Of a stretch of DNA of 64,000 nt, positions 1-64,000 are shown in pieces. Source of the stretch: Fretibacterium sp. OH1220_COT-178 (lineage in GTDB: Bacteria; Synergistota; Synergistia; Synergistales; Aminobacteriaceae). Below the pieces are notes generated by a model. That model searched no databases. It was not told the origin of the DNA and saw only the letters and a list, made by a program, of their open reading frames with translations. A program made the position numbers and the translations under genes. How positions within the stretch are numbered: the first letter of the stretch is position 1; every line of letters begins with the position of its first letter. The stretch lies in NCBI RefSeq assembly GCF_003860125.1, contig NZ_RQYL01000008.1, positions 1-64,000 of the forward strand. The letters run 5' to 3'.

Positions 1-113
1 TGCCGGGCGGCTGCCACGACGCAGCCGGCCCGCGCCAGCACCGCCGCCGCCGCGGGGGTCAGCTGGTCCGCAGCCCCCGGCCCGGCCCCCACCACCCAGA
101 GTTCGTGCGTCAT
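1..113 (-). CDS. cbiE: Precorrin/cobalt-precorrin methyltransferase (CbiE-like), N-terminal part
   Basis: Only the first 37 codons are present; the gene runs off the left edge. The ATG overlaps the cbiD stop codon (ATGA at 110-113), so it is the next cistron of the cobalamin operon. The visible protein starts MTHELWVVGAGPGAADQLTP, the usual first beta strand and Gly-rich SAM-binding loop of tetrapyrrole methylases. Position directly after cbiD suggests CbiE (cobalt-precorrin-7 C5-methyltransferase), but other CobI/CbiF-family methylases begin in the same way, so the exact member is inferred. Confidence 0.75.
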   Translation of the reverse strand, partial: MTHELWVVGAGPGAADQLTPAAAAVLARAGCVVAAAR

Positions 114-1237
114 CCGCCATCCGCCTCCCGTCCTCGTTCGCACCACCCGGCGGCGCTTTCGGCCACGGCCTCCGCGTCCGGAGTGCGGCCCAGGATCGTC
201 CCCTCGTTGTCGATGAAGGCCGCCGCGACCGGCAGATCGCCGAAGGACCGGTCGGTGCACCGTCTGGCCACGACCTCCGCAAGCCGATCCCAGAGGAAAT
301 CCAGGTGCTCCTCCCTCAGGAGCTCCATGGCGTTCTCCGTCGTTCGGCAGCCGTAGAGCCGCTGCACGACGGCCCGGTCCGCGCCCGCCAGCGCGGCCTG
401 GGTGCAGAGCGCCTCCAGACGGCCGTCGGCGACGCGGTTGTGCGTGTTGAACGACCCCGCCGCAACCTTCAGGAGCTTGCCCGGATGCGCGCAGAACAGG
501 CAGCGCCGAAACTTCATGCGCGCGGCCTCGTCCAGCACGTGGCCGGGATAGTTCCCCGTCTGGATCACGCATCGCCCCGCAATCCCCCACGCCCTGCGGA
601 GCGCGGCCTCGCCCGTGGTCCCGAACGTCAGCACGACGTCCCGGACGCCCAGCGAGGCCAGAATGCTGAGCTCCAGGGTCAGGGACTCCAGAATCGCGGC
701 CTCGTCCATGGGCCGCACCACCCCGGACGTGCCCAGGATCGAGATTCCGCCCTCAATGCCCAGCCGCGGGTTGAAGGTGCGCCTGGCCACGGTCTCGCCT
801 CCGGGGACCGAGACCGTGACGCGCGCGGCGCGCTCGCCCGCGGCGTCCCTCACGGCGTTGGCTATCATGCCGCGCGGTGCGGGGTTGATGGCGGGCTCGC
901 CCGGAGGGACCTTCAGACCCGGCAGCGTGACCGTCCCGACCCCGGGCCCCGCCGCGAAGGTCACGGGCCCCGGGCCGTCGCCAAGCTCGACCGAGGCGCA
1001 GACGGTCAGGCCGTGCGTGGCGTCGATGTCGTCCCCGGCGTCCTTGACCACCCCGCAGCCGCCGTCGGGAAGCGGCAGGATGTCCAGCAGGAACCTCCGG
1101 CCCGTCGGGCCCTCCACCTCCACCTGAGCCGGGCACGACCCCGTGAGAAGGCGCAGCACGGCGGCCTTCGCGGCGGCGGCCGCACAGGCGCCCGTCGTCA
1201 CACCCTCCCGAAGTTTCTTCGCGCCCCCCGCGGCCAT
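110..1237 (-). CDS. cbiD: Cobalt-precorrin-5B C1-methyltransferase
   Basis: CbiD methylates C1 of cobalt-precorrin-5B with S-adenosylmethionine in the anaerobic branch of cobalamin synthesis. The 375-residue length is normal for the family. The N-terminus carries the family signature LREGVTTGACAAAAAKAA at about residues 9-26, and a Gly-rich segment near residue 200 (VVLTFGTTGEAALRR) is also typical. The ATG at 1237 is preceded by AGGAGGGGC. The gene starts 7 bases after the cbiC stop and its own stop overlaps the start of the next methylase, so translation is probably coupled. No truncation or frameshift is seen. Confidence 0.95.
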   Translation of the reverse strand: MAAGGAKKLREGVTTGACAAAAAKAAVLRLLTGSCPAQVEVEGPTGRRFLLDILPLPDGGCGVVKDAGDDIDATHGLTVCASVELGDGPGPVTFAAGPGVGTVTLPGLKVPPGEPAINPAPRGMIANAVRDAAGERAARVTVSVPGGETVARRTFNPRLGIEGGISILGTSGVVRPMDEAAILESLTLELSILASLGVRDVVLTFGTTGEAALRRAWGIAGRCVIQTGNYPGHVLDEAARMKFRRCLFCAHPGKLLKVAAGSFNTHNRVADGRLEALCTQAALAGADRAVVQRLYGCRTTENAMELLREEHLDFLWDRLAEVVARRCTDRSFGDLPVAAAFIDNEGTILGRTPDAEAVAESAAGWCERGREADGG

Positions 1238-1244
1238 GCCCCTC

Positions 1245-1856
1245 CTATGGCTCCATTCCGTAGAGGAGCGCGTTGACGATGGTCGAGGCCACCGGCGATC
1301 CGCCCTTGCGGCCCATCGCCGCGATGTGCGGCACGTCCGTGCCCACCAAAATCTCCTTGGACTCCACGACGTTGACGAACCCCACCGGCACGCCGATCAC
1401 CAGGGAGGGCCTGGCCGCGCCCTCCCGCACCAGCTCGCACAGGCGGATCAGGGCCGTCGGGGCGTTGCCGATGGCGAAGATCGCGTCCGGGGTCTCCTCA
1501 ACCGCCCGCTCCATGCTCACCACGGCGCGGGTGACCCCGCGGCGCAGCGCCTCGTCCCGGACGTCGGGGTCCGCCATTCGGCAGACCACCGGTACGTTCC
1601 AGCGCGCGGCGGAGGGCTTGGAGATCCCCGACGCCGCCATCGCCGTGTCGGTGACCACCGTGACGCCCCGCCGCAGCGCCTCGCGCCCCAGCCTCACGGC
1701 GTCGGGCGAAAAGACCAGGTTCCGGACGAAGTCGAAGTCCGCCGTCGTGTGGATCACCCGCTTGAGGACGGGAAGGTTCTCCTCGGGGCCCGTCCAGTCC
1801 CCCATCTCACGTTCGATGACGGCCATACTGGCCCGCTCGATCTCCTCCGGTCTCAT
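1245..1856 (-). CDS. cbiC: Cobalt-precorrin-8 methylmutase
   Basis: CbiC moves a methyl group from C11 to C12 of the corrin ring, giving cobyrinate. The protein has the family pattern: PEEIERASMAVI at the N-terminus, a central VVTDTAMAASGISK segment, AIGNAPTALIRL at about two thirds, and VGVPVGFVN-type and GRKGGSPVASTIVNALL motifs near the end. The start is uncertain. A TTG at 1889 keeps the frame open 9 bases after the upstream stop but has no clear ribosome binding site; the ATG at 1856, with GGGGAGG 11 bases upstream, matches the usual N-terminus better and was chosen. It lies between the membrane protein gene and cbiD in the operon. Confidence 0.92.
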   Translation of the reverse strand: MRPEEIERASMAVIEREMGDWTGPEENLPVLKRVIHTTADFDFVRNLVFSPDAVRLGREALRRGVTVVTDTAMAASGISKPSAARWNVPVVCRMADPDVRDEALRRGVTRAVVSMERAVEETPDAIFAIGNAPTALIRLCELVREGAARPSLVIGVPVGFVNVVESKEILVGTDVPHIAAMGRKGGSPVASTIVNALLYGMEP

Positions 1857-1898
1857 TCCGCCAAACGCCTCCCCATCCGCAATTTTCAACGACGCACG

Positions 1899-2789
1899 TC
1901 ACAGCAGCGGCAGCGCGGCCAACAGAAGGCTCGCCAACGACAAAAAAGCCACCGTCGCGACGTTCCAGAACAGCATCGACCGCGCCAGCCCCGCCGGGAA
2001 CAGGCCGAAATAGTAGCCCGCATTCTGGCGAAGCGCGCGGGTGACGATCCCCAACCCGTTCCCCAGCAGCAGCGCAAAGACCGTCTGGGCGACGGAGAGC
2101 TCCCCGGCCGCCAGGCTCCCGCCCGCGAGCGCCAGGGCCGCGGAGACGTGGGCGATGGACGCCGCCGCCACCGTCCAACCCGCAAGGGGCAGGAAGGTCC
2201 CCCCCATGAACCGGCTCCGGAGCGCCTCCTCCGCATAGGGGACCAGCGTGAACGCGACGGCGTAAAAGAACCAGGCCAGCGGCAGGGTCTTCAGGAGCTT
2301 CCGCCAGAGCCCGGAGACGCCGCGCCGCGCCGGGGGCGGGGCCTCCGGCTCCGGCGCGCCGGTCTCCCGCGCCCGCAGGATGCCCAGGACCATCACGAAC
2401 CGGACCGCGCTCCGCAAAATGAGGGTCAGGGCGAAGATTCCGCCCGCCAGCCCCGCCATGCTCACCGAGAGCACCAGCGTGGCGGGCCATCGGCGCAGGT
2501 ACCCCGGGAAGGCCAGCAGCAGCGTCCCCCACAGGGCCGTCCGGCGATCGATCCGCCCCTCGTCCAGAGCGGACGCCAGAAGCGCCGCGCCGGTCTTGGC
2601 CGAACCCAGGCTGAGGGTCAGGGAGAGCCCCAGCACCGGACCGATCCCGTGCCGGCGAAGCCAGGGCATCATCCTCCGCATCAGGCGATCCGCCAGCCCG
2701 AGCCTCAGGACGACGTCCCCGATCAGCAGTCCCAGGAGGATGTCGAGCGTCAGCCAGAGCTCGCCGACAAGAAGCGCCCGCCAATCCAT
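1899..2789 (-). CDS. Gate-like (nucleoside-recognition-type) membrane protein in the cobalamin operon
   Basis: A 296-residue integral membrane protein with about seven or eight hydrophobic segments and a charged Pro-rich loop near residues 145-165. The pattern of paired helices with Gly-Ser-Ala turns (for example LTLSLGSAKTGAALLAS) recalls the Gate or nucleoside-recognition family, but similarity is weak by eye. The ATG follows GGTGAGGGGTC. It sits between cbiL and cbiC with short gaps (25 and about 9 bases to the open frame), so it is co-transcribed with B12 genes. A role in cobalt or corrinoid movement is a reasonable inference from position only; no metal-binding motif is obvious. Confidence 0.6.
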   Translation of the reverse strand: MDWRALLVGELWLTLDILLGLLIGDVVLRLGLADRLMRRMMPWLRRHGIGPVLGLSLTLSLGSAKTGAALLASALDEGRIDRRTALWGTLLLAFPGYLRRWPATLVLSVSMAGLAGGIFALTLILRSAVRFVMVLGILRARETGAPEPEAPPPARRGVSGLWRKLLKTLPLAWFFYAVAFTLVPYAEEALRSRFMGGTFLPLAGWTVAAASIAHVSAALALAGGSLAAGELSVAQTVFALLLGNGLGIVTRALRQNAGYYFGLFPAGLARSMLFWNVATVAFLSLASLLLAALPLL

Positions 2790-2814
2790 GACCCCTCACC
2801 CCGAGAGGGGGCCG

Positions 2815-3504
2815 CTACCTCCACAGCAGCAACACCGACAAATACTCCTCGGCAGGGTCCAGGGCCGGATCGCCGTAAAGGACGCTCTCGTCCGGCAGGC
2901 CGGCTCGGTCGACCCGGACCGTCTCCCGCCAGGGCCCCGCTCCCAGCACCAACGGCCTCAGCCCCTCCCCCAGCGCGCTGGGCTTGTAGAGCGCGGCGGC
3001 GTCCGCAGCCCTCAGGGCCGCCTCGATGCGCGCCGGCTCCGCCGTAGCCGGGATGACGCAGAGCACGTCCTCGCCCAGGGCCAGGAACCTCCGGGCACAG
3101 GACGCGGCCAGGGAATGGGCCGAGACCCCGGGCACGAGGCGGAGCTCCAAACCCGGGACCAGCCCGCGCCAGACCTCGTAGAGGTACGCGCCGGTGGCGT
3201 AGAGGGCCGAGTCCCCGATCACCGGCAGCACGACGGTCTCCGCCCTCTCCCATCGCGGGCGGAGCTCCTCCAGCCGCTCGCGCAGAGCGGCGTCGCGCAC
3301 CGAGGCGTCGCGCACCATGGGAAAGACCACCGGAACGGCGGCCGATTCCCTCAGATGCCCGCGCAGAGCGGCGGCAGCCACGCTCGGCCTGCCGTCCCGC
3401 GAGTGCGGGATCAGCACCAGATCCGCCTCGTCGAGGGCGCGAAGCGCCCCCGCCGTCACCATATCCGGGTCGCCCGGACCTACGCCCGCAACGATCAGCT
3501 TCAA
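2815..3504 (-). CDS. cbiL: Cobalt-factor II / precorrin-2 C20-methyltransferase
   Basis: A tetrapyrrole (corrin/porphyrin) methylase of about 229 residues that adds the C20 methyl group early in corrin synthesis. It begins KLIVAGVGPGDPDMVTAG, the Gly-rich SAM-binding loop, and contains VVLPVIGDSALYATG and ELRLVPGVSAHSLAA, both typical of the CobI/CbiL group. The frame is open to 3552, but the family N-terminus and a good binding site (AGGGAG, 7-base spacing) point to the TTG at 3504. The gap to cbiK is 84 bases. CbiL rather than another methylase is inferred from the motif set and the neighbours. Confidence 0.85.
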   Translation of the reverse strand: MKLIVAGVGPGDPDMVTAGALRALDEADLVLIPHSRDGRPSVAAAALRGHLRESAAVPVVFPMVRDASVRDAALRERLEELRPRWERAETVVLPVIGDSALYATGAYLYEVWRGLVPGLELRLVPGVSAHSLAASCARRFLALGEDVLCVIPATAEPARIEAALRAADAAALYKPSALGEGLRPLVLGAGPWRETVRVDRAGLPDESVLYGDPALDPAEEYLSVLLLWR

Positions 3505-3588
3505 GCGATCACTCCCTATGAAAAAATCCCGGCCAACAAAGTTCCGGACCATTACGGTCCCGCCCCCGCCGGAGCTCGGCGGCAGGGC

Positions 3589-4431
3589 TCAGAGCAGCAT
3601 CTCGCGGATGCGCTCCACGAAGACCTCCGCCATCCGCGGGTCCTCGCCCAGCCCCACAAGATGGGGCTCGACATTCTCGTAGCCCTCCCTCCTCAGCCGA
3701 TGCAGCCAGGAGTCGTCATCCGGGCCCGCCATGTCGTTATTGGCGTGGTCGCCCGAGACGATCATGAGCGGGGAGAGCACCAACCTCCCGACGGAGGGGT
3801 GTTTTTTGAGGCCGCGGACGACGTCCTCGATCGTCGGCGCCGCCTCCACCGTGCCGATGAAGAACCGGCCGTCCGCGATCCGGTCCAGGGCCAGCTGGAG
3901 CTGGCAGTACATGGCGTTGGCACTGTGGGTGGGCGTGCCGTGCCCCATCAGGACGATCGCGGTCCCCTCGTCCTCCAGCCGGCGCCCGAAGCGGGCCGCC
4001 AGGATTTCGGCCATGCGGTCGCAGTCGGGCACGCTGTGGAGGTAAGGGGACCCCAGGGCGATCCTCCGGAACCCGTACTTGCCCCGGATGGAGGCGAAGG
4101 CGTCGACGACGCTCCGGATGTCGTCGTACTCCTCGCCGGGGATGATGTGCGTGGGCATCACGCAGACGCGGGTGATCCCCTCGTCCTGCATCCGGGCCAG
4201 GGCCTCGGCGGGCGTCGGGATCCCGACGTTCTGCTCGCGGGCGATCTTTCTGCGGATGATGTTGGAGGTGAAGGCCAGGCGGACCTGCGCCTCGGGAAAA
4301 GCCTCTTTGGCGCTGTCGACGAGGTTGTCGATGGCCCTGCGGGCCTCGGGCACGGAGGTACCGAACGAGACGACCAGGATGCCCGCCCTGTCGGGCCTCG
4401 CCCTTCCGTGAGGCGAAGCGGAGGATTTCAT
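3589..4431 (-). CDS. cbiK: Sirohydrochlorin cobaltochelatase
   Basis: CbiK inserts Co2+ into sirohydrochlorin, the committing step of the anaerobic cobalamin route. The 280-residue protein has the class II chelatase pattern: GILVVSFGTSVPEARRAID near the N-terminus, RLAFTSNIIRRKIA, the histidine-containing VMPTHIIPGEEYDDI, and VLMGHGTPTHSANAMY with the second candidate metal-binding histidine. There is no signal peptide, so it should act in the cytoplasm, unlike the exported CbiK known in Desulfovibrio. It is the first gene of the operon and follows a cobalamin riboswitch and terminator, so it should be shut off when B12 is plentiful. Confidence 0.95.
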   Translation of the reverse strand: MKSSASPHGRARPDRAGILVVSFGTSVPEARRAIDNLVDSAKEAFPEAQVRLAFTSNIIRRKIAREQNVGIPTPAEALARMQDEGITRVCVMPTHIIPGEEYDDIRSVVDAFASIRGKYGFRRIALGSPYLHSVPDCDRMAEILAARFGRRLEDEGTAIVLMGHGTPTHSANAMYCQLQLALDRIADGRFFIGTVEAAPTIEDVVRGLKKHPSVGRLVLSPLMIVSGDHANNDMAGPDDDSWLHRLRREGYENVEPHLVGLGEDPRMAEVFVERIREMLL

Positions 4432-4474
4432 CGCTTATATACCCCCTTCGTACGCACCGGCGGCGCAGCGGGCA

Positions 4475-4504
4475 CAAAAAAAGACACGAACCCGAGTCGT
4501 GTCT
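4475..4504 (-). terminator. Riboswitch-controlled intrinsic terminator before cbiK
   Basis: Reading leftwards, an 8-bp perfect stem (AGACACGA pairing with TCGTGTCT, 4482-4489 with 4497-4504) is followed by seven T residues. It lies between the cobalamin aptamer and the cbiK start, the standard place for the expression platform of a transcription-terminating OFF switch. Confidence 0.85.
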
Positions 4505-4570
4505 CGCTCTTTCACAGCACCGGTCATCTGCAAAGGAGTTCGCCCACGCAAACAATATCTCCCTCTCGCC

Positions 4571-4711
4571 TGCAGACGCGGTATCCTGACTTCCCCTCTT
4601 CCTCCTCCGCCCCTTCCCGGGGAGCGCCTCCCCAGTGGGTGTTCCGTGCGGATTCGTCCGGGCTACAGTGGCGGGGCCGCGCGGGCGTCGCACCCGCTTC
4701 CCGAGTCTGCA
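4571..4711 (-). promoter_or_regulatory. Cobalamin riboswitch aptamer
   Basis: On the minus strand the sequence holds the conserved aptamer elements in order: GGGAAGCGGGTGCGA, GCGGCCCCGCCACTGT, CACTGGG and the B12 box AAGTCAGGATACC. The ends pair as a P1 stem, TGCAGAC at 4705-4711 with GTCTGCA at 4571-4577. It lies in the leader of the cbi operon, so adenosyl- or other cobalamin binding should favour the terminator at 4475-4504. The identification rests on well-known consensus blocks of the family. Confidence 0.95.
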
Positions 4712-4741
4712 AGGACATATTCGGCATCCATTACGATTTCC

Positions 4742-4770
4742 ATTCAACCACACCAGCCCAGGCTTGTCAA
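4742..4770 (-). promoter_or_regulatory. Promoter of the cobalamin operon
   Basis: Minus-strand TTGACA (4765-4770), a 17-base spacer and TTGAAT (4742-4747). Transcription would begin just before the riboswitch aptamer. Confidence 0.7.
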
Positions 4771-4800
4771 CGCAAGCAAGGCAGCTGGACAAAGGCAGAA

Positions 4801-4822
4801 GGCCCTCCCCGAAGGAAGAGCC
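4801..4822 (-). terminator. Weak terminator-like hairpin after the Rpn-family gene
   Basis: Nine base pairs including GU pairs close a TTCG loop on the minus strand, followed by a short pyrimidine-rich run. It lies 30 bases after the Rpn-family stop codon and would limit read-through into the cobalamin operon. Confidence 0.4.
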
Positions 4823-4851
4823 TCCGCGACACGAGCAACGGCAGGCTCCAG

Positions 4852-5862
4852 CTAACGCAACCCCTCAATCTCCTCGATCGGGAGCCCCGTCGCCTCGGCG
4901 GCCGTACGGACATCCACCCCCATCCGAAGAAGGTTTCGCACCGTCTCCCGCTTGGCCTGTGCCATGCCCTGTGCCATGCCCTGCTCCATGCCCCGCTGCT
5001 CCGCCTTTTTGATCCGCGTCTCCTCGATCGCCCGACGGTCCAGCTCGTCCATCTGCGCCCGCAATTGATAATAACGGTACTCCGGCGTACCCCAATACTC
5101 CCGCTCCGCAGCCGTCACCTCTTCAAAAACCTTGTCCCCGGACAACGCCGTGCGCATCAGACTCACCCCCATTCCATCGTTGCTCATATAACCGCTCCAG
5201 ACCGCCAAACGCTCCTCGTCCGTCAGCTTGTGCGTCGGATCGGCCTTCATCCGTTCCCGGATCCGATCGATGCCGTCCCGGAACTTCTTCAGCTCCACAT
5301 AAACCAGCAGCTCATCCCACGTCAGGACCTTCCGCGTAACCGGGTTCGTCAGGACAAAGTCCCACACCCCCGGACGCTCCTCCGGAAACAGGGGAAAACC
5401 CAGCAGCGATATCAGAACCGTCGCCCTCAGGTCGTGGTAGCTCCTCCCCGCGCCCAGCTGACGCACATAGCTCTTCCCCCAATAATAGAGGCAGCGCGGG
5501 ACAAAATGTTCGTGCCCCTCCCGCTGAAGCTCGATGTTCAGATGCCGGCCATGCTCGTCCACCGCACGGAGGTCCAGACGGGCGTGCTTCCTCCTCCAGC
5601 CCTCCGGGGCAAGCTCCGTCTCCGCAAGCTCCAACCGCCTCACCCGAGGATGTCCCAGGGTCTCGAAGATCGCGTTGACGAGATCCAGAAGAAGGTGCGT
5701 CCGAGAGGGGCGCCCCAGAAGGAACCGGAAAAACAGGTCCGTCGAGCGGTCGATCTCGGTCGGCAGCTCCCCCCGCTCCTCCAGAAGGAGCATCTCGCGC
5801 CGCTCCTCCCGCGTCAGCTTCAAAAGGCTCCCATCCGAGCCGCTGCCAAGCCCCTTTCCCAC
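4852..5862 (-). CDS. Rpn family recombination-promoting nuclease / PD-(D/E)XK transposase-like protein
   Basis: Proteins of this family (YhgA/Rpn, related to transposase_31) have a PD-(D/E)XK nuclease fold and are linked to RecA-independent recombination. Seen here: EIDRSTDLFFRFLLGRPSRT near the N-terminus, LDLRAVDEHGRHLNIELQRE (the family D...E-x-Q active-site region) about residue 120, and YYWGKSYVRQLGAG. The C-terminus has a low-complexity GMEQGMAQGMAQAKRE repeat and an RTAAEATGLPIEEIEGL helix that ends most family members. The frame is open to 5952, but the GTG at 5862 follows GAGGTGAGG and lies downstream of the likely promoter, so it was chosen. The gene stands alone between the flagellar and cobalamin genes. 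Confidence 0.8.
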   Translation of the reverse strand: MGKGLGSGSDGSLLKLTREERREMLLLEERGELPTEIDRSTDLFFRFLLGRPSRTHLLLDLVNAIFETLGHPRVRRLELAETELAPEGWRRKHARLDLRAVDEHGRHLNIELQREGHEHFVPRCLYYWGKSYVRQLGAGRSYHDLRATVLISLLGFPLFPEERPGVWDFVLTNPVTRKVLTWDELLVYVELKKFRDGIDRIRERMKADPTHKLTDEERLAVWSGYMSNDGMGVSLMRTALSGDKVFEEVTAAEREYWGTPEYRYYQLRAQMDELDRRAIEETRIKKAEQRGMEQGMAQGMAQAKRETVRNLLRMGVDVRTAAEATGLPIEEIEGLR

Positions 5863-5909
5863 AGCCTCACCTCGCTTCGGATCCCCATTCGCTTTAAAAC
5901 TTCGGCTAC

Positions 5910-5918
5910 AGTATAGCA
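5910..5918 (-). promoter_or_regulatory. Extended -10 promoter of the Rpn-family gene
   Basis: Minus-strand TGCTATACT is an extended -10 element (TGn plus TATACT) without a clear -35. It directly follows the T-run of the flaG terminator and lies about 50 bases before the chosen GTG start. Confidence 0.45.
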
Positions 5919-5942
5919 AAACGCCCTCCCCGGAGGGAGGGC
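5917..5942 (-). terminator. Terminator after flaG
   Basis: An 8-bp perfect stem (GCCCTCCC with GGGAGGGC, 5923-5930 and 5935-5942) with a 4-base loop, then GTTTTGC on the minus strand. It begins 6 bases after the flaG stop. Confidence 0.65.
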
Positions 5943-5948
5943 TTTGCA

Positions 5949-6332
5949 TCACACGACCACGTCCAGCCGCTCGTTCAGCGTCTCGCGGATCCGCGAGACC
6001 AGCTTCACGATCTCGTCCGCGGGAATCTTGCGGACGATGTTTCCGTCTAGGGTCTCGATCACCTGAATCTGGACCATGCCCGCCTCGTCGATCACCTCGT
6101 ACTTGAGGTGCCGGTTGCTCGGCGTCAGGCTCTCGACCAGATCGGCCGTCCTCTTCAGGAGGGACTTCAGCCCCTCCCTGTCCAACTCCAACAGCGGGTC
6201 CGGAGAGTTCTCGGCGGACTCGGGCGGCACCGCCGCCCCGGGCTCGACGCCCGAAGCACGCCGCAGGGGCAGACCCTCAGCGGGTGGGGCCTCGGGAATC
6301 GTCGCCCCGCCCGGAGTCAAACGAACCTCCAT
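5949..6332 (-). CDS. flaG: FlaG-family flagellar protein
   Basis: A 127-residue protein with a variable, Pro-rich N-terminus and a conserved C-terminal half. The segment LKYEVIDEAGMVQIQVIETL followed by GNIVRKIPADEIVKL is the FlaG signature; FlaG is thought to affect flagellar filament length. The ATG at 6332 is preceded by AAGGTGAG with good spacing; an in-frame GTG nine bases earlier is less likely because the binding site would be adjacent to it. It follows the flagellin gene on the same strand after 123 bases. No flagellar sigma-28 site is obvious in front of it, so it may be read from the flagellin promoter. Confidence 0.85.
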   Translation of the reverse strand: MEVRLTPGGATIPEAPPAEGLPLRRASGVEPGAAVPPESAENSPDPLLELDREGLKSLLKRTADLVESLTPSNRHLKYEVIDEAGMVQIQVIETLDGNIVRKIPADEIVKLVSRIRETLNERLDVVV

Positions 6333-6378
6333 AGCCCTCACCTTCCTTCGTCAAACTTGCCGCAACTTTGAGAGGAGA

Positions 6379-6405
6379 GGGAAAGGGAACGAAAACCCCT
6401 TTCCC
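6379..6405 (-). terminator. Hairpin after the flagellin gene
   Basis: A 9-bp perfect stem (GGGAAAGGG with CCCTTTCCC, loop 6388-6396) lies 50 bases after the flagellin stop. There is no T-run, so it may serve as a 3' stabiliser or a weak terminator between flagellin and flaG rather than a strong intrinsic terminator. Confidence 0.45.
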
Positions 6406-6455
6406 TCAAGTCGATACGGGCCGCTAAACAGCCCTCTCAAAGACGGAGTGTACGG

Positions 6456-8864
6456 TTAACGAATCAGGCTCAGGACGTGCTGCGGAAGCTGGTTGGCCTG
6501 CGCCAGCATGGCGTTGCCGGCCTGGAGCATGATGTTGAGCTTGGTGAAGTTCATCATCTCCTTGGCCATGTCCGTGTCGCGGATGCGGCTCTCGGCCGCC
6601 GTCAGGTTCTCGCCCGCCACCGTGAGGTTGTTGATGGTATGCTCCAGGCGGTTCTGGTAGGCGCCCAGCTTGGCCCGCTGCGTCGACACCTTGTCCAGCG
6701 CGTTGTCGATCACCGTGATGGAGCGCGCCGCGGACTCGCGGTCGGTGACCAGGACCTCGTTCAGGCCCAGGGCATGAGCGCGCATGTCGCCGATGTTGAT
6801 CCCCATATCCTCGCCCTCGTTGGCGCCGATCTGGAACACCGTCGTGTTGTCCGCAAGGTGAAGGATCGTCGAGCCTTCTTTGTTGACATACGAGAACCTC
6901 TTGCCAGCTGCACTCCAAGCTGCCGTTACTCCTGTCAATGCATCAAACTCCACATCAATATTCGGGTGCAACACACCGACCAAACGATTGCCTGTCGTTT
7001 TGGCTCCAGAGACAATTATCTCTCCAGTGTGGGCATTTGCGATATCCACCGTGTAGTCGCTTTCCCTCGCCTCTTGGATAACGTTGAGAGAAAAAGCCTT
7101 GATCAGATCCTCATCTCCCGCGAAACTGAGACGTCCCGTCGTTCCTGGAATCACCGTACGAATCACGAACGTCCCGTTCACAGACTCAGACGTATTCAGC
7201 TCGTTCCCCTCGACAAAAGTTGCAAAGTTGACAGCCCCTTCAGGGTCAGCAAGATATTGAGCCTGCCCAAGCCCGCCTTTAGCCTCGCTATTTCCGATGG
7301 CATCTCTCAATTTCTTTGCAACATCACCCAGCGTGTCATTGGCATAGAGAGTAATCTTTGCCTGTTTACCGTCACCCTGTGTAATGGTGATCGTCTGGGG
7401 GTCGGTCAGCATGAAGCGACCCTGGGCATCCCAGAACTTGTCCAGATCACGCAACTTGATGCCCTTTTTGGCGACATCACCGATCTTCATCGCTTCGAAT
7501 ACCGCCAAATCCTTACCGCTTAGGTCGGCAACAACCAAATTACCATTCGCTGCATTCTTCTCCGCGAACGAGAGGGTGACGCTCCCCGTCTGCAACTTGC
7601 CGTCCTCAAAATAATACTGCTGCAGGGTGATATCCTTACCCCTGATTTTAGCGACATCCAAGTTATAGAGATGAGGCCCCGTCGCAGTTGGATCGGAAAC
7701 CGACAACTGGACATCCGGAGTTCCGGTCGAGGTCGTCGCCTCGTTCTTGCCTATCTGAAAGATTGCGGAGTCGCCCAGATTCATCGCCTGCATCTCAGCA
7801 TTCGAAAACGTCGTTCCGTCAAGAGTCAGCCCCGCCAAATCTCCCACCAGTGCTTTAGCGGTGAGGTTGGTACCCCAACCAGCTCCAACAGCGTCCGCCT
7901 CCAAAGTAACGGTTTGTTCGGCAATCTCGACAGCGGAGCCGTCAGCCATCGTCACACGCCCTTTAACGGTAAAGGTCGCGGTCCCCTTAGCGGCCGCGCC
8001 ACCGCCCTGCTTAGCCTTAAGGGTCACCACCAGCTCCGCACTGCCGCCCTTGGTGTTCGCTGCCGTTATATCCCCCGTAAAGGCAGCGTCATCCCAGTGA
8101 GCTTGGGTCCCTATATGCGCCAGTCTCTTGCCAGTAATATTCGCCGCTGCCGCCGCTTTAATTGTATAAATTGCATTAGCGCCTCCAGCTCCCTTAGTCT
8201 GGAGCCCGGACGTCTTGACATTTTCAAGATAGGGATCCTGGGACGTGATGTTTATCACATCCTTATGCTTTACCTTGAAAATGTCGCTCTTCTGCACCTC
8301 GCCCTGCCCTGCTTTGGCTTTGATCTTAATCTCGTAGTTGCCCTCGATGGCATTTTTCTGGCCGAACTGGTCGACCTGACGCAGCCCGCCGTTCACGATC
8401 GCCTTCGTATTCAGGTTGTCGCTGCTCCAGAGCACCGCCGCGTCGCCGTTCAGCAGCTTCTTCTTGTTGAACTGCGTGGTGTTGCCGATGCGCGTGATCT
8501 CCTCGCGCAGCTGGTCGATCTCCAGCTGGATGTAGCCGCGGTCCTGCTGCGTCAGCGTGTCGTTGGCACTCTGCACCGAGAGCTCCCTCATGCGCTGCAG
8601 GATGCTGTGCGTCTCGTTCAGCGCGCCCTCGGCCGTCTGGATCATGCTGATGCCGTCCTGGCTGTTCCGCACCGCCTGGTCCAGGCCACGGATCTGCGCG
8701 CGCATCTTCTCGCTGATCGCGAGGCCGGCCGCGTCGTCCGCGGCGCTGTTGATGCGAAGGCCCGTGGAGAGCTTCTGGATGGACTTCTGAAGGGAGTTCA
8801 TGGTGCCCCTGACGGCATTGTAGGACATGAGCGCGGGGATGTTGTGATTGATAACCATAGCCAT
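6456..8864 (-). CDS. fliC: Flagellin with a large central insertion
   Basis: The conserved D0/D1 ends identify flagellin: MAMVINHNIPALMSYNAVRG and LSTGLRINSAADDAAGLAI at the N-terminus (to about residue 140), and RAKLGAYQNRLEHTINNL plus ANQLPQHVLSLIR at the C-terminus. At 802 residues it is far longer than the usual 270-500. The central part (about residues 170-690) is a long beta-rich, Gly/Thr/Ala-rich region probably forming surface D2/D3-type domains, and its DNA is visibly more AT-rich than the ends and neighbours. The start follows AAGGAGG; a second in-frame ATG two codons later is also possible. It has its own promoter and a leader of about 200 bases, and flaG lies downstream. Confidence 0.95.
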   Translation of the reverse strand: MAMVINHNIPALMSYNAVRGTMNSLQKSIQKLSTGLRINSAADDAAGLAISEKMRAQIRGLDQAVRNSQDGISMIQTAEGALNETHSILQRMRELSVQSANDTLTQQDRGYIQLEIDQLREEITRIGNTTQFNKKKLLNGDAAVLWSSDNLNTKAIVNGGLRQVDQFGQKNAIEGNYEIKIKAKAGQGEVQKSDIFKVKHKDVINITSQDPYLENVKTSGLQTKGAGGANAIYTIKAAAAANITGKRLAHIGTQAHWDDAAFTGDITAANTKGGSAELVVTLKAKQGGGAAAKGTATFTVKGRVTMADGSAVEIAEQTVTLEADAVGAGWGTNLTAKALVGDLAGLTLDGTTFSNAEMQAMNLGDSAIFQIGKNEATTSTGTPDVQLSVSDPTATGPHLYNLDVAKIRGKDITLQQYYFEDGKLQTGSVTLSFAEKNAANGNLVVADLSGKDLAVFEAMKIGDVAKKGIKLRDLDKFWDAQGRFMLTDPQTITITQGDGKQAKITLYANDTLGDVAKKLRDAIGNSEAKGGLGQAQYLADPEGAVNFATFVEGNELNTSESVNGTFVIRTVIPGTTGRLSFAGDEDLIKAFSLNVIQEARESDYTVDIANAHTGEIIVSGAKTTGNRLVGVLHPNIDVEFDALTGVTAAWSAAGKRFSYVNKEGSTILHLADNTTVFQIGANEGEDMGINIGDMRAHALGLNEVLVTDRESAARSITVIDNALDKVSTQRAKLGAYQNRLEHTINNLTVAGENLTAAESRIRDTDMAKEMMNFTKLNIMLQAGNAMLAQANQLPQHVLSLIR

Positions 8865-9064
8865 AACAGTACAACCTCCTTGTTGTAGGCCGGGGGCTCC
8901 CTGCCCCCAAAATTCCGCCCGGGCGTCCGTGCCCGGTGCGACAATATGACGTCCCCCAAAGGGGACACACGCCCTTTCGGGCCCTGCGCAAAGGACCGCC
9001 CTCCCTCGCGAAGGACGAACGACCCCACCGGGCGCCCTGCAGAAAACGCCCCTTTGCAGCCAAC

Positions 9065-9093
9065 CTTATACCGCTTCGGGGCGGGAATGTCAA
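9065..9093 (-). promoter_or_regulatory. Consensus sigma-70-type promoter of the flagellin gene
   Basis: Minus-strand TTGACA (9088-9093), a 17-base spacer and TATAAG (9065-9070). This is unusual for flagellin, which is often read from sigma-28 promoters; no TAAA...GCCGATAA-like site was seen in the leader. Transcription would start near 9058, giving a leader of about 195 nt rich in GC hairpins (for example around 8952-8968). Confidence 0.7.
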
Positions 9094-9115
9094 GGACGGC
9101 GGCGCGGGACCGAGC

Positions 9116-9145
9116 AAAATATAACGGCGCGAAAAGGCGCGCCGT
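9116..9145 (-). terminator. Terminator of the hrcA-grpE-dnaK-dnaJ operon
   Basis: Stem ACGGCGCG pairing with CGCGCCGT (9038-9045 is not involved; arms are 9124-9131 and 9138-9145) followed on the minus strand by TATATTTT. It lies about 100 bases after the dnaJ stop and just before the flagellin promoter. Confidence 0.7.
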
Positions 9146-9241
9146 CCTCCGGCGCACACGCCGTGCCCGCCAGGATGCGGAGCGCGGCGGGCGCCCGATT
9201 CCGCAATGGGGAGGGGCCGGACGCCGCCGGCCCCCGCGCTC

Positions 9242-10372
9242 CTAGTCGAAGAGCTTCTTGAACTTCTCGAAGAACCCGGGCTCCCCGGCCCCGACCGGGG
9301 TCTCCATCTCGCCCGCCAGCTCCGTGATCAGCTCCCTCTGCCGGTCGGTGAGCCTGGAGGGAATGTCGATCAGCACGTGGGCGTAGAGGTCCCCGCGCCC
9401 TCGCGGGCCCCGGAGGCGCGGCATGCCCTTGCCCCGGATCTTGAGCACCTGGCCGTGCGCGGTCCCGGCGGGCACCTCGACCTTCTCCACCCCGTCGATC
9501 AGGGTGGCCAGCTCCACCTCCGCGCCCAGCACCGCCTGAGGGTAGGTCAGAAGAAGGCGGGTGTGCAGGTCCGCGCCGTCCCGGTCGAAATCCTTGCTCG
9601 GCTCCACGTCGATCAGCAGGAACAGGTCGCCCTGAGGGCCGCCGTTGACCCCGGCCTCCCCCGCACCCGTGATGCGCAGCCGGGTCCCCCGCTCGACCCC
9701 CGCGGGCACCTTGACCTCCAGCTTGTGCTTGCGGCGCACCTGACCGCGCCCGCCGCAGTCGGAGCACTTCTCCCGGATGGTCTTGCCCCGGCCCTGGCAG
9801 TTGGGGCATACGGTCACGGAGACGAACTGGCCGAAGAGGGTGCGCTGCACCTGCTCCACCTGTCCGCGCCCGCCGCAGGTCGCGCAGGTCTCCGGCGACG
9901 TGCCGGCCTTAGCCCCGGACCCGCTGCAGGTCCCGCAGGTCTCCCAGCGCGGGACCTCCAGGGTGTGGGTCACCCCGTTCGCCGCCTCCAGCAGGGAGAC
10001 CCGCAGGGACATCTCCAGGTCGGCGCCGCGGCGCGGCGCGTTGGGGTCGGCCTGCCGACGGCCCATCCCCCCGCCGAAGACCTGCGAGAACAGGTCCCCG
10101 AACAGATCGCCGAAGTCCCCCCCGAAGCCGCCGCCGAAGGGATCCGACCCGTCGGCGGAGCCGAACTGGTCGTAGCGCGCCCGTTTTTCGGGGTCGCTCA
10201 GCACGGAATACGCCGCGTTGATCTTCTTGAAGCGTTCCTCGGCCTCCTTGTCCCCCGGGTTCGCATCCGGGTGGTACTGCCGCGCAAGCTGGCGGTAGGC
10301 CTTCTTGATCTCCGCCGGAGAGGCGTCGCGCGCCACCCCCAGGATTTGATACAGATCTTCCAAAATAGACAC
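9242..10372 (-). CDS. dnaJ: Chaperone protein DnaJ (Hsp40)
   Basis: DnaJ delivers substrates to DnaK and stimulates its ATPase. All type I domains are present in 376 residues: the J domain (1-70) with the HPD motif in [11 protein letters not shown], a Gly/Phe-rich linker (about 75-105), four CxxCxGxG zinc motifs between residues 145 and 215 ([32 protein letters not shown]) and the C-terminal substrate domains with [11 protein letters not shown] and [12 protein letters not shown]. The start is a GTG. dnaJ follows dnaK after 120 bases that hold a hairpin and a possible secondary promoter. Confidence 0.98.
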
Positions 10373-10420
10373 ACCCCGTTATACGACAGAAACTCGCGCC
10401 CCGCTCGGGCCCGCATCAAA

Positions 10421-10454
10421 GGGACGGAAGGTCCAACATCGTCCCTTCCGTCCC
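10421..10454 (-). other. Hairpin between dnaK and dnaJ
   Basis: An 11-bp perfect inverted repeat (GGGACGGAAGG with CCTTCCGTCCC, arms 10444-10454 and 10421-10431), followed on the minus strand by TTTGATG. It could be a partial terminator after dnaK or a 5' stabiliser of a dnaJ-specific transcript, because the TATAAT at 10461-10466 would start RNA right at its base. Confidence 0.6.
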
Positions 10455-10460
10455 TCGCTC

Positions 10461-10466
10461 ATTATA
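10461..10466 (-). promoter_or_regulatory. Possible -10 element of a dnaJ-specific promoter
   Basis: Perfect TATAAT on the minus strand 90 bases before dnaJ, with no convincing -35 element. It may supply extra dnaJ transcript inside the heat-shock operon. Confidence 0.35.
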
Positions 10467-10492
10467 GCCTATTCCGTCGGCACAAACTCCGC

Positions 10493-12361
<1,869 letters not shown>

Positions 12362-12440
12362 TTATGTATTTGTATCTGTTTTGACGTTTCCACAAGCCTG
12401 CCGCCATCCCTCCGGCCCGCGGCGCGGAGGGGCGCCGGGA

Positions 12441-13079
12441 TCAGGCCTTGCCGACCGTGACGCGGGAAGCCCGAAGCACGCGCTCGCCGCTTCGATAGCC
12501 GCAGAGCAGCTCGGACTGGACCACCCCGTCCTGTTCGGGGTCCTCCACGGCGACCGTCTCCACCGCCTCGTGGATCGCAGGATCGAACGCGGCCCCCTCG
12601 GCCGGAATGGGCTTGACCCCCATCTCCTCGAGGGCCGAGAGGAACTGGCGCCTCACCATGCGCACGCCGACCAGGACGTCCTTGGCGCTGCCCTCCTCCG
12701 GGACGGCCAGGGCCCGGTCGAGGTTGTCCAGGACGGGCAGCAGATTCTCGATGGTGTCGTCCACGATCAGCCGCCGGGCCTGCTGGCGCTCCCGCGCCAC
12801 CCGCTGCCGGTAGTTGTAGAGGTCCGCCCGTGCCGCAGCCAGATCGCCCTCCAGCTCCGCAATGCGCTTCTGCGCCGCGGAGGCCTCGTCGTCCTCCGCC
12901 GGGGGGACGGTCTCCGCCTCCGGCCCAAAATCGAGCCCCCCGTCCTCCTTCAGAATGCCGTCCTCGATCACGTACTCCTTCACGGGCCCCTCGGGCCCCA
13001 GGCACTCCGACGAGCTCCCCTCATCGTTTTCGCAGGGGTTGCCCCCCCCTCTGACGCGGTCGTCCTTCATATCGTCCAT
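12441..13079 (-). CDS. grpE: Nucleotide exchange factor GrpE
   Basis: GrpE releases ADP from DnaK. The 212-residue protein has an acidic disordered N-terminus (about 1-60), a long coiled coil (RIAELEGDLAAARADLYNYR) and the conserved core: RQQARRLIVDDTIENLLPVLDNLDRAL and GVRMVRRQFLSALEEMGVKPI. The C-terminal beta domain ends with VVQSELLCGYRSGERVLRASRVTVGKA, typical of the family. The ATG follows GGGGAG with 8 bases between. It sits between hrcA and dnaK in the usual class I heat-shock order. Confidence 0.96.
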   Translation of the reverse strand: MDDMKDDRVRGGGNPCENDEGSSSECLGPEGPVKEYVIEDGILKEDGGLDFGPEAETVPPAEDDEASAAQKRIAELEGDLAAARADLYNYRQRVARERQQARRLIVDDTIENLLPVLDNLDRALAVPEEGSAKDVLVGVRMVRRQFLSALEEMGVKPIPAEGAAFDPAIHEAVETVAVEDPEQDGVVQSELLCGYRSGERVLRASRVTVGKA

Positions 13080-13181
13080 GTCATCATCTCCCCACCCGGG
13101 CTCCCCTTCTCTCGAACGTACAAAAGCCCATCGTTCTGTGCTCCATCGCCATCTGCGACACCGCGAAGCCCAGGACGGCGC

Positions 13182-14195
13182 TCAGTCCTCCGCCTCCTCG
13201 TCCAGGGCGTCCGCCACGGACTCGAGGACGGAGATGGAGCGCTCGTAGTCCATCCTCAAAGGGCCGATAAGCCCCAAAACCGCCTTTTGCTGGCGCAGCC
13301 GCGCGGGGATGAGGATCATGGAGTTCTCCTGCATGCCCTCCGCCTCGTTCTCCTCGCCGATCGAGACGTTCAGCGCCGCGCTTTTGCGGCACTTCTCGAT
13401 CATGTGAGCCAGGGGCTTCTCCTGCTCCAGAAGCGCCAGGACCGCCTGAAGGCGCGACAGGGTCTGGAAGTGGGGAAGGTTCAGGATGTGCTTGGCCCCG
13501 CTGCTGAAAAAACGGTAGTTCTGAACGGTCAGGAAGTCGTCCAGCTCCCGGATGGCCGCACGGCAGGCCGCCTCGGCATCCTCGAGCCCCCCCTGCACGT
13601 ACTGAAACAGCACGTCGCGCACCTCGCTCCAGGACCGGCCCGAAGCCACGGTGTTGATGCGGCGGCTCAGCTCCTCCAGAAGTCCGGGCTCGACCTCGCA
13701 GGGAAGATCGAACTGCGAATGGTGCACCAGACCGCCCTTCAGGACGATCAGAGCCAGGATGTGCGTTCCCCCGAGCGGCACCAGATCGATGTGCCAGATC
13801 TCGGCGTCGTCGAGCCCCGGAACCGCGGCCACCGCCACACAGCTCGTCAGCCGGGACAGGAGGTGCGTGACATAGGTCAGCAACCCCTCGATGCCGCTTC
13901 GGCGTCCAGCAAGCTCCCTGTGCCAGGTCTCGGCCTCCTGGGGCCGGCTCCGGGCCCGGGCCGTGACGGAGTCCACGTAGACCCGATAGGCCTTGGCCGT
14001 CGGCAGGCGGCCGGAGGAGGTGTGGGGCTGGTAAAAGTACCCCATCTCCTCGAGGTCCGCCATCTCGTTGCGTATCGTGGCGGGGCTCAGTCCCCGGATG
14101 TACTTCTTCGTGATGGTCCGCGACCCGGCGGGCTCCCCCGTCTTGATGTACTCGTAAACCACCGCGAGGATGATCCCCAGCTGCCTCTCCGTCAC
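13182..14195 (-). CDS. hrcA: Heat-inducible transcription repressor HrcA
   Basis: HrcA binds CIRCE and represses class I heat-shock genes. The 337-residue protein has the winged-helix N-terminus (RQLGIILAVVYEYIKTGEPA, then GLSPATIRNEMADLEEMGY with the recognition helix) and the family motif QPHTSSGRLPTAKAYRVYVD at about residues 56-74. The C-terminal half matches the GAF-like and insertion domains (GLIGPLRMDYERSISVLESVAD). The start is a GTG with GGAGGTGAGG upstream. It heads the operon, downstream of a CIRCE-like repeat, so it should be autoregulated. Confidence 0.97.
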   Translation of the reverse strand: MTERQLGIILAVVYEYIKTGEPAGSRTITKKYIRGLSPATIRNEMADLEEMGYFYQPHTSSGRLPTAKAYRVYVDSVTARARSRPQEAETWHRELAGRRSGIEGLLTYVTHLLSRLTSCVAVAAVPGLDDAEIWHIDLVPLGGTHILALIVLKGGLVHHSQFDLPCEVEPGLLEELSRRINTVASGRSWSEVRDVLFQYVQGGLEDAEAACRAAIRELDDFLTVQNYRFFSSGAKHILNLPHFQTLSRLQAVLALLEQEKPLAHMIEKCRKSAALNVSIGEENEAEGMQENSMILIPARLRQQKAVLGLIGPLRMDYERSISVLESVADALDEEAED

Positions 14196-14276
14196 CGCCC
14201 CTCACCTCCGCCCCGGCGTTCTCGCATCTGCCTCTATATCAATCCGCTCAATTCCATCGCACGTCATTCAAAGCAA

Positions 14277-14303
14277 TTAGCACTCTCTTTCATAGAGTGA
14301 CAA
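14277..14303 (-). promoter_or_regulatory. CIRCE operator overlapping the hrcA operon promoter
   Basis: The plus strand reads TTAGCACTC, nine bases, then GAGTGACAA: a CIRCE repeat (TTAGCACTC-N9-GAGTGCTAA) with two changed bases in the second arm. On the minus strand the same bases contain TTGTCA and, 16 bases on, GCTAAT, so the operator and the probable promoter overlap. HrcA binding here would block RNA polymerase. Confidence 0.85.
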
Positions 14304-14452
14304 CACCACGATCACGTGCTCAAGATTAGCAAGGGAACCCCCAAATGTCAAGACAAGTCAAAGAATGTAAAATTACGGATTCCTTTGTAGGCATTTTATG
14401 GAGCGGAGCCGGACCGTGGAGGGAAAAGCCGCTTGCCGCACCGAAAAAAGAT

Positions 14453-14481
14453 TTGACACCCTCCTGCTTCACTGCTAGAAT
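14453..14481 (+). promoter_or_regulatory. Promoter of the leader-peptide/permease transcription unit
   Basis: TTGACA (14453-14458), a 17-base spacer and TAGAAT (14476-14481). It precedes the leader peptide and attenuator. Confidence 0.8.
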
Positions 14482-14567
14482 ACGCCGCAACATTCAACAA
14501 AAATCGACTCGTCGTCCGAATCATTGCATTCGTGGGCCTCCGCTTCAGGCCCGGAAAGGAGAAGCTC

Positions 14568-14651
14568 ATGTCCCGGACCCGTCGTTTTGCATCGTCGCTC
14601 CTCGCCCTCATTCTCATCCTCACGAATCGTGGTCCGGACCTCCGACGATGA
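14568..14651 (+). CDS. Leu/Ile-rich leader peptide of an attenuator
   Basis: A 27-codon reading frame with a strong ribosome binding site (AAAGGAG, 6 bases before the ATG). Its middle codes for LLALILIL, that is five Leu and two Ile in eight codons, followed by TNRGPDLRR and a TGA. The codons for the Leu/Ile run (14598-14621) lie immediately after one arm of a possible hairpin, as in leu and ilv leader peptides, so a ribosome short of Leu- or Ile-tRNA would stall at the control position. Its product is unlikely to have a function of its own. Not a known homologue by name; the assignment rests on position, composition and the RNA pairing described under the attenuator. Confidence 0.8.
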   Translation: MSRTRRFASSLLALILILTNRGPDLRR

Positions 14652-14719
14652 GTTGATGCTCCATTGAGCAGGAAATCTCGAGAGGACGGACCCCGATTCG
14701 CCGGGGTCCGTCCTCTTTT
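14590..14719 (+). promoter_or_regulatory. Ribosome-mediated transcription attenuator
   Basis: Segment 1 (CATCGTCG, 14590-14597) can pair with segment 2 (CGACGATG, 14643-14650). Segment 2 also holds 14623-14635, which pairs with 14688-14700 in 12 of 13 positions (antiterminator). That second partner is part of the ascending arm of the terminator at 14682-14715. The three pairings exclude each other as in classical amino-acid operon attenuators: ribosome stalling in the Leu/Ile run covers segment 1, frees segment 2 and prevents termination. Confidence 0.8.
14682..14719 (+). terminator. Attenuator terminator before the permease gene
   Basis: A 14-bp perfect stem (14682-14695 with 14702-14715), a 6-base loop and TTTT. 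It lies about 100 bases before the permease ATG and after the leader peptide. Confidence 0.9.
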
Positions 14720-14822
14720 CATCATACAAATCCCGAACATCAAGGAGGGCCGTTCCGCATTTTTGCACGCTTTTCCCGCATCTTCGCTTCATCCAAACCT
14801 CACAAGACAAGGATGTGACATC

Positions 14823-16313
14823 ATGCTCCACTTCTCTCTCGCCCTGCTGCCCATCGCAGCCATCCTGATCGGCATGGCCGGTTTCGACCTGCCCTCCAAG
14901 GTCATGGCCCCCGCCTGCTGGCTGATCGCCTTCGTCAGCGGCGTATTTTTCTTCTCAAGCCCCGCCGCGGCGCTCTTCGAGACCAGCGTGTCCGGCATCG
15001 CCGACGGACTGAGGATCGTATGGATCATCTTCGCCGCATTCACCATGCTTCAGGTGATGCTGAAGGCCGGCGCCATGGACCGGATCCGCAACGGGCTGGC
15101 CGGCGTGACGTCCGACAAGCGGCTGATGGTGCTGCTGCTCGCCATCCCCTTCGGAACCTTCTTGGAGGGCGCGGCGGGCGCCGGGTCCCCCGCCGCCCTG
15201 GCGGCGCCCTTTCTGGTCGGGTTGGGCATGAACCCCGTGGTCGCTGCCGCCGCCTGCCTGATCGGCAATTCCGCGCCCGTCAGCTGGGGCGGGGCGGGGG
15301 TCACCACCGTCGTGGGCGCGGGCAAGTTCGTGGACTTCGTCCAGGCCTCCGCGATGACCGGGCGCATGGCCTGCTTCGAGTACGTGCTTTTGCCCATCCT
15401 GATGATCGCCTTCGTGTTCGGCCGCAGAGCGCTCAGGGGGATTTGGCGGGAGATCCTGGCGATGGGGCTCCTCATGGGCGTCGTCAACTTCACCATCAGC
15501 AATGTGCTCATCCAGATCACCGAGCTGACCAGCCTGCTGGGCGGTTTCGTGGGGACCCTACTCTACAGCGCCTACCTCACCCTGCGCCGCGAGGACCCCC
15601 TTTCCATCCCGGAGCGATACCGGCTGGAGCACTCCGAAAAACAGGACGCGCAGGCCTCGGGTTCCCTCCTCTTCTCCCTGTCCCCCTACTTCATCCTGTG
15701 CACGCTGCTGGTGAGCGTGCGGCTCTCCGTGCCGCTGCCGCATCTGATCGCCTTCGGCGGCGGATACACGGTCTGGGTGGGATGCGTCATCCTGGTCAGC
15801 GCCGTCCTGGCCTCCCTCATCTTCCGCCACGCCTCTTACCTCGTCGAGGCGATGCGGGACTCCTTCAGGAAGGTCATCCCCGCCCTCCTGGCCATGGGCT
15901 TCCTGCTGGCGATGGTCAACTGCATGAAGCTCTCCGGACAGGTCAGCGCCCTGGCCAAAACCCTAAGCGCGGCCGCGGGGGCCCTCTATCCCGTGGCGGC
16001 GGTCCTCATCGGCCAGATCGGGGGGTTCATCACCGGGACCAACCTCGGCTCCAACTTGATGTTCAACCCCCTGCACATCGAGGCCGCCAAAAACCTGGGG
16101 CTCAACCCCGTGACGCTCGTGGCCGCACAGAACACGGGCGGCGCGATCGGGAACATGATCTGCCCGAACAACGTCGTGGCCGTCTGCGCCTGCGTCTCCA
16201 TCCTGGGGCGCGAGGGGGAGGTCATCCGCAAGACCCTGATGCCCTCGATTCTCCTGTGGGTCTTCCTCGGTCTGCTGGCGATGCTCTACACCTACGTCCT
16301 GTTCCCGGTCTAG
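14823..16313 (+). CDS. LctP-family permease (lactate/glycolate-type carboxylate transporter)
   Basis: A 496-residue inner-membrane carrier with about 13 hydrophobic segments. Family features: FGTFLEGAAGAGSPAALAAP near residue 105, NSAPVSWGGAGVTTVVG near 145, and GGFITGTNLGSNLMFNPLH near 400. LctP transporters move L-lactate or related 2-hydroxy acids with protons. The ATG at 14823 has AAGGA upstream and starts at the usual N-terminal helix; the longer open frame upstream overlaps the attenuator and is unlikely. Control by a Leu/Ile attenuator suggests the real substrate may be a branched-chain 2-oxo or 2-hydroxy acid; this is inference. Confidence 0.85.
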   Translation: MLHFSLALLPIAAILIGMAGFDLPSKVMAPACWLIAFVSGVFFFSSPAAALFETSVSGIADGLRIVWIIFAAFTMLQVMLKAGAMDRIRNGLAGVTSDKRLMVLLLAIPFGTFLEGAAGAGSPAALAAPFLVGLGMNPVVAAAACLIGNSAPVSWGGAGVTTVVGAGKFVDFVQASAMTGRMACFEYVLLPILMIAFVFGRRALRGIWREILAMGLLMGVVNFTISNVLIQITELTSLLGGFVGTLLYSAYLTLRREDPLSIPERYRLEHSEKQDAQASGSLLFSLSPYFILCTLLVSVRLSVPLPHLIAFGGGYTVWVGCVILVSAVLASLIFRHASYLVEAMRDSFRKVIPALLAMGFLLAMVNCMKLSGQVSALAKTLSAAAGALYPVAAVLIGQIGGFITGTNLGSNLMFNPLHIEAAKNLGLNPVTLVAAQNTGGAIGNMICPNNVVAVCACVSILGREGEVIRKTLMPSILLWVFLGLLAMLYTYVLFPV

Positions 16314-16418
16314 CCCCGCTCCGGTCCGTCGCCCGGGGGACTGCCCCCAAAACGAGGACACGCCCGGAAAATCGCCGACGAAAGGAATCGGGGAGTGGTC
16401 GGCTCACGATTTCCCCTT

Positions 16419-16447
16419 TTGAAAAAGCACGGCAGATATTGGATAAT
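16419..16447 (+). promoter_or_regulatory. Promoter of the 2-oxoacid oxidoreductase operon
   Basis: TTGAAA (16419-16424), a 17-base spacer and GATAAT (16442-16447). The leader of about 125 nt contains a GGGGCC-rich run and an 8-bp hairpin (CCGGGGCA with TGCCCCGG, near 16490-16515). Confidence 0.65.
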
Positions 16448-16579
16448 AAAGCTCCGGCATCACGAAAACGGCTTGTGCCGGGGCCGGGGCCGGGGCACGC
16501 AGCTCCCTGCCCCGGCGCAGGCCTCCGATTGCGGAAGCATTGAAGCAAAGGACCGCAGACTTTATCGCCGAAGGAGCGA

Positions 16580-18352
16580 ATGCCAGTGACGAACGAGAAG
16601 ACGAGGAACGGCGAAAGCCGCCGGGACTTCTGCCTCCGCCTCTGCGCGGCGGCCGGACAGGGCCTTCAGACCATGGAGGACATGCTGTGCCAGCTGCTGA
16701 CGGACGCGGGCTACCATCTTTTTTCGACGCGCGAGTACATGTCCCGCGTCCGGGGCGGCAACAACTCCACGAGCATCCGCGTCTCCACCCGGCCGGTCCG
16801 GGCATGGAGCGAACGCATCGACCTGCTCTTCGTGCTCGCGGAGGGAGTGCGCCCGAACGTCCTGAGCCGGGTGACGCCCGAGACGACCGTCGTGGCAGAC
16901 CTCGCGCGTCTGGAGGCCGACGCCGCGAAGCTCCGGGAGACGGGGGCCTCCCTCGTCGACCTTCCCCTGGCCGCCAAAGCCAAGGAGCTGGGCGGCGCCA
17001 TCTATGAGGCGACGCTCGTGGGCGGCCTCGTCGCCGGGGTCCTGGGCCTGCTCCCGGAGTCCGCCGATCCCCTGTACGAGGCGCGCTTCAAGGTCGCCGA
17101 GGTGGCGGCACGCAACAAGGAGGCCTTTCGCAGGGGGCACGCGCTGGGGGTCGAACTCCGCGACGCGCACCCCAGGTTTGCCCTCAACCCGCCCTCGTCC
17201 GCCTCGTCGGCGCGCATGCTCATGAGCGGGAACCTGTCCGTCGCCGTGGGCTGCGCCGCCGCGGGCTGCAATTTCGTCTCCGCCTACCCGATGTCCCCGG
17301 GCACGGCGCTCTTCAGCTTCTTCTCCAAGAACGCAGGGCTGTTCGACTGCGCCGTCGAACAGGCCGAGGACGAGATCGCCGCCATCAACATGGCGATCGG
17401 AGCCTCCTATGCCGGAGCACGCACCTTGGTCTCCACCTCGGGCGGCGGCTTTGCCCTGATGGGAGAGGGGCTCAGCCTCGCGGGCATCACGGAGACGCCC
17501 GTGGTGGTCCACCTGGCCCAGCGTCCGGGCCCCGCGACGGGCATGGCGACGCGCACGGAGCAGGCCGATCTGAACCTGGCGCTCTACGCGGGACACGGAG
17601 ACTTCCCCCGCGCGCTCCTCGCGCCCGGCTCCGCCGAGAGCGCTCCTGAGATCGCCGCGCGGGCCTTCGCCATCGCCGCGAAGTTCCAGACCCCCGTCAT
17701 TCTGCTGACCGACCAGCATTTCCTGGACAGCGCCTACGACCTCGCGCCGCCGGACCCGGGAGTGCTTCCCCAGCCGGAGGGTCCCGTGAGGACAGCGGCC
17801 GGCTACGCGCGCTACGCCCTCTCGGACAGTCCCCTGTCCCCCCGGGGCGTCCCCGGCCACGGTGAAGGGCTGGTGGGGTTCGACAGCCACGAGCACACGG
17901 AGGACGCGCACATCACCGAGGACTTCGCCCTGCGCGTCCGCATGAACGACAAGCGCATGGCCAAGCTGGAGCGGATGAGGGACGAGGCGATGCCCCCGAC
18001 GGTCGTCGGCCCCCGCGGAGCCAAGATCCTGGTCGTCTGCTGGGGCTCCTTGGCGGAGCCCCTGAAGGAGGCGTTCGCCGTCCTCGACCCGGACGATGCG
18101 GCACTGGTCTGCTGCGAGCAGGTCTACCCGCTTTCCCGCGAGATGGACGCCCTGATGCGGAGCGCCGAACGGCGCATCTTCGTCGAGAACAACGCCGCCG
18201 GCCAGTTCGCCCGCCTGGTCCATCTGGAGACGGGATTCGCGGCCACCGACACGGTCTTGAAGTACGACGGGCAGCCCTTCTCGGTGGAGGAGCTGACCGG
18301 GCGCCTGGGAGAGCTCCTGGGCCGTCATTCGCAGAAGGGGGCGGGACGATGA
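16580..18352 (+). CDS. 2-oxoacid:acceptor oxidoreductase, fused gamma-alpha subunit
   Basis: This subunit, with the next gene, oxidises a 2-oxoacid with coenzyme A to acyl-CoA, passing electrons to ferredoxin. The 590 residues comprise a gamma domain (about 1-190; CAAAGQGLQTMEDMLCQLL and YMSRVRGGNNSTSIRVS) and an alpha or pyrimidine-binding domain (from about residue 210; SAYPMSPGTALFSFF and VEQAEDEIAAINMAIGASYA). The arrangement is that of KorA-type two-subunit enzymes. The ATG follows AAGGAGCGA, and the stop overlaps the beta-subunit start (ATGA). The substrate cannot be told from sequence; 2-oxoglutarate and branched-chain 2-oxoacids are the main options. Confidence 0.9.
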   Translation: MPVTNEKTRNGESRRDFCLRLCAAAGQGLQTMEDMLCQLLTDAGYHLFSTREYMSRVRGGNNSTSIRVSTRPVRAWSERIDLLFVLAEGVRPNVLSRVTPETTVVADLARLEADAAKLRETGASLVDLPLAAKAKELGGAIYEATLVGGLVAGVLGLLPESADPLYEARFKVAEVAARNKEAFRRGHALGVELRDAHPRFALNPPSSASSARMLMSGNLSVAVGCAAAGCNFVSAYPMSPGTALFSFFSKNAGLFDCAVEQAEDEIAAINMAIGASYAGARTLVSTSGGGFALMGEGLSLAGITETPVVVHLAQRPGPATGMATRTEQADLNLALYAGHGDFPRALLAPGSAESAPEIAARAFAIAAKFQTPVILLTDQHFLDSAYDLAPPDPGVLPQPEGPVRTAAGYARYALSDSPLSPRGVPGHGEGLVGFDSHEHTEDAHITEDFALRVRMNDKRMAKLERMRDEAMPPTVVGPRGAKILVVCWGSLAEPLKEAFAVLDPDDAALVCCEQVYPLSREMDALMRSAERRIFVENNAAGQFARLVHLETGFAATDTVLKYDGQPFSVEELTGRLGELLGRHSQKGAGR

Positions 18353-19239
18353 ACGCGCAGCGGAACGGAGCGAAAACGGGCGGGACACCCTTCGATTACC
18401 ACGGCGAGATCTCCTGGTGCCCTGGGTGCGGGGACTACAAGATCCTGGAATGCCTCAAGGCCGCCCTCACGGAGCTGGGCCTCGACCCTACCGGGGTGGC
18501 GGTGGTCTCCGGGATCGGCCAGGCGGCCAAGATGCCCCACTACCTAACGGCGCATTTCTTCAACGGGCTCCACGGCCGTGCCCTCCCCGCGGCGACCGGT
18601 GTGCGGGCCGCGAATCCGAACCTGACGGTCATCGCGGTGGGCGGGGACGGCGACATGTACGGCGAGGGCGGAAACCACTTCATCCACACGGCCCGCCGCA
18701 ACCCGAACATCGCCCACATCGTCTGCAACAACATGATCTACGGACTGACCAAGGGGCAGGCCTCGCCGACCAGCCCGCTGGGCATGAGGACCGCCACGCA
18801 GCCGGAGGGCGTGAACAGCGTCCCGCTGAATCCTCTGGCTCTGGCGCTGGCCTGCGGGGCCTCCTTCGTGGCGCGCGGCTTCGCCGGGGCTCCGGATCTG
18901 ACCAAGGAGCTCATCAAAAAGGCGATCCTCCACAAGGGCTACGCGCTGGTCGACATCTTTCAGCCCTGCGTCTCGTTCAACAAGCTCAACACGTGGCAGT
19001 GGTTCGCGGCCAACACCGTGGAGCTGGACCGGAACCGGGACGCCTCGGATCTCGCGGAGGCCAACCGCCTGGCCTTTCAGTCGGAGCCGTGGCCCCTGGG
19101 CGTCCTTTACGAGGGCCCGGGCCGCCCCACCTTCGAGGAGGGGCTGGCGCCGTGGCGGAGCGGGGACGGGACGCCCCTGTTCGGCCGGGAGGCGCCCACG
19201 GCGGCCGTACGCGAGTTCCTGAAGGCAATGCAGGGATGA
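18349..19239 (+). CDS. 2-oxoacid:ferredoxin oxidoreductase, beta subunit
   Basis: The thiamine-diphosphate-binding partner of the preceding subunit. In 296 residues it shows WCPGCGDYKILECLK (Cys residues of the cluster region), the TPP motif AVGGDGDMYGEGGNHFIHTA at about residues 97-116, and CNNMIYGLTKGQASPTSPLG followed by the family FQPCVSFN segment. Only three cysteines cluster near the N- and central parts, in line with a single [4Fe-4S] centre. Start and stop of the two subunits overlap by four bases, so they are translated together. dprA follows after 23 bases. Confidence 0.93.
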   Translation: MNAQRNGAKTGGTPFDYHGEISWCPGCGDYKILECLKAALTELGLDPTGVAVVSGIGQAAKMPHYLTAHFFNGLHGRALPAATGVRAANPNLTVIAVGGDGDMYGEGGNHFIHTARRNPNIAHIVCNNMIYGLTKGQASPTSPLGMRTATQPEGVNSVPLNPLALALACGASFVARGFAGAPDLTKELIKKAILHKGYALVDIFQPCVSFNKLNTWQWFAANTVELDRNRDASDLAEANRLAFQSEPWPLGVLYEGPGRPTFEEGLAPWRSGDGTPLFGREAPTAAVREFLKAMQG

Positions 19240-19262
19240 GGCGTCCCCCCGGGGGACGGAGC

Positions 19263-20366
19263 ATGAATCATCCCCTGCTCAGGGCCGCTCTGCTGCTCGG
19301 CGCCGCCCGCGCCCCCCTGAGCGCTTTCGAGGCCCTGCGGGATCGATACGGGCCCGATGCGCTCGAGACCGGCGGCGAGGCGCTCTTGGGACGCCTGGAG
19401 CTTCGTCCGGCCGTCCGGGCCAGGCTGGAGGAGCTTCTGCGGGATCGGGACTGGGCGGACCGGGAACTGGAGCGGACGAAGGCCGCGGGCGCCCGTTTTC
19501 TGACGATCGACGACGAGGGCTATCCCCCAAGGCTGAAGGACCTTCCGCAGCCGCCGATAGGACTCTACGTCAGGGGGGCCTTCGATTTCGCGCACACGCC
19601 ATCCGTAGCGGTGGTCGGGACCCGGAAATGCAGTCCGTACGCGAAGTCGGTGGGCGAGGCCCTGGGACGAGCCCTCGCGCGATCCGGCTATCTCGTGGTC
19701 AGCGGCGGGGCCCGCGGGGTCGACGCCGCGGGACACATCGGATGCCTGGCGGAGAACGGCCGCACCGTCGCCATTTTGGGCACGGCCGTGAACCGCGTCT
19801 ACCCCTCGGAGCACCGCGACCTCTTCGCCCGCATCGCCGAGCGCGGGGCCCTGGTGTCCGAGTACCCGATGGACACGGGCGGGGATCCCTGGCGCTTCCC
19901 CGAGCGCAACCGCATCATCGTGGGCATGGCGGGCCGCGTGGTCGTGGTGGAGTCCCCGGAGGACGGCGGCGCCATGATCACCGCCCGCCTGGCGCTCGAC
20001 ATCGGACGGGAGGTCTGGTGCGTCCCTGGCCGGATCACGGAGACGGTCTCCAAGGGGACCAACCGCCTGCTGCGCGACGGCGCGGAGCCCCTGATCGACG
20101 TCGAGGAGTTCGTCCAGAACATCTCGGGCCGGTACGGCCAACTGATGCTGGACCTCGGGGAGAGCGTGCCGAACGCCGCCCCCGAGCTCTCCACGGACGA
20201 AAAGATCGTCCTCGCGCTCCTGCAGCGGCAGGGCGGTCGGACGACCGACGAGCTGATGGCCGAGAGCGGCCTGGATCTGGCGACGCTCCAGGGCTGTCTG
20301 ATGACGCTTTCCGCGGCCGGGCTGGCGGTTCCGGCCGGGCCGGGCCGCTACTCCGCAGGGGCGTGA
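19263..20366 (+). CDS. dprA: DNA-processing protein DprA
   Basis: DprA binds incoming single-stranded DNA during natural transformation and loads RecA. The 367-residue protein has a helical N-terminus (HhH-like, to about residue 70) and the Rossmann-type core: PSVAVVGTRKCSPYAKSVGE, VSGGARGVDAAGHIG, ILGTAVNRVYPSEHRDL, PWRFPERNRIIVGMA and the VPGRITETVSKGTNRLL segment. A C-terminal winged-helix tail (about 305-367) is present. The frame is open far upstream, but the ATG at 19263 has GGGGGA six bases before it and gives the normal length. It is the third gene after the oxidoreductase pair, probably on the same transcript. Confidence 0.95.
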   Translation: MNHPLLRAALLLGAARAPLSAFEALRDRYGPDALETGGEALLGRLELRPAVRARLEELLRDRDWADRELERTKAAGARFLTIDDEGYPPRLKDLPQPPIGLYVRGAFDFAHTPSVAVVGTRKCSPYAKSVGEALGRALARSGYLVVSGGARGVDAAGHIGCLAENGRTVAILGTAVNRVYPSEHRDLFARIAERGALVSEYPMDTGGDPWRFPERNRIIVGMAGRVVVVESPEDGGAMITARLALDIGREVWCVPGRITETVSKGTNRLLRDGAEPLIDVEEFVQNISGRYGQLMLDLGESVPNAAPELSTDEKIVLALLQRQGGRTTDELMAESGLDLATLQGCLMTLSAAGLAVPAGPGRYSAGA

Positions 20367-20396
20367 GCCCAGGAGAAGCCGCTTTTTCCGCCCCCC

Positions 20397-21194
20397 TCAC
20401 CAGGAGAAGTTGTCGCCCAGGTAGAACTTGCGCGCCATGGGGTCTTGGGCGACCTCCTCGGGGGAGCCGTTCAGGAAGATTTTTCCGTCGTGGATCAGAT
20501 AGGTCCGGTCGGTGATGGAGAGGGTCTCGCGGACGTTGTGGTCGGTGATAAGCACGCCGTAGCCCTGTTCCCTCAGCGTGTGGATCATCGCCTGGATGTC
20601 GCTCACCGCGATGGGGTCGATGCCGCTGAAGGGCTCGTCCAGCAAAACGAAGCGCGGTCGCAGCGTCAGGGCGCGGGCGATCTCCACGCGGCGGCGCTCG
20701 CCGCCCGAGAGGGCATAGCCGCGGGTATCGGCGATGTGCGCGATGCCGAACTGCTCGAGCAGGCGGTCCGTGGCGTCCTCCGACGGACGTCCCAGCTCCT
20801 CCCAGACCAGGTCGATGTTCTCGCGCACCGTCAGGCTGCGGAACACCGAGGACTCCTGCGGCAGATAGCCGATCCCCGCCCGGGCCCGGGCGTAGACGGG
20901 CAGCCCGGTGACATCCCGATCCCCGATGAACACGCTTCCGGCGTCCGGCTTGACGAGCCCCACGATCATGTAGAACGAGGTCGTCTTGCCCGCTCCATTG
21001 GGCCCCAGAAGGCCGACCACCTCCCCCGGACCGACCTCGATGTCGACATCGGCCACGACGAGGCGCCCTCCGTACCCCTTGCGGAGCCCACGGGCCGCCA
21101 GCCGGAGGGGCTTCCTTCCTTCGGTGCCGTCCGTCGCCCCCGACTCCGGAACGGAGGAGGGGGCGGGCCTGCCCTTCCCCTTTTTCGCACTCAT
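20397..21194 (-). CDS. lptB: Lipopolysaccharide export ABC transporter ATP-binding protein LptB
   Basis: LptB powers extraction of LPS from the inner membrane with LptFG. ABC motifs: Walker [17 protein letters not shown], the Q-loop in [13 protein letters not shown] (the LptB-type PQE), signature [16 protein letters not shown], Walker [15 protein letters not shown] and switch TDHN. The C-terminus [20 protein letters not shown] is typical of LptB. A charged, Pro-rich extension of about 27 residues precedes the usual start; the ATG overlaps the lptA stop (ATGA at 21191-21194), which supports it. lptF and lptG are not in the window. Confidence 0.95.
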
Positions 21195-22069
21195 CGCCTG
21201 CCGCCCTTTTTGTCGCCCGAGGCCGGCGCCCCGGAGGCGCGCGGGATCTCGATGGTGATCGTCGCCCGGTCCGCACTGGCGACCCCCGACTGGCTCACGA
21301 TGCCGCCCAGCGCCTCCACTCGGTTCTGCTCGGGGAAATAGACGAGGGAGTCCGAGGTCAGGGTCCGCCCCTTCTGGACCGCCCGGACGTTGCCGCTCAG
21401 GACGACGCTGCCCCGTTCCTCGGAGTAGATCGCCCTGTCGCCGTTCAGGCTCACCGCATCGCCGGTGCGGTTCGGCCGCCCCTCGATCCAGACCTTGGAC
21501 TTGGCCGTCATGGACACCAGGACGCCGTCGCGAATCAGCCCCTCCATCGCCCCCGCACCGAAGGCAATGCCCATCGAGCGGTCCTCCACGCGCCGGGCGT
21601 TCACCAGCCACACCTTCGTCTGGCGGTCCTCGCCGGAGGGGGACACCCCCCCGCGCCCGATGAGGGTCACGCGGTCCGCATCCAGCGTTATCGTCCCCAC
21701 ACCGCCCCGGACCCCCTTGACCATTTTGCATGAGGGCGGTTCCCCGAAGGAAAGCTCCATGCTTCCGGCCCGCAGGTCTATCCGGTCGCCCTGCCAGTCT
21801 CCGGAGGCCGTGACCCCCTCGTCGAACAGCACCTCACGCCGTTCGACGTTTCCGGTTCCCCGGGGCGCCGTCACGGTCAGCCCGTCCGCTACGATGACGA
21901 CGTTTCCCGTCGCCAGAAAGTCCCCCGTCCCGGAGTCGAACCGCATCCGATTGGCGGAGAGGCTCGCCTTGTCCGGAAGGTTCGCCGTGTCCGAGGCCTC
22001 GCCCCTCGTCCCTCCCCACACAACAATCAACACCATCAGCAACGCCGACAGAAAAACCGCACGTCGCAC
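21191..22069 (-). CDS. lptA: LptA/OstA-type periplasmic lipopolysaccharide transport protein
   Basis: A 292-residue exported protein: signal peptide ([19 protein letters not shown], cleavage near residue 25) followed by beta-rich repeats typical of the OstA fold, such as [19 protein letters not shown] and [20 protein letters not shown] near residues 42 and 210. LptA-like proteins form the periplasmic bridge for LPS. The protein is longer than E. coli LptA (185) and may hold two OstA units. The GTG start follows GGAGGAGG, and translation is coupled to lptB. The tail is Lys/Arg-rich. Confidence 0.85.
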
Positions 22070-22160
22070 CGCTCCAACCTCCTCCCGTCCGATCGCGGGA
22101 TATGTGCGCCCATTATAACCCAGGGGCCGAAGGCAGGAGCGGCCCGGCGCACGGGAGGGG

Positions 22161-23435
22161 TCAGGAGGCCCTCGGGTCGGTCAGGGCGAACTCCCGCGCC
22201 AGGACCTCCACCGCAGCATCGGCACTGGTCCCCTCGACCAGGACGGAGATGTTGATCTCCGACGTCGAGATGCCCAGGATGGAGATGTTGCGGGACCGCA
22301 GTGCGGCGAAGAGACGTCCGGCGACGCCCGTGGAGGCGTTCATCCCGTTTCCCACGGCCGAGACCTTGGCCACGGGCACGCCGGGCTCGACCTCCCAGCC
22401 CTTCAGCCCATGCTCTTCCATGTAGTCGGAGATGGCCTTGACGATCCGGTCGGTATCGCCGTCCAGGACCGTGAAGGTGAGAAACGAAAGCCCCTCGTCC
22501 CGGACCATCGAGATCATGTCGATGGTCGCCCCGCGGGCGGCCAGGGCCTGAAAAAGCCCGGAGATGACGTCTCCATTTCCGGGGATCCTTTTGACGACGA
22601 ACTTCGTCTGGCTGCGCGTCACGGTGACGCCCGTCACCGCAGGGTGTTCCATCCACTCCGGCAATTCCTTGACCACGCGGGTACCCCTTTCGTCCGAAAA
22701 AGTCGAGGCGCAATACAGCTCCACCCCGTACCTCTGCGCCAGCTCGACGGCCCTCATGTGGAGGACCTTGGCCCCCAGGGCCGCCAGCTCCAGCATCTCG
22801 TCGTAGGTGATGCAGTCCAGCTTGCGCGCGCCCGGCACCTTGTTGGGGTCGCAGGTGAAGATGCCCGGCACGTCGCTGTAGATCTCGCAGCGCGCCCCCG
22901 CCTTGGCCGCGATCGCCACGGCGGACGTGTCCGATCCCCCACGCCCCAGGGTCGTCAGCTCCCCCTCGGGCGTCACGCCCTGAAACCCCGTGATCACCAC
23001 CACATCGCAGCGTTCCAGATCCCTCTTGAGCTGGGAGAGATCGATGTCCTGGATGCGCGCGTTGCTGTAGTTGCCCGACGTGACGATCCCCAATTGAAAG
23101 GCGTTGTGGGAGATGGCGGGAACGCCCAACCCGTTCAATGCCATGGACAGCAGGGCCGCGGAGATCTGCTCGCCCGTCGTCAGGAGCATGTCCATCTCCC
23201 GGGCGGAGGGGTTCGGCGCGACCTCCCGGGCCAGGGCGATCAGGCCATCCGTCGTCTTTCCCATTGCGGAGACCACGACGGCCAGTTTTTCCCCCGCAGC
23301 GGCACGGTCCTTGATCTTCCGGGCGACGCCGCGGATCTTCTCGGTCGTGGCCACGGACGAGCCGCCGTACTTCTGAACCACCAGTCCCGGTACGGCGGAT
23401 CCCGACACGCGCCCTTCGATGTCCCTCATTGTCAT
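22161..23435 (-). CDS. lysC: Aspartate kinase
   Basis: Phosphorylates aspartate, the first step to lysine, threonine, methionine and diaminopimelate. The 424-residue protein has the kinase N-terminus VVQKYGGSSVATTEKIRGVA, VVVSAMGKTTDGLIALA, LTTGEQISAALLSMAL, and GRGGSDTSAVAIAA, then two C-terminal ACT domains (about 265-335 and 345-420) for feedback control. Three starts are possible within 12 bases (GTG 23441, ATG 23435, ATG 23429); 23435 has the best spacing from AAAGGGGG. It lies 15 bases after dapH in the T-box-led operon, pointing to control by lysine supply. Confidence 0.96.
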   Translation of the reverse strand: MTMRDIEGRVSGSAVPGLVVQKYGGSSVATTEKIRGVARKIKDRAAAGEKLAVVVSAMGKTTDGLIALAREVAPNPSAREMDMLLTTGEQISAALLSMALNGLGVPAISHNAFQLGIVTSGNYSNARIQDIDLSQLKRDLERCDVVVITGFQGVTPEGELTTLGRGGSDTSAVAIAAKAGARCEIYSDVPGIFTCDPNKVPGARKLDCITYDEMLELAALGAKVLHMRAVELAQRYGVELYCASTFSDERGTRVVKELPEWMEHPAVTGVTVTRSQTKFVVKRIPGNGDVISGLFQALAARGATIDMISMVRDEGLSFLTFTVLDGDTDRIVKAISDYMEEHGLKGWEVEPGVPVAKVSAVGNGMNASTGVAGRLFAALRSRNISILGISTSEINISVLVEGTSADAAVEVLAREFALTDPRAS

Positions 23436-23450
23436 CGGCACCCCCTTTGC

Positions 23451-24164
23451 CTACAGTTTTCTCAGGTCCTCGACGATCTGGGTCTTTGAGGCGGTCCTGT
23501 CGTCCACCATTTTGATCACCTTGGCCGGGGACCCGGCGACCACCGCCCCGGCTGGGACGTCGCGGGTGACGATCGCCCCTGCCGCCACCACCGCGCCCGA
23601 GCCGACCTGGACCCCCTCCAGGATGACGGCATTCGCCCCCACCAGCACGTCGTCCCCGATCGTCACCGGTACGGCCGAGGCCGGCTCGACGACGCCGGCG
23701 ACCACCGCCCCGGCGCCGATATGGCACCGGGCTCCGATGCGCGCCCGTCCGCCCAGCACGCAGTTCATGTCGATCATCGTCCCCTCGCCGATCACGGCAC
23801 CGATGTTGATGACGGCGCCCATCATGACCACGGCCCCCTTGCCGATCGCGACCCGGTCACGGATGATCGCCCCCGGCTCGATGCGCGCCTCGTACCGGGT
23901 CAGGTCCGTCAGAGGGACGGCGGAATTCCGGGCCAGAACCTCCACCTCGCTGGCCGTCACACGGGCCCCGTGGCGTTCCAGCCGCTCGCGGACCGCCCCA
24001 TGGTCGCCGAACAGCACGCCGAACTCCGCGCTCCCGACGAACTTGAGCTCGCCCCAGTCCAGCCCCTTCAGGTCGCCCGACACCCAGGCCCGCACGGGCG
24101 TGGTCTTCCTGGACTCCTTGATGAGGCGAATGATCTCCTCGGTGCTCATATCCCGATCCTGCAT
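23451..24164 (-). CDS. dapH: Tetrahydrodipicolinate N-acetyltransferase
   Basis: Acetylates tetrahydrodipicolinate in the acetylase branch of lysine and diaminopimelate synthesis. The 237-residue protein has the DapH/DapD N-terminal alpha domain ([21 protein letters not shown]) and a left-handed beta helix of hexapeptide repeats (about 95-205), with [20 protein letters not shown] and [14 protein letters not shown], and ends with [11 protein letters not shown]. The pattern MGAVINIGA...MNCVLGGRA is that of the acetyl rather than succinyl transferase. The ATG at 24164 follows GGAGAG. It lies 3 bases after dapB and before lysC. Confidence 0.92.
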
Positions 24165-24167
24165 CGT

Positions 24168-24827
24168 TCAGCTCTCCTCCACAGATTTTTTCAGCACGTC
24201 CCTGAAAGAATAAAACCCGGGCCTCGCCGTCCTCGCGAACTCGGCCGCACGCAGCGCCCCCAGGGCGAAGACGCTCCGGTTCAGAGCCCGGTGGGTTAGC
24301 GTCAGCACCTCGCCGTCGTTGCCGAAACAGACCGTGTGGTCCCCCGGCACGCCGCCCAGCCTAAGGGAATGGGTGGGGCAGTCGCGCCCCGCGGCCTCGC
24401 GCAGCAGGATCGCCGTACCCGAAGGGGCATCCTTCTTTCGGTTGTGGTGCGTCTCCGATATCTCCAGGTCCCAGTCCGAAAGAAGCGGTGCGTAGTCCTT
24501 CAGGATCATGGCGAGGACGTTCACGCCTGTGGCGAAATTGAAGCTCTGCACCACCGGCACCTCCGTCCCGAGCGCCCGCAGGAGGCTGAAGTGCTCCTCC
24601 TTCAGTGCCGTCGTCCCGACGACCAGCCCGCACCGATGTTCGCGGCACAGCGACGCCGTCCCCGCCAGCGCGGCGTGCGACGAGAAATCCACGAGGACCT
24701 CGGGCCGCTCCCGGCACTCCACGCCCTCGAGGTCCGACGTCAGCACCAGGCTGTGACCCAACGCGCCGAACGCCCTCTCGACCTCCACGCCCATCCGGCC
24801 CCTGCAGCCGACAATTCCGTACTTCAT
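24168..24827 (-). CDS. dapB: 4-hydroxy-tetrahydrodipicolinate reductase
   Basis: Reduces hydroxy-tetrahydrodipicolinate with NAD(P)H. The 219-residue protein starts KYGIVGCRGRMGVEVERAF (dinucleotide-binding GxxGxxG), contains VLVDFSSHAAL, VVGTTAL, FNFATGVNVL and the substrate-binding and catalytic signature ETHHNRKKDAPSGTA. It is shorter than the E. coli enzyme (273) but similar to the compact DapB of thermotogae and clostridia. The ATG follows GGAGGTGG. It is the first gene after the T-box leader. Confidence 0.95.
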   Translation of the reverse strand: MKYGIVGCRGRMGVEVERAFGALGHSLVLTSDLEGVECRERPEVLVDFSSHAALAGTASLCREHRCGLVVGTTALKEEHFSLLRALGTEVPVVQSFNFATGVNVLAMILKDYAPLLSDWDLEISETHHNRKKDAPSGTAILLREAAGRDCPTHSLRLGGVPGDHTVCFGNDGEVLTLTHRALNRSVFALGALRAAEFARTARPGFYSFRDVLKKSVEES

Positions 24828-24866
24828 GGCAGTCCACCTCCATCATCGAACCCCGGGGACATCCCC

Positions 24867-25187
24867 GCAAAAAAAAAGCACGTCCCCACATCAACGTAGG
24901 GACGCGCCCACAGGCACGCGGTACCACCCTGCTTGAACTCCGTCTCCGTACCGGAGCTCCACCTCAAAGGCCACTGACGCGGGCCCGAACGTGAACGTAC
25001 TCCAGGACCAGCGGTCCCTTTCCGCCCCGGCTCCACAGGCCTTAGGCCGCGTTCCTCCACGGGACGCCCCGCGGATCCTCCCCCGGCCGTTCGACGTCTC
25101 TCAGCCTGCGAACGTCGCTCTCTGTCCCGGACGGCAGGAGGCGGCCCCTGTATCCTCGCCTTTTCCCGACCATAAATGAATAGAGTT
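24867..25187 (-). promoter_or_regulatory. T-box leader of the dapB-dapH-lysC operon
   Basis: The minus strand contains the T-box sequence AGGGTGGTACCGCG (24917-24930), which binds the uncharged tRNA 3' end, directly before a terminator. Upstream, AGAGAG near 25120 and GGCTGAGAG, flanking a short CGACGT/ACGTCG stem, look like the AG-bulge and distal loop of Stem I. The specifier codon could not be fixed by eye. The downstream genes suggest tRNA-Lys, by inference. Low lysine would favour the antiterminator and read-through. Confidence 0.9.
24869..24907 (-). terminator. T-box terminator
   Basis: Stem GCGCGTCCC with GGGACGTGC (arms 24899-24907 and 24878-24886, one GT pair) followed by nine T residues on the minus strand. 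It competes with the T-box antiterminator just upstream. Confidence 0.9.
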
Positions 25188-25193
25188 CATAGG

Positions 25194-25221
25194 ATTATAC
25201 CCCCCGTCCCGGCCCTGTCAA
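25194..25221 (-). promoter_or_regulatory. Promoter of the T-box/dap operon inside the end of the LysR gene
   Basis: Minus-strand TTGACA (25216-25221), a 16-base spacer and TATAAT (25194-25199), both perfect consensus. The -10 overlaps the TAA stop of the LysR-type gene on the same strand. Confidence 0.85.
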
Positions 25222-26076
25222 GGAACCCGGGGGCTCATCGCGATCCCCGCCCGCCCCGGAGGGCGGCGGCAGCCCCGTTTTCTCGATGAAATCGAGAAAG
25301 GCCGCGGCCTGCCTCAGGCGAAGGACCTCGTTTCGATAGTAGAGGAAGGTGTGACGCAGGACTGGCTGCCCCCGGCCATCGTACATCGGCGTGCGAAAAA
25401 GGCCGGAGCCGAAATTGGCGAGGGAGGACTCCGAGACGAAGGCATATCCCATGCCGAGCGAGACCAGCTTCAGGCCGATGTTGGAGTTGCTGACCCGAAC
25501 GAGGCTCCTTGGGGGGTGTCTGTAGCGCTCGTTCCACCAGGCATCCAGCAGGGCGTTCAGCTTGGCGTTCCTGACGGCGTCGATCCGGGGCAGCATCGGG
25601 AGATCCGCAAGGTCGATCGGTTCCTTCGAGACGACGTACATCGGCTCGGATCCCAGGTGCACCCGCCGCCCGTGAAAAAGCTTGACGTTGGGCTGGGCCA
25701 CCAGCTGAAAGGCAACCTCGGGGCAGCGGCTCGCAAAGGAGGCGATGAGAGGAGGAAGAACGCTCTCCAGCAGAACGTAAATGGCCCCTATCCTCAGCTC
25801 GCCGGATACCCTCCCCTCCTGAAACGCCGCGAGGTCGCTCTTCAGCACCTCGTAGTCCATCAGCATCTTCCGGGCGGCGTCAAGCAGCCGGTCGCCCCGC
25901 TCCGTGAACGCGATTCCCTTCGACCTGCGGATTACGAGCGGGACTCCGAACTCGCGCTCCAGGTTCTTGATTCTCCGCGTCAGCGCGGGCTGAGACAGGA
26001 AAAGGGTCTGAGCCGCATGCGTCATGTTGCGGTCCCGCGCCAGCTCGACCAAGATGCGGCAGTCCAGATAATCCAT
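25195..26076 (-). CDS. LysR-family transcriptional regulator
   Basis: A 293-residue activator-type regulator. The N-terminal winged helix-turn-helix is clear: MTHAAQTLFLSQPALTRRIK with LEREFGVPLVIRRSKGIAFT, residues about 18-55. The C-terminal ligand-binding domain spans about 90-275 and ends in a Pro/Gly-rich tail. The ATG follows GGAGGCCTTT. It is divergent from the YfcC-like carrier and M20 amidohydrolase, with a perfect 18-base palindrome between them, so it most likely controls them. The effector is unknown. Confidence 0.9.
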   Translation of the reverse strand: MDYLDCRILVELARDRNMTHAAQTLFLSQPALTRRIKNLEREFGVPLVIRRSKGIAFTERGDRLLDAARKMLMDYEVLKSDLAAFQEGRVSGELRIGAIYVLLESVLPPLIASFASRCPEVAFQLVAQPNVKLFHGRRVHLGSEPMYVVSKEPIDLADLPMLPRIDAVRNAKLNALLDAWWNERYRHPPRSLVRVSNSNIGLKLVSLGMGYAFVSESSLANFGSGLFRTPMYDGRGQPVLRHTFLYYRNEVLRLRQAAAFLDFIEKTGLPPPSGAGGDRDEPPGSLTGPGRGV

Positions 26077-26101
26077 AAAGGCCTCCCCGCGATAACGAAC
26101 G

Positions 26102-26119
26102 CTTATTTCATGAAATAAG
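26102..26119. promoter_or_regulatory. Perfect palindrome, probable LysR-type operator
   Basis: CTTATTTCATGAAATAAG is an 18-base perfect inverted repeat 25 bases upstream of the LysR-type start and just before the -35 of the divergent carrier gene, as expected for the primary site of the divergently encoded regulator. Confidence 0.6.
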
Positions 26120-26128
26120 AACGCGCCA

Positions 26129-26158
26129 TTGGCAATTTCACGTATCGGCTTCTATACT
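26129..26158 (+). promoter_or_regulatory. Promoter of the YfcC-like carrier operon
   Basis: TTGGCA (26129-26134), an 18-base spacer and TATACT (26153-26158), ending about 95 bases before the carrier start and adjacent to the palindrome. Confidence 0.6.
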
Positions 26159-26253
26159 TCGAGGAGGGTGTCGTTTCTATTCCCCATATTCCCTCTATTT
26201 TCATCCGACGGCGTCCCAGGATCCACATCAAAACTGTAAGGGAGGACTCCGAA

Positions 26254-27660
26254 ATGTCAAGCACCGCAAAGAGCGCACCGTTGCCGACCAAGAAGAAGTC
26301 GAAGTTTCCCCACGCCTACGTCATCATCGTCTGCCTCCTCCTCTTCGTCAGCTTCCTGACCTACGTCATCCCCGCCGGCGAGTACAATCGGGTCAAGACG
26401 CCGGAGGGAATCACGATGGTGGACAAGGATTCCTTCCAATACGTCCAGGCAAAGCCGGTCAAGCCCTGGCTGATCCCCAACTACATCCTGGAGGGGCTTC
26501 AGAAGCAGGCCAACATCATCTTCCCCCTGCTGCTGATCGGAGGCGCCCTGGAGGTGATCCTGGCAACGGGCCTGTTTCACGCCTACTGCAATCGTCTTGC
26601 GAGGGCCTGCGCCGGCAAGGAGAAGTGGTTCATTCCCGTCATCCTGACCCTGTTCGCGGTCATCGGCATCACGCAGTCCACCAACAAGTTCATCGGCTTC
26701 GCCCCGCTGGGGGTGATGCTGGCCGCCACACTGGGCTACGACGCGATCGTCGGAGTCGCTATCGTCCTCCTGGGAGTCGGCATCGGGTTCTCGACAGGCA
26801 TCCTGGCCCCCACCACCGCAGTGGCCCAGGAGATGGCTCAGCTCACCGCCTATTCCGGAATGTGGCTGCGCGTGGTCAGCTTCGTCCTCTTCCTGATCCT
26901 CACCTCCGTCTACATATCCCGCTACGCGGAGAGGGCCCGGAAGGACCCGACGAAGAGCGTCCTGTACGGGACGAACTACGAGAACGCCTTCGACCTGTCC
27001 GGCTCGGACGTGGCGTACAGCGGAAAGCATCCCCTGATCCTCGCGATCGTCGTGCTTTCTTTCGCCGTTCTGATGTTCGGCTGCATCCGCTACGGCTGGG
27101 GGCTCGTCGAGACCGCGGTATGCTTTCTGTGGATGGCTCTGGCGGGCGGACTCGTCTATGGGTTCGGTCCCAGCAGGATCGCGACGGAGATCGTCAAGGG
27201 GGCCAAGGGGATGACCTCGGCCGCACTGATCGTGGGGCTGGGCGCCGCGGTCGCGATCATCCTGAAGGACGGCAAGGTGCTGGACACGGTGGTCATGAAC
27301 CTGGCCAAGGGGCTGGGCTACATGCCCGACTGGCTGAAGGCGCCGATGCTGCTCATCATCAACGTCATCGTCAACGGGTTCGTCACCTCGGGGACCGGCC
27401 AGGCCGCCGTGGTCATGCCCGTCCTGGTCCCGGTGGCCGACATCGCCGGCATCACCCGTCAGACGACCGTCCTCGCCTACAAGTTCGGCGACGGGTTCTG
27501 CAACTACATCCTGCCCCACGCCTCGGCCCTCATGGGCTTCCTGGGTGCGACCGGCATCAGCTACGACCTCTGGATGAAGTTTATGATGAAACTCTTCGGG
27601 CTGTGGATGCTTCTGGGCTCGGCCATCCTGGCCTTCGCCCACTTCATCCATTACGTTTAG
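26254..27660 (+). CDS. YfcC-family (DcuC/AbgT-related) membrane carrier
   Basis: A 468-residue inner-membrane protein with about 12 hydrophobic segments. The N-terminal helix ends FLTYVIPAGEYNRV, the usual entry of YfcC/C4-dicarboxylate anaerobic carrier-like proteins, and internal motifs include GITQSTNKFIGFAPLGVMLA, NVIVNGFVTSGTGQAAVVMP and DGFCNYILPHASALMGFLG. The family includes basic-amino-acid and dipeptide-type carriers, so the substrate is uncertain. The ATG follows GGGAGGACTCC. The M20 amidohydrolase 26 bases downstream suggests uptake of an N-acyl or amidated amino acid that is then hydrolysed, as in the AbgT/AbgB pair. Confidence 0.85.
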   Translation: MSSTAKSAPLPTKKKSKFPHAYVIIVCLLLFVSFLTYVIPAGEYNRVKTPEGITMVDKDSFQYVQAKPVKPWLIPNYILEGLQKQANIIFPLLLIGGALEVILATGLFHAYCNRLARACAGKEKWFIPVILTLFAVIGITQSTNKFIGFAPLGVMLAATLGYDAIVGVAIVLLGVGIGFSTGILAPTTAVAQEMAQLTAYSGMWLRVVSFVLFLILTSVYISRYAERARKDPTKSVLYGTNYENAFDLSGSDVAYSGKHPLILAIVVLSFAVLMFGCIRYGWGLVETAVCFLWMALAGGLVYGFGPSRIATEIVKGAKGMTSAALIVGLGAAVAIILKDGKVLDTVVMNLAKGLGYMPDWLKAPMLLIINVIVNGFVTSGTGQAAVVMPVLVPVADIAGITRQTTVLAYKFGDGFCNYILPHASALMGFLGATGISYDLWMKFMMKLFGLWMLLGSAILAFAHFIHYV

Positions 27661-27685
27661 CACCGGACCGGGGGCATCCCAAACC

Positions 27686-28870
27686 ATGAACGGCACGAAG
27701 GAACTTCTGAAGCGGCACATCGAGGCCCTTGCCCCTCGCCTGACCGCGATGTCCGACGACATCTTCGATCATCCCGAGGTGGGCCTCGAGGAGCACCGGG
27801 CGGCCGAGCTGCTCTGCACCGAACTGGAGCGCGGAGGGTTCGAGGTGGAGCGCGGCATTGCCGGCCTGCCCACCGCGTTCCGCGCCCGCTGGCGTACGGG
27901 CACGTCGGGACCGGTGATCGGCCTGCTGTGCGAGTACGACGCCATCGAGAACATGGGGCACGCCTGCGCGCACCACATGCAGGGGCCGGCCATGGTAGGC
28001 GCCGCACTGGCCCTCAGGGAGGGCCTGAAGGACGCCTCCTGCGAAGTGGTGGTCTACGGGACCCCCGCCGAGGAGACGGTCAGCGGCAAGTCCATGATGC
28101 TGAAGGAGGGCTGCTTCCACGAGCTCGACGTCGCGCTGATGGTCCACGGAGGACCGACGACGACCACGGACATCCAGTCTCTCGCCATGTCGCGCTATCG
28201 CGTCCGATTCCACGGGAAATCGGCTCATGCGGCGATCAAGCCCGAGGACGGCCGGAGCGCATTGGATGCGGCCCTGCTGATGTTCCACGGAATCGAGTTC
28301 CTCAGGGAGCACGTGAAGGACGACATCCGGATGCATTACACGATCCTCAACGCGGGAGGGCCGGCCAACGTGGTGCCCAAGGAGACGGAGAGCCTCGTCT
28401 ACCTCCGCGGCTACGACAGGCCGTACCTGGACACCGTGGTCCGGCGCTTCTTCGACGTCGCCAACGGTGCGGCCCTCATGACGGGCACTACGGCCGAGAT
28501 CATCGAGGACAAGGTGCTCCACAACAAGATCCCGGTCCTGAAGCTGAACGACCTGGTCATGGAGGTCGCCCGCGAGATGGACGCCCCCACGATCCGTCCG
28601 CCCCGCGCCAAGACGGGCTCCACGGACTTCGGAAACGTCATGTTCCACGTTCCCGGCACCTGCCTCCGCATCGCGTTCGTGCCCGAGGGAAGCTCGGCCC
28701 ACTCGCAGGAGTACCTTGACGCCGGGAAGTCCGACGCCCTGCACCGGGCCCTGATCCTGTCGGCCCAAATCATCGCCGAGGCGGTCCGGCGTCTCGTCGA
28801 GGAGCCGGACCTCATGAAGGACATCCAAGAGGAATTCGACCGGAAAAAACGGATCGGTTCGAACGACTGA
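27686..28870 (+). CDS. M20-family amidohydrolase (AbgB/IAA-amino acid hydrolase type)
   Basis: A 394-residue cytoplasmic metallohydrolase. Residues seen: DDIFDHPEVGLEEHRAAELL at the N-terminus, the metal-binding HACAHHMQG (His/His pair), GTPAEETVSGK with the catalytic glutamate pair, and the dimerisation domain beginning FHGKSAHAAIKPEDGRSALD. Near the end TDFGNVMFHVPG and SSAHSQEYLDAGKSD complete the family set. It probably cleaves an amide or N-acyl amino acid brought in by the preceding carrier. The start codon is preceded by GGGGG. A strong terminator follows. Confidence 0.88.
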   Translation: MNGTKELLKRHIEALAPRLTAMSDDIFDHPEVGLEEHRAAELLCTELERGGFEVERGIAGLPTAFRARWRTGTSGPVIGLLCEYDAIENMGHACAHHMQGPAMVGAALALREGLKDASCEVVVYGTPAEETVSGKSMMLKEGCFHELDVALMVHGGPTTTTDIQSLAMSRYRVRFHGKSAHAAIKPEDGRSALDAALLMFHGIEFLREHVKDDIRMHYTILNAGGPANVVPKETESLVYLRGYDRPYLDTVVRRFFDVANGAALMTGTTAEIIEDKVLHNKIPVLKLNDLVMEVAREMDAPTIRPPRAKTGSTDFGNVMFHVPGTCLRIAFVPEGSSAHSQEYLDAGKSDALHRALILSAQIIAEAVRRLVEEPDLMKDIQEEFDRKKRIGSND

Positions 28871-28874
28871 CGAG

Positions 28875-28926
28875 AAACGGGCACATGGGGGCGGGGAAGG
28901 GGATTCCTCGCCCCCATGTCCGTTTT
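28875..28926 (+). terminator. Terminator after the carrier/amidohydrolase operon
   Basis: Arms AAACGG(GC)ACATGGGGGCG and CGCCCCCATGTCCGTTT pair along 17 positions with a 2-base bulge, followed by TTTT. It lies 5 bases after the stop. Confidence 0.85.
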
Positions 28927-28971
28927 CCTCGGCGGAGGAGAGGGGATGCAAAGCACACGTCGGCCGCCGTT

Positions 28972-28999
28972 TTGACAACCCCGGCATCTCTGCTAGGAT
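28972..28999 (+). promoter_or_regulatory. Promoter of the alkaline phosphatase gene
   Basis: TTGACA (28972-28977), a 16-base spacer and TAGGAT (28994-28999). About 110 nt of leader follow. No clear Pho box repeat was seen. Confidence 0.55.
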
Positions 29000-29116
29000 A
29001 ATCCGGGAGGGCCGCCGTCCGTCGATTTCGGGGGAGAGCGAAAAGAGGGCCGGATGCCTTCCGGAGGCCGTTTGTTCAAGGAAAGGTCTCGATCATTTCT
29101 ATGGGGGGTATCGCAC

Positions 29117-30697
29117 ATGAAAAGACGATGGCTACGTTCCATAGCACCGTTCCTTCTTCTGCTCGCTCTGCTCGCCGGCACGGCCGGCGCGGAGCAGAGG
29201 GCGAAGTACGTGTTCCTCTTCATCGGAGACGGCACATCCTTTCCACAGAGAAACGTTACGGAGTACTTTCTGGCGGCCCGTAAGGACACCTCGACCCTGG
29301 AGCCCCAGATCGCCAAGGCCGAGGGCAAGATCAGGCTCGACGACGGAATCGCCGACTTCAAGCCGGCCATCGATCACCTGCTCATGAACACCTTCCCCGC
29401 CCAGGGACTCTCCTCCACCTATTCCTTCAACTCCCTGATCACCGACTCCTCGTCCTCGGGCACCGCCATCGCGACGGGCAAGAAGACACAGGACGGAGTG
29501 GTGGCCATGGATCCCCTGGGCAAGGAGGGCTATGTCTCCATGGCTAAACTGGCCAAGGCCAGAGGCAAGAAGGTCGGCATCATCTCCACCGTCTCCATCG
29601 AGCACGCCACCCCGGCCGCGTTCTACGCCAATGCGCCGTCCCGCAATCTTTACTACGAGATCGCGCAGCAGATTCCCGCAAGCGGCTTCGAATACTTCGC
29701 CGGCGGCGGCTTCAAGCAGCCCAAGGGGAGCAAAAAGGACCAGAAGGACGTCGCCGAGATCATCCGTGAGGGCGGCTACAAGGTCTACAACACCCGGGAG
29801 GACTTCGATAAGCTAAAGAAGGGCGACGAGAAGGTCGTGACCATCAATCCGGCCCTCGACAACAACGCGGCCCTCCCCTACACGATCGATCGCGATCCGA
29901 AGGCCGAGATCAGCCTGGCGGAATTCCTGGCGAAGGGTATCGAGCTTCTGGACAACCCCGAGGGCTTCTTCATCATGGCCGAGGGCGGCAAGATCGACTG
30001 GGCCTGCCACGCCAACGATGCGGTGACGGCCATTCACGACGTCATCGCACTGGACGAGGCCGTCAAGGTCGCCTACGATTTCTACCGGAAACATCCGGAG
30101 GAGACCCTGATCGTCGTGACCGGCGACCATGAGACGGGCGGACTGGCCCTGGGCTACGCCGGGACGCGCTACGACGCCTTCCTCAAGCGCCTGGAGGGAC
30201 AGAAGGGATCCTACCTCGCCTTCAACGCGGAGATCAAAAAATTCAAGAAGGACAACCCCGAGGGAAGGTTCGCGGACATGCTGCCGGTCATCGAGGACTT
30301 CTTCGGCCTGAAGTACCACCCCCAGGACCAGATGAAGAAGCTGAGCGAGGCCGCGGCCAAGGGCGACCCGGACGCCGTCGCCGCACTGGAGATGGCCCTG
30401 ACGGACTACGAGCTGGGACTGCTGGAGAAGGCCTTCGCCATGACGATGACCCCGCAGGCGGACCGACCGACCAAGGACGACGCCTACTACACGGCCTACG
30501 GCAGCTACGAACCCCTTACCGTCACCCTCACCCACGTCCTGAACCACAAGGCCGGCATCGCCTGGACCTCGTTCTCCCACAGCGGCCTGCCCACTCCCGT
30601 CTCCGCCGTGGGCGTGGGCTGCGAGAACTTCAACGGATACTTCGACAACACGGACATCTTCAGGAAGGTCGTCGCAATCGCACAGTATCAGCAATAG
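29117..30697 (+). CDS. Alkaline phosphatase, exported
   Basis: A 526-residue phosphomonoesterase of the PhoA superfamily. After a signal peptide (about 1-25, hydrophobic FLLLLALLAGTAGA) comes YVFLFIGDGTSF with the metal-binding Asp, and the nucleophile segment LITDSSSSGTAIATGKKT, whose serine sits in the family D-S-(A/S)-x-(S/A) context. HATPAAFYA, GGKIDWACHANDA and VTGDHETGGLAL carry further metal ligands. The chosen ATG gives the signal peptide at the N-terminus; the open frame extends 63 bases upstream. Likely acts in the periplasm to release phosphate. It is monocistronic, between two hairpins. Confidence 0.92.
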   Translation: MKRRWLRSIAPFLLLLALLAGTAGAEQRAKYVFLFIGDGTSFPQRNVTEYFLAARKDTSTLEPQIAKAEGKIRLDDGIADFKPAIDHLLMNTFPAQGLSSTYSFNSLITDSSSSGTAIATGKKTQDGVVAMDPLGKEGYVSMAKLAKARGKKVGIISTVSIEHATPAAFYANAPSRNLYYEIAQQIPASGFEYFAGGGFKQPKGSKKDQKDVAEIIREGGYKVYNTREDFDKLKKGDEKVVTINPALDNNAALPYTIDRDPKAEISLAEFLAKGIELLDNPEGFFIMAEGGKIDWACHANDAVTAIHDVIALDEAVKVAYDFYRKHPEETLIVVTGDHETGGLALGYAGTRYDAFLKRLEGQKGSYLAFNAEIKKFKKDNPEGRFADMLPVIEDFFGLKYHPQDQMKKLSEAAAKGDPDAVAALEMALTDYELGLLEKAFAMTMTPQADRPTKDDAYYTAYGSYEPLTVTLTHVLNHKAGIAWTSFSHSGLPTPVSAVGVGCENFNGYFDNTDIFRKVVAIAQYQQ

Positions 30698-30741
30698 CGC
30701 GAACGGGCGTCCCTCTCCCACGCCCTGCGCACCACGACAAC

Positions 30742-30785
30742 GAAGGAACGGGGCGCGCTGGTCTGCAGCCGCGCCCCGTTCCTTC
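30742..30785. terminator. Long hairpin after the phosphatase gene
   Basis: A 16-bp perfect inverted repeat (GAAGGAACGGGGCGCG and its complement) around a 12-base loop, 45 bases after the phosphatase stop. No T-run follows on either strand, but its size and position suggest a terminator or mRNA end stabiliser. Confidence 0.6.
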
Positions 30786-30807
30786 ACCGAGGAGCTGACG
30801 AGACTCC

Positions 30808-31956
30808 ATGAAGGCCATGCTGAAACATTACCTCTTCCACAACACGAGCCGCAGGGACCTGATCCTGTCCGGCGTCATTCTGGCGCTGTGCGGTATCCTG
30901 TACTTCATTCCGACGGGGTTCGAGACCCGGCGCAACACGGGCTCCCTGCAGGCCGAGGGGCGGGTTCTGGAGGTGGACAACCAACAGCTGGACCAGCACG
31001 GCCTGCTCTTTACGGGAGCCCAGACGGTTGTGCTCCAGCTGCTGGAGGGCCCGATAAAGGGCACCGCGATCACGGCACAGAATCTCTTCTCCGGCAAGAT
31101 GGAGCTGGACAAGGTCTTCGAGCCCGGCGACCTCGCATTGGTCAACTACGCAATCCAGGGCGATCGGGTGACCTGGGCCCGGGCCTCGGACCACTACCGC
31201 CTGAGGACGGAGTTCATCCTGTTGGGGGTTTTTTGCCTCTTTCTGCTCGCCTACGGGGGGTTCACCGGCTTTCAGGCCATGCTGTCCTTCTTTTTCACGG
31301 GACTGACGATCTGGAAGGTCCTGATTCCCTGTCTGCTCAAGGGCTACGACCCCATCGGGGTCACCTTCGCCTGCATCAGCTGCATGACGGCGGCCATCCT
31401 GTTCCTCGTGGCGGGGATCGGCCTCAAGGGGCTGGTGGCCTTTCTCGGTGCCTGCTCGGGGCTCGGCGTCACCTGCCTGATCGCCCTTTTCTTTTTGCCG
31501 GCGTTCAAGGTCAACGGGGCGGTGCGCCCCTTCTCGGAGACCCTTTTGTTCGCGGGGTTTCTCAATCTCGATCTGACGCGGCTCTTCATCTCGGGGATCT
31601 TTCTGGCCGCCTCGGGAGCCGTGATGGACCTGGCCATGGACCTCTCGGCCGCCATGCAGGAGATCGTGCGGCACAACCCCGCCGTTACGCGCCGCGAGCT
31701 CTTCTTCTCCGGGCTGATGATCGGCCGGTCCGTCATCGGAAGCATGACGACGACACTGGTGCTGGCCTACAGCGGCGGCTACATCGCCATGCTGATGTTC
31801 TTCATGGGACAGGGCATCTCCAACGCCAACATCCTGAACCTGAACCACGTGGCCGCGGAGATCCTGCACACTCTGGTCGGCAGCTTCGGGCTGGTGCTCG
31901 TCGCCCCCATGACCACCGTCATCGGGACGCTGCTCTACCTGCCCGGCAGGAGATGA
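30808..31956 (+). CDS. YibE/F-like integral membrane protein
   Basis: A 382-residue membrane protein. The N-terminal helix (about 20-36) is followed by a soluble region (about 45-125; GRVLEVDNQQLDQHG and GDLALVNYA) that resembles the YibE domain, then about seven membrane helices forming the YibF-like part, including SGIFLAASGAVMDLAMDLSA and GRSVIGSMTTTLVLAYSGGY. The order matches proteins described as YibE/F-like, of unknown function. The start codon lacks a strong binding site; an in-frame ATG three codons on is an alternative. It lies 23 bases after the hairpin, apparently as a single gene. Confidence 0.8.
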   Translation: MKAMLKHYLFHNTSRRDLILSGVILALCGILYFIPTGFETRRNTGSLQAEGRVLEVDNQQLDQHGLLFTGAQTVVLQLLEGPIKGTAITAQNLFSGKMELDKVFEPGDLALVNYAIQGDRVTWARASDHYRLRTEFILLGVFCLFLLAYGGFTGFQAMLSFFFTGLTIWKVLIPCLLKGYDPIGVTFACISCMTAAILFLVAGIGLKGLVAFLGACSGLGVTCLIALFFLPAFKVNGAVRPFSETLLFAGFLNLDLTRLFISGIFLAASGAVMDLAMDLSAAMQEIVRHNPAVTRRELFFSGLMIGRSVIGSMTTTLVLAYSGGYIAMLMFFMGQGISNANILNLNHVAAEILHTLVGSFGLVLVAPMTTVIGTLLYLPGRR

Positions 31957-32016
31957 GGCCGGGTGCCGAGGGGTGCCCCGCCGGCGCAAAGGCGTTATGG
32001 AGGGCCTCCGTTAGCG

Positions 32017-32022
32017 TATAAT
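32017..32022 (+). promoter_or_regulatory. Likely -10 element of the ATPase/DUF4276 cassette
   Basis: Perfect TATAAT 65 bases before the ATPase start; only weak -35 similarity (TTATGG, 16 bases upstream). Confidence 0.5.
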
Positions 32023-32087
32023 TGGGAAAGAATATCGGCGGTTTCCACCCCCATCATCGGCACGCTCGCAGAAAGGATACCACTGCG

Positions 32088-33281
32088 ATGAGAATCGAGA
32101 CGCTCAATCTCAAGAACTTCAAGGTTTTCAAGGATGCGAGGATCGGAAGCATTCCGGCCTTCTGCGTCGTCGTCGGAGCCAATGGTACGGGCAAGAGTAC
32201 GCTTTTTGACACATTCGGCTTTCTCAAGGATTGCCTGACCTACAATGTCTCCGTCGCACTCCAGAAGCGGGGTGGGTTTTCCCAGGTCGTCACCCGGGGC
32301 GCGGGAGACGATGCGGATATCGTCATCGAGCTTCAGTATCGTATGGAGATCGAGGGCTATGAACGCCTGGTGACCTATCGCCTGGAGATTGGCCAGGAGA
32401 AGAACAAGCCCGTGGTCAACAGAGAATTGCTCCGCTACAAACGAAGTTCCTACGGCTCTCCTTTCAACTTCCTGAATTTCAGCAAGGGCAAGGGCTACGC
32501 CATCAACAACGAGGAGGATTTCAAGGCCTCGGACAAGGAGCTGACCCGGGAGCAGCAAAGCCTTGACGGAACCGACATTTTAGCGATTAAAGGGCTGGGG
32601 CAATTTCAGCGTTTCAAGGCCGCCAACGCATTTCGTCAGATGATCGAAAACTGGCATGTTTCAGACTTCCATATCGATGCAGCCCGCGGCAGCAAGGACG
32701 TTACCGGTTATGCCGAACATCTCTCCCAGAGGGGCGACAACCTCCAGCTCATCGCCAATTCCCTATACGAGAACGACCGGAAAACATTCGAGCGAATTCT
32801 CCAGGCAATGAAGGAGAGGGTGCCGGGAATTGGGGACATCACGCCCGAATCGACATCGGACGGACGGCTGCTCTTGAAGTTCCGTGACGGGGCTTTTCAA
32901 GATCCCTTCATCGATCGCTACGTCTCGGACGGCACGATCAAGATGTTTGCCTATCTGGTGCTCCTCTACGATCCGAAACCGCACCCCCTTCTCTGTATTG
33001 AGGAACCGGAAAATCAGCTCTATCCCCAGCTGATGACGGAGTTGGCGGAGGAATTCCGGGGCTACAGCAATAGAGGGGGTCAAGTTTTCGTATCCACGCA
33101 TTCCCCGGATTTTCTGAACGCAGCGAAACTGGAGGAGGTCTTCTGGCTGGTCAAGCAAGACGGTTATACCGAAATTCGTCGTGCGGCGGACGATCCTCAG
33201 CTCCAAGCCTATATGGAGGACGGTGGCCAGATGGGCTGGCTTTGGAAACATGGTTTCTTCCCCGGGGCCGATCCAAGATGA
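32088..33281 (+). CDS. AAA-family (OLD/SMC-type) ATPase of a two-gene cassette
   Basis: A 397-residue ATPase of the AAA_21/COG4637 kind. It starts MRIETLNLKNFKVFKDA, the classical first strand, then Walker A VVGANGTGKSTLFD (about residues 28-41), an ABC-like region RYVSDGTIKMFAYLVLLYDP, Walker B LLCIEEPENQLYPQLM and the switch motif VFVSTHSPDFLNA. Similar ATPases act with TOPRIM-type effectors in phage defence (for example PARIS or AbiL), which is why the pair is noteworthy. The ATG at 32088 follows AAAGGA; the stop overlaps the next gene (ATGA). The DNA is visibly less GC-rich than its neighbours, suggesting acquisition by transfer. Confidence 0.88.
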   Translation: MRIETLNLKNFKVFKDARIGSIPAFCVVVGANGTGKSTLFDTFGFLKDCLTYNVSVALQKRGGFSQVVTRGAGDDADIVIELQYRMEIEGYERLVTYRLEIGQEKNKPVVNRELLRYKRSSYGSPFNFLNFSKGKGYAINNEEDFKASDKELTREQQSLDGTDILAIKGLGQFQRFKAANAFRQMIENWHVSDFHIDAARGSKDVTGYAEHLSQRGDNLQLIANSLYENDRKTFERILQAMKERVPGIGDITPESTSDGRLLLKFRDGAFQDPFIDRYVSDGTIKMFAYLVLLYDPKPHPLLCIEEPENQLYPQLMTELAEEFRGYSNRGGQVFVSTHSPDFLNAAKLEEVFWLVKQDGYTEIRRAADDPQLQAYMEDGGQMGWLWKHGFFPGADPR

Positions 33282-33898
33282 CCGTTCTCCCTCCATTGTG
33301 CACGCTCCTTTTTCTGTTGGAGGAGGCCTCAGCCAAATGGATGCTGCAAGGCCTGATCGAGACAAACTTCAAGGTCGATCCCCAGAGTTGGGACATTCAA
33401 TACAAGGTCTTCGAGGGAAAGCAGGATCTGGAAAAACATCTGTCGCGGGTTCTGAGCCGATGGCGGACTCCGTACACCACTTTTTTCATCATCCGGGATC
33501 AGGACGCAGGAGATTGTACCGTCGTGAAAGAGTCGATACGAGCCCTCTGTCCGGAGCCACTTTTGCAGAGATGCGTCATCCGTATTGCCTGCCGGGAATT
33601 GGAGAGCTTTTACCTTGGCGATCTGTCCGCCGTGGAAAATGGATTGCAACTGACGGGGCTTGCCCAAAGACAGTCTCAAAGGAAGTTCCGTGATCCGGAC
33701 AATCTCCGAGCCCCCTCGAAGGAATTGGAGACGCTGACGAAAAGTCGATACCAGAAAATCGGCGGTAGCCGTTCCATCGCTCCCCACCTGAGTCCGCAAC
33801 ACAACCGGTCCCACAGTTTCAAGATGCTTTTCGGGGCAATCCGGGACATTCTATCTTCGCCCTTCCCTTCGGACGATGGCAGGGGCAACCGCATCTGA
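33278..33898 (+). CDS. DUF4276-like (TOPRIM-type) putative effector protein
   Basis: A 206-residue protein overlapping the ATPase stop by four bases. The N-terminus LFLLEEASAKWMLQGLI has the conserved glutamates of DUF4276; FFIIRDQDAGDC has the D-x-D motif of TOPRIM-like folds, and CRELESFYLGDLSAVE is the other family hallmark, followed by a Lys/Arg-rich C-terminus with GSRSIAPHLSP. The catalytic-looking acidic residues are intact. TOPRIM domains cut or bind nucleic acid; in related paired systems this partner is the toxic effector held by the ATPase. That role here is inferred from gene pairing, not shown. Confidence 0.8.
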   Translation: MTVLPPLCTLLFLLEEASAKWMLQGLIETNFKVDPQSWDIQYKVFEGKQDLEKHLSRVLSRWRTPYTTFFIIRDQDAGDCTVVKESIRALCPEPLLQRCVIRIACRELESFYLGDLSAVENGLQLTGLAQRQSQRKFRDPDNLRAPSKELETLTKSRYQKIGGSRSIAPHLSPQHNRSHSFKMLFGAIRDILSSPFPSDDGRGNRI

Positions 33899-34027
33899 AG
33901 CACCCGATCTCAATCCTATCGCCTCCATCCAGCCCGCAAAATGAAAGGCAAGGAGACAAAGAGCACCGTACACTTTTTCATGTCGAGCCGGCGCATTTTT
34001 TCCACTTGATCTAGGGGCTCAAAAAGC

Positions 34028-34055
34028 AAAAACCCCTGATTTCTCAGGGGTTTTT
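34028..34055. terminator. Bidirectional terminator between the cassette and the tRNA genes
   Basis: A perfect 12-bp inverted repeat (AAAAACCCCTGA and its complement) with a 4-base loop gives a T-run on both strands. It can end the tRNA transcript (minus strand) and the DUF4276 transcript (plus strand). Confidence 0.85.
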
Positions 34056-34086
34056 CGAGCTTATGCCGTTCATTGATTGTTTAAAC

Positions 34087-34162
34087 TGGCGGTCCCAGCG
34101 GGATTCGAACCCGCGTCGCAGCCTTGAAAGGGCTGTGTCCTAGGCCCCTGGACGATGGGACC
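34087..34162 (-). tRNA. tRNA-Glu (anticodon UUC)
   Basis: The 76-base minus-strand sequence folds as a cloverleaf: acceptor GGTCCCA with TGGGACC, discriminator G and an encoded CCA, D arm with CCAGGGGCCTAGG, anticodon loop CTTTCAA (TTC) closed by CAGCC/GGCTG, and T loop GTTCGAATC. It follows tRNA-Lys on the same strand. Confidence 0.97.
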
Positions 34163-34184
34163 GCGCTCGATTTGCTGCGTGCGT

Positions 34185-34260
34185 TGGTGAGCCGTGTGGG
34201 ACTTGAACCCACGACACCCGGATTAAAAGTCCGGTGCTCTACCGACTGAGCTAACGGCTC
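34185..34260 (-). tRNA. tRNA-Lys (anticodon UUU)
   Basis: A 76-base minus-strand cloverleaf: acceptor GAGCCGT with ACGGCTC, encoded CCA, D arm AGCTCAGTCGGTAGAGC, anticodon loop CTTTTAA (TTT) closed by CCGGA/TCCGG, and T loop GTTCAAGTC. The promoter is just upstream and tRNA-Glu is 22 bases downstream. Confidence 0.98.
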
Positions 34261-34289
34261 TCAGGGCACCTCATCCAAAGCACCGAAGC

Positions 34290-34295
34290 ATTATA
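34290..34295 (-). promoter_or_regulatory. Promoter -10 of the tRNA-Lys/tRNA-Glu unit
   Basis: Minus-strand TGGTATAAT, an extended -10 with a perfect TATAAT, 30 bases before tRNA-Lys. TTGTCT lies 15 bases further upstream (34311-34316) as a possible -35. Confidence 0.65.
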
Positions 34296-34364
34296 CCATA
34301 AAAAGACCGGAGACAAGCCGTGCAAAAATTTTTTTCGCCCTCTCCTTTCGTGCAGGCGAACGGT

Positions 34365-34370
34365 TATAAT
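34365..34370 (+). promoter_or_regulatory. Promoter -10 of the tricarboxylate transporter operon
   Basis: Perfect TATAAT 42 bases before the TctC start; no good -35 is visible. Confidence 0.45.
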
Positions 34371-34412
34371 GAGGACGATCCTCTGCTCCAAAAACGAAAG
34401 GATGGTATCGTG

Positions 34413-35384
34413 ATGATGAGACGTTTTGTTTCCCTGCTGATGGTTTGCGTCGTCGTTCTGTTCGCCTCCGGTGCGGCCCTGGCGGCCTATCCGGAGAAGG
34501 CCATAACCATCGTCTGTCCATGGGGGGCCGGCGGCGGGACGGACCGCGTGATCCGCGCCATGGGCGCGGAGCTCGAGAAGGCCCTGGGACAGCCCGTGGT
34601 GATCGAGAACAAGACGGGCGGCGACGGAGCGGTGGGACACTCCTTCGGTGCCCGCGCCAAGCCGGACGGCTACACCCTCACCTGCACGACCTTCGAACTG
34701 GCGACCCTGCACTGGATGGGGGTCAAGTCCGCTCCCACCCACCAGGACTACGAGCACATCGCGATGATCAACAGCGACCCGGCCGCGATGGCCGTCAAGG
34801 CCGACGCCGCCTGGAAAGATCTGGCCGCGCTGCTCGACGACATCCGCGCCAACCCCGGCAAGCGCCTCTTCTCCGGCACCGCCAAGGCCGGCATCTGGGA
34901 CCTCGCCCGGCTGGCCCTGATGAACGCCGCAGGGCTGAAGGCCGAGGACGCGCTCTGGATCCCCAGCAAGGGAGCGGCCAGCGCCATCCCCGAGATCCTG
35001 GGCGGACACATCGACGTCATCACCTGCGGGATCGCGGAGCTGAAGACTCAGCTCGAGAACGGGGAGCTCCGCGCCCTGGTGCTGATGAGCCCGGAGCGCA
35101 GCAAAACCTTCCCGGACGTCCCGACGGCAAGGGAGCTGGGATACGACGTCGCCTACGCGACGGTGCGCGGGCTCTCGGCCCCCAAGGGAACGCCCAAGGA
35201 GATCGTCGCGGTCCTGAACGACGCCGTCAAGAAGGCCTGCGAGTCCCCGACCTTCGTCGAATTCATGGAGAAGAACAGCTTCGCCATCACCTATCAGGAC
35301 TCCGCAGCCTACGCGGAGACCCTGGCGAAGGCCGACGCGGACAGCAAGGCCTCAATGGAGCTGGGCGGCTACCTCCGGCAGTAG
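34413..35384 (+). CDS. Tripartite tricarboxylate transporter substrate-binding protein (TctC/Bug type)
   Basis: A 323-residue periplasmic binding protein. It has a signal peptide (MMRRFVSLLMVCVVVLFASG, cleavage after ALA), then the Bug hallmarks AYPEKAITIVCPWGAGGGTDRV and GQPVVIENKTGGDGAVGH, and the central IPSKGAASAIPEILGGHIDV. Such proteins capture carboxylates (tricarboxylates or related acids) for a TctAB permease. The ATG pair at 34413/34416 follows AAAGGATGG; the open frame upstream runs through the promoter. TctB and TctA follow on the same strand. Confidence 0.92.
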   Translation: MMRRFVSLLMVCVVVLFASGAALAAYPEKAITIVCPWGAGGGTDRVIRAMGAELEKALGQPVVIENKTGGDGAVGHSFGARAKPDGYTLTCTTFELATLHWMGVKSAPTHQDYEHIAMINSDPAAMAVKADAAWKDLAALLDDIRANPGKRLFSGTAKAGIWDLARLALMNAAGLKAEDALWIPSKGAASAIPEILGGHIDVITCGIAELKTQLENGELRALVLMSPERSKTFPDVPTARELGYDVAYATVRGLSAPKGTPKEIVAVLNDAVKKACESPTFVEFMEKNSFAITYQDSAAYAETLAKADADSKASMELGGYLRQ

Positions 35385-35505
35385 CTTGCCCTGAGAGCTC
35401 TTCAGGAGGGGGCGGCGCGACGTTTGCGCCGTTCCCTCTTTCCATATCCGCACGTACCGACGTCCGCGTGCCCCAGCCACACATCAAAAAGGAGCGTGAA
35501 ACAAC

Positions 35506-36045
35506 TTGGACGACATGGAGACCCCTATCCCCTCCCCGACGCCCGGAACGGCGGCGAGCCCCCAACGTCCTCCCAGCCTTATCCTCGGTCTCTTCCTGAT
35601 CCTGCTGTGCGGCCTCGTGTGGTACGAGACCGCGGGATACCCCGACGACCTGCTGGACGCGCGCAGGCTGACGGGCCCCGGCACCTTTCCGCGGCTCCTC
35701 GCCTTCCTCCTCGGCCTGACCGGCATACGGGAAACCCTCCGGGCCATTTTTCGCGGCAAGCGGGGCTCCGTCCCGCAGGAGCCCCTGTCCCGTTCGGGGT
35801 TCGTCAACATCCTGTGCGTCGTCCTCGCGACGGCAGCCTTCATCCCCCTGACTCACCACCTGGGCTTTTCCCTGGGGGCGTTGGCCTGCATTCTGCCCCT
35901 GATGCTCCGCTTTCGGGTCCGACCCCTCCTCGCCGTTCTGGCCTCCTGCCTGACGATCGGCCTGATCTTCCTCATGTTCAACGGCGTCTTCCGCGTCCAG
36001 CTGCCCCGGGGCACACTGACCGAACCCCTGGGCTGGAGGTTCTGA
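35506..36045 (+). CDS. Tripartite tricarboxylate transporter small membrane subunit (TctB)
   Basis: A 179-residue protein with four membrane helices (about 26-42, 67-80, 105-125 and 140-165), a Pro-rich N-terminus and the small-subunit motif RRLTGPGTFPRLLAFLLG. It works with TctA in the membrane. The start is either the TTG at 35506, which has AAAAAGGAG 11 bases upstream, or the ATG at 35515. The gap to TctC is 121 bases and to TctA 2 bases, so B and A are translated together. Confidence 0.85.
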   Translation: MDDMETPIPSPTPGTAASPQRPPSLILGLFLILLCGLVWYETAGYPDDLLDARRLTGPGTFPRLLAFLLGLTGIRETLRAIFRGKRGSVPQEPLSRSGFVNILCVVLATAAFIPLTHHLGFSLGALACILPLMLRFRVRPLLAVLASCLTIGLIFLMFNGVFRVQLPRGTLTEPLGWRF

Positions 36046-36047
36046 CC

Positions 36048-37535
36048 ATGGACCTAACGCAGCTTCTCTCCCTTTCCACCCTCGGGCCCTGGATGCTCTC
36101 GATGCTCTTCGGCCTGGTCATCGGCGCCACGCCCGGGCTCACGGCCACCATGGCGGTCGCCCTGATCATCCCCGTGACCTACTACATGCCGCCCCTCACG
36201 GGGCTGTCCATGGTCATCGGGGTCTCCGCCTCGTCCATCTTCGCGGGCGACATCCCCGCGACATACCTGCGCATCCCCGGAACCCCTGCCTCGGCCGCGG
36301 CGGTCCTCGACGCCTACGCGATGACGCAGAAGGGCGACAGCGGCCTGCCCCTGTCGCTCGATGTCTATTGCTCCGCGATCGGAGGCACCGTCGGGGTGCT
36401 GCTCCTGATCTTCGTCGCACCGGCTCTGGCCCGTTTCGCCCTGCGATTCACCCACTTCCAATACTTCTGGCTCGGGATCTTCGGCCTGTCCATGAGCGCC
36501 ATCCTCAGCCAGGGCAACGCGCTGATGGGCGTCGTCTCCGCATCCCTGGGCATGCTGCTCTCCACGGTGGGGACGGACCTGACGACGGGGCATTACCGTT
36601 TTATCTTCGACGTCATGGACCTGGCGGACGGCGTGGGATTCATCCCCGTCATGATCGGGATGTTCGGCGTCTGCGAGGTCCTCAGGGCCGTGTCCCGTCC
36701 CGAACGGCTGGGAACGACCGCCCTCTCCGGATCAACGCGCCTGCCCCCGGCGTCGCGCGTCTTCTCCAGCATCTGGAGACACAAGCTGACGGTCCTGCGG
36801 TCCGCGGTCCTGGGAACCGTCATCGGCGCGCTTCCCGGCGCGGGCGGCGACGTGGCGGCCTGGGTCGGCTACGGGACGGCCAAAAAGCTCTCGCGCAGCC
36901 CGGAGAGGTTCGGCACGGGCTGCGAGGAGGGCGTCATCGCCCCCACAAGCGCCAACAACGCGGCGATCGGCGGCGCCTGGATCCCCGCCCTGGTCTTCGG
37001 CATCCCCGGCGACTCCATCACCGCCATCGTGCTGGGCGCCATGATCATGTACGGGCTCCAGCCCGGCCCGATGATCTTTCAGGAGAACCGTGATATGGTC
37101 AACGGCATCTTCGCGATCGCCCTGATCTCCCAATTCATGCTGATCCCCGTCGGACTGCTGGGCATCAAGGCGTTCCGCCAGATCCTGCGCCTGCCCAAGA
37201 ACGTCGTGTTTGCGCTGGTGCTGCTCTTCTCCATCGTGGGCAGCTACGCCATGCGCTCCAACTATTGGGACGTCGGCATCATGCTGGCGGCCGGCATCGC
37301 GGGGTTCCTGCTCGAACGCGTATCGGTCCCCCTGCCCCCGCTGATCCTGGGGCTGATCCTCGGGAACATGGTGGAGGACAACTTTCGCATCGGAATGCTG
37401 AAGAGCGGCGGCGACTACACCGCCTTCATCGCCGACCCCATCTGCGCCGCGCTGATCGCCCTCATCCTCCTCACCTTCTTCAGCGCTCCGCTGGTGCGCC
37501 TGATCCGGAGGATCTTCGGCCCCATAAGACGCTGA
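36048..37535 (+). CDS. Tripartite tricarboxylate transporter large membrane subunit (TctA)
   Basis: A 495-residue permease with about 11-12 helices. It has the family pattern GLVIGATPGLTATMAVALI near residue 25, PATYLRIPGTPASAAAVLD near 70, a second repeat GTVIGALPGAGGDVAAWVG near 265 and CEEGVIAPTSANNAAIGG near 300, and PALVFGIPGDSITAIVLGAM. Secondary transport of a carboxylate driven by an ion gradient is the known family function. The ATG at 36048 follows GGAGGTTCTGACC. A hairpin follows the gene. Confidence 0.93.
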   Translation: MDLTQLLSLSTLGPWMLSMLFGLVIGATPGLTATMAVALIIPVTYYMPPLTGLSMVIGVSASSIFAGDIPATYLRIPGTPASAAAVLDAYAMTQKGDSGLPLSLDVYCSAIGGTVGVLLLIFVAPALARFALRFTHFQYFWLGIFGLSMSAILSQGNALMGVVSASLGMLLSTVGTDLTTGHYRFIFDVMDLADGVGFIPVMIGMFGVCEVLRAVSRPERLGTTALSGSTRLPPASRVFSSIWRHKLTVLRSAVLGTVIGALPGAGGDVAAWVGYGTAKKLSRSPERFGTGCEEGVIAPTSANNAAIGGAWIPALVFGIPGDSITAIVLGAMIMYGLQPGPMIFQENRDMVNGIFAIALISQFMLIPVGLLGIKAFRQILRLPKNVVFALVLLFSIVGSYAMRSNYWDVGIMLAAGIAGFLLERVSVPLPPLILGLILGNMVEDNFRIGMLKSGGDYTAFIADPICAALIALILLTFFSAPLVRLIRRIFGPIRR

Positions 37536-37552
37536 ACTTCAACCGTAAAGCA

Positions 37553-37577
37553 CGGGAGGCCCTTGAAGGGCCTCCCG
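37553..37577. terminator. Hairpin between convergent tctA and the sorted-protein gene
   Basis: A perfect 12-bp stem (CGGGAGGCCCTT with AAGGGCCTCCCG) with a one-base loop as written (probably 10 bp plus loop). It lies between convergent genes and can serve both, although T-runs are weak. Confidence 0.55.
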
Positions 37578-37656
37578 CCTACAAAACGTGAATAAACGCT
37601 ACGGACACCGATTGTGCCGGCGGTCCTCGGTATAAAATCGGGATCGTGGCAGAAGG

Positions 37657-39255
37657 CTAACGCCGCCTCAGGAGCAGCGGAGCCACCAACAGGAGGGCCA
37701 GGCCTGCAAGCCCGGCGTCGCACCCGCCGCCGCCATCTTTGCCGCCCGGAGCAGGAGCGGGCTTCGTGGAGGCGGTCACCGTCAGGGACCCCATCTCGGA
37801 CCACGGGCTGGCTCGGACCATGGCGCCCTCGCTGCCGGTGCGGTAGTCGTAGCTCATGCGCCACTCGTAGTCCCCTGCGGGCAGAGCCTGCGCCACCTTG
37901 TGGCTCGGCGAGCCGTCCGTGTTGCTTCCCTTGTAGACCGGTTCACGGCCGTCGACGTTGCGGATGGCGAAGCCCCCGGAGGCGCTCCGGCCCGAACCCG
38001 CCTTCGCGTAAACCTCCCACCGGCTGCCCACCGCCACATAGCCGTCCGGACCCGAGAACGGCAGGGCGGTCAGGACGACGGCGTCTGCGGGCTGCGGCCC
38101 GGCATCCTTCGGGAGGAGGGGCGGCGCGACGGAGGCGGAACTCGCGGGGGAGAGACAGAGGATGCGGACGAAATCGAACTTGCCTTCTGCTCCCACGGAG
38201 TTGTAGATCACATACAACCTGCCCCGGGCGTCGACGAAGTGGCCTCTTTGCGAGTAAGTACCTTTTCCTCCGCTCCAGAACTCCCGGGCCTGCTGATCCG
38301 TCCAGGTGTCCGTCTGGTCGGAGATCGTCATCCGCCCTCCCGTCCCGACGTTGTACACGGTGAACTTGACGAAATCACGGTTGACAACCGGCTCGTTGGT
38401 CCAGCCGACGCTCCTTTGGTAAGACCCGATCAGCAGCTCCTTGAAGTTCTTGTCCTCGTTCCATCCGGGGACTTCGGCCGCAGGGTCAAAGGCCCGAAGG
38501 CCGCCACCCGTTCCGATGTCCGCGTGGAAAAACCATTTGTAACACTCCTTTCTCACCACCGTATCGGTCTGCTTAACGGAGAGCCACACCTTGCCGGTGC
38601 TGGCCTCGTAGACGGTGGTATACCCCACATCCCACTCATTGAGGGGCTCGAAGTGACGCTCCGCCGGCAGAGTGCAGGTCCAGGTGCGGATGGGGCTCTT
38701 GGAGCCCGAGACACTCCACTGACTGAAGGAGAAAAGCCCGATCGTCACCTCCCGCTGCGCGGACGCCTTCGACACCAGCAAGACCTGGTCCGGGTCCTTG
38801 GCCAGGGAGAAGCCCGCAAAGACAAAGGCGCTGTCTCCCAGCGTGAAGTCCCGCACCTCCGGCTGACCGGTATAGCCGCGCTTCAGCGGCAGGCGATAGA
38901 GGTGCGTGCTGTCGCCGGCCAGCGTGTAGTAGACGTAGGAGGCGTCCCTGTCCGTCGTGATCTTCAAGAATCGCGCCCGCCCCGGGATCGTCATGAAGGG
39001 CTTGGCGAGGTTCAGGTCCTCCTTGCGCCCGGAGAAGTCCGCCGGCACCGTGTAGAGGTGCGAGGTCGTCCCCGCCGCGTCGTACAGCATGAAGTAGGCT
39101 TGGCCGCTCCAGTCCGTGGCGATCCGGACATTGCACCACGCTCCGCCGTCCTCGTAGAGATAGCTTTTCGTGTAGGCCCCGGCCGGAGCGCACAGCGCCA
39201 GGACCGCCAATACGCACAGGAGCAAGCCCCTTACACTTTTGTTTCCTCTTCGCAT
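37657..39255 (-). CDS. Exported protein with a Synergist-CTERM-type sorting tail
   Basis: A 532-residue protein with a signal peptide (SVRGLLLCVLAVLALCAPAGA) and a C-terminal tail GGKDGGGGCDAGLAGLALLL followed by PLLLRRR, that is Gly-rich with one Cys, a hydrophobic stretch and an Arg cluster. This matches what I remember of the Synergist-CTERM sorting domain and suggests surface anchoring. The body has repeated beta-strand segments with Tyr/Trp-rich motifs such as SYVYYTLAGDSTHLYRLPL, possibly a propeller-like fold; no enzyme motif was recognised. A GTG three bases upstream is an alternative start; AAGGAGG precedes both. Confidence 0.75.
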   Translation of the reverse strand: MRRGNKSVRGLLLCVLAVLALCAPAGAYTKSYLYEDGGAWCNVRIATDWSGQAYFMLYDAAGTTSHLYTVPADFSGRKEDLNLAKPFMTIPGRARFLKITTDRDASYVYYTLAGDSTHLYRLPLKRGYTGQPEVRDFTLGDSAFVFAGFSLAKDPDQVLLVSKASAQREVTIGLFSFSQWSVSGSKSPIRTWTCTLPAERHFEPLNEWDVGYTTVYEASTGKVWLSVKQTDTVVRKECYKWFFHADIGTGGGLRAFDPAAEVPGWNEDKNFKELLIGSYQRSVGWTNEPVVNRDFVKFTVYNVGTGGRMTISDQTDTWTDQQAREFWSGGKGTYSQRGHFVDARGRLYVIYNSVGAEGKFDFVRILCLSPASSASVAPPLLPKDAGPQPADAVVLTALPFSGPDGYVAVGSRWEVYAKAGSGRSASGGFAIRNVDGREPVYKGSNTDGSPSHKVAQALPAGDYEWRMSYDYRTGSEGAMVRASPWSEMGSLTVTASTKPAPAPGGKDGGGGCDAGLAGLALLLVAPLLLRRR

Positions 39256-39423
39256 CACCGTTCAGCCTCCTTATTCGTTCGTTTGTTTGGTGCCCCACCC
39301 GCTACACGTTTTCTGCATCGCCTTTCCCTCCGCCGCCTCAGCCTCCTCTCCGGACAGCCAAGCTCCTCCCCCTGAAAAAACGTCCGCAGAACCATGAAAA
39401 TTTCGGGCCCGATCCGCCGCCGA

Positions 39424-40590
39424 TCACCACGGGACGGTCTGCATCGGGGACCAGTCGCCCGGATAGTGCGCCGAATCGCGGTTGGGGTCGAACTCGGGGT
39501 TGTCGGAGTAGACCGTCTGCCCATCCGGCCCGGACCAGCCGAAGCGGAAGCCCGTGGGGACGCTGTGGGTCACGCCATCGTCGCCCCGCCACAGGTCGAT
39601 GCCGGTGAGGGTGTTGGTCCAGCCGCGCATGACATTGGCGTTCGTCTCCGCCATTCCCCCCGCGCTGCCGGCCTGTCCCATCTGGCGGGCGGACTCGATG
39701 GCCTGCTGCATGTTGACCTCGATGGCCCGGCGCCCCTGGTCCAACCGCCGCTGCACCATTTGGTGCCCGACGTTCTGCATCGCTATCCCCCAGACGGGGT
39801 CCACCATCGTCCCCGCAGCCATGGCCGACAGGATCCCCTCGCACCCCCCAAGCTTTCCGGCATGGGCCTGAAGCGCGATAACCGGGCCGACGTCCCAGAG
39901 GACCTGTTCCCCTCCCAGCGAGTCGACGGTAAAGATGTACTCCGCCATCGCATGGAACTTGGCCTCCCACGGGACGCTGCCCTTCGTGAAGGTCGCGTGG
40001 ACGATCGCCTCTTCGACGCGGACGTCCCGGAGATTTGCTCCGGGCAGACTTCCCCATATCGCGCCGATCTCCTGGCGCCGTCTCTCCCGGTTCGCGGCGT
40101 TGCCCTCGCACTTGTCCACCCCCACGATCCGTATCGAGGCGATCGCCCGGTCCCCTGCAAGCATTTCCCGGATCACCTCCTCAGGGCTCATGAAGGGCAC
40201 GAGCTGGCGGCCCATCTTGTAGGCCTCATCCCCCGCAAAGGGGGACTGGCCGGAAAGAAACGCCTGGGAATAGGGCCCGTAATAGTTGAACCAGGTGTCG
40301 TCTCCCGGCGACTTGACGATGATCTTTATTCTGGCGGGATAGCAGGACGTCAGAAAATCCCAGTTCACCCCGCCCTCGAGACGCCACCCCACCGGCAGGG
40401 TGACCACGGCCGCCGTCACCCCTCCGGACTGCGGGTCGGTGATGGCGCGCCGCTCGAGGCGCAGCTCCGCCGGCATCGCGGCGGATGGAAAGGCGAGGAC
40501 CAACAGGAGCGCCGCGAACACCAGCCATGCCCTCGAGGCCGGCGAATCCGCGTTCCCAACCACGAACGTTGAAACATTTTCCATCGTCAT
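39424..40590 (-). CDS. Exported protein of unknown function in the SPFH/zinc-ribbon cassette
   Basis: A 388-residue protein. A signal peptide or N-terminal anchor (WLVFAALLLVLAFPSAAMPA, about residues 22-41) is followed by a soluble domain starting LRLERRAITDPQSG and a mature region with GWRLEGGVNWDF. The second half is helical and Gln/Met-rich (NVGHQMVQRRLDQGRRAIE), and the C-terminus YPGDWSPMQTVPW is Trp/Pro-rich. I do not recognise the family. The start overlaps the stop of the SPFH gene (ATGA), so the two are translationally coupled and probably work together. Confidence 0.75.
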   Translation of the reverse strand: MTMENVSTFVVGNADSPASRAWLVFAALLLVLAFPSAAMPAELRLERRAITDPQSGGVTAAVVTLPVGWRLEGGVNWDFLTSCYPARIKIIVKSPGDDTWFNYYGPYSQAFLSGQSPFAGDEAYKMGRQLVPFMSPEEVIREMLAGDRAIASIRIVGVDKCEGNAANRERRRQEIGAIWGSLPGANLRDVRVEEAIVHATFTKGSVPWEAKFHAMAEYIFTVDSLGGEQVLWDVGPVIALQAHAGKLGGCEGILSAMAAGTMVDPVWGIAMQNVGHQMVQRRLDQGRRAIEVNMQQAIESARQMGQAGSAGGMAETNANVMRGWTNTLTGIDLWRGDDGVTHSVPTGFRFGWSGPDGQTVYSDNPEFDPNRDSAHYPGDWSPMQTVPW

Positions 40591-41750
40591 TCCACCCTCT
40601 TTCCACAGTTTGGACAAAACGCCGATCCGGACTCCAAAGCGGCCCCGCAGACACAGGTCCTTTGCAGCGCCGCACCGCACTCAGGGCAGAACCTGGCGCC
40701 GCGCTCCACCGTGGCGCTGCACTTGGGGCAGACGGACGCGAGGGGCTTGCCGCAGACGGTGCAGAAGCGCGTGCCTTCCCTGCAGGGATTCCCACAGTGC
40801 GGACAGGCTGGAGGCTGCGGGACGGGTGCCGCAGGAGCCGCGTTCAGCTCCTGAGCCATCTGTCCCGCCATCCGCCCGAACGCGCCCCCGGCTCCCATGC
40901 CCATGCCCAATCCAAGGCCGGCTCCCATCATCGGGGAGGCCCCGGAGGCGCCGGACTCGGCCAGCTTCTCCATCGCGTCGAACGACCGCATCTGCCGATA
41001 GTCATAACCGACGACCTCCATCCGTGCCCTCTCCGACATGGCCTTTCGGATGTCCACGACGGCCGGGTCGTCCTCCGGCACGTTGACGGAGCCGACGTAG
41101 AAATTCACGACAGAAATCCCGTAATCCTCGAAGACGGGTTTCAGGCGCTCGACGCTCTCGTCCGCCATCTCGCCAAGGTACGCGCTGACCTCGAAGACGT
41201 TGATCTTTTTCTTCACAAGGTAGGAGGCGATGAGGTCCCCGATGCGGTTCAGGATCAGCCCTTTGAAGGAGGCGACCAGCGTCGCGCGGTCGAGGCGATC
41301 CCTCGTGCCGACGAGCTTCACCAGGAACTTTCGCGCGTCCTCGACACGCACCCCGAACTGGCCGTAGGCACGGACGGGTATGGGGATCTTGTACTCCGGG
41401 TCCTTGAGCTGGAGCGGGTGTGCCGTGCCCCACTTGATGTCCAGCACGTGGACTTTGTTGACGAACCAGACCGACGCCTTGAAGGGGGATTCCCCTCCGG
41501 TCGGAAGGTTCAGGAGCTTTCTCAGGATAGGGATGTTGTCCGTCGAGAGCGTGTAGCGCCCCGGGCCGAAACGGTCGAGGGCCTGACCGTCGCGGAACAG
41601 GATCGCCTCCTGCGACTCCTGGACGATCAGCTGGGTCCAGTTGCCCAGCTCGTCGCTGCGCCTCGGGTTTTCGGGATCCACGTAGCGCCACGCGAAGATA
41701 TCCGAAGGATCGAGGTCCTGCCGAAACTCCACGATTTGGAGGAGGGCCAT
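40587..41750 (-). CDS. SPFH/Band-7 domain protein with C-terminal zinc ribbons
   Basis: A 387-residue protein of the YdjI-like group: an SPFH domain (about residues 30-245; FGPGRYTLSTDNIPILRKLL and YKIPIPVRAYGQFGVRV), a Gly/Met-rich linker (GAGLGLGMGMGAGGAFGRMA) and two double zinc ribbons with CPHCGNPC, CTVCGKPL, CPKCSATV, CPECGAAL, CVCGAAL and CPNCGKRV. In Bacillus, YdjI belongs to an envelope-stress operon; a membrane-linked scaffolding role is therefore plausible. The ATG follows AGGAGGAGG. The DUF4234-like protein is 14 bases upstream and the exported protein overlaps downstream. Confidence 0.85.
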   Translation of the reverse strand: MALLQIVEFRQDLDPSDIFAWRYVDPENPRRSDELGNWTQLIVQESQEAILFRDGQALDRFGPGRYTLSTDNIPILRKLLNLPTGGESPFKASVWFVNKVHVLDIKWGTAHPLQLKDPEYKIPIPVRAYGQFGVRVEDARKFLVKLVGTRDRLDRATLVASFKGLILNRIGDLIASYLVKKKINVFEVSAYLGEMADESVERLKPVFEDYGISVVNFYVGSVNVPEDDPAVVDIRKAMSERARMEVVGYDYRQMRSFDAMEKLAESGASGASPMMGAGLGLGMGMGAGGAFGRMAGQMAQELNAAPAAPVPQPPACPHCGNPCREGTRFCTVCGKPLASVCPKCSATVERGARFCPECGAALQRTCVCGAALESGSAFCPNCGKRVE

Positions 41751-41764
41751 GAATTTTCCTCCTC

Positions 41765-42346
41765 CTACACCTGTGCCTTGAGGAGGCCCAGGTCGATCAT
41801 CCGATCTATCTGCGTTTGCAGGTAGAAGATGCTGAACAGGAACGTCCAGAGGAGCGAGGCCGCTATGGACGCATTGACGGCGTTGCCGGGGGACGTACGC
41901 TCGGCATGGGCACGGAGCAGCCCGCGGACGAAGAAGGACATGTAGAAGTTCATCCCGGCGACGACCAGCCACATGAGAAACGCGACCTCCGCAGCATCCG
42001 GGGTGAACAACAGGGCGAGGTAGGCTCCATGGACGCCGATAAAACTGTTGATAAGCGTGTTCGTCCGTTTGGACTGTTCCGGATTGAGAGCCTTGAGGGA
42101 TTCGCGGCGCAGAAAATACCAGAGGCTGATGTAGAACCCCAGCGATAAAACGGTGCACAGAAGCATCACGGCAATGGAGCCGCGCTTGAATTGAGGAGCC
42201 CCCTCCGCCAGAGAGTCCGCGGGCACACCGACCGATCCTGCCGGCCCCCCGACGGAGGCACGCGGAACCTCCAACACGGAATCGCAATACTCGCACACGG
42301 TCGCTCCCGCCGGGAGCGACGCACCGCACTTCTGACAGTTGGGCAT
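41765..42346 (-). CDS. Zinc-ribbon plus DUF4234-like membrane protein
   Basis: A 193-residue protein beginning with a zinc ribbon (CQKCGASLPAGATVCEYC, residues 4-21), a short linker, and four membrane helices from about residue 57 on. The sequence VMLLCTVLSLGFYISLWYFLRRESLKALN resembles the DUF4234 domain. Function is unknown. It is the first gene of the SPFH cassette, with GGAGG before the ATG. The shared zinc ribbons in this gene and the SPFH gene suggest one functional unit. Confidence 0.75.
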   Translation of the reverse strand: MPNCQKCGASLPAGATVCEYCDSVLEVPRASVGGPAGSVGVPADSLAEGAPQFKRGSIAVMLLCTVLSLGFYISLWYFLRRESLKALNPEQSKRTNTLINSFIGVHGAYLALLFTPDAAEVAFLMWLVVAGMNFYMSFFVRGLLRAHAERTSPGNAVNASIAASLLWTFLFSIFYLQTQIDRMIDLGLLKAQV

Positions 42347-42500
42347 TTGTGAAAACCTCCTGGTTCAGCAGTCTGTACCACGAATTAACGGCCTAAGCCG
42401 ATGCACGCCAAGCGATCAAACATCCAACCCAAGCACAGCAAATTCCGAAACCGGACCCGACCGTATCAAAGGGCTCATTTATTTCTAAAAAACGGTTTCC

Positions 42501-45500
42501 TCACTGCATCCTTTGATAGACGATGGTGAAACCGTTCGGGGCCGTGATCGCAAAGGCCATCCCGCTTGGGTCCCACTGGAAGAGGTTCGAGAATGCCGCC
42601 CCGGTATTCGTCTGCCCGTACATCCTGTTTCCCTGAATCTGGAAGACCCCGGCCTCGGAGGGCATCCCGTTCACCCACACTCCGTACTGGTTCCCCTGAA
42701 TCTGCATCACCAGCTGCTGCCCGTTGACAAAGGCACCCCAGACCCCGTCGAGCGTCGCCCCCTGCGGAGGCACCTGAGGCTGCGGAGGCACGGACTGAGA
42801 GGGGTACTGCGGCTGAGAAGGGTCCGGGTGGGGAGGCTGCGGGTGAGGGGGGGAGCCCGCTTGCCTGTTGTACACCGTGGCCGTCTCCGTATCGGCGAAG
42901 GTGACGACCAAGGCTTTTGTCTCCGGGTTGTAGGCGGTGAAGAGCACGAGGGGTTGTCCGTCGGACGGCGTCAGGGTCACCCGATTGTCCGAGAGCGTGA
43001 AGGAGCCCTGGCGGAGGGCGCCCCCGGCCGGGGCGTAGCCCGCCTGTCCCCCCCGGAAGGTCAGGGTGCTGCCGTCGTCCCCGCTCCACTCCCCCTCCAG
43101 ATAGCCGGCGGGGAACCACAAGTCGTCCAGCGGGATCAACTGGATATGACTGCCGCTGGCGCAGTCGATCATCCTCCAGGAGTAGCGGCCTTCCTCCGGA
43201 ACCAGCAGGGCGAAGTCGCTCTTCACCAAGGTAAGCGCCCCACCTTCTCCCGGCACCACCGACCTCACGATCGGCAATCCTTCCGGCTGCACAAGCAGCC
43301 GAAGATGGACCGGATCCGAGCCGAACGCCGAGAGCGTGGCGGCGAACGCCATTTCCCGGCCACTTGCCTGTTCGATCTCCAGGACCGCACCATTGGGGGC
43401 CAGGAGGCTGTTCGTGCCCGTCCGGGAGGGGACGATCCCCACGGCCGCGTAACGCCCGAGGAAGTGCTCGTAGCCCCGCTCCTGCGTCACCTTCAGATAG
43501 GGCGTCACCATCGGATTTTCCGCGGCCCGGACGGGGGGAGCGATATGGATGTCCCCCTCGCCGCCCAGGGACTCCGCCTGGACCAGGACGCGCATCCACG
43601 ACCCGGCCGGAACGGGCTCCACGACGACGGAGAGGCCGTCCTTCCACTCGATGGGATCCCCCACAACCTGCACGAGCTTTCCGTCCGCAATCTTGTTCAG
43701 GAGAGGACGAAACACGTCCTGTGGTTTGGGAGTGATGGCCACCACCGTCATCTTTCCACCGGCATCCGTCACGACACCGGCCATCGAGACGATGGAGCCG
43801 AAGTCCGATTCGACGCCGATCTGAACCGGAATATCCTTCCCCAGCCCCGGGGAGGAGTAGAGCCCCGAGACGGTGATGAGCTTCGGGTTCGAGACGTCCA
43901 CCGCGTCGACCTGGACCAGCGACCGACTCTCCCCGTTGGAAAAATAGTGAAGGAGCCCGGCAAGCTGATAGAGCAGCTCGTTCCGTCCGTCCCGAAAGAC
44001 GGGCGTCCCGATGTCTGTCGTCTCCTCGTCGGGGTTGATATTTTCCGCCGGCAGCAACTGGGAGAGCGACTGCACGTACTCGCCGTCCCGTTCCCTGGAG
44101 AAGGCAAAACCGCAGTACCCCCACAAGATGTTTTTCCCCTCAAGCGTCGCCTTGAGGTAGCTCCGCGTCATCCCGGAGAAGGCGGTCCCGGAGAGCGGGA
44201 CGAACTCGGAGCTGGGCTCGATGGCGTAGTCGGCGCCTCTGCGGGGCGTCCCGACCCCCTGCTTCGGCACGGGACTGCCCAGCTCGACCGAGACGATCTT
44301 TGGAGGATCCATCCCCTCCTTCTTCTGCATCGCGTAGACCGCGGCAAGGGCCTTCGACCACCCGACCGCCCGGTCGAAATCCGTCTCCTCGTAGCCCGGA
44401 CGCACATTGTCGGCCCGCAGGGGCGCATACAGGGAGAGCCCCCGGCTCAGGGGGATCGACGGACCGGACTCGGTCGCCAAAATCAGGGGGCTTACGGCCT
44501 TTTCAACCGCGGCGATCTCCCCCTTCAGGTCCGTCCCGCACGGCATGGCCGAAAGACGCCTCAGCCAGTCCATCAGGTCCACACTCGACACCGCATCCCC
44601 CTTCTCGCGGTAGTCCCCCGGCCCAATGTAGTTCATCGCGTAGAAGAGCGTCCGAGTCACGTCGCTCCATGCCTTGGGCGCCAGGGTGCCCAGTTTTCCG
44701 GCAAACTTCGCGCAGGCGGAGATGAGCGCGTCGGCCTTGGAAAGATCGAACGCGGTGAGGGACGCCGTGTCCCAATGGATCTTCAAGAACCCCTTGCATC
44801 CCGCCCCGACCATCCTGCGCGCGATCTCGCCCGTGTCGAGCCCCTGGGTGAACAACGGCAGCGCGGCCAGGTAGTCCATGCCCACCGAGGGCAGAATTGT
44901 GGCCCCCGCGACCATATACCGGGCAAAGGGCGCACACGCCGCCGCCACCTCCAGCTGGGCCATCAGACACATATCGAAGGTGAGCAGGTCCAGCTTTCCC
45001 CCCGGCAAAGATGGGGCCACCCGAGACAGGACGCCCCGGAGTCCGCTCAGCGTCAGAGCGTCCACCCCATCCACCGCACCCGGCGCGTCCTCGTCGCTGG
45101 CCATACTGATCCATCCCATGCCGTGATTCCAGAGGACCAGGGCGGTCCTCCGGGCCGGAAACTTTCGGACGGCGGCCTGCACGAAAGCCTCGAGGGTCTC
45201 CGGGGCCCCCATGTTCCGCTCGCCGCAGTCCGCGATCAGTTCCGAGCCGATCGCGTCCTTTCGGGTGGATCTTTTGACGCGGTAGGCGCGCGTCCCGGTC
45301 CAGTCGCCCATCTCGTCGCTGTAGCCCTTGGCCCGGTCCAGCAGCACGACGACCTCGACCTTGCCGCCCTCGGGGAGCCCCTGCTCCATCTCCTTCAGAT
45401 CGGTCAAGGCCCACTCCTCCAGGTTGTTGTCGCCGTCAAGATAGACCAGGATCGTCCAATCCCTGTCCCCCGGGACCGGCGCTCCCCAGTCCCATGGACC

Positions 45501-45632
45501 GCGGCTTTTGGATGACGGCGCTTCTGCGGTTTCTGCAGGGGCCGCCCCAAAGGATGAGCTTGAAAAGAACAAAACAAGGGTAAAAGTAAGGAGGGTCAAG
45601 AGGAGAGATAGCGTCCTTCTCGGTGCCTTCAT
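42501..45632 (-). CDS. Secreted clostripain-family (C11) peptidase-like protein
   Basis: A 1043-residue exported protein: signal peptide (RTLSLLLTLLTFTLVLFF, to about residue 32), then the C11 domain with DWTILVYLDGDNNLEEWALT, the catalytic His in LVLWNHGMGWI and the catalytic Cys in LLTFDMCLMAQLEVA (about residues 220-232). The rest (from about residue 400) is a long beta-rich region with a Pro/Gln/His-rich linker (about 920-955) and a C-terminal repeat with GNQYGVWVNGMPSEAG. Clostripain-type enzymes cleave after Arg, but specificity here is not known. The frame runs to 45686; the ATG at 45632 follows GGAGGTGTACGTC. Its putative promoter holds a long G tract. Confidence 0.88.
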   Translation of the reverse strand: MKAPRRTLSLLLTLLTFTLVLFFSSSSFGAAPAETAEAPSSKSRGPWDWGAPVPGDRDWTILVYLDGDNNLEEWALTDLKEMEQGLPEGGKVEVVVLLDRAKGYSDEMGDWTGTRAYRVKRSTRKDAIGSELIADCGERNMGAPETLEAFVQAAVRKFPARRTALVLWNHGMGWISMASDEDAPGAVDGVDALTLSGLRGVLSRVAPSLPGGKLDLLTFDMCLMAQLEVAAACAPFARYMVAGATILPSVGMDYLAALPLFTQGLDTGEIARRMVGAGCKGFLKIHWDTASLTAFDLSKADALISACAKFAGKLGTLAPKAWSDVTRTLFYAMNYIGPGDYREKGDAVSSVDLMDWLRRLSAMPCGTDLKGEIAAVEKAVSPLILATESGPSIPLSRGLSLYAPLRADNVRPGYEETDFDRAVGWSKALAAVYAMQKKEGMDPPKIVSVELGSPVPKQGVGTPRRGADYAIEPSSEFVPLSGTAFSGMTRSYLKATLEGKNILWGYCGFAFSRERDGEYVQSLSQLLPAENINPDEETTDIGTPVFRDGRNELLYQLAGLLHYFSNGESRSLVQVDAVDVSNPKLITVSGLYSSPGLGKDIPVQIGVESDFGSIVSMAGVVTDAGGKMTVVAITPKPQDVFRPLLNKIADGKLVQVVGDPIEWKDGLSVVVEPVPAGSWMRVLVQAESLGGEGDIHIAPPVRAAENPMVTPYLKVTQERGYEHFLGRYAAVGIVPSRTGTNSLLAPNGAVLEIEQASGREMAFAATLSAFGSDPVHLRLLVQPEGLPIVRSVVPGEGGALTLVKSDFALLVPEEGRYSWRMIDCASGSHIQLIPLDDLWFPAGYLEGEWSGDDGSTLTFRGGQAGYAPAGGALRQGSFTLSDNRVTLTPSDGQPLVLFTAYNPETKALVVTFADTETATVYNRQAGSPPHPQPPHPDPSQPQYPSQSVPPQPQVPPQGATLDGVWGAFVNGQQLVMQIQGNQYGVWVNGMPSEAGVFQIQGNRMYGQTNTGAAFSNLFQWDPSGMAFAITAPNGFTIVYQRMQ

Positions 45633-45693
45633 GACGTACACCTCCAACTCGATCGGCAGAATGACGATGACGGAAAAATTCGACATTTTCCTA

Positions 45694-45720
45694 AGAATAC
45701 CCCCCCCCCCACATTGTCAA
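45694..45720 (-). promoter_or_regulatory. Putative phase-variable promoter of the C11 peptidase gene
   Basis: Minus-strand TTGACA (45715-45720), then ATGT and eleven G residues (45700-45710), then TATTCT (45694-45699). The spacer is 15 bases; gain of one to three G residues would bring it to 16-18. Homopolymeric spacers of this kind control phase-variable surface genes such as porA in Neisseria. Whether the tract varies is not known. Confidence 0.6.
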
Positions 45721-45841
45721 GAAGTTTTCGGGAGCGGTGTCGTCGTTCAGTGATCCTGCCCCCCCCGATCCCCCGCGCACGAGGAGGCCCCAAAGCGGCG
45801 GTAACGAGAACGAGTTCTGCAGACGTTTGGGTATCGGCGTT

Positions 45842-47011
45842 CTACCTTTCTTCCCAGCTCAGAATATAACTCAGGTAGACCTCCGCCACGTCGACCACGG
45901 CGTCGAGAGCGATCCGTTCGTTGGTCAGGCAGGTATAGACATCCTCTCCAGGTCCGTAGAACAGGAAAGGGACTCCCAGAGCCGGAACCAGCACGCAGGC
46001 GTCGGTCAGATAGTAAAGCCCCGTACGTTCCGTGGCACGCCCCATCGATCTCAGCACGGCCTCGAACCGACGCACCATGGGGGCGGAGGCTTCCATCCCC
46101 ACCGAAGGGCGGCTGTTTCTGAGGCGCAGCTCGATCGACAGTCCCGGAGTCGCCCGCATCCTCTCTTCGGCGAGCTCTCGGATCGTCTGCAGGATCTCTT
46201 CGTTGTCCTGGTCGGGCAGCAGGCGGATGTCCAGCGTGGCTGTTGCGGCATCGGGGATCAAGTTGACCTGAAGCCCGCCGTTCAGCCCCGTCAGAGTGCA
46301 GGTGGCTTTGCCGAAGAGGGGGTGTTCGCTGCGCCCTGTGTCCGCGATGCGCGGCCGAAGGAGTTCGTAAAAGCGGATCAGCTCCTCCACGGCGTTGACC
46401 CCCAGCTCGCTGCGGCAGGCGTAGCAGGATCGCCCTTCCGCCTCGACCTCCAGCCAGATCCCACCTCTCTGGGCGATACCGATGCGCTGTTCCGTGGGCT
46501 CGGCAAAGAGGATCTCTCGAGTTCCCTCCAGAAAACCGCCCCGCGCTATGGCGGTCGAGCCCGTCATCTCGCTGGAGTCTCCGTCGGCGCAAAGGCAAAG
46601 AGCAACGTCGACAGGCGGCCGTCTCTCTGTCTCGGCGAGATAAAGCAATGCCATGATCATCGAGGCGATCCCGCCCTTCATGTTGGCAGACCCACGACCG
46701 TAGACGCAGCCGTCCCGATAGTGGCCGCCGAAGGGAGAGTAGTCCCAGTCCGAACGCCTGAAAACCGCCTGTGTGTCGGTGTGGCCGGCCAGTGCCAATT
46801 TGCGGCTCCGATCGTGCCCTGGAAGGATCGCGACCAGGGATGCCCGATTGTCCCCGTGGTCGACGACGTTCGCCTCCAGCACGCCCGAAGGAAAGAGGGA
46901 CAGGATGTAACGCACCAAGTCTTTCTCGTCCGCACAGGGGAGAAGCGTGCGCAGACGGATCAGCTGTTGAAGTATCGCGAGGGTCTTGTCCCTGTCAATC
47001 TTCGCGCTCAT
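45842..47011 (-). CDS. M20-family peptidase/deacylase (ArgE/DapE/CPG2-like)
   Basis: A 389-residue metallohydrolase-like protein with the M20 layout: LALAGHTDTQAVF (metal His and Asp, about residues 73-85), VYGRGSANMKGGIASM, CADGDSSEMTGST in the place of the catalytic Glu region, a dimerisation insert (about 180-290) and EDVYTCLTNERIALD near the end. Two points are odd: the bridging Asp of the family xxDMKG motif is Asn here (ANMKGG), and the Glu-Glu pair is not evident. It may be altered or inactive, or may use other ligands. The start overlaps the PucR-type stop (ATGA), so both are co-transcribed. Confidence 0.82.
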   Translation of the reverse strand: MSAKIDRDKTLAILQQLIRLRTLLPCADEKDLVRYILSLFPSGVLEANVVDHGDNRASLVAILPGHDRSRKLALAGHTDTQAVFRRSDWDYSPFGGHYRDGCVYGRGSANMKGGIASMIMALLYLAETERRPPVDVALCLCADGDSSEMTGSTAIARGGFLEGTREILFAEPTEQRIGIAQRGGIWLEVEAEGRSCYACRSELGVNAVEELIRFYELLRPRIADTGRSEHPLFGKATCTLTGLNGGLQVNLIPDAATATLDIRLLPDQDNEEILQTIRELAEERMRATPGLSIELRLRNSRPSVGMEASAPMVRRFEAVLRSMGRATERTGLYYLTDACVLVPALGVPFLFYGPGEDVYTCLTNERIALDAVVDVAEVYLSYILSWEER

Positions 47012-48195
47012 GGGGAGTCCGATCTCCTTTCGGTTTCATTCCGTCCCTCGTAGATGGCGTGCAGCCGCAGCGCCAGGGCGATGTTGAAACGCACGGCCGA
47101 GGACTTCAGGTCCATGCCCAGCAGCTCTTTCAGCTTCGAACAACGGTATTTCACCGTGTTGATGTGAAACGACAGACGCTTCGCCGTCGCCCGCAGGTTC
47201 CAGTTCTGCTCGTCCAGGCAGGCGAGTGTCTGAAGAAGGTCCATGTTGTGCCCCTCGTCGTAGTCCGCCACGCGCCTCAGGCAGGCATCATGCAATGCGC
47301 GCCCCTCTTCCGTCTCGGCGACGAGCCCCAGGACGCGCAACTCCCCCAATTCGCTCCAGACCAGAAGATTGTCCCTGTTTCCGTTCAGTCGACGCAGGAG
47401 AAGCGCACGTTGAGCCTCCTCCATGCTGAGGCGGAGGTCCATAGGGGACTGTACAAGGCTTCCGACCCCAATGAAGGGCCGTTCTTCGGAGACGCGCTGC
47501 AGAAAAAGGCTGGCCATACTGTCCAGGTTGCCGCGCAGCGCGCCCAATCCCATGCCGCGGCTGGGAAAAAGGGCACACAACAGCTGTCCGGAGCGGTGTG
47601 TGTGGAGAAATGTGGGGAAGAAGGTTCTGACGATGTCCTCTTTGCAGCCGGGGCGGCTCGTTTCGTCCTCGGGGGACGGAGAAAGAAATTCGATGGCGAG
47701 AGCGAGACAAGGGAGATCTCCGGAAAGCCCCAGGAGTTTCAGCCGATCGTCCGCCTCCATGCGGTCGATCGTTTTCTCCGAGAGGAGATCCGACATCAGA
47801 TCTTCCCGGAAGGCCTGTTCTTTCTTTTGACGTGCGATCTCCCGGCGCACCGCCAAACGGATTCCCAGGAGCGCCGCACCGATCAGGGAATCATCGGCCG
47901 TTCTTTCGTCGACTTTGGGTTCCAGGACCAGATAGCCCCAAATCTGCTTGTCCTCCTCGACGGGATACAGGGCGAAGAGTCGCCGCAGCTCCTCCAGAGG
48001 GAAGGAGCGAACACACTCGTTGAAGGAGCCGTCGGCCGAGCCCGTATGGGTACGTGTGCTGATCATGTCTCTATAGGCTATATTGCGTCTCAGGCGTTGC
48101 GACAGGTCTTTCAGCAAGGACGGGATGTCCCTCTTCTCTAACAGGTCGATGGCGTAGGTCCGAATTTCCTCGGAAAGCTCCGTTTTTAAGTGAAT
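47008..48195 (-). CDS. PucR/CdaR-family transcriptional regulator
   Basis: A regulator of about 395 residues, with a GGDEF-like/PucR central region and the C-terminal PucR helix-turn-helix (DLLQTLACLDEQNWNLRATA, then KRLSFHINTVKYRCSKLKEL). Coding clearly continues upstream of the first conventional start (TTG 48117): residues LSEEIRTYAIDLLEKRDIPS match the usual N-terminus. No ATG, GTG or TTG lies in frame there. The best candidate is an ATT at 48195, 5 bases after a run of eight G residues that would serve as ribosome binding site. A start at 48117 would lose about 26 residues. It faces the GS/ureohydrolase/symporter genes, which it probably controls. Confidence 0.72.
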   Translation of the reverse strand: MHLKTELSEEIRTYAIDLLEKRDIPSLLKDLSQRLRRNIAYRDMISTRTHTGSADGSFNECVRSFPLEELRRLFALYPVEEDKQIWGYLVLEPKVDERTADDSLIGAALLGIRLAVRREIARQKKEQAFREDLMSDLLSEKTIDRMEADDRLKLLGLSGDLPCLALAIEFLSPSPEDETSRPGCKEDIVRTFFPTFLHTHRSGQLLCALFPSRGMGLGALRGNLDSMASLFLQRVSEERPFIGVGSLVQSPMDLRLSMEEAQRALLLRRLNGNRDNLLVWSELGELRVLGLVAETEEGRALHDACLRRVADYDEGHNMDLLQTLACLDEQNWNLRATAKRLSFHINTVKYRCSKLKELLGMDLKSSAVRFNIALALRLHAIYEGRNETERRSDSP

Positions 48196-48200
48196 TTTTG

Positions 48201-48208
48201 CCCCCCCC
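48201..48208 (-). repeat. G8 tract at the regulator's ribosome binding site
   Basis: Eight consecutive G residues (minus strand) preceded by AAAAA lie directly before CAAAA and the proposed ATT start codon. Slippage would change ribosome binding strength and, for any start further upstream, the reading frame. Confidence 0.6.
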
Positions 48209-48442
48209 TTTTTGTCCGGTACAGCCTTGCGCTCCCTCTGTGTCCCTTGGATTCCGCCTCGTAAAGTTTATCGTATTTCCCTCTTTTTCCTCACAAGATC
48301 AAAACTATTTTGTCTTAATCAGCTAAATGCGTTGCACATTTTTGTCGCTTTACCATCAGGATAAAAACTCAAGAAAGAGTAGGCTGAATTAAGAGAGAGT
48401 TTCGATCTCTTTCGATCTTATTCCGAAACGGGGGGACGAGAA

Positions 48443-49793
48443 GTGATTTTGAGGCGATACGAAAGGGGCGTGGAGTTCGACTTTTTGGATCTCCTGTCGG
48501 TCGATCTGGATGGGGGCCTGCGCAGTGTGACAATGCCGAGGAGTTTTATACAAGGTGAGGACTTCGGCCGGAAGATAGGTTTCGATGGTTCCAACTACGG
48601 CTATGCCAAGGTCAGCGACTCGGATATGCTGACCATCCCCGACGCGGATACGGGCCTTCCTGGAGGAGCGGGAAGGCTTCCAAATATTGCGCATGTTCGA
48701 CGATGTCCAAAACGCCGACGGGGCACTCTTCGATCAGTATCCCCGAAACGTCGTCCGAAAAACGCAGGAGCTCCTGCGTTCCAAGGGCATCGCGGATTCG
48801 GCCAAGGTGCTTGTCGAACTGGAGTTCTATGTATTCGATTCCGTGGAATATGGTTGCGGTACGACGGATTCCTTTTATCGTGTGGCCTCAGCGGAGGGGC
48901 TCGGGGATGCGTTTGAACGTCAGTCCCATTTCGGAAAACACCAGGACTATCACAGGCTTCCGCCCGAGGATCGCTACGCGGATTTCCGCAACGCGGCCGT
49001 CCGCTTGATGGAGGATGTCGGAATCGCCGTCAAATACCATCATCACGAGGTCGGCGCTTCTCAGTTGGAGATCGAGCTGGATTTTATGGATCTCCTCAAG
49101 GCGGCGGACGGCGTATGTCTGGCGAAGTGGATTCTGAAGGCCGTAGCGGACAAGATGGGTCTGAAGGTCACTTTGATGCCCAAGCCGCTCTATGAGATGC
49201 CGGGCAACGGCATGCACGTCCATCAGTTTCTCGAAAAGGGCGGGCGATCCATTTTTCTGGGGGACGAGCTCCACGGATTGTCCCGTTCGGGGCTGGCCTA
49301 CATCGCGGGTTTGCTGGAACACAGCATTACGGGGAGCCTGATGGCCTTCACGAATCCGAGCACCAACAGCTTCCGCAGATTGGTTCCGGGCTATGAGGTC
49401 CCGATTGCCGCGACCTTTGCCAAGGGATCCCGAACGGCTGCGGTACGCATTCCGAGTTATCTTGCCCGGGACGAGGTCCGCATGGAGTATCGGACCGGCG
49501 ACGCTTCGGCGAATATTTATTTTATGCTCGCCGCTATGGTGCTTGCGGGGCTGGATGGGATCGAGCGCAATCTGGATCCCATCGCCATGGGATTCGGAAA
49601 TCCGAATCCCGAGACCGCTCAGGTCTTTCCCCTCAACCTCCATGCCGTGATGGAGGGGTTGGAGAAGGACAACGCGTACCTTGCGCCCGCATTTCCGAAA
49701 AAGCTGATGGAACTCTGGATTCGTAAGAAGAACGATGAAGCGACTCATGTCTACAACGCGCCGGTACCGCAGGAGTACGAGCTTTATTTTTGA
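48443..49793 (+). pseudogene. Glutamine synthetase family gene with a one-base frameshift
   Basis: The first frame starts at a GTG (48443; GGGGGGA upstream) and reads VEFDFLDLLSVDLDG, MPRSFIQGEDF and DSDMLTIPDADT, the GS I N-terminus. From the GGG at 48652-48654 the match jumps to another frame, which then reads AFLEEREGFQILRMFDDV and continues to the stop: GNGMHVHQFL, ASTNS-like NPSTNSFRRLVPGYEVPIAA and GSRTAAVRIP are GS signatures. Total span 1351 bases; removing one G gives 450 codons, the normal GS I length. The downstream part alone is open from 48687. It is either a recent inactivation, a sequencing error or a slippage site. PuuA-type gamma-glutamyl-amide synthase is possible given the neighbouring ureohydrolase. 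Confidence 0.85.
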
Positions 49794-49811
49794 AGAAGGG
49801 GGAATCTTTCG

Positions 49812-50792
49812 ATGAACGATTTCGAGCGGCCCGTGAGCTACGAGAAGCGGAGGACGATTCCGGAGGTCTACAGCGGCGTCCCGACTTTCCTGGGGGTTCC
49901 GAGGATAACGTCCGGGGAGATCGACGGACAGGACGTCGTGATCGTCGGCGCTCCGTGGGAGGGCATCTGTACCACGGGGACGTATACGGGGGCAGAATTG
50001 GGCACCAAGAGCATCCGTTCCGTATCCTTGCGTTACGGAGGCTACCTGCCCGAGTTCGACTACGATTTTTTCGATGACCTCAAGGTCGGCGATTTCGGAG
50101 ACTCCCCTTCGTTCAATGGGGACATCGAACGGACTTTCGAGGAGATCGAGGCAAAGCTGGGCGAGGTCTACTCCAGAGGCAAGAAGACCGTTTGCTTTGG
50201 AGGGGACCACTCCATCTCGATCCCCACTCTGCGGGCTCTGGCCAGGCTGGGCAAGCGGATCGGAGTCGTCCACTTCGACGCTCACCTGGACAACCTCTTC
50301 GCTTTTCACGGAACGGAGAAGAATGCCCGTTGTACGCCCTTCCACCGCGCCTACGAGATCCCGGAGGTCGTGTCCGTCGTCCATGTGGGGATCCGCGGTC
50401 CGCGGAATCATCCCAGTGGAATGAAGGCCGCTGCAGACCATGGAGCTCGGGTCGTTACGGCTCCCGAACTGCATCGCAGGGGCTGGGAGGACGTGGTTCG
50501 GGAGGTGAAGGAGCGCGTATGGGGAGCAGCGGAACTGGTCTACGTGTCGATATGCAGCGATGCACTGGACGTATCCTCCAATCCCGGCGGTCCGGCGGAC
50601 TTCGGAGGACTGACCTCCCATCAGCTGTTGCAGATGGTTCACAGCTTTGCCTCCGAGGGGATTGCGGCCTTCGATTTCGTGGAGGTCTACCCTCCGCAGG
50701 ACCTGAACGGCATCTCCAGCCACGCGGCCGCATGGGCCGCGATTTACGCGATGAACGGCATGGGGATGGCGAAGCGAAATGCCCGTCGCTGA
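49812..50792 (+). CDS. Ureohydrolase (arginase/agmatinase) family protein
   Basis: A 326-residue cytoplasmic enzyme of the arginase fold. Metal sites: FGGDHSISIPTL (His of site A), VVHFDAHLDNLF (Asp-His-Asp) and, in the last metal loop, SICSDALDVSSNPG. In the usual S-x-D-x-D-x-x-D motif the first Asp is Cys here, which is unusual and could change metal binding or activity. Agmatinases and guanidine-type hydrolases release urea. The ATG follows GGGGGAATC. It lies 18 bases after the GS gene and before the symporter, in a nitrogen-catabolism set. The exact substrate cannot be told. Confidence 0.85.
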   Translation: MNDFERPVSYEKRRTIPEVYSGVPTFLGVPRITSGEIDGQDVVIVGAPWEGICTTGTYTGAELGTKSIRSVSLRYGGYLPEFDYDFFDDLKVGDFGDSPSFNGDIERTFEEIEAKLGEVYSRGKKTVCFGGDHSISIPTLRALARLGKRIGVVHFDAHLDNLFAFHGTEKNARCTPFHRAYEIPEVVSVVHVGIRGPRNHPSGMKAAADHGARVVTAPELHRRGWEDVVREVKERVWGAAELVYVSICSDALDVSSNPGGPADFGGLTSHQLLQMVHSFASEGIAAFDFVEVYPPQDLNGISSHAAAWAAIYAMNGMGMAKRNARR

Positions 50793-50888
50793 ACGGGGCG
50801 AGAGGAAGAAAAGCGTTTCTTATGGCGTGTTTCCGGCCGAGGCGTTTTTGATTCGATTGCACCGAAAAGGAAAAGAGGGGGGAATACG

Positions 50889-52382
50889 ATGCAGTACGTC
50901 AATGCGGGGTCTCAATTTGTCGTCATCATGGTCCTGTACGTGGCTTTTCTGATTGGTTTCGGCTTCTGGCAGGGGCGCAAAGTGAAGAGCTCCGAGGACT
51001 ATTCCATAGCTGGAAGATCGCTTCCAGGCTGGGTTGCGGCCCTATCCGAACGGGCTACGGCGGAGTCCTCCTGGTGCCTTTTGGGCCTGCCCGGCGTGGT
51101 CTACGCGGCGGGACTCTCGGGGACCTGGACGGCCATCGGGAGCTTCCTGGGTGTTGTCCTCTCCTGGCTGCTGATCGCCCGTCCTCTGAGGAAGGACGCG
51201 GAGCGCTGCCGAGCCGTCACCTTCACGGACTACCTGAGTAAGCGCTTCGGGGCCATGGGGACCTGGATCAAGGTGTTCAGCAGCTGTGCCATCGTATTCT
51301 TCTTTTTCTTCTATGTCGGGGCGCAGCTGATCGGCGGCGCGAAGACCTTCTATACCGTGTTCGGCATCCCCCTCAACCTGGGCATGTTGCTGACCTTCGC
51401 CATCGTCATCCCCTATACCATGTACGGAGGGTTCGGCAGCGTGGTCTATACCGACTGCGTTCAGGCCCTGGTGATGTTGGGCGCCCTCTTCCTGGCCCCC
51501 GTCTTCGGGGTCTGGTACATCCACACCCACCCGGAGGTCTGGGCTTCCTCGATCTCCGAGGCCCTGGCGCGTTCCGCACCCAGCTACAGCAGCTGGACCG
51601 GCGGAGCGGTGGGATTCTTCGCCGGAGCGACAGTGGTGATCGGTGAAGGTTCGTGGTTTTTTGGTTTCCTCGGAGGCCTGCCGCAGCTGGCTACTCGTTT
51701 CATGGCGATACGGGACGATCGCGAGGCCTGCCTGGCGCGCAACGTGGGCATCCTCTGGAGCGCGTGTGCCTACATCGGAGCGCCCCTCATCGGTCTGGTG
51801 GGCATCGCCGTCTTTGGCCCCACGGGACTCTCCGATCAGGAGATGGTGACGCCGTCGCTGATGCTGAGGCTTTTTCATCCCATGCTGGCATCGCTGTTTC
51901 TGACCGGGGCCATCGCCGCCATGCTCTCCACGGCGGACTCCCTGCTGGTGCTGGCCTCGACGGAGCTGGCGGACAACGTCATCGTCCCGAGATTGCAGCG
52001 TACCCGGGAAGTTTCTCAGGAGAGGATGCTCCGGATCTCACGCCTCACCACGGGGGCCGTGGCCTGCGTTGCGCTCCTGGCGGCTTACGTCGTGCCGAGC
52101 AAGCTCATCAATACGGTGGTGGGGTATGCCTGGGCCGGAATCGGATGCACGTTCTCCGTCATCGTGCTGGGAGCGATCTTCTCCAGACGCTTCAATTCCA
52201 AGGCGGCCTTCGCGACCATGGTTGTCGGCGTGTTCTTTACGATATATTGGAATTTGATGGGCTACGAGTCGACGATCATGACGGCGCGGACCATGACGTT
52301 CGTGGTTTGCTGCGTTGTGGCGTTCGTCGTATCGCTTCTGACGGAGCCCGATCCTGTTTCGGAGGTTACGAAGATCGGATAG
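50889..52382 (+). CDS. Sodium:solute symporter (PutP/PanF-like)
   Basis: A 497-residue membrane protein with about 13 helices. It shows KVKSSEDYSIAGRSLPGWVAA, TFTDYLSKRFG, PYTMYGGFGSVVYTDCVQAL and AMLSTADSLLVLASTEL, all typical of the SSS family. Sodium-driven uptake of an organic nitrogen compound is likely from context; the substrate is unknown. The ATG follows a GGGGGGAAT site, 96 bases after the ureohydrolase. It is the last gene of this plus-strand unit. Confidence 0.9.
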   Translation: MQYVNAGSQFVVIMVLYVAFLIGFGFWQGRKVKSSEDYSIAGRSLPGWVAALSERATAESSWCLLGLPGVVYAAGLSGTWTAIGSFLGVVLSWLLIARPLRKDAERCRAVTFTDYLSKRFGAMGTWIKVFSSCAIVFFFFFYVGAQLIGGAKTFYTVFGIPLNLGMLLTFAIVIPYTMYGGFGSVVYTDCVQALVMLGALFLAPVFGVWYIHTHPEVWASSISEALARSAPSYSSWTGGAVGFFAGATVVIGEGSWFFGFLGGLPQLATRFMAIRDDREACLARNVGILWSACAYIGAPLIGLVGIAVFGPTGLSDQEMVTPSLMLRLFHPMLASLFLTGAIAAMLSTADSLLVLASTELADNVIVPRLQRTREVSQERMLRISRLTTGAVACVALLAAYVVPSKLINTVVGYAWAGIGCTFSVIVLGAIFSRRFNSKAAFATMVVGVFFTIYWNLMGYESTIMTARTMTFVVCCVVAFVVSLLTEPDPVSEVTKIG

Positions 52383-52503
52383 GGCATGACTTCGGATCGG
52401 TCCTGGGAGTCGAAATGGAGGAAGAATGCTTCCGCCGCGGCCCCCAGGACACCGAAAAATCCTTTTACTTTCGCTCTTTTCTGGAGTGGAGAGCATATAA
52501 AAC

Positions 52504-52881
52504 TCAGAGTTTTTCGGCGAGCGCTGCGGCCCGTGTCGTCCCGTCCGTGTGCCGGATGTCACCTGCGTCCGCGGCGCAGGCGATCGGAGCGCATGTTTTG
52601 CCGGAAAACTCCTCTTTCGCGCGATGGAGTGAGTGCAGCTTGTCGATCATTGCCTTGAGCTGTGCGGAGAATCCCCACCAAGAAACCGGAGAGGCGAAGA
52701 CCACGGCGTCCGCCTCCTCGACCTTGGGGGCGATCGTGTTGAAATCGTCGTCGAAAGTGCAGGCTTTGCTCGTTCTGTAGCAGAATTCATAGGCACGGCA
52801 CCCCCCGATGCGGAGTTCCGCAGCGTCAAAGCGAACCACGGTGTGTCCGAGCCCCGTTGTCCAGGCCTCCATTGTCTCCAT
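52504..52881 (-). pseudogene. Flavodoxin-like NAD(P)H-dependent oxidoreductase, N-terminally truncated
   Basis: A 125-codon frame with the middle and end of a flavodoxin-fold reductase: ETMEAWTTGLGHTVVRFDAA, ADAVVFASPVSWWGFSAQL and KAMIDKLHS. The family N-terminus with the FMN phosphate loop (GSPRxxGNT) is missing: the frame begins inside the sequence, with an ATG overlapping the oppF stop codon (TGATG). The cut falls exactly at the oppF end, which suggests a recombination or deletion junction. It may be translated by coupling to oppF but is unlikely to bind FMN normally. Confidence 0.7.
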
Positions 52882-53882
52882 CAGACCCGGTGACAGAACA
52901 CCATGTGCCCTGGCGTCACCTCCCGCGCCTGCGGCACCGACTCGGCGCAGAGGGGCACCGCCCGAGGACAGCGCGTCCGGAAGCGGCAGCCCGAGGGCGG
53001 ATCGATGGGGCTCGGCACCTCTCCCTCCAGCGGGGCGGCAGTGAGGATATGCCCGCCCGACAGATGGGGGACCGCCGAGAACAACGCCTCCGTGTAGGGG
53101 TGCCGCGGGGCGCCGAAGATCTGGTCCCTGTCCCCCATCTCGGCGATGCGCCCCAAATACATGATCGCCACGCGGTCGCTGATGTGCCGCACCACCGACA
53201 GGTCGTGGGCGATGAAGAGACAGGAGAACCCGTACTCCTCCCGGAGGTCCATCAGCAGGTTCAGGATCTGAGCCTGAATCGACACGTCGAGGGCCGAGAC
53301 CGGCTCGTCGGCGACGACCAGCTCGGGCTCCACCGCAAGGGCCCGGGCGATGCCAATTCTCTGGCGCTGGCCGCCGCTGAACTGGTGCGGATAGCGTCCG
53401 GCCTGCTCGGGACGGATGCCGACCCGCTCCAACAGCGCCAAAGCCCGTTCCTCCGCCTCGCTCCGCGTCCCCGCAATACCGTGAAAGAGCATCGGCTCCG
53501 TCAGGATCTCCCGGACCGAGAGCCGCGGGTTCAGCGAGGCGTAGGGGTCCTGGAAGATCATCTGTACGCGCCGGCGCAGGGGCAGCATCTGGCGCCGGGT
53601 GTAGCGCGTGATGTCGGCGCCGTCGAAGAAGACGCTCCCTCCTTTGGGCTCCAACAGTTTGATGACGGTGCGGGCCACCGTGGATTTGCCGCATCCCGAC
53701 TCGCCCACGAGGCTGAACACCTCGCCCCTCTCGATCCGGAAGCTGACCCCGTCGACCGCGCTGACGACGCGCGTGTGCCGCACCGGACGCCCCCCCTGGA
53801 ACCGGAGCCCGCCCAGCAGCCCTCGGTCCAGCTCGAACTTCTGAACGAGATCGCGTACCTCCATCAATGCCGAGCCGGCCAT
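52881..53882 (-). CDS. Oligopeptide/dipeptide ABC transporter ATP-binding protein (OppF/DppF type)
   Basis: A 333-residue ATPase: Walker A LVGESGCGKSTVARTV, Q-loop MIFQDPYASLNPRLSV, signature QFSGGQRQRIGIARAL, Walker B LVVADEPVSALDVSIQ and the OppF C-terminal zinc- or cluster-like CRFRTRCPRAVPLC segment. Together with the other subunits it imports peptides. The ATG follows GGAGGTTCGC, one base after the oppD stop. It closes the transporter operon; the truncated flavodoxin frame overlaps its stop. Confidence 0.93.
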   Translation of the reverse strand: MAGSALMEVRDLVQKFELDRGLLGGLRFQGGRPVRHTRVVSAVDGVSFRIERGEVFSLVGESGCGKSTVARTVIKLLEPKGGSVFFDGADITRYTRRQMLPLRRRVQMIFQDPYASLNPRLSVREILTEPMLFHGIAGTRSEAEERALALLERVGIRPEQAGRYPHQFSGGQRQRIGIARALAVEPELVVADEPVSALDVSIQAQILNLLMDLREEYGFSCLFIAHDLSVVRHISDRVAIMYLGRIAEMGDRDQIFGAPRHPYTEALFSAVPHLSGGHILTAAPLEGEVPSPIDPPSGCRFRTRCPRAVPLCAESVPQAREVTPGHMVFCHRV

Positions 53883-53883
53883 C

Positions 53884-54915
53884 TCAGCGAACCTCCTTTC
53901 GCTCGGGAGATTCCTTCCTCAGAGGGAAGTGGCAGCTGACCCGATGCCCGGGCTCGAGCTCCACGGGTTCGGGCTCCCGAACACGACACAGGTCGCGCGC
54001 ACAGTCGCAGCGGGGCGCGAAGTTGCAGCCCTCCGGAAGGTCGAACATGTTCGGGACGATCCCCGGGATGGTGTCGAGCCGACGCCGGTTGTCCTCCATG
54101 TTCGGAATGGAGCGGAGCAGCCCGTCGGTGTAGGGGTGGGCGCTTCGGTCGATGATCGTGCGCGTATCGCCGGATTCCACGATCTTGCCGCAGTACATGA
54201 CGTTGACCCGATCGGCCGACTCGGCCACCACGGCCAGGTCATGAGTCACCAGGATCAGCGAGCGCTCCCGTTCGCGAACCAGACGCACCATGAGCCGCAG
54301 AATCTGCGCCTGGATCGTCACATCCAGGGCGGTGGTGGGCTCGTCGGCGATGATCAGCTGCGGATCCGCAGCCAGGGCGATGGCGATGACCACCCGCTGG
54401 CGCATCCCCCCGCTGAACTGATGCGGGTAGTTGTTCAGGCGCGCCTCCGGGTTCGGTATCCCCACGGCACGGAGCTGCTCCACACAGGCCCTCCGACGCT
54501 CCGCCCGTCCCATCCGGGTGTGCAGGCGCAAGCACTCGTCCAGCTGCTGCCCCACGGTATAGACAGGGTTGAGCGACGTCATGGGGTCCTGAAAGACCAT
54601 GGAGATCTCCCGCCCCCGCAGGCGGTTCATCTCCGTCTCCGACAGGACCATCAGGTCCCGGCCTCCGAAGAGGACCCGGCCTCCCTCGATCCGCCCCGGC
54701 TCGTCGATCAGGCGGATGATGGAAAAACCCGTGACGGACTTGCCGCCCCCGGACTCCCCCACCACGGCCAGGACCTCGCCCCTCCGGACGTCGAACGACA
54801 CGCCGTCCACGGCCCGAACGACGCCCCTGAAGGTGTGGAAGTACGTCCTCAGGTCCCGGACCTCCAGGAGCACCTCGCCGGCCCGTCCGAGGGCGTTTTC
54901 GTTTTTCGATTCCAT
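53884..54915 (-). CDS. Oligopeptide/dipeptide ABC transporter ATP-binding protein (OppD/DppD type)
   Basis: A 343-residue ATPase with Walker [18 protein letters not shown]-loop [16 protein letters not shown], signature [17 protein letters not shown], Walker [17 protein letters not shown], and the OppD tail [15 protein letters not shown]. The ATG at 54915 follows GAGGTGACCGCC; the frame runs on far upstream without a better start. It lies 5 bases after oppC and 1 base before oppF. Confidence 0.93.
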
Positions 54916-54920
54916 GGCGG

Positions 54921-55820
54921 TCACCTCAGCCTCGGGTTCATCTCGTCGCGCAGGAAGTCCCCCAGAAGGTTGATCCCGAAGACGATGATCATGATGTAGA
55001 GCCCCGGCAGGATGGAGACCCACCAGAGTCCGCTGTAGAGCACGCTGAACCCGTCGTTGCAGAGCATGCCCAGCGACGGGCGCGTGATGGGCACGCCCAG
55101 CCCGAGAAAGCTCAGCGTCGCCTCCGTCAGGATGAAATTGCCCACCTGGATGGTCGACAGCACGATGATCGAGGCAAAGACGTTCGGCAGGATATGCCGC
55201 CGGAGCACCCTGCCGTCCGGCAGCCCGATGACCCGGGTCGCCTCGACGTACTCGCTCTTCTTGACGGTCAGGGTCTCGCCCCGGACGGTCCGCGCGTAGC
55301 GGACCCAGCCCACGAGGGTGAGCGAGAGCAGGATGTTCGCCACGCCGCGGCCCAGGACGGACATCAGGAAGAGCGCGATCAGCATGGACGGGAAGGAAAG
55401 CTGAACGTCCGCCAGACGCATGATGAAGGCATCGACGCGTCCGCCGTAATAGCCCGAGATCAGCCCCAGCGTGATGCCCAGGCCGCTGGCCAGGAGCGTT
55501 CCGACAACGCCGATGAAGAGCGAGACCCGGCTGCCGTAGACGATGGCGCTCAGCATGTCGCGCCCCTGCTGATCGGTCCCCAGGATGAAGGGCATCGATC
55601 CGCCGTCCGACCAGATCGGAGGCTTGTAGGCATCCCCCAGGTCGAGGGCGGAGAGGTCGTAGGGATTCTGGACGACCCAGAAGGGCCCGACGAGCGCCAC
55701 CGCCGTCACGAGGAGGACGATCGCCGCACCGATCAGGGCCAGCTTGGAACGTTTGAAGCGCGCCCAGCCCTCGGAGGCCATGAGCGCCCGCCAGAAATTT
55801 CTGCGTTTCGTATGCGTCAT
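54921..55820 (-). CDS. Oligopeptide/dipeptide ABC transporter permease (OppC/DppC type)
   Basis: A 299-residue permease with six membrane helices. Typical points: the N-terminal helix after KLALIGAAIVLLVTAVALVG, FILGTDQQGRDMLSAIVYGSR (the DppC-type GTDxxGRD), the EAA loop SEYVEATRVIGLPDGRVLRR and ATLSFLGLGVP. The ATG at 55820 follows GGGGGGCAGGGT and restores the usual N-terminus. It lies 11 bases after oppB. Confidence 0.93.
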   Translation of the reverse strand: MTHTKRRNFWRALMASEGWARFKRSKLALIGAAIVLLVTAVALVGPFWVVQNPYDLSALDLGDAYKPPIWSDGGSMPFILGTDQQGRDMLSAIVYGSRVSLFIGVVGTLLASGLGITLGLISGYYGGRVDAFIMRLADVQLSFPSMLIALFLMSVLGRGVANILLSLTLVGWVRYARTVRGETLTVKKSEYVEATRVIGLPDGRVLRRHILPNVFASIIVLSTIQVGNFILTEATLSFLGLGVPITRPSLGMLCNDGFSVLYSGLWWVSILPGLYIMIIVFGINLLGDFLRDEMNPRLR

Positions 55821-55831
55821 ACCCTGCCCCC

Positions 55832-56797
55832 CTAGCGCAGATCGATTCGGGGATCGATGAAGACGTACAGGACGTCCACCACGAAGTTGATAAAGACGAA
55901 AAGCACCGCGACAAACAGGATGTAGGCCGCGACGATGGGACGGTCGGCGCTGTGGATGGCGTCGATGAGCAGCTTGCCCATGCCCGGCCACGCGAAGATG
56001 GTCTCCGTGATGGTGGTGAAGGCGATCAGGCTGCCCAGCTGGAGCCCGAAGATCGTCACCACGGGGATCAGGGTGTTCTTGAGCGCGTGCCCGAAGAGCA
56101 GACGGCGGCGCGGCACCCCCTTGGAACGGGCGAACTTGATGTAGTCCTGCTTCATATTCTCCTGCATCCCCGCCCGGGTCAGGCGCATGATGGTGGCGAC
56201 GCTGCCGAGCGCCAGCGTGACGGCCGGAAGGACGACGTGCGCCCAGCCGTCCGCCGTCGCCAGGCTGGTTCGGATGCCCAGAAAGGTTCCGACCTCCCCC
56301 CGGCCCGAGACGGGCAGAAGCCCCAGATGGAGGCTGAAGAAGTAGATCATCACCATCCCGATCCAGAAGGAGGGCATGGAGATGCCGGCGATGGAGAGGC
56401 TCATGACGGACTTGCTGAAGAGCGATCGCGGATAGGCCCCTGCGAGGACGCCGCAGGGGATTCCGACGACGGCCGAGAGCAGGATCGCGACCAGAACCAG
56501 CTCGAGCGTAGCCGGAAGCCGCTCCAGGATCAGTCCCAGGGCGGAAAGATGGAACATGTAGGACCTGCCGAAATTTCCGCTCAGGGCGTTTTTCACGAAG
56601 ATCCCGTACTGAACGGGCAACGGCCTGTCCAGTCCCAGGGCCTGAGTGGCGGCCTGGATCTCCTCCGGGGTCGCACTTTCGCGGAGCATCAGGTAGACCG
56701 GATTGCCCATGACGCTGGTGAGCAGAAACACGATCACGGAGACCGCGAACAGGACGATGAAGAGCTGAATCAAACGTTTGACGATGAACTGAAGCAC
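55832..56797 (-). CDS. Oligopeptide/dipeptide ABC transporter permease (OppB/DppB type)
   Basis: A 321-residue permease starting LQFIVKRLIQLFIVLFAVSV, with six membrane helices, the periplasmic loop after ALGLDRPLPVQYGIFVKNAL, the EAA loop KFARSKGVPRRRLLFGHALK and the C-terminal FVVDVLYVFIDPRIDL. The GTG at 56797 follows GGAGGTGACGGA; the frame extends upstream through the hairpin region but without a binding site. It is the first gene after the substrate-binding protein and a terminator-like hairpin. Confidence 0.93.
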   Translation of the reverse strand: MLQFIVKRLIQLFIVLFAVSVIVFLLTSVMGNPVYLMLRESATPEEIQAATQALGLDRPLPVQYGIFVKNALSGNFGRSYMFHLSALGLILERLPATLELVLVAILLSAVVGIPCGVLAGAYPRSLFSKSVMSLSIAGISMPSFWIGMVMIYFFSLHLGLLPVSGRGEVGTFLGIRTSLATADGWAHVVLPAVTLALGSVATIMRLTRAGMQENMKQDYIKFARSKGVPRRRLLFGHALKNTLIPVVTIFGLQLGSLIAFTTITETIFAWPGMGKLLIDAIHSADRPIVAAYILFVAVLFVFINFVVDVLYVFIDPRIDLR

Positions 56798-56841
56798 TCC
56801 GTCACCTCCGAAGCGCCCCCGCGCGGGCGAAAGACGCAGGG

Positions 56842-56876
56842 AAAAGGCCCCGCCGGGCCGAAAAGCCGACGAGGCC
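56842..56876 (-). terminator. Attenuating hairpin between the binding-protein gene and oppB
   Basis: A 10-bp stem with GU pairs (arms 56866-56875 and 56847-56856) and four T residues after it, in the 115-base gap. It would let only part of the transcripts continue, giving more binding protein than permease. Confidence 0.6.
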
Positions 56877-56912
56877 AACCTTTAAGAGTTGGGGCGGATG
56901 ACTGCCGCCCGC

Positions 56913-58532
56913 CTACTTGAACTCGATGTCCCAGGCGTAGACGTGCTTGTCCTTGCGCGGGTGGTAGACGATGCGCTTGCCGTAGGCGTACAGGTCCTCC
57001 TGGAAGTGCAGGGGAATGTAGGAAACGTCGTCCGCAGCGATCTGCCAGACCTTCTTCATGATCGTACCGCGCTCCTCGTGGCTTCGGGACGCCAGCGCCC
57101 GGTCGATCAGAGCGTCCACCTCGGGGTTGAGATAATAGCCCCGGTTGACGCCGCCGAAGCCCGGCTTCACGGCCTTTCCGTCCTGGTTGAAGCTGTAGAG
57201 CAGGTCCTTGGCCAGCAGGGCGCTCTCGCCCACCGAGTCGGCCCAGCCCGTCATGCAGAGGTGAGTCTTGTCGCCCTCCTTGTTGGAGGTGGATATGTAG
57301 GTGAAGAAAATGGAACGGGACATGAGGTTGGGGTTGACCTTGATCCCCACCTTCTCCAGGTAGCCCGCGACCGCACCGGCGACGGCCGCGTCGTTGACGT
57401 AACGGTCGTTGGGAGCGTCCAAGGTGAGCTCGAAGCGGTAGCCGTCCTTCTGACGGGGATACCCCGCATCGTCCAGCAGCTTCTCCGCCAGCTTGGGGTC
57501 GTAGGCCAGGCGCTTGACGTCGGGATTGTAGCCGTTCAGCCCCTCCGGGATGTACGATGCGGCGGGCTTCGCGTAGCCGTTCATGACCTTGGCCACGATC
57601 TCGTCCTCGTTGATGGCCCGGTACATGGCCTCGCGAACCTCGCGCTTCTTCAGCGGGTTGGATCCGTCGGGGGACTTCAGGGGCATGGGCGCATCCTTGG
57701 AGGGGCTGTCGGTCCAGCCCGCCAGGTTCAGGTAGATCACCCTGAAGCTGGGTTGGGAGACGACGGTGATGTCCTTGTTGGCCTTGAGCATGTCCACGTT
57801 GCGGACCGGCACGTCCGTGATCAGGTCGACCGCGCCGGAGATCATGTTGGCCGTGCGCGTCCCCTCGTTGGTGATGGGCTTGAAGGTCACCGTCTCGACC
57901 TCCGGCTTCTCGCCCCAGTAGGCCTCGTTGCGCTTCAGCACCAGGCGGTCGCCCCGCACGTGCTCCACCACCGTGTAGCGGCCCGTCCCGTTGGGGGTCA
58001 GGGCGATCCACTCGTCGTCGTGGGACTCGCAGGTCTCCTTGTCGAGGATGAGCAGGTCCTTGAGGTGCGAGATCAGCAGCGTGTTGGGGGCACCGCTCAG
58101 AATCTTCACCGTGTGGTCGTCCGTCTTCTCGTAGCTCTCGACGCCGGCCAGACAGTAGGTGAAGGCGCTCTTGCCCTGACGCCGCGAACGGTCGAAGGTG
58201 AAGAGGACATCGTCGGCGGTGAAGTCGTTGCCGTTGTGGAACTTCACGCCCTTGCGCAGGTGCAGGGTCCAGGTGAGTCCGTCCTCGGAGAGCTCCCAGC
58301 TCTCCGCCAGCGCCGGAACGGGCTGGAGGTCCTTGTCTGGAGCCATCAGACGGTCGAAGATGTGGTCGTTGACCGCATTGGTGATGTCCTCGTTCAGGAC
58401 GTAGGGGTCCAGCGAGTGGACGTCGCCCGTCAGGCCGATCACGACCGACTTATCGGCCGCGAGCGCCCCCGGGACCAGCACCAACGCAAGCACAAAACAA
58501 ACCACGACACCGCAAAACCTTGTCTTCCTCAT
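56913..58532 (-). CDS. Peptide ABC transporter substrate-binding protein (DppA/OppA family)
   Basis: A 539-residue periplasmic binding protein (SBP family 5). Signal peptide [19 protein letters not shown] (cleavage near residue 25), then [20 protein letters not shown], the family [19 protein letters not shown] at about residue 85, and the [10 protein letters not shown] motif. The C-terminal lobe includes [14 protein letters not shown]. The ATG at 58532 is followed by the signal peptide; the longer frame upstream lacks one. A TATAAT-bearing promoter lies about 230 bases upstream. It heads the transporter operon. Confidence 0.93.
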
Positions 58533-58764
58533 TTCCTCAAAAACTCCCTTCCTTTTCCGAGTATGGAGCATCGGCCCGTCATGGGCCGTCGGGAACATCT
58601 TCACGGGGCCTCCTCTGGCATCCTTTGCGGGCACCAAAAAATCGAGGGGCTCCGCCGCAAGCTCGCGCAACCTGAAAACTCGAGGCGCCCCAGGGAGGGA
58701 ACGCCGCCGAGCGGCAAATCGATCTCGAAAGAAATGGGTGAACTTTGCAACGTGAGGCTCGCCC

Positions 58765-58770
58765 ATTATA
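58765..58770 (-). promoter_or_regulatory. Probable -10 of the peptide transporter operon
   Basis: Perfect TATAAT on the minus strand, in a GC-poor pocket; no clear -35. The leader would be about 225 nt long, with no recognised aptamer. Confidence 0.45.
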
Positions 58771-58813
58771 ACGTATCCTCAGGTTTTGGATACGGCCCGG
58801 GCTTAACTTTTCC

Positions 58814-59287
58814 TCAAATCCAATCCTCGCCTCCATCGGGACGGATCCGCACCGTCACATCGACGACGGCTCCGTTGCGGATGGCGGGCAGGAGCTTGAC
58901 GTAAAAGGGATGAATGCCGGACAGGGTCAGGCTTTCGTCCAGGCCCGACCATAAAAGGGTCCCCTCGTCGCTCTCCCGGAGCTCGCCGCTGAAGTCTCGG
59001 CAGACGAAGTAATACGAGACGTATTCCCGGTCCTCCCCGTCCCGAAAGGCGTGCAGGATCCCCGCAAAGTCGAGATTCCCGACGACATAGCCCGTCTCCT
59101 CCAGCATCTCCCGCGCGCAGGCGGCGCGAAGGGATTCCCCCCGCCGTTTGCGCCCGCCGGGGACCGTCGTCTCCCCCCTGTAGGGCTCGTTGGCCCGACG
59201 AATCAGCAAAATCCTGTCGTCCCGAATCAGGAAACAGAAGACGATCGGCACGCAGTAATCGCAATGGTCCCAGCTTTCCGCACTCAT
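58814..59287 (-). CDS. Nudix hydrolase
   Basis: A 157-residue protein with a complete Nudix box, GGRKRRGESLRAACAREMLE followed by ETGY, matching Gx5Ex7REUxEExGU at about residues 43-66. It begins SAESWDHCDYCVPIVFCFLI. Nudix enzymes hydrolyse nucleoside diphosphates linked to another group; the substrate is not known. The ATG overlaps the stop of the TtcA-like gene (ATGA), so the two are coupled. Confidence 0.88.
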   Translation of the reverse strand: MSAESWDHCDYCVPIVFCFLIRDDRILLIRRANEPYRGETTVPGGRKRRGESLRAACAREMLEETGYVVGNLDFAGILHAFRDGEDREYVSYYFVCRDFSGELRESDEGTLLWSGLDESLTLSGIHPFYVKLLPAIRNGAVVDVTVRIRPDGGEDWI

Positions 59288-60057
59288 CGGACATCCTCCG
59301 TTGTCTCGTCGCCGGCCGCCGAAGTCCAGCGGTCGACGTCCGAAAGGTTTTCCAAAGCGTTGACGACGTTGCCGAACAGATCGGCAACGTCGCGGCGCAG
59401 CCCCTCCAGAAGCTCCTTCACCCGCTGCCGCTCGGTGCCGCCCGCGAAGGGGCAGACCGTCTCCAAAACGGGCAGTCCAAGGCGACGGACCTCGTCCACG
59501 ATCGCCGCCTCGGGGGAGGCGACCAAGGGGCGGATGACCGTGATGTCCGTCCGCGTCATGTGGGCCACGGGCTGAAAGCTGCGCGCGCGCCCGGCACGGA
59601 ACAGGTTCATGAAGAAGGTCTCCACCGCATCGTCCAGGCTGTGCCCGAGAGCCAGTCGATTGAACCCGTTGTCCCGCGCCCAGGAGCTCAGCAGCCCGCG
59701 CCGCATGTTGGCGCAGAAGCTGCACGGCGACCGCTCTCCGCGGCTCTCGATGATCTCCATCATCGGATGCTCGAGAGCCGTGTAGGGCACGTCCCGCACC
59801 GCGCAGTAGTCCCGGAGGAGCGAGACGTCCATGCCGGTCAGCGCCACGGTGCAGGCGGCCAGGTCGAAGCGCACGGGACTGCGGCGGCGGAGGTCCGAGA
59901 GCGCGTGCAGCAGCAGCAGACTGTCCTTGCCGCCCGAGAGCCCCACGACCACCCGGTCCCCCTCCGCGATCATGGAGTACCGCCCGAGCGCGCGCCCGAC
60001 CCGGCGCCTCAGCGCGCGGCAGAGCGGCTCTCCCCAAAGGGCGCCCGGCTCGCTCAT
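59284..60057 (-). CDS. TtcA-like PP-loop ATPase, probable tRNA thiolation enzyme
   Basis: A 257-residue adenylating enzyme: PP-loop VVVGLSGGKDSLLLLHAL (about 36-53), the CSFCANMRRGLL pair of cysteines (about 111-114), GHSLDDAVETFFMNLF and a third Cys in LETVCPFAGGT. The three cysteines correspond to the [4Fe-4S] ligands of TtcA, which makes 2-thiocytidine at tRNA position 32; related members thiolate other positions. The start overlaps the AbrB-like stop by four bases. Length is a little below E. coli TtcA. Confidence 0.87.
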   Translation of the reverse strand: MSEPGALWGEPLCRALRRRVGRALGRYSMIAEGDRVVVGLSGGKDSLLLLHALSDLRRRSPVRFDLAACTVALTGMDVSLLRDYCAVRDVPYTALEHPMMEIIESRGERSPCSFCANMRRGLLSSWARDNGFNRLALGHSLDDAVETFFMNLFRAGRARSFQPVAHMTRTDITVIRPLVASPEAAIVDEVRRLGLPVLETVCPFAGGTERQRVKELLEGLRRDVADLFGNVVNALENLSDVDRWTSAAGDETTEDVR

Positions 60058-60542
60058 CGCGTCAGGAACAGGGCCGCGAGCGGCGTCACGATCAGGACGA
60101 TCACCATGCGGAAGAGGTGGAAGATCAGGGAGACGGGCGTCTCCGCCCCCGCATCCGTCGCGGACAGGGCCATGCCGGACAGCGCGCCCGGCGCCGTCGC
60201 ATAGACGGCCGTCCGGAGGTCGATGCCGAAGAAGCGCACGACCGCGAAGGCCATGCCGATACAGAACGCCAGCAGCAGCACGATGTAGAAGAGCGCGGCG
60301 GGAACGGCCTCCGGATGCGCCCGCAGCGAGGCGACGTCCGAATTCGATACGATGACGTAGGCCACCAGAAGCTGCGAGGCGACGGAGAGCAGGTTTCCGC
60401 CCGGCAGATCGCCCAGCGTGACGCCCTTCACCAAAAGCCCGGCGACCATCCCCCCGACCAGCACGCCGGACGGAAGGCGCAGGAGATGCCCCACCCCGCC
60501 GCCCAGAAGGACGGACGCGGCGATAACGATCGATTCCCTCAC
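60054..60542 (-). CDS. AbrB-family membrane protein, single-repeat form
   Basis: A 162-residue protein with about five hydrophobic segments. SGVLVGGMVAGLLVKGV near the N-terminus and YATAPGALSGMALSATDAG near the end are the hallmarks of the AbrB (putative ammonia monooxygenase) family. Usual members have two such repeats (about 340-350 residues), so this is a half-size version. Two starts compete: the TTG at 60548 has its binding site too close, and the GTG at 60542 has GGGAG eight bases upstream and was chosen. Function of the family is not settled. Confidence 0.78.
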   Translation of the reverse strand: MRESIVIAASVLLGGGVGHLLRLPSGVLVGGMVAGLLVKGVTLGDLPGGNLLSVASQLLVAYVIVSNSDVASLRAHPEAVPAALFYIVLLLAFCIGMAFAVVRFFGIDLRTAVYATAPGALSGMALSATDAGAETPVSLIFHLFRMVIVLIVTPLAALFLTR

Positions 60543-61139
60543 GTTCAAAACTCCCTTCCAGGAAAAAACATGCCGTGCCCTCCCCTGCAGAAGGCCGTCC
60601 CCCCACAGACAAGCGGACCCGGCGAAAGAGCATCCGACATTTTCATGATATCAGCACGGCGTCGGTTTGTCGCTCGGTTCCTCGGCGCCATCTTCAAAAT
60701 CCACAAGCAAAACGCGTTGTGCGGTAGAGGCATCCCGTCCCGTCCATTGGCGCACCTGCCGGCTACAAACACAAAAGCGCTTCGCCCATAAAGACAACGC
60801 TCTCTGTTCTCAAAAAGCCGCCTCGACCTGCGAAGCGGGGCTCGTACCTTCCTTGACGGCCCGAAAAGCAGGGGATAAACTTATCTTTCCAGGGCAAGAC
60901 CCACATCGCAAAAGCAGTCCAAAGAGCTTCTCGGTAAAGGCGAAAGACCGCTTCGCTGCAGGGGCAGGGCCGGCCCTCCGGATACGCCTCAAGTCGGTGC
61001 GGTTTGGTGCACGATATTTTATCCGCCGAACTCGGAAAGGGGCGAAAAAATGCGCTCCTCCGGCGTTCATCCCCGCAGCCGCTCCCGGGAGCCCCCCTGC
61101 GGCAAAAGGAAAGAACCCTGAAAGGGAAGGAGATTCACC
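60543..61139. other. Intergenic region between the AbrB-like and kduD genes
   Basis: About 600 bases without a supported gene; base composition is less GC-rich than the neighbours. It holds the kduD promoter and a likely operator (60853-60885). Towards the left, TATCAT on the minus strand near 60650 could be a -10 for the AbrB-like operon. No RNA gene or repeat was recognised. Confidence 0.5.
60853..60881 (+). promoter_or_regulatory. Promoter of the kduD-kdgK-kdgA operon
   Basis: TTGACG (60853-60858), a 17-base spacer and TAAACT (60876-60881). The inverted repeat GATAAACTTATC (60874-60885) covers the -10 and may be an operator for a sugar-acid regulator. The leader is about 250 nt. Confidence 0.6.
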
Positions 61140-61904
61140 ATGGACATCAAGCAGCTTTTCAGTCTCACGGACAAGGTAGCCGTCGTCACCGGGGCCCGAA
61201 AGGGCTTGGGGTTCGGGCTGGCCGAGGGTTTGGCCGAGGCGGGCGCGGACATCGTCGGGGTGGGACCCTATCCCATGCCCGAGCTGGAGACCGCCATCGC
61301 CAGGGTGGGGCGCCGCTTTCACTACATCGAGGCCGATCTGACCTCGCAGGAGCGGGTCTCCGCAATCGTCGATGAGACCGTGGAACACTTCGGAGCACTG
61401 GACGTTCTGGTCAACAACGCGGGGATCATCCGGCGCGGAGACATGCTGGACTTTACCGAGTCGGACTGGGACGACGTCATCAACGTCAACCTCCGCACCG
61501 TGTTCTTCCTCTCCCAGGCGGCCGCCCGCCGGATGAAGGAACAGGGAAGAGGGGGCAAGATCGTCAGCATCGCCTCCATGCTCTCGTTTCAGGGAGGAAT
61601 CCGGGTGCCCTCCTACACGTCCAGCAAGAGCGCCGTCGTGGGACTCACCAAACTGATGGCCAACGAGCTGGCGCAGTACAACATTCAGGTCAACGCCATC
61701 GCCCCGGGCTACATGGCGACGGACAACACCCAACCGCTTCGCAGCGACGAGGTCCGGAGCCGGGAGATCCTGGCGCGCATTCCCGCCGCTCGATGGGGGA
61801 CCGCCCACGACCTGAAGGGGGCAGTGGTGTTTCTGGCCTCCGCGGCCTCGAACTACGTCACGGGGCACGTCCTGGCCGTGGATGGAGGGTGGCTGGCCCG
61901 CTAG
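61140..61904 (+). CDS. kduD: 2-dehydro-3-deoxy-D-gluconate 5-dehydrogenase
   Basis: A short-chain dehydrogenase that interconverts 2,5-diketo-3-deoxygluconate and 2-keto-3-deoxygluconate with NAD(H) in uronate use. The 254 residues show KVAVVTGARKGLGFGLAEGL (cofactor loop), VLVNNAGIIRR, the catalytic Ser and Tyr/Lys in SIASMLSFQGGIRVPSYTSS and the following KSAVVG, and the KduD-type AIAPGYMATDNTQPLR. The ATG follows AAGGAGATTCACC. First gene of the operon. Confidence 0.93.
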   Translation: MDIKQLFSLTDKVAVVTGARKGLGFGLAEGLAEAGADIVGVGPYPMPELETAIARVGRRFHYIEADLTSQERVSAIVDETVEHFGALDVLVNNAGIIRRGDMLDFTESDWDDVINVNLRTVFFLSQAAARRMKEQGRGGKIVSIASMLSFQGGIRVPSYTSSKSAVVGLTKLMANELAQYNIQVNAIAPGYMATDNTQPLRSDEVRSREILARIPAARWGTAHDLKGAVVFLASAASNYVTGHVLAVDGGWLAR

Positions 61905-61976
61905 GACCGGCAGCCGCGTCCTCTTCTCGATACATCTCGAACATAGGGAAACGACTCTCGAAAGGGGAATATTGTC

Positions 61977-63005
61977 ATGGCAAAGTACATAACGTTCGGC
62001 GAGGTCATGCTGAGGCTGACGCCTCCGGGGCACGAGGTCCTCTTTCAGACCCCCAATCTGGTGGCGACGTTCGGCGGCGCGGAGGCCAACGTGGCCGTAT
62101 CGCTGGCCAACTACGGCGAGGACGTCGCCTTCGTGACCGCCGCCCCCAAAAATCCGGTCGGGGACGCCATGCTGCGCGAGCTGCGGGGCTTCGGCGTCTG
62201 CACCCGTCACGTCCGCCGCAGCGGCGATCGGCTGGGGATCTACTACACCGAGACGGGGGCGGCCATGCGTCCCTCCAAGGTCGTGTACGACCGCGCACAC
62301 TCCGCCATCGCCGAGGTCAAGCCCGGCGATTTCGACTGGGACATTATCTTCGATGGGGCGAAGTGGTTCCACACGACGGGGATCACCCCCGCCATCGCGG
62401 AGGGGACCGCCCGGGTCGCCCTCGAGGCGATGAAGCGCGCCAAGGAGAAGGGCCTGACGGTATCCTGCGACCTCAACTACCGCAAGAAGCTCTGGAAGTG
62501 GGGTAAACCCCCCAAGGAGGTCATGAGCGAGATGGCCCAGTACATCGACGTCATGATCGCCAACGAGGAGGACTGCCAGAAATGCCTGGGCATCGAGCTG
62601 GACGTGGACGTGACCGCGGGGGAGCTCGACACCTCCAAGTACGAGGGGCTGGCCCAAAAGGTCATGGGGGCCTTCGGAAACGTCAAATACCTGGCGGTGA
62701 GCCTGAGGGAGTCCGTCAGCGCCGACTGGAACAACTGGTCCGTCGTCCTGGCCTCCAGGGACGCCTTCCACGTCAGCAGGAAGTACGAGATCCGGGACAT
62801 CGTGGACCGCATCGGCGGCGGGGACTCCTTCGGCTCCGGCCTCATCTGGGGGCTGAACAACCTGGAAGGGCTCCAGAACGCCGTGGAGTTTGCGGCCGCA
62901 GCCTCGGCGCTGAAACACACGGTCTACGGGGACTACAACCGCGTGGCCCCGGAGGACGTCATGACCCTTATGGGCGGGGACGGCTCCGGGCGCGTGCAGC
63001 GATAG
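61977..63005 (+). CDS. kdgK: 2-keto-3-deoxygluconate kinase
   Basis: A 342-residue PfkB-family sugar kinase phosphorylating 2-keto-3-deoxygluconate. It begins ITFGEVMLRLTPPG, has the substrate motif VATFGGAEANVAVSLANYG, and SCDLNYRKKLWKW typical of KdgK, then the catalytic anion hole DIVDRIGGGDSFGSGL with the base Asp. The ATG is 72 bases after kduD, with GAAAGGGG upstream. The enzyme links kduD to the aldolase gene that follows. Confidence 0.93.
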   Translation: MAKYITFGEVMLRLTPPGHEVLFQTPNLVATFGGAEANVAVSLANYGEDVAFVTAAPKNPVGDAMLRELRGFGVCTRHVRRSGDRLGIYYTETGAAMRPSKVVYDRAHSAIAEVKPGDFDWDIIFDGAKWFHTTGITPAIAEGTARVALEAMKRAKEKGLTVSCDLNYRKKLWKWGKPPKEVMSEMAQYIDVMIANEEDCQKCLGIELDVDVTAGELDTSKYEGLAQKVMGAFGNVKYLAVSLRESVSADWNNWSVVLASRDAFHVSRKYEIRDIVDRIGGGDSFGSGLIWGLNNLEGLQNAVEFAAAASALKHTVYGDYNRVAPEDVMTLMGGDGSGRVQR

Positions 63006-63065
63006 GGGCTCCACAAACGAATTCGACCAATCAAGCGATCGCATTCAGAGGGGATGGAGAGCGCA

Positions 63066-64000
63066 ATGAACGAAATTCTGAAACAGATAGCGGACGTGGG
63101 CGTCGTACCCGTCGTCAAGCTGGACAGCCCGGACCAGGCCCTGCCGTTGGGACAGGCGCTGGTGGATGGGGACCTGCCCGTTGCGGAGATCACCTTCCGG
63201 ACCGATGCCGCCGAGGAGTCCATCCGAAGGCTGACCGGGGAACTGCCGGACCTTCTGGTCGGCGCGGGGACCGTATTGACCGTGGAACAGGCAAGACGAG
63301 CCGTCGGTGCCGGGGCGAAGTTTCTGGTGTCCCCGGGCTTCAATCCCTCGGTCGTGCAGTTCTGCATCGCCAACGGGGTCCCCGTCATCCCGGGCATCAA
63401 CAGCCCCTCGCAGATCGAACGGGGCATCGAGATGGGGGTCTCCGTGCTGAAGTTCTTCCCCGCCGAGCCGTCCGGAGGGCTGGACATGCTCAAGGCCTTC
63501 GCCGGGCCCTACACGGGCGTGAGCTACGTCCCCACCGGCGGGATCAACGCCGCGAACATGAAGAACTACCTGGCCTTCAACAAGGTTCTGGCCGTGGGCG
63601 GAAGCTGGATGGTCAAACCGGAACTGGTCGCCGCCGGGAGGTTCGAGGAGATCTCCCGGCTCTGCCGCGAGGCGGTGATGGGCGCGCTCGGCTTCGAGCT
63701 CCGGCACGTGGGCATCAACGAGCCGGATGCGGACACCTCCCTGACGGAGGCGACCCTCATGTGCGACCTCTTCGGATTCGCGCTTAAGGAGGGGAACAGC
63801 AGCAACTTTGCGGGAACGGCCTTTGAGTTCATGAAGACGCCGTACCTGGGGATGAACGGGCACATCGCCCTTTCGACCCTCAGCGTCGACCGGGCCGTAG
63901 CCTTCCTGGCCCGCAAGGGAATCGGAACCCGTCCGGAGACCGAGAAGCGGGACGCCGAGGGTTCCCTGACCGTGGCCTACCTGGACCGCGAGATCGGCGG
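63066..64000 (+). CDS. kdgA: KDPG/KHG aldolase with C-terminal extension (cut by window end)
   Basis: Splits 2-keto-3-deoxy-6-phosphogluconate into pyruvate and glyceraldehyde 3-phosphate. The first 205 residues are a full aldolase: PVAEITFRTDAA with the catalytic Glu, VGAGTVLTVEQARRA, FLVSPGFNP, and the Schiff-base Lys in VLKFFPAEPSGG, then SYVPTGGINAANM. A further 100 or so residues follow, with GHIALSTLSVDRAVAFLARK resembling a VOC/glyoxalase-type domain. The frame is open to the window end, so the C-terminus is missing. ATG preceded by GGAG. Confidence 0.92.
   Translation, partial: MNEILKQIADVGVVPVVKLDSPDQALPLGQALVDGDLPVAEITFRTDAAEESIRRLTGELPDLLVGAGTVLTVEQARRAVGAGAKFLVSPGFNPSVVQFCIANGVPVIPGINSPSQIERGIEMGVSVLKFFPAEPSGGLDMLKAFAGPYTGVSYVPTGGINAANMKNYLAFNKVLAVGGSWMVKPELVAAGRFEEISRLCREAVMGALGFELRHVGINEPDADTSLTEATLMCDLFGFALKEGNSSNFAGTAFEFMKTPYLGMNGHIALSTLSVDRAVAFLARKGIGTRPETEKRDAEGSLTVAYLDREIG

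Follow-up and report, generated by a model that had tools for sequence, protein, structure and literature searches.

Does a run of eleven Gs lying between the -35 and -10 hexamers of a peptidase promoter act as a phase-variable switch, i.e., does slippage of the run change the transcription of the gene behind it? The window, by which we mean the whole 64,000-nucleotide stretch of DNA that was analyzed, reads TTGACA-ATGT-G11-TATTCT on the minus strand at 45720-45694, 61 nt 5′ of the start codon of a gene encoding a probably secreted C11 peptidase, and this reading of the hexamers and of the tract agrees letter for letter with the first-pass annotation. We consider it likely that the slippage-prone G11 tunes or switches transcription at this C11 peptidase promoter through spacing, and that the promoter is a member of a class found in Synergistota in which a tract forms part of the spacer. 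Three elements of this reading are inferences: use of the G11 promoter by the gene, slippage of the tract, and control of output by tract length. The G11 tract would set the distance between the -35 and the -10, and replication slippage, by adding or removing Gs, would lead to transcription being tuned or switched; the assembled G11, with its spacer of 15 bp, would be a weak state, G12-G13 (16-17 bp) would be strong states, and G10 or fewer would be off.

Switching by spacer length is itself a known mechanism. For example, the porA promoter of Neisseria meningitidis carries a poly-G tract between -35 and -10, the length of which sets the spacing and so transcription (PMC7864442), and TP0126 of Treponema pallidum has a poly-G tract in the same position, with transcription reported when the spacing is 17 (PMC7864442). 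In Neisseria fetA (frpB), a poly-C tract of strain-variable length lies between the -10 and the -35 (PMC5320596). The window site resembles porA in having a G tract in the spacer, but it lies in another phylum and upstream of a gene for a probably secreted C11 peptidase, and its switching by length is a proposal. It likewise shares with TP0126 a poly-G between the boxes, whereas that system concerns a spirochaete OmpW homolog and has been tested by experiment. The fetA system, also with a homopolymer between the boxes, parallels the C-tract promoters of the sister genus g16 described below, and differs from the window site in that its tract is C on the coding strand and its product an outer-membrane receptor. 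We found no account of its use in Synergistota: our search of open-licence papers returned no report of phase variation tied to Synergistetes promoters, Synergistota, or Fretibacterium, in agreement with the earlier statement that no such switch has been described in this phylum. If our reading is true, spacer-length phase variation extends to a little-studied phylum, and tract length in reads would be a simple marker of population heterogeneity in uncultured Synergistota.

The putative promoter and its gene

The features of the locus are as follows.
42501-45632, minus strand: gene for a probably secreted C11 (clostripain family) peptidase of 1043 aa, assigned by Pfam PF03415 and by alignment with clostripain 9cip
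45641-45645, minus strand: Shine-Dalgarno sequence GGAGG, 8 nt ahead of ATG 45632
45686-45688, minus strand: expected transcription start region, ~7 nt past the -10, predicted from sequence
45694-45699, minus strand: putative -10 hexamer TATTCT, matching at 4/6 positions (T1, A2, T3, T6)
45700-45710, minus strand: G11 homopolymer, the proposed slippage site, inside the 15-bp spacer and abutting the -10
45715-45720, minus strand: -35 hexamer TTGACA, 6/6, the one -35 in the 420 nt ahead of the start codon that pairs with a -10-like hexamer
45759-45766, minus strand: second tract, G8, upstream of the -35

With its immediate flanks, the minus strand at 45721-45684 reads CTTGACA-ATGT-GGGGGGGGGGG-TATTCT-TAGGAAAATG, and the homopolymer G11 lies between -35 and -10, as in phase-variable promoters of the spacer-homopolymer type. 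TTGACA/TATTCT is the only promoter-like pair at or below 420 nt from the start codon when a TTG... hexamer and a spacer of 15-18 bp are asked for, and a standard scan of 45600-45900 with spacers of 16-18 bp returned no promoter. No RNA structure was detected around the G11 promoter (fold z = +1.0). The first-pass annotation had set the 15-base spacer against an optimum of 17 bases. The length of 15 bp is correct; the optimum is better placed at 16 in this genome, where perfect TTGACA/TATAAT promoters have a spacer of 16 in 10 of 15 cases, of 17 in 4 of 15, and of 18 in 1 of 15. With a local norm of 16-18, mostly 16, the assembled G11 state is therefore one base short, and one extra G would reach the local optimum. 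Elsewhere in the window, the minus strand at 25194-25221 reads TTGACA-N16-TATAAT, in which six Gs at the end of the spacer abut the -10, as a short-tract version of the G11 layout.

The controlled gene was proposed from the outset to encode a large secreted peptidase-like protein, with which the domain and the N terminus agree. PF03415 matches with an E value of 7.8e-38 (131 bits versus a cut-off of 25.8), the NHG (His) and D-x-C (Cys) motifs align with those of the solved clostripain 9cip, and the N terminus, as read from the sequence, is a signal peptide-like segment, MKAPRRTLSLLLTLLTFTLVLFFSSSSFGAA. The C11 domain and both motifs are common to clostripain and the window protein, but in the latter, which is ~1043 aa long, Pfam matches nothing in the long C-terminal regions. 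The start of the gene is ATG 45632, behind GGAGG; an in-frame ATG at 45686 was rejected as the start codon, as it has no Shine-Dalgarno sequence and lies at the expected transcription start.

Relatives of the peptidase in other genera of the family are mostly 42-52% identical over long stretches, and no G:C run >6 was found upstream of them in the 6 regions examined; in 4 of these relatives the best promoter match is TTG-N17 with an extended TGn -10. Conservation of the tract together with the peptidase orthologs was therefore rejected, the tract being absent in all 6 relatives, and the G11 tract is thus particular to the lineage of the window.

Tract promoters elsewhere in Synergistota

TTGACA followed by G8+ within 8 bases was found in 21 of 83 genomes of the family, almost all of them of genus g16, where C-tract versions of the layout are also common, and TTGACA-N(0-10)-G9+ in 26 of 188 genomes of the phylum, with 0 matches to the reversed pattern. 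Altogether, TTGACA with a G/C run of at least 8 was seen some 80 times, chiefly in g16 but with examples from two further families; we fetched 80 distinct sites with such a tract, 78 of which could be scored. A -10 matching at 5/6 positions or better follows the tract at promoter distance in 57 of these 78 sites, compared with 4-7 of 78 in shifted controls (five windows, 20 to 80 bases off) and with 1 of 20 scrambled-hexamer tract sites, mostly of the same genus (Fisher p = 2e-8). Within the phylum, families f1, f4, and f7 all contribute sites with a good -10, and a Shine-Dalgarno sequence and start codon typically follow 40-70 nt downstream of the tract promoters. For example, a site in another family (L121) reads TTGACA-AAGT-G16-TATTAT before a lipoprotein gene, the same grammar as in the window. 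The -10 of the window site itself matches at 4/6 and falls outside the 57 strong -10 sites, and the window site is therefore a weaker member of the class; its genome contains a single tract promoter, unlike the g16 genomes.

Counts of the hexamer were set aside as evidence and would mislead, because the scrambled hexamer TACTGA, used as a control, is itself frequent, with about 20 sites in g16 that stem from a recurrent TACTGACG-G motif; the case therefore rests on the -10 position test. In genus g16, the recurrent TACTGACG is followed by G8-G14 at L225-L244, apparently within coding sequence. Many g16 tracts lie outside promoters, and the presence of a tract is therefore not enough to infer a promoter switch.

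Tract lengths differ between related promoters, the differences seen being between species or between loci and in other genera, with the genus of the window represented by one genome. In two species, the shared promoter of orthologous lipoprotein genes (73% identical) carries G11 in one and G8 in the other; the gene of a small protein found in four species (74-78% identical) is preceded by C13, C13, C10, and C11; and three similar promoters in one genome carry G8, G9, and G11, which give spacers of 15, 16, and 18. The opposite is seen in another family, f7, where G10 precedes the pyruvoyl-dependent arginine decarboxylase gene (PF01862) in each of the three species seen (L102-L104). In two of these, L103 and L104, TATAAT lies at a spacer of 15-16 after TTGACA-G10.

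These comparisons bear most directly on the main alternative, in which the promoter is functional, the G11 spacer is fixed and weak, transcription is low, and the tract is invariant on the relevant time scale. The G10 kept in the three f7 species indicates that close species may share an unchanged tract, the window's genome has only a single such site, and it encodes the mismatch-repair protein MutS. MutS usually lowers slippage, and the slippage rate may therefore be modest. Set against this, related g16 promoters do differ in tract length, and G tracts of such length slip in Neisseria and Treponema, and we regard a fixed spacer as unlikely. The earlier proposal of a probable phase-variation switch is thus upheld in its architecture, in the lack of an alternative promoter among the pairs scanned, and in the existence of a phylum-wide class in which orthologs and paralogs have unequal tracts; the switching of this gene keeps the strength of a likely reading.

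The G11 tract against the background of its genome

An explanation by chance would hold that, in a GC-rich genome, one long G run has come to lie beside a TTGACA, and that the real promoter is of another type or lies upstream, transcripts then reaching the gene by read-through of the M20 peptidase gene. Pattern searches of the 2.86-Mb genome, from which all genome-wide tract statistics were obtained, returned 21 G:C tracts of at least nine, i.e., 14 of nine, 6 of ten, and 1 of eleven, the last being the G11 of the C11 peptidase promoter and the longest G:C run of the genome. The tail of this distribution extrapolates to about 1-2 tracts of at least 11, and we therefore rejected the length of the G11 as evidence by itself. 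The layout TTGACA-N(0-10)-G9+ occurs at one site in this genome and the reversed control pattern at 0, but the reversed control with G8 matches once. In addition, the scan of 45600-45900 turned up nothing resembling a terminator between the G11 promoter and the M20 peptidase gene upstream of it, so that M20 read-through could supply transcripts. What weighs against chance is that the longest tract is also intergenic, most of the other long tracts of the 21 being inside long open frames, and that, when all 21 were scored on both strands for a promoter spanning the tract, it alone matched at 10/12 positions (the runner-up at 8/12). Moreover, in the phylum class, -10 boxes occur at promoter distance much more often than in matched controls. 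We consider chance to be decidedly improbable, and retain the reading that the tract is part of a promoter whose spacing would change with tract length.

Spacer geometry and the tracts of genus g16

The mean spacer of the tract promoters across the phylum is 19.3, versus 17.2 for the ordinary promoters listed from g16 genomes, a difference that arises in part by construction, as no -10 can begin within the tract. Many short-tract sites stay at 19-20 bp by means of bases added after the tract, and tract length correlates negatively with the remaining spacer (r = -0.64), and a geometric effect of the homopolymer on the spacer is possible. That the G tract works by structure or protein binding (e.g., through a stiff A-like helix or as the site of a regulator) and not by variable spacing is very improbable. 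In favor of this reading, the longer tract-promoter spacers look as if geometry were compensated, and Neisseria opc is thought to act through a regulator; against it, the spacer difference arises partly by construction, as described, and no regulator site was identified. The many natural G- and C-tract spacers of varied length are also material on homopolymer geometry versus the optimal spacer.

The genes under tract promoters include several that encode proteins with lipoprotein or signal-peptide starts, and also a YadA-stalk protein, an LRR protein, glycosyltransferases, and an LRAT-domain protein; many of the downstream proteins have no Pfam match. One genome (G144) contains two similar sites, TTGACA-AATGTCA(A)-G10-T-GATAAT (L120 and L160), the second of which precedes the gene for a secreted YadA-stalk protein. 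In g16, a gene with a weak cytidylyltransferase match and some others seem to have their frame interrupted by a coding tract, and the tract set of this genus is probably a phasome. On balance, we favor the view that Synergistota, and above all g16, hold a large undescribed phase-variable set made up of G/C-tract spacer promoters and coding tracts, in the style of the Neisseria and Campylobacter phasomes, with the window site, which belongs to a different genus, as a lone outlier of the set, and with tract spacers of ~19-21 bp and not 16-18, possibly because the helix geometry of the tract shifts the optimum. If this is true, the lipoprotein, YadA-stalk, and glycan genes of the related genus are probably switched at random.

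Genomes of g16 (e.g., G036 with L193-L212, G085, and G103) contain tens of G:C tracts of at least 10 each, and up to 242 overlapping G:C tract matches were counted in G085. The settings of these tracts include promoter spacers, coding sequences in which the tract seems to interrupt the frame (L202, L204, and L206), and a position beside a lipobox (L200). In G036, 5 of 23 tracts of at least 10 are no more than 40 bases away from the end of their contig (C4, C18, C20, C22, and C25). This suggests that the assembly of this genome breaks at tracts, for which heterogeneous tract length, repeats, or difficulties in sequencing may be responsible.
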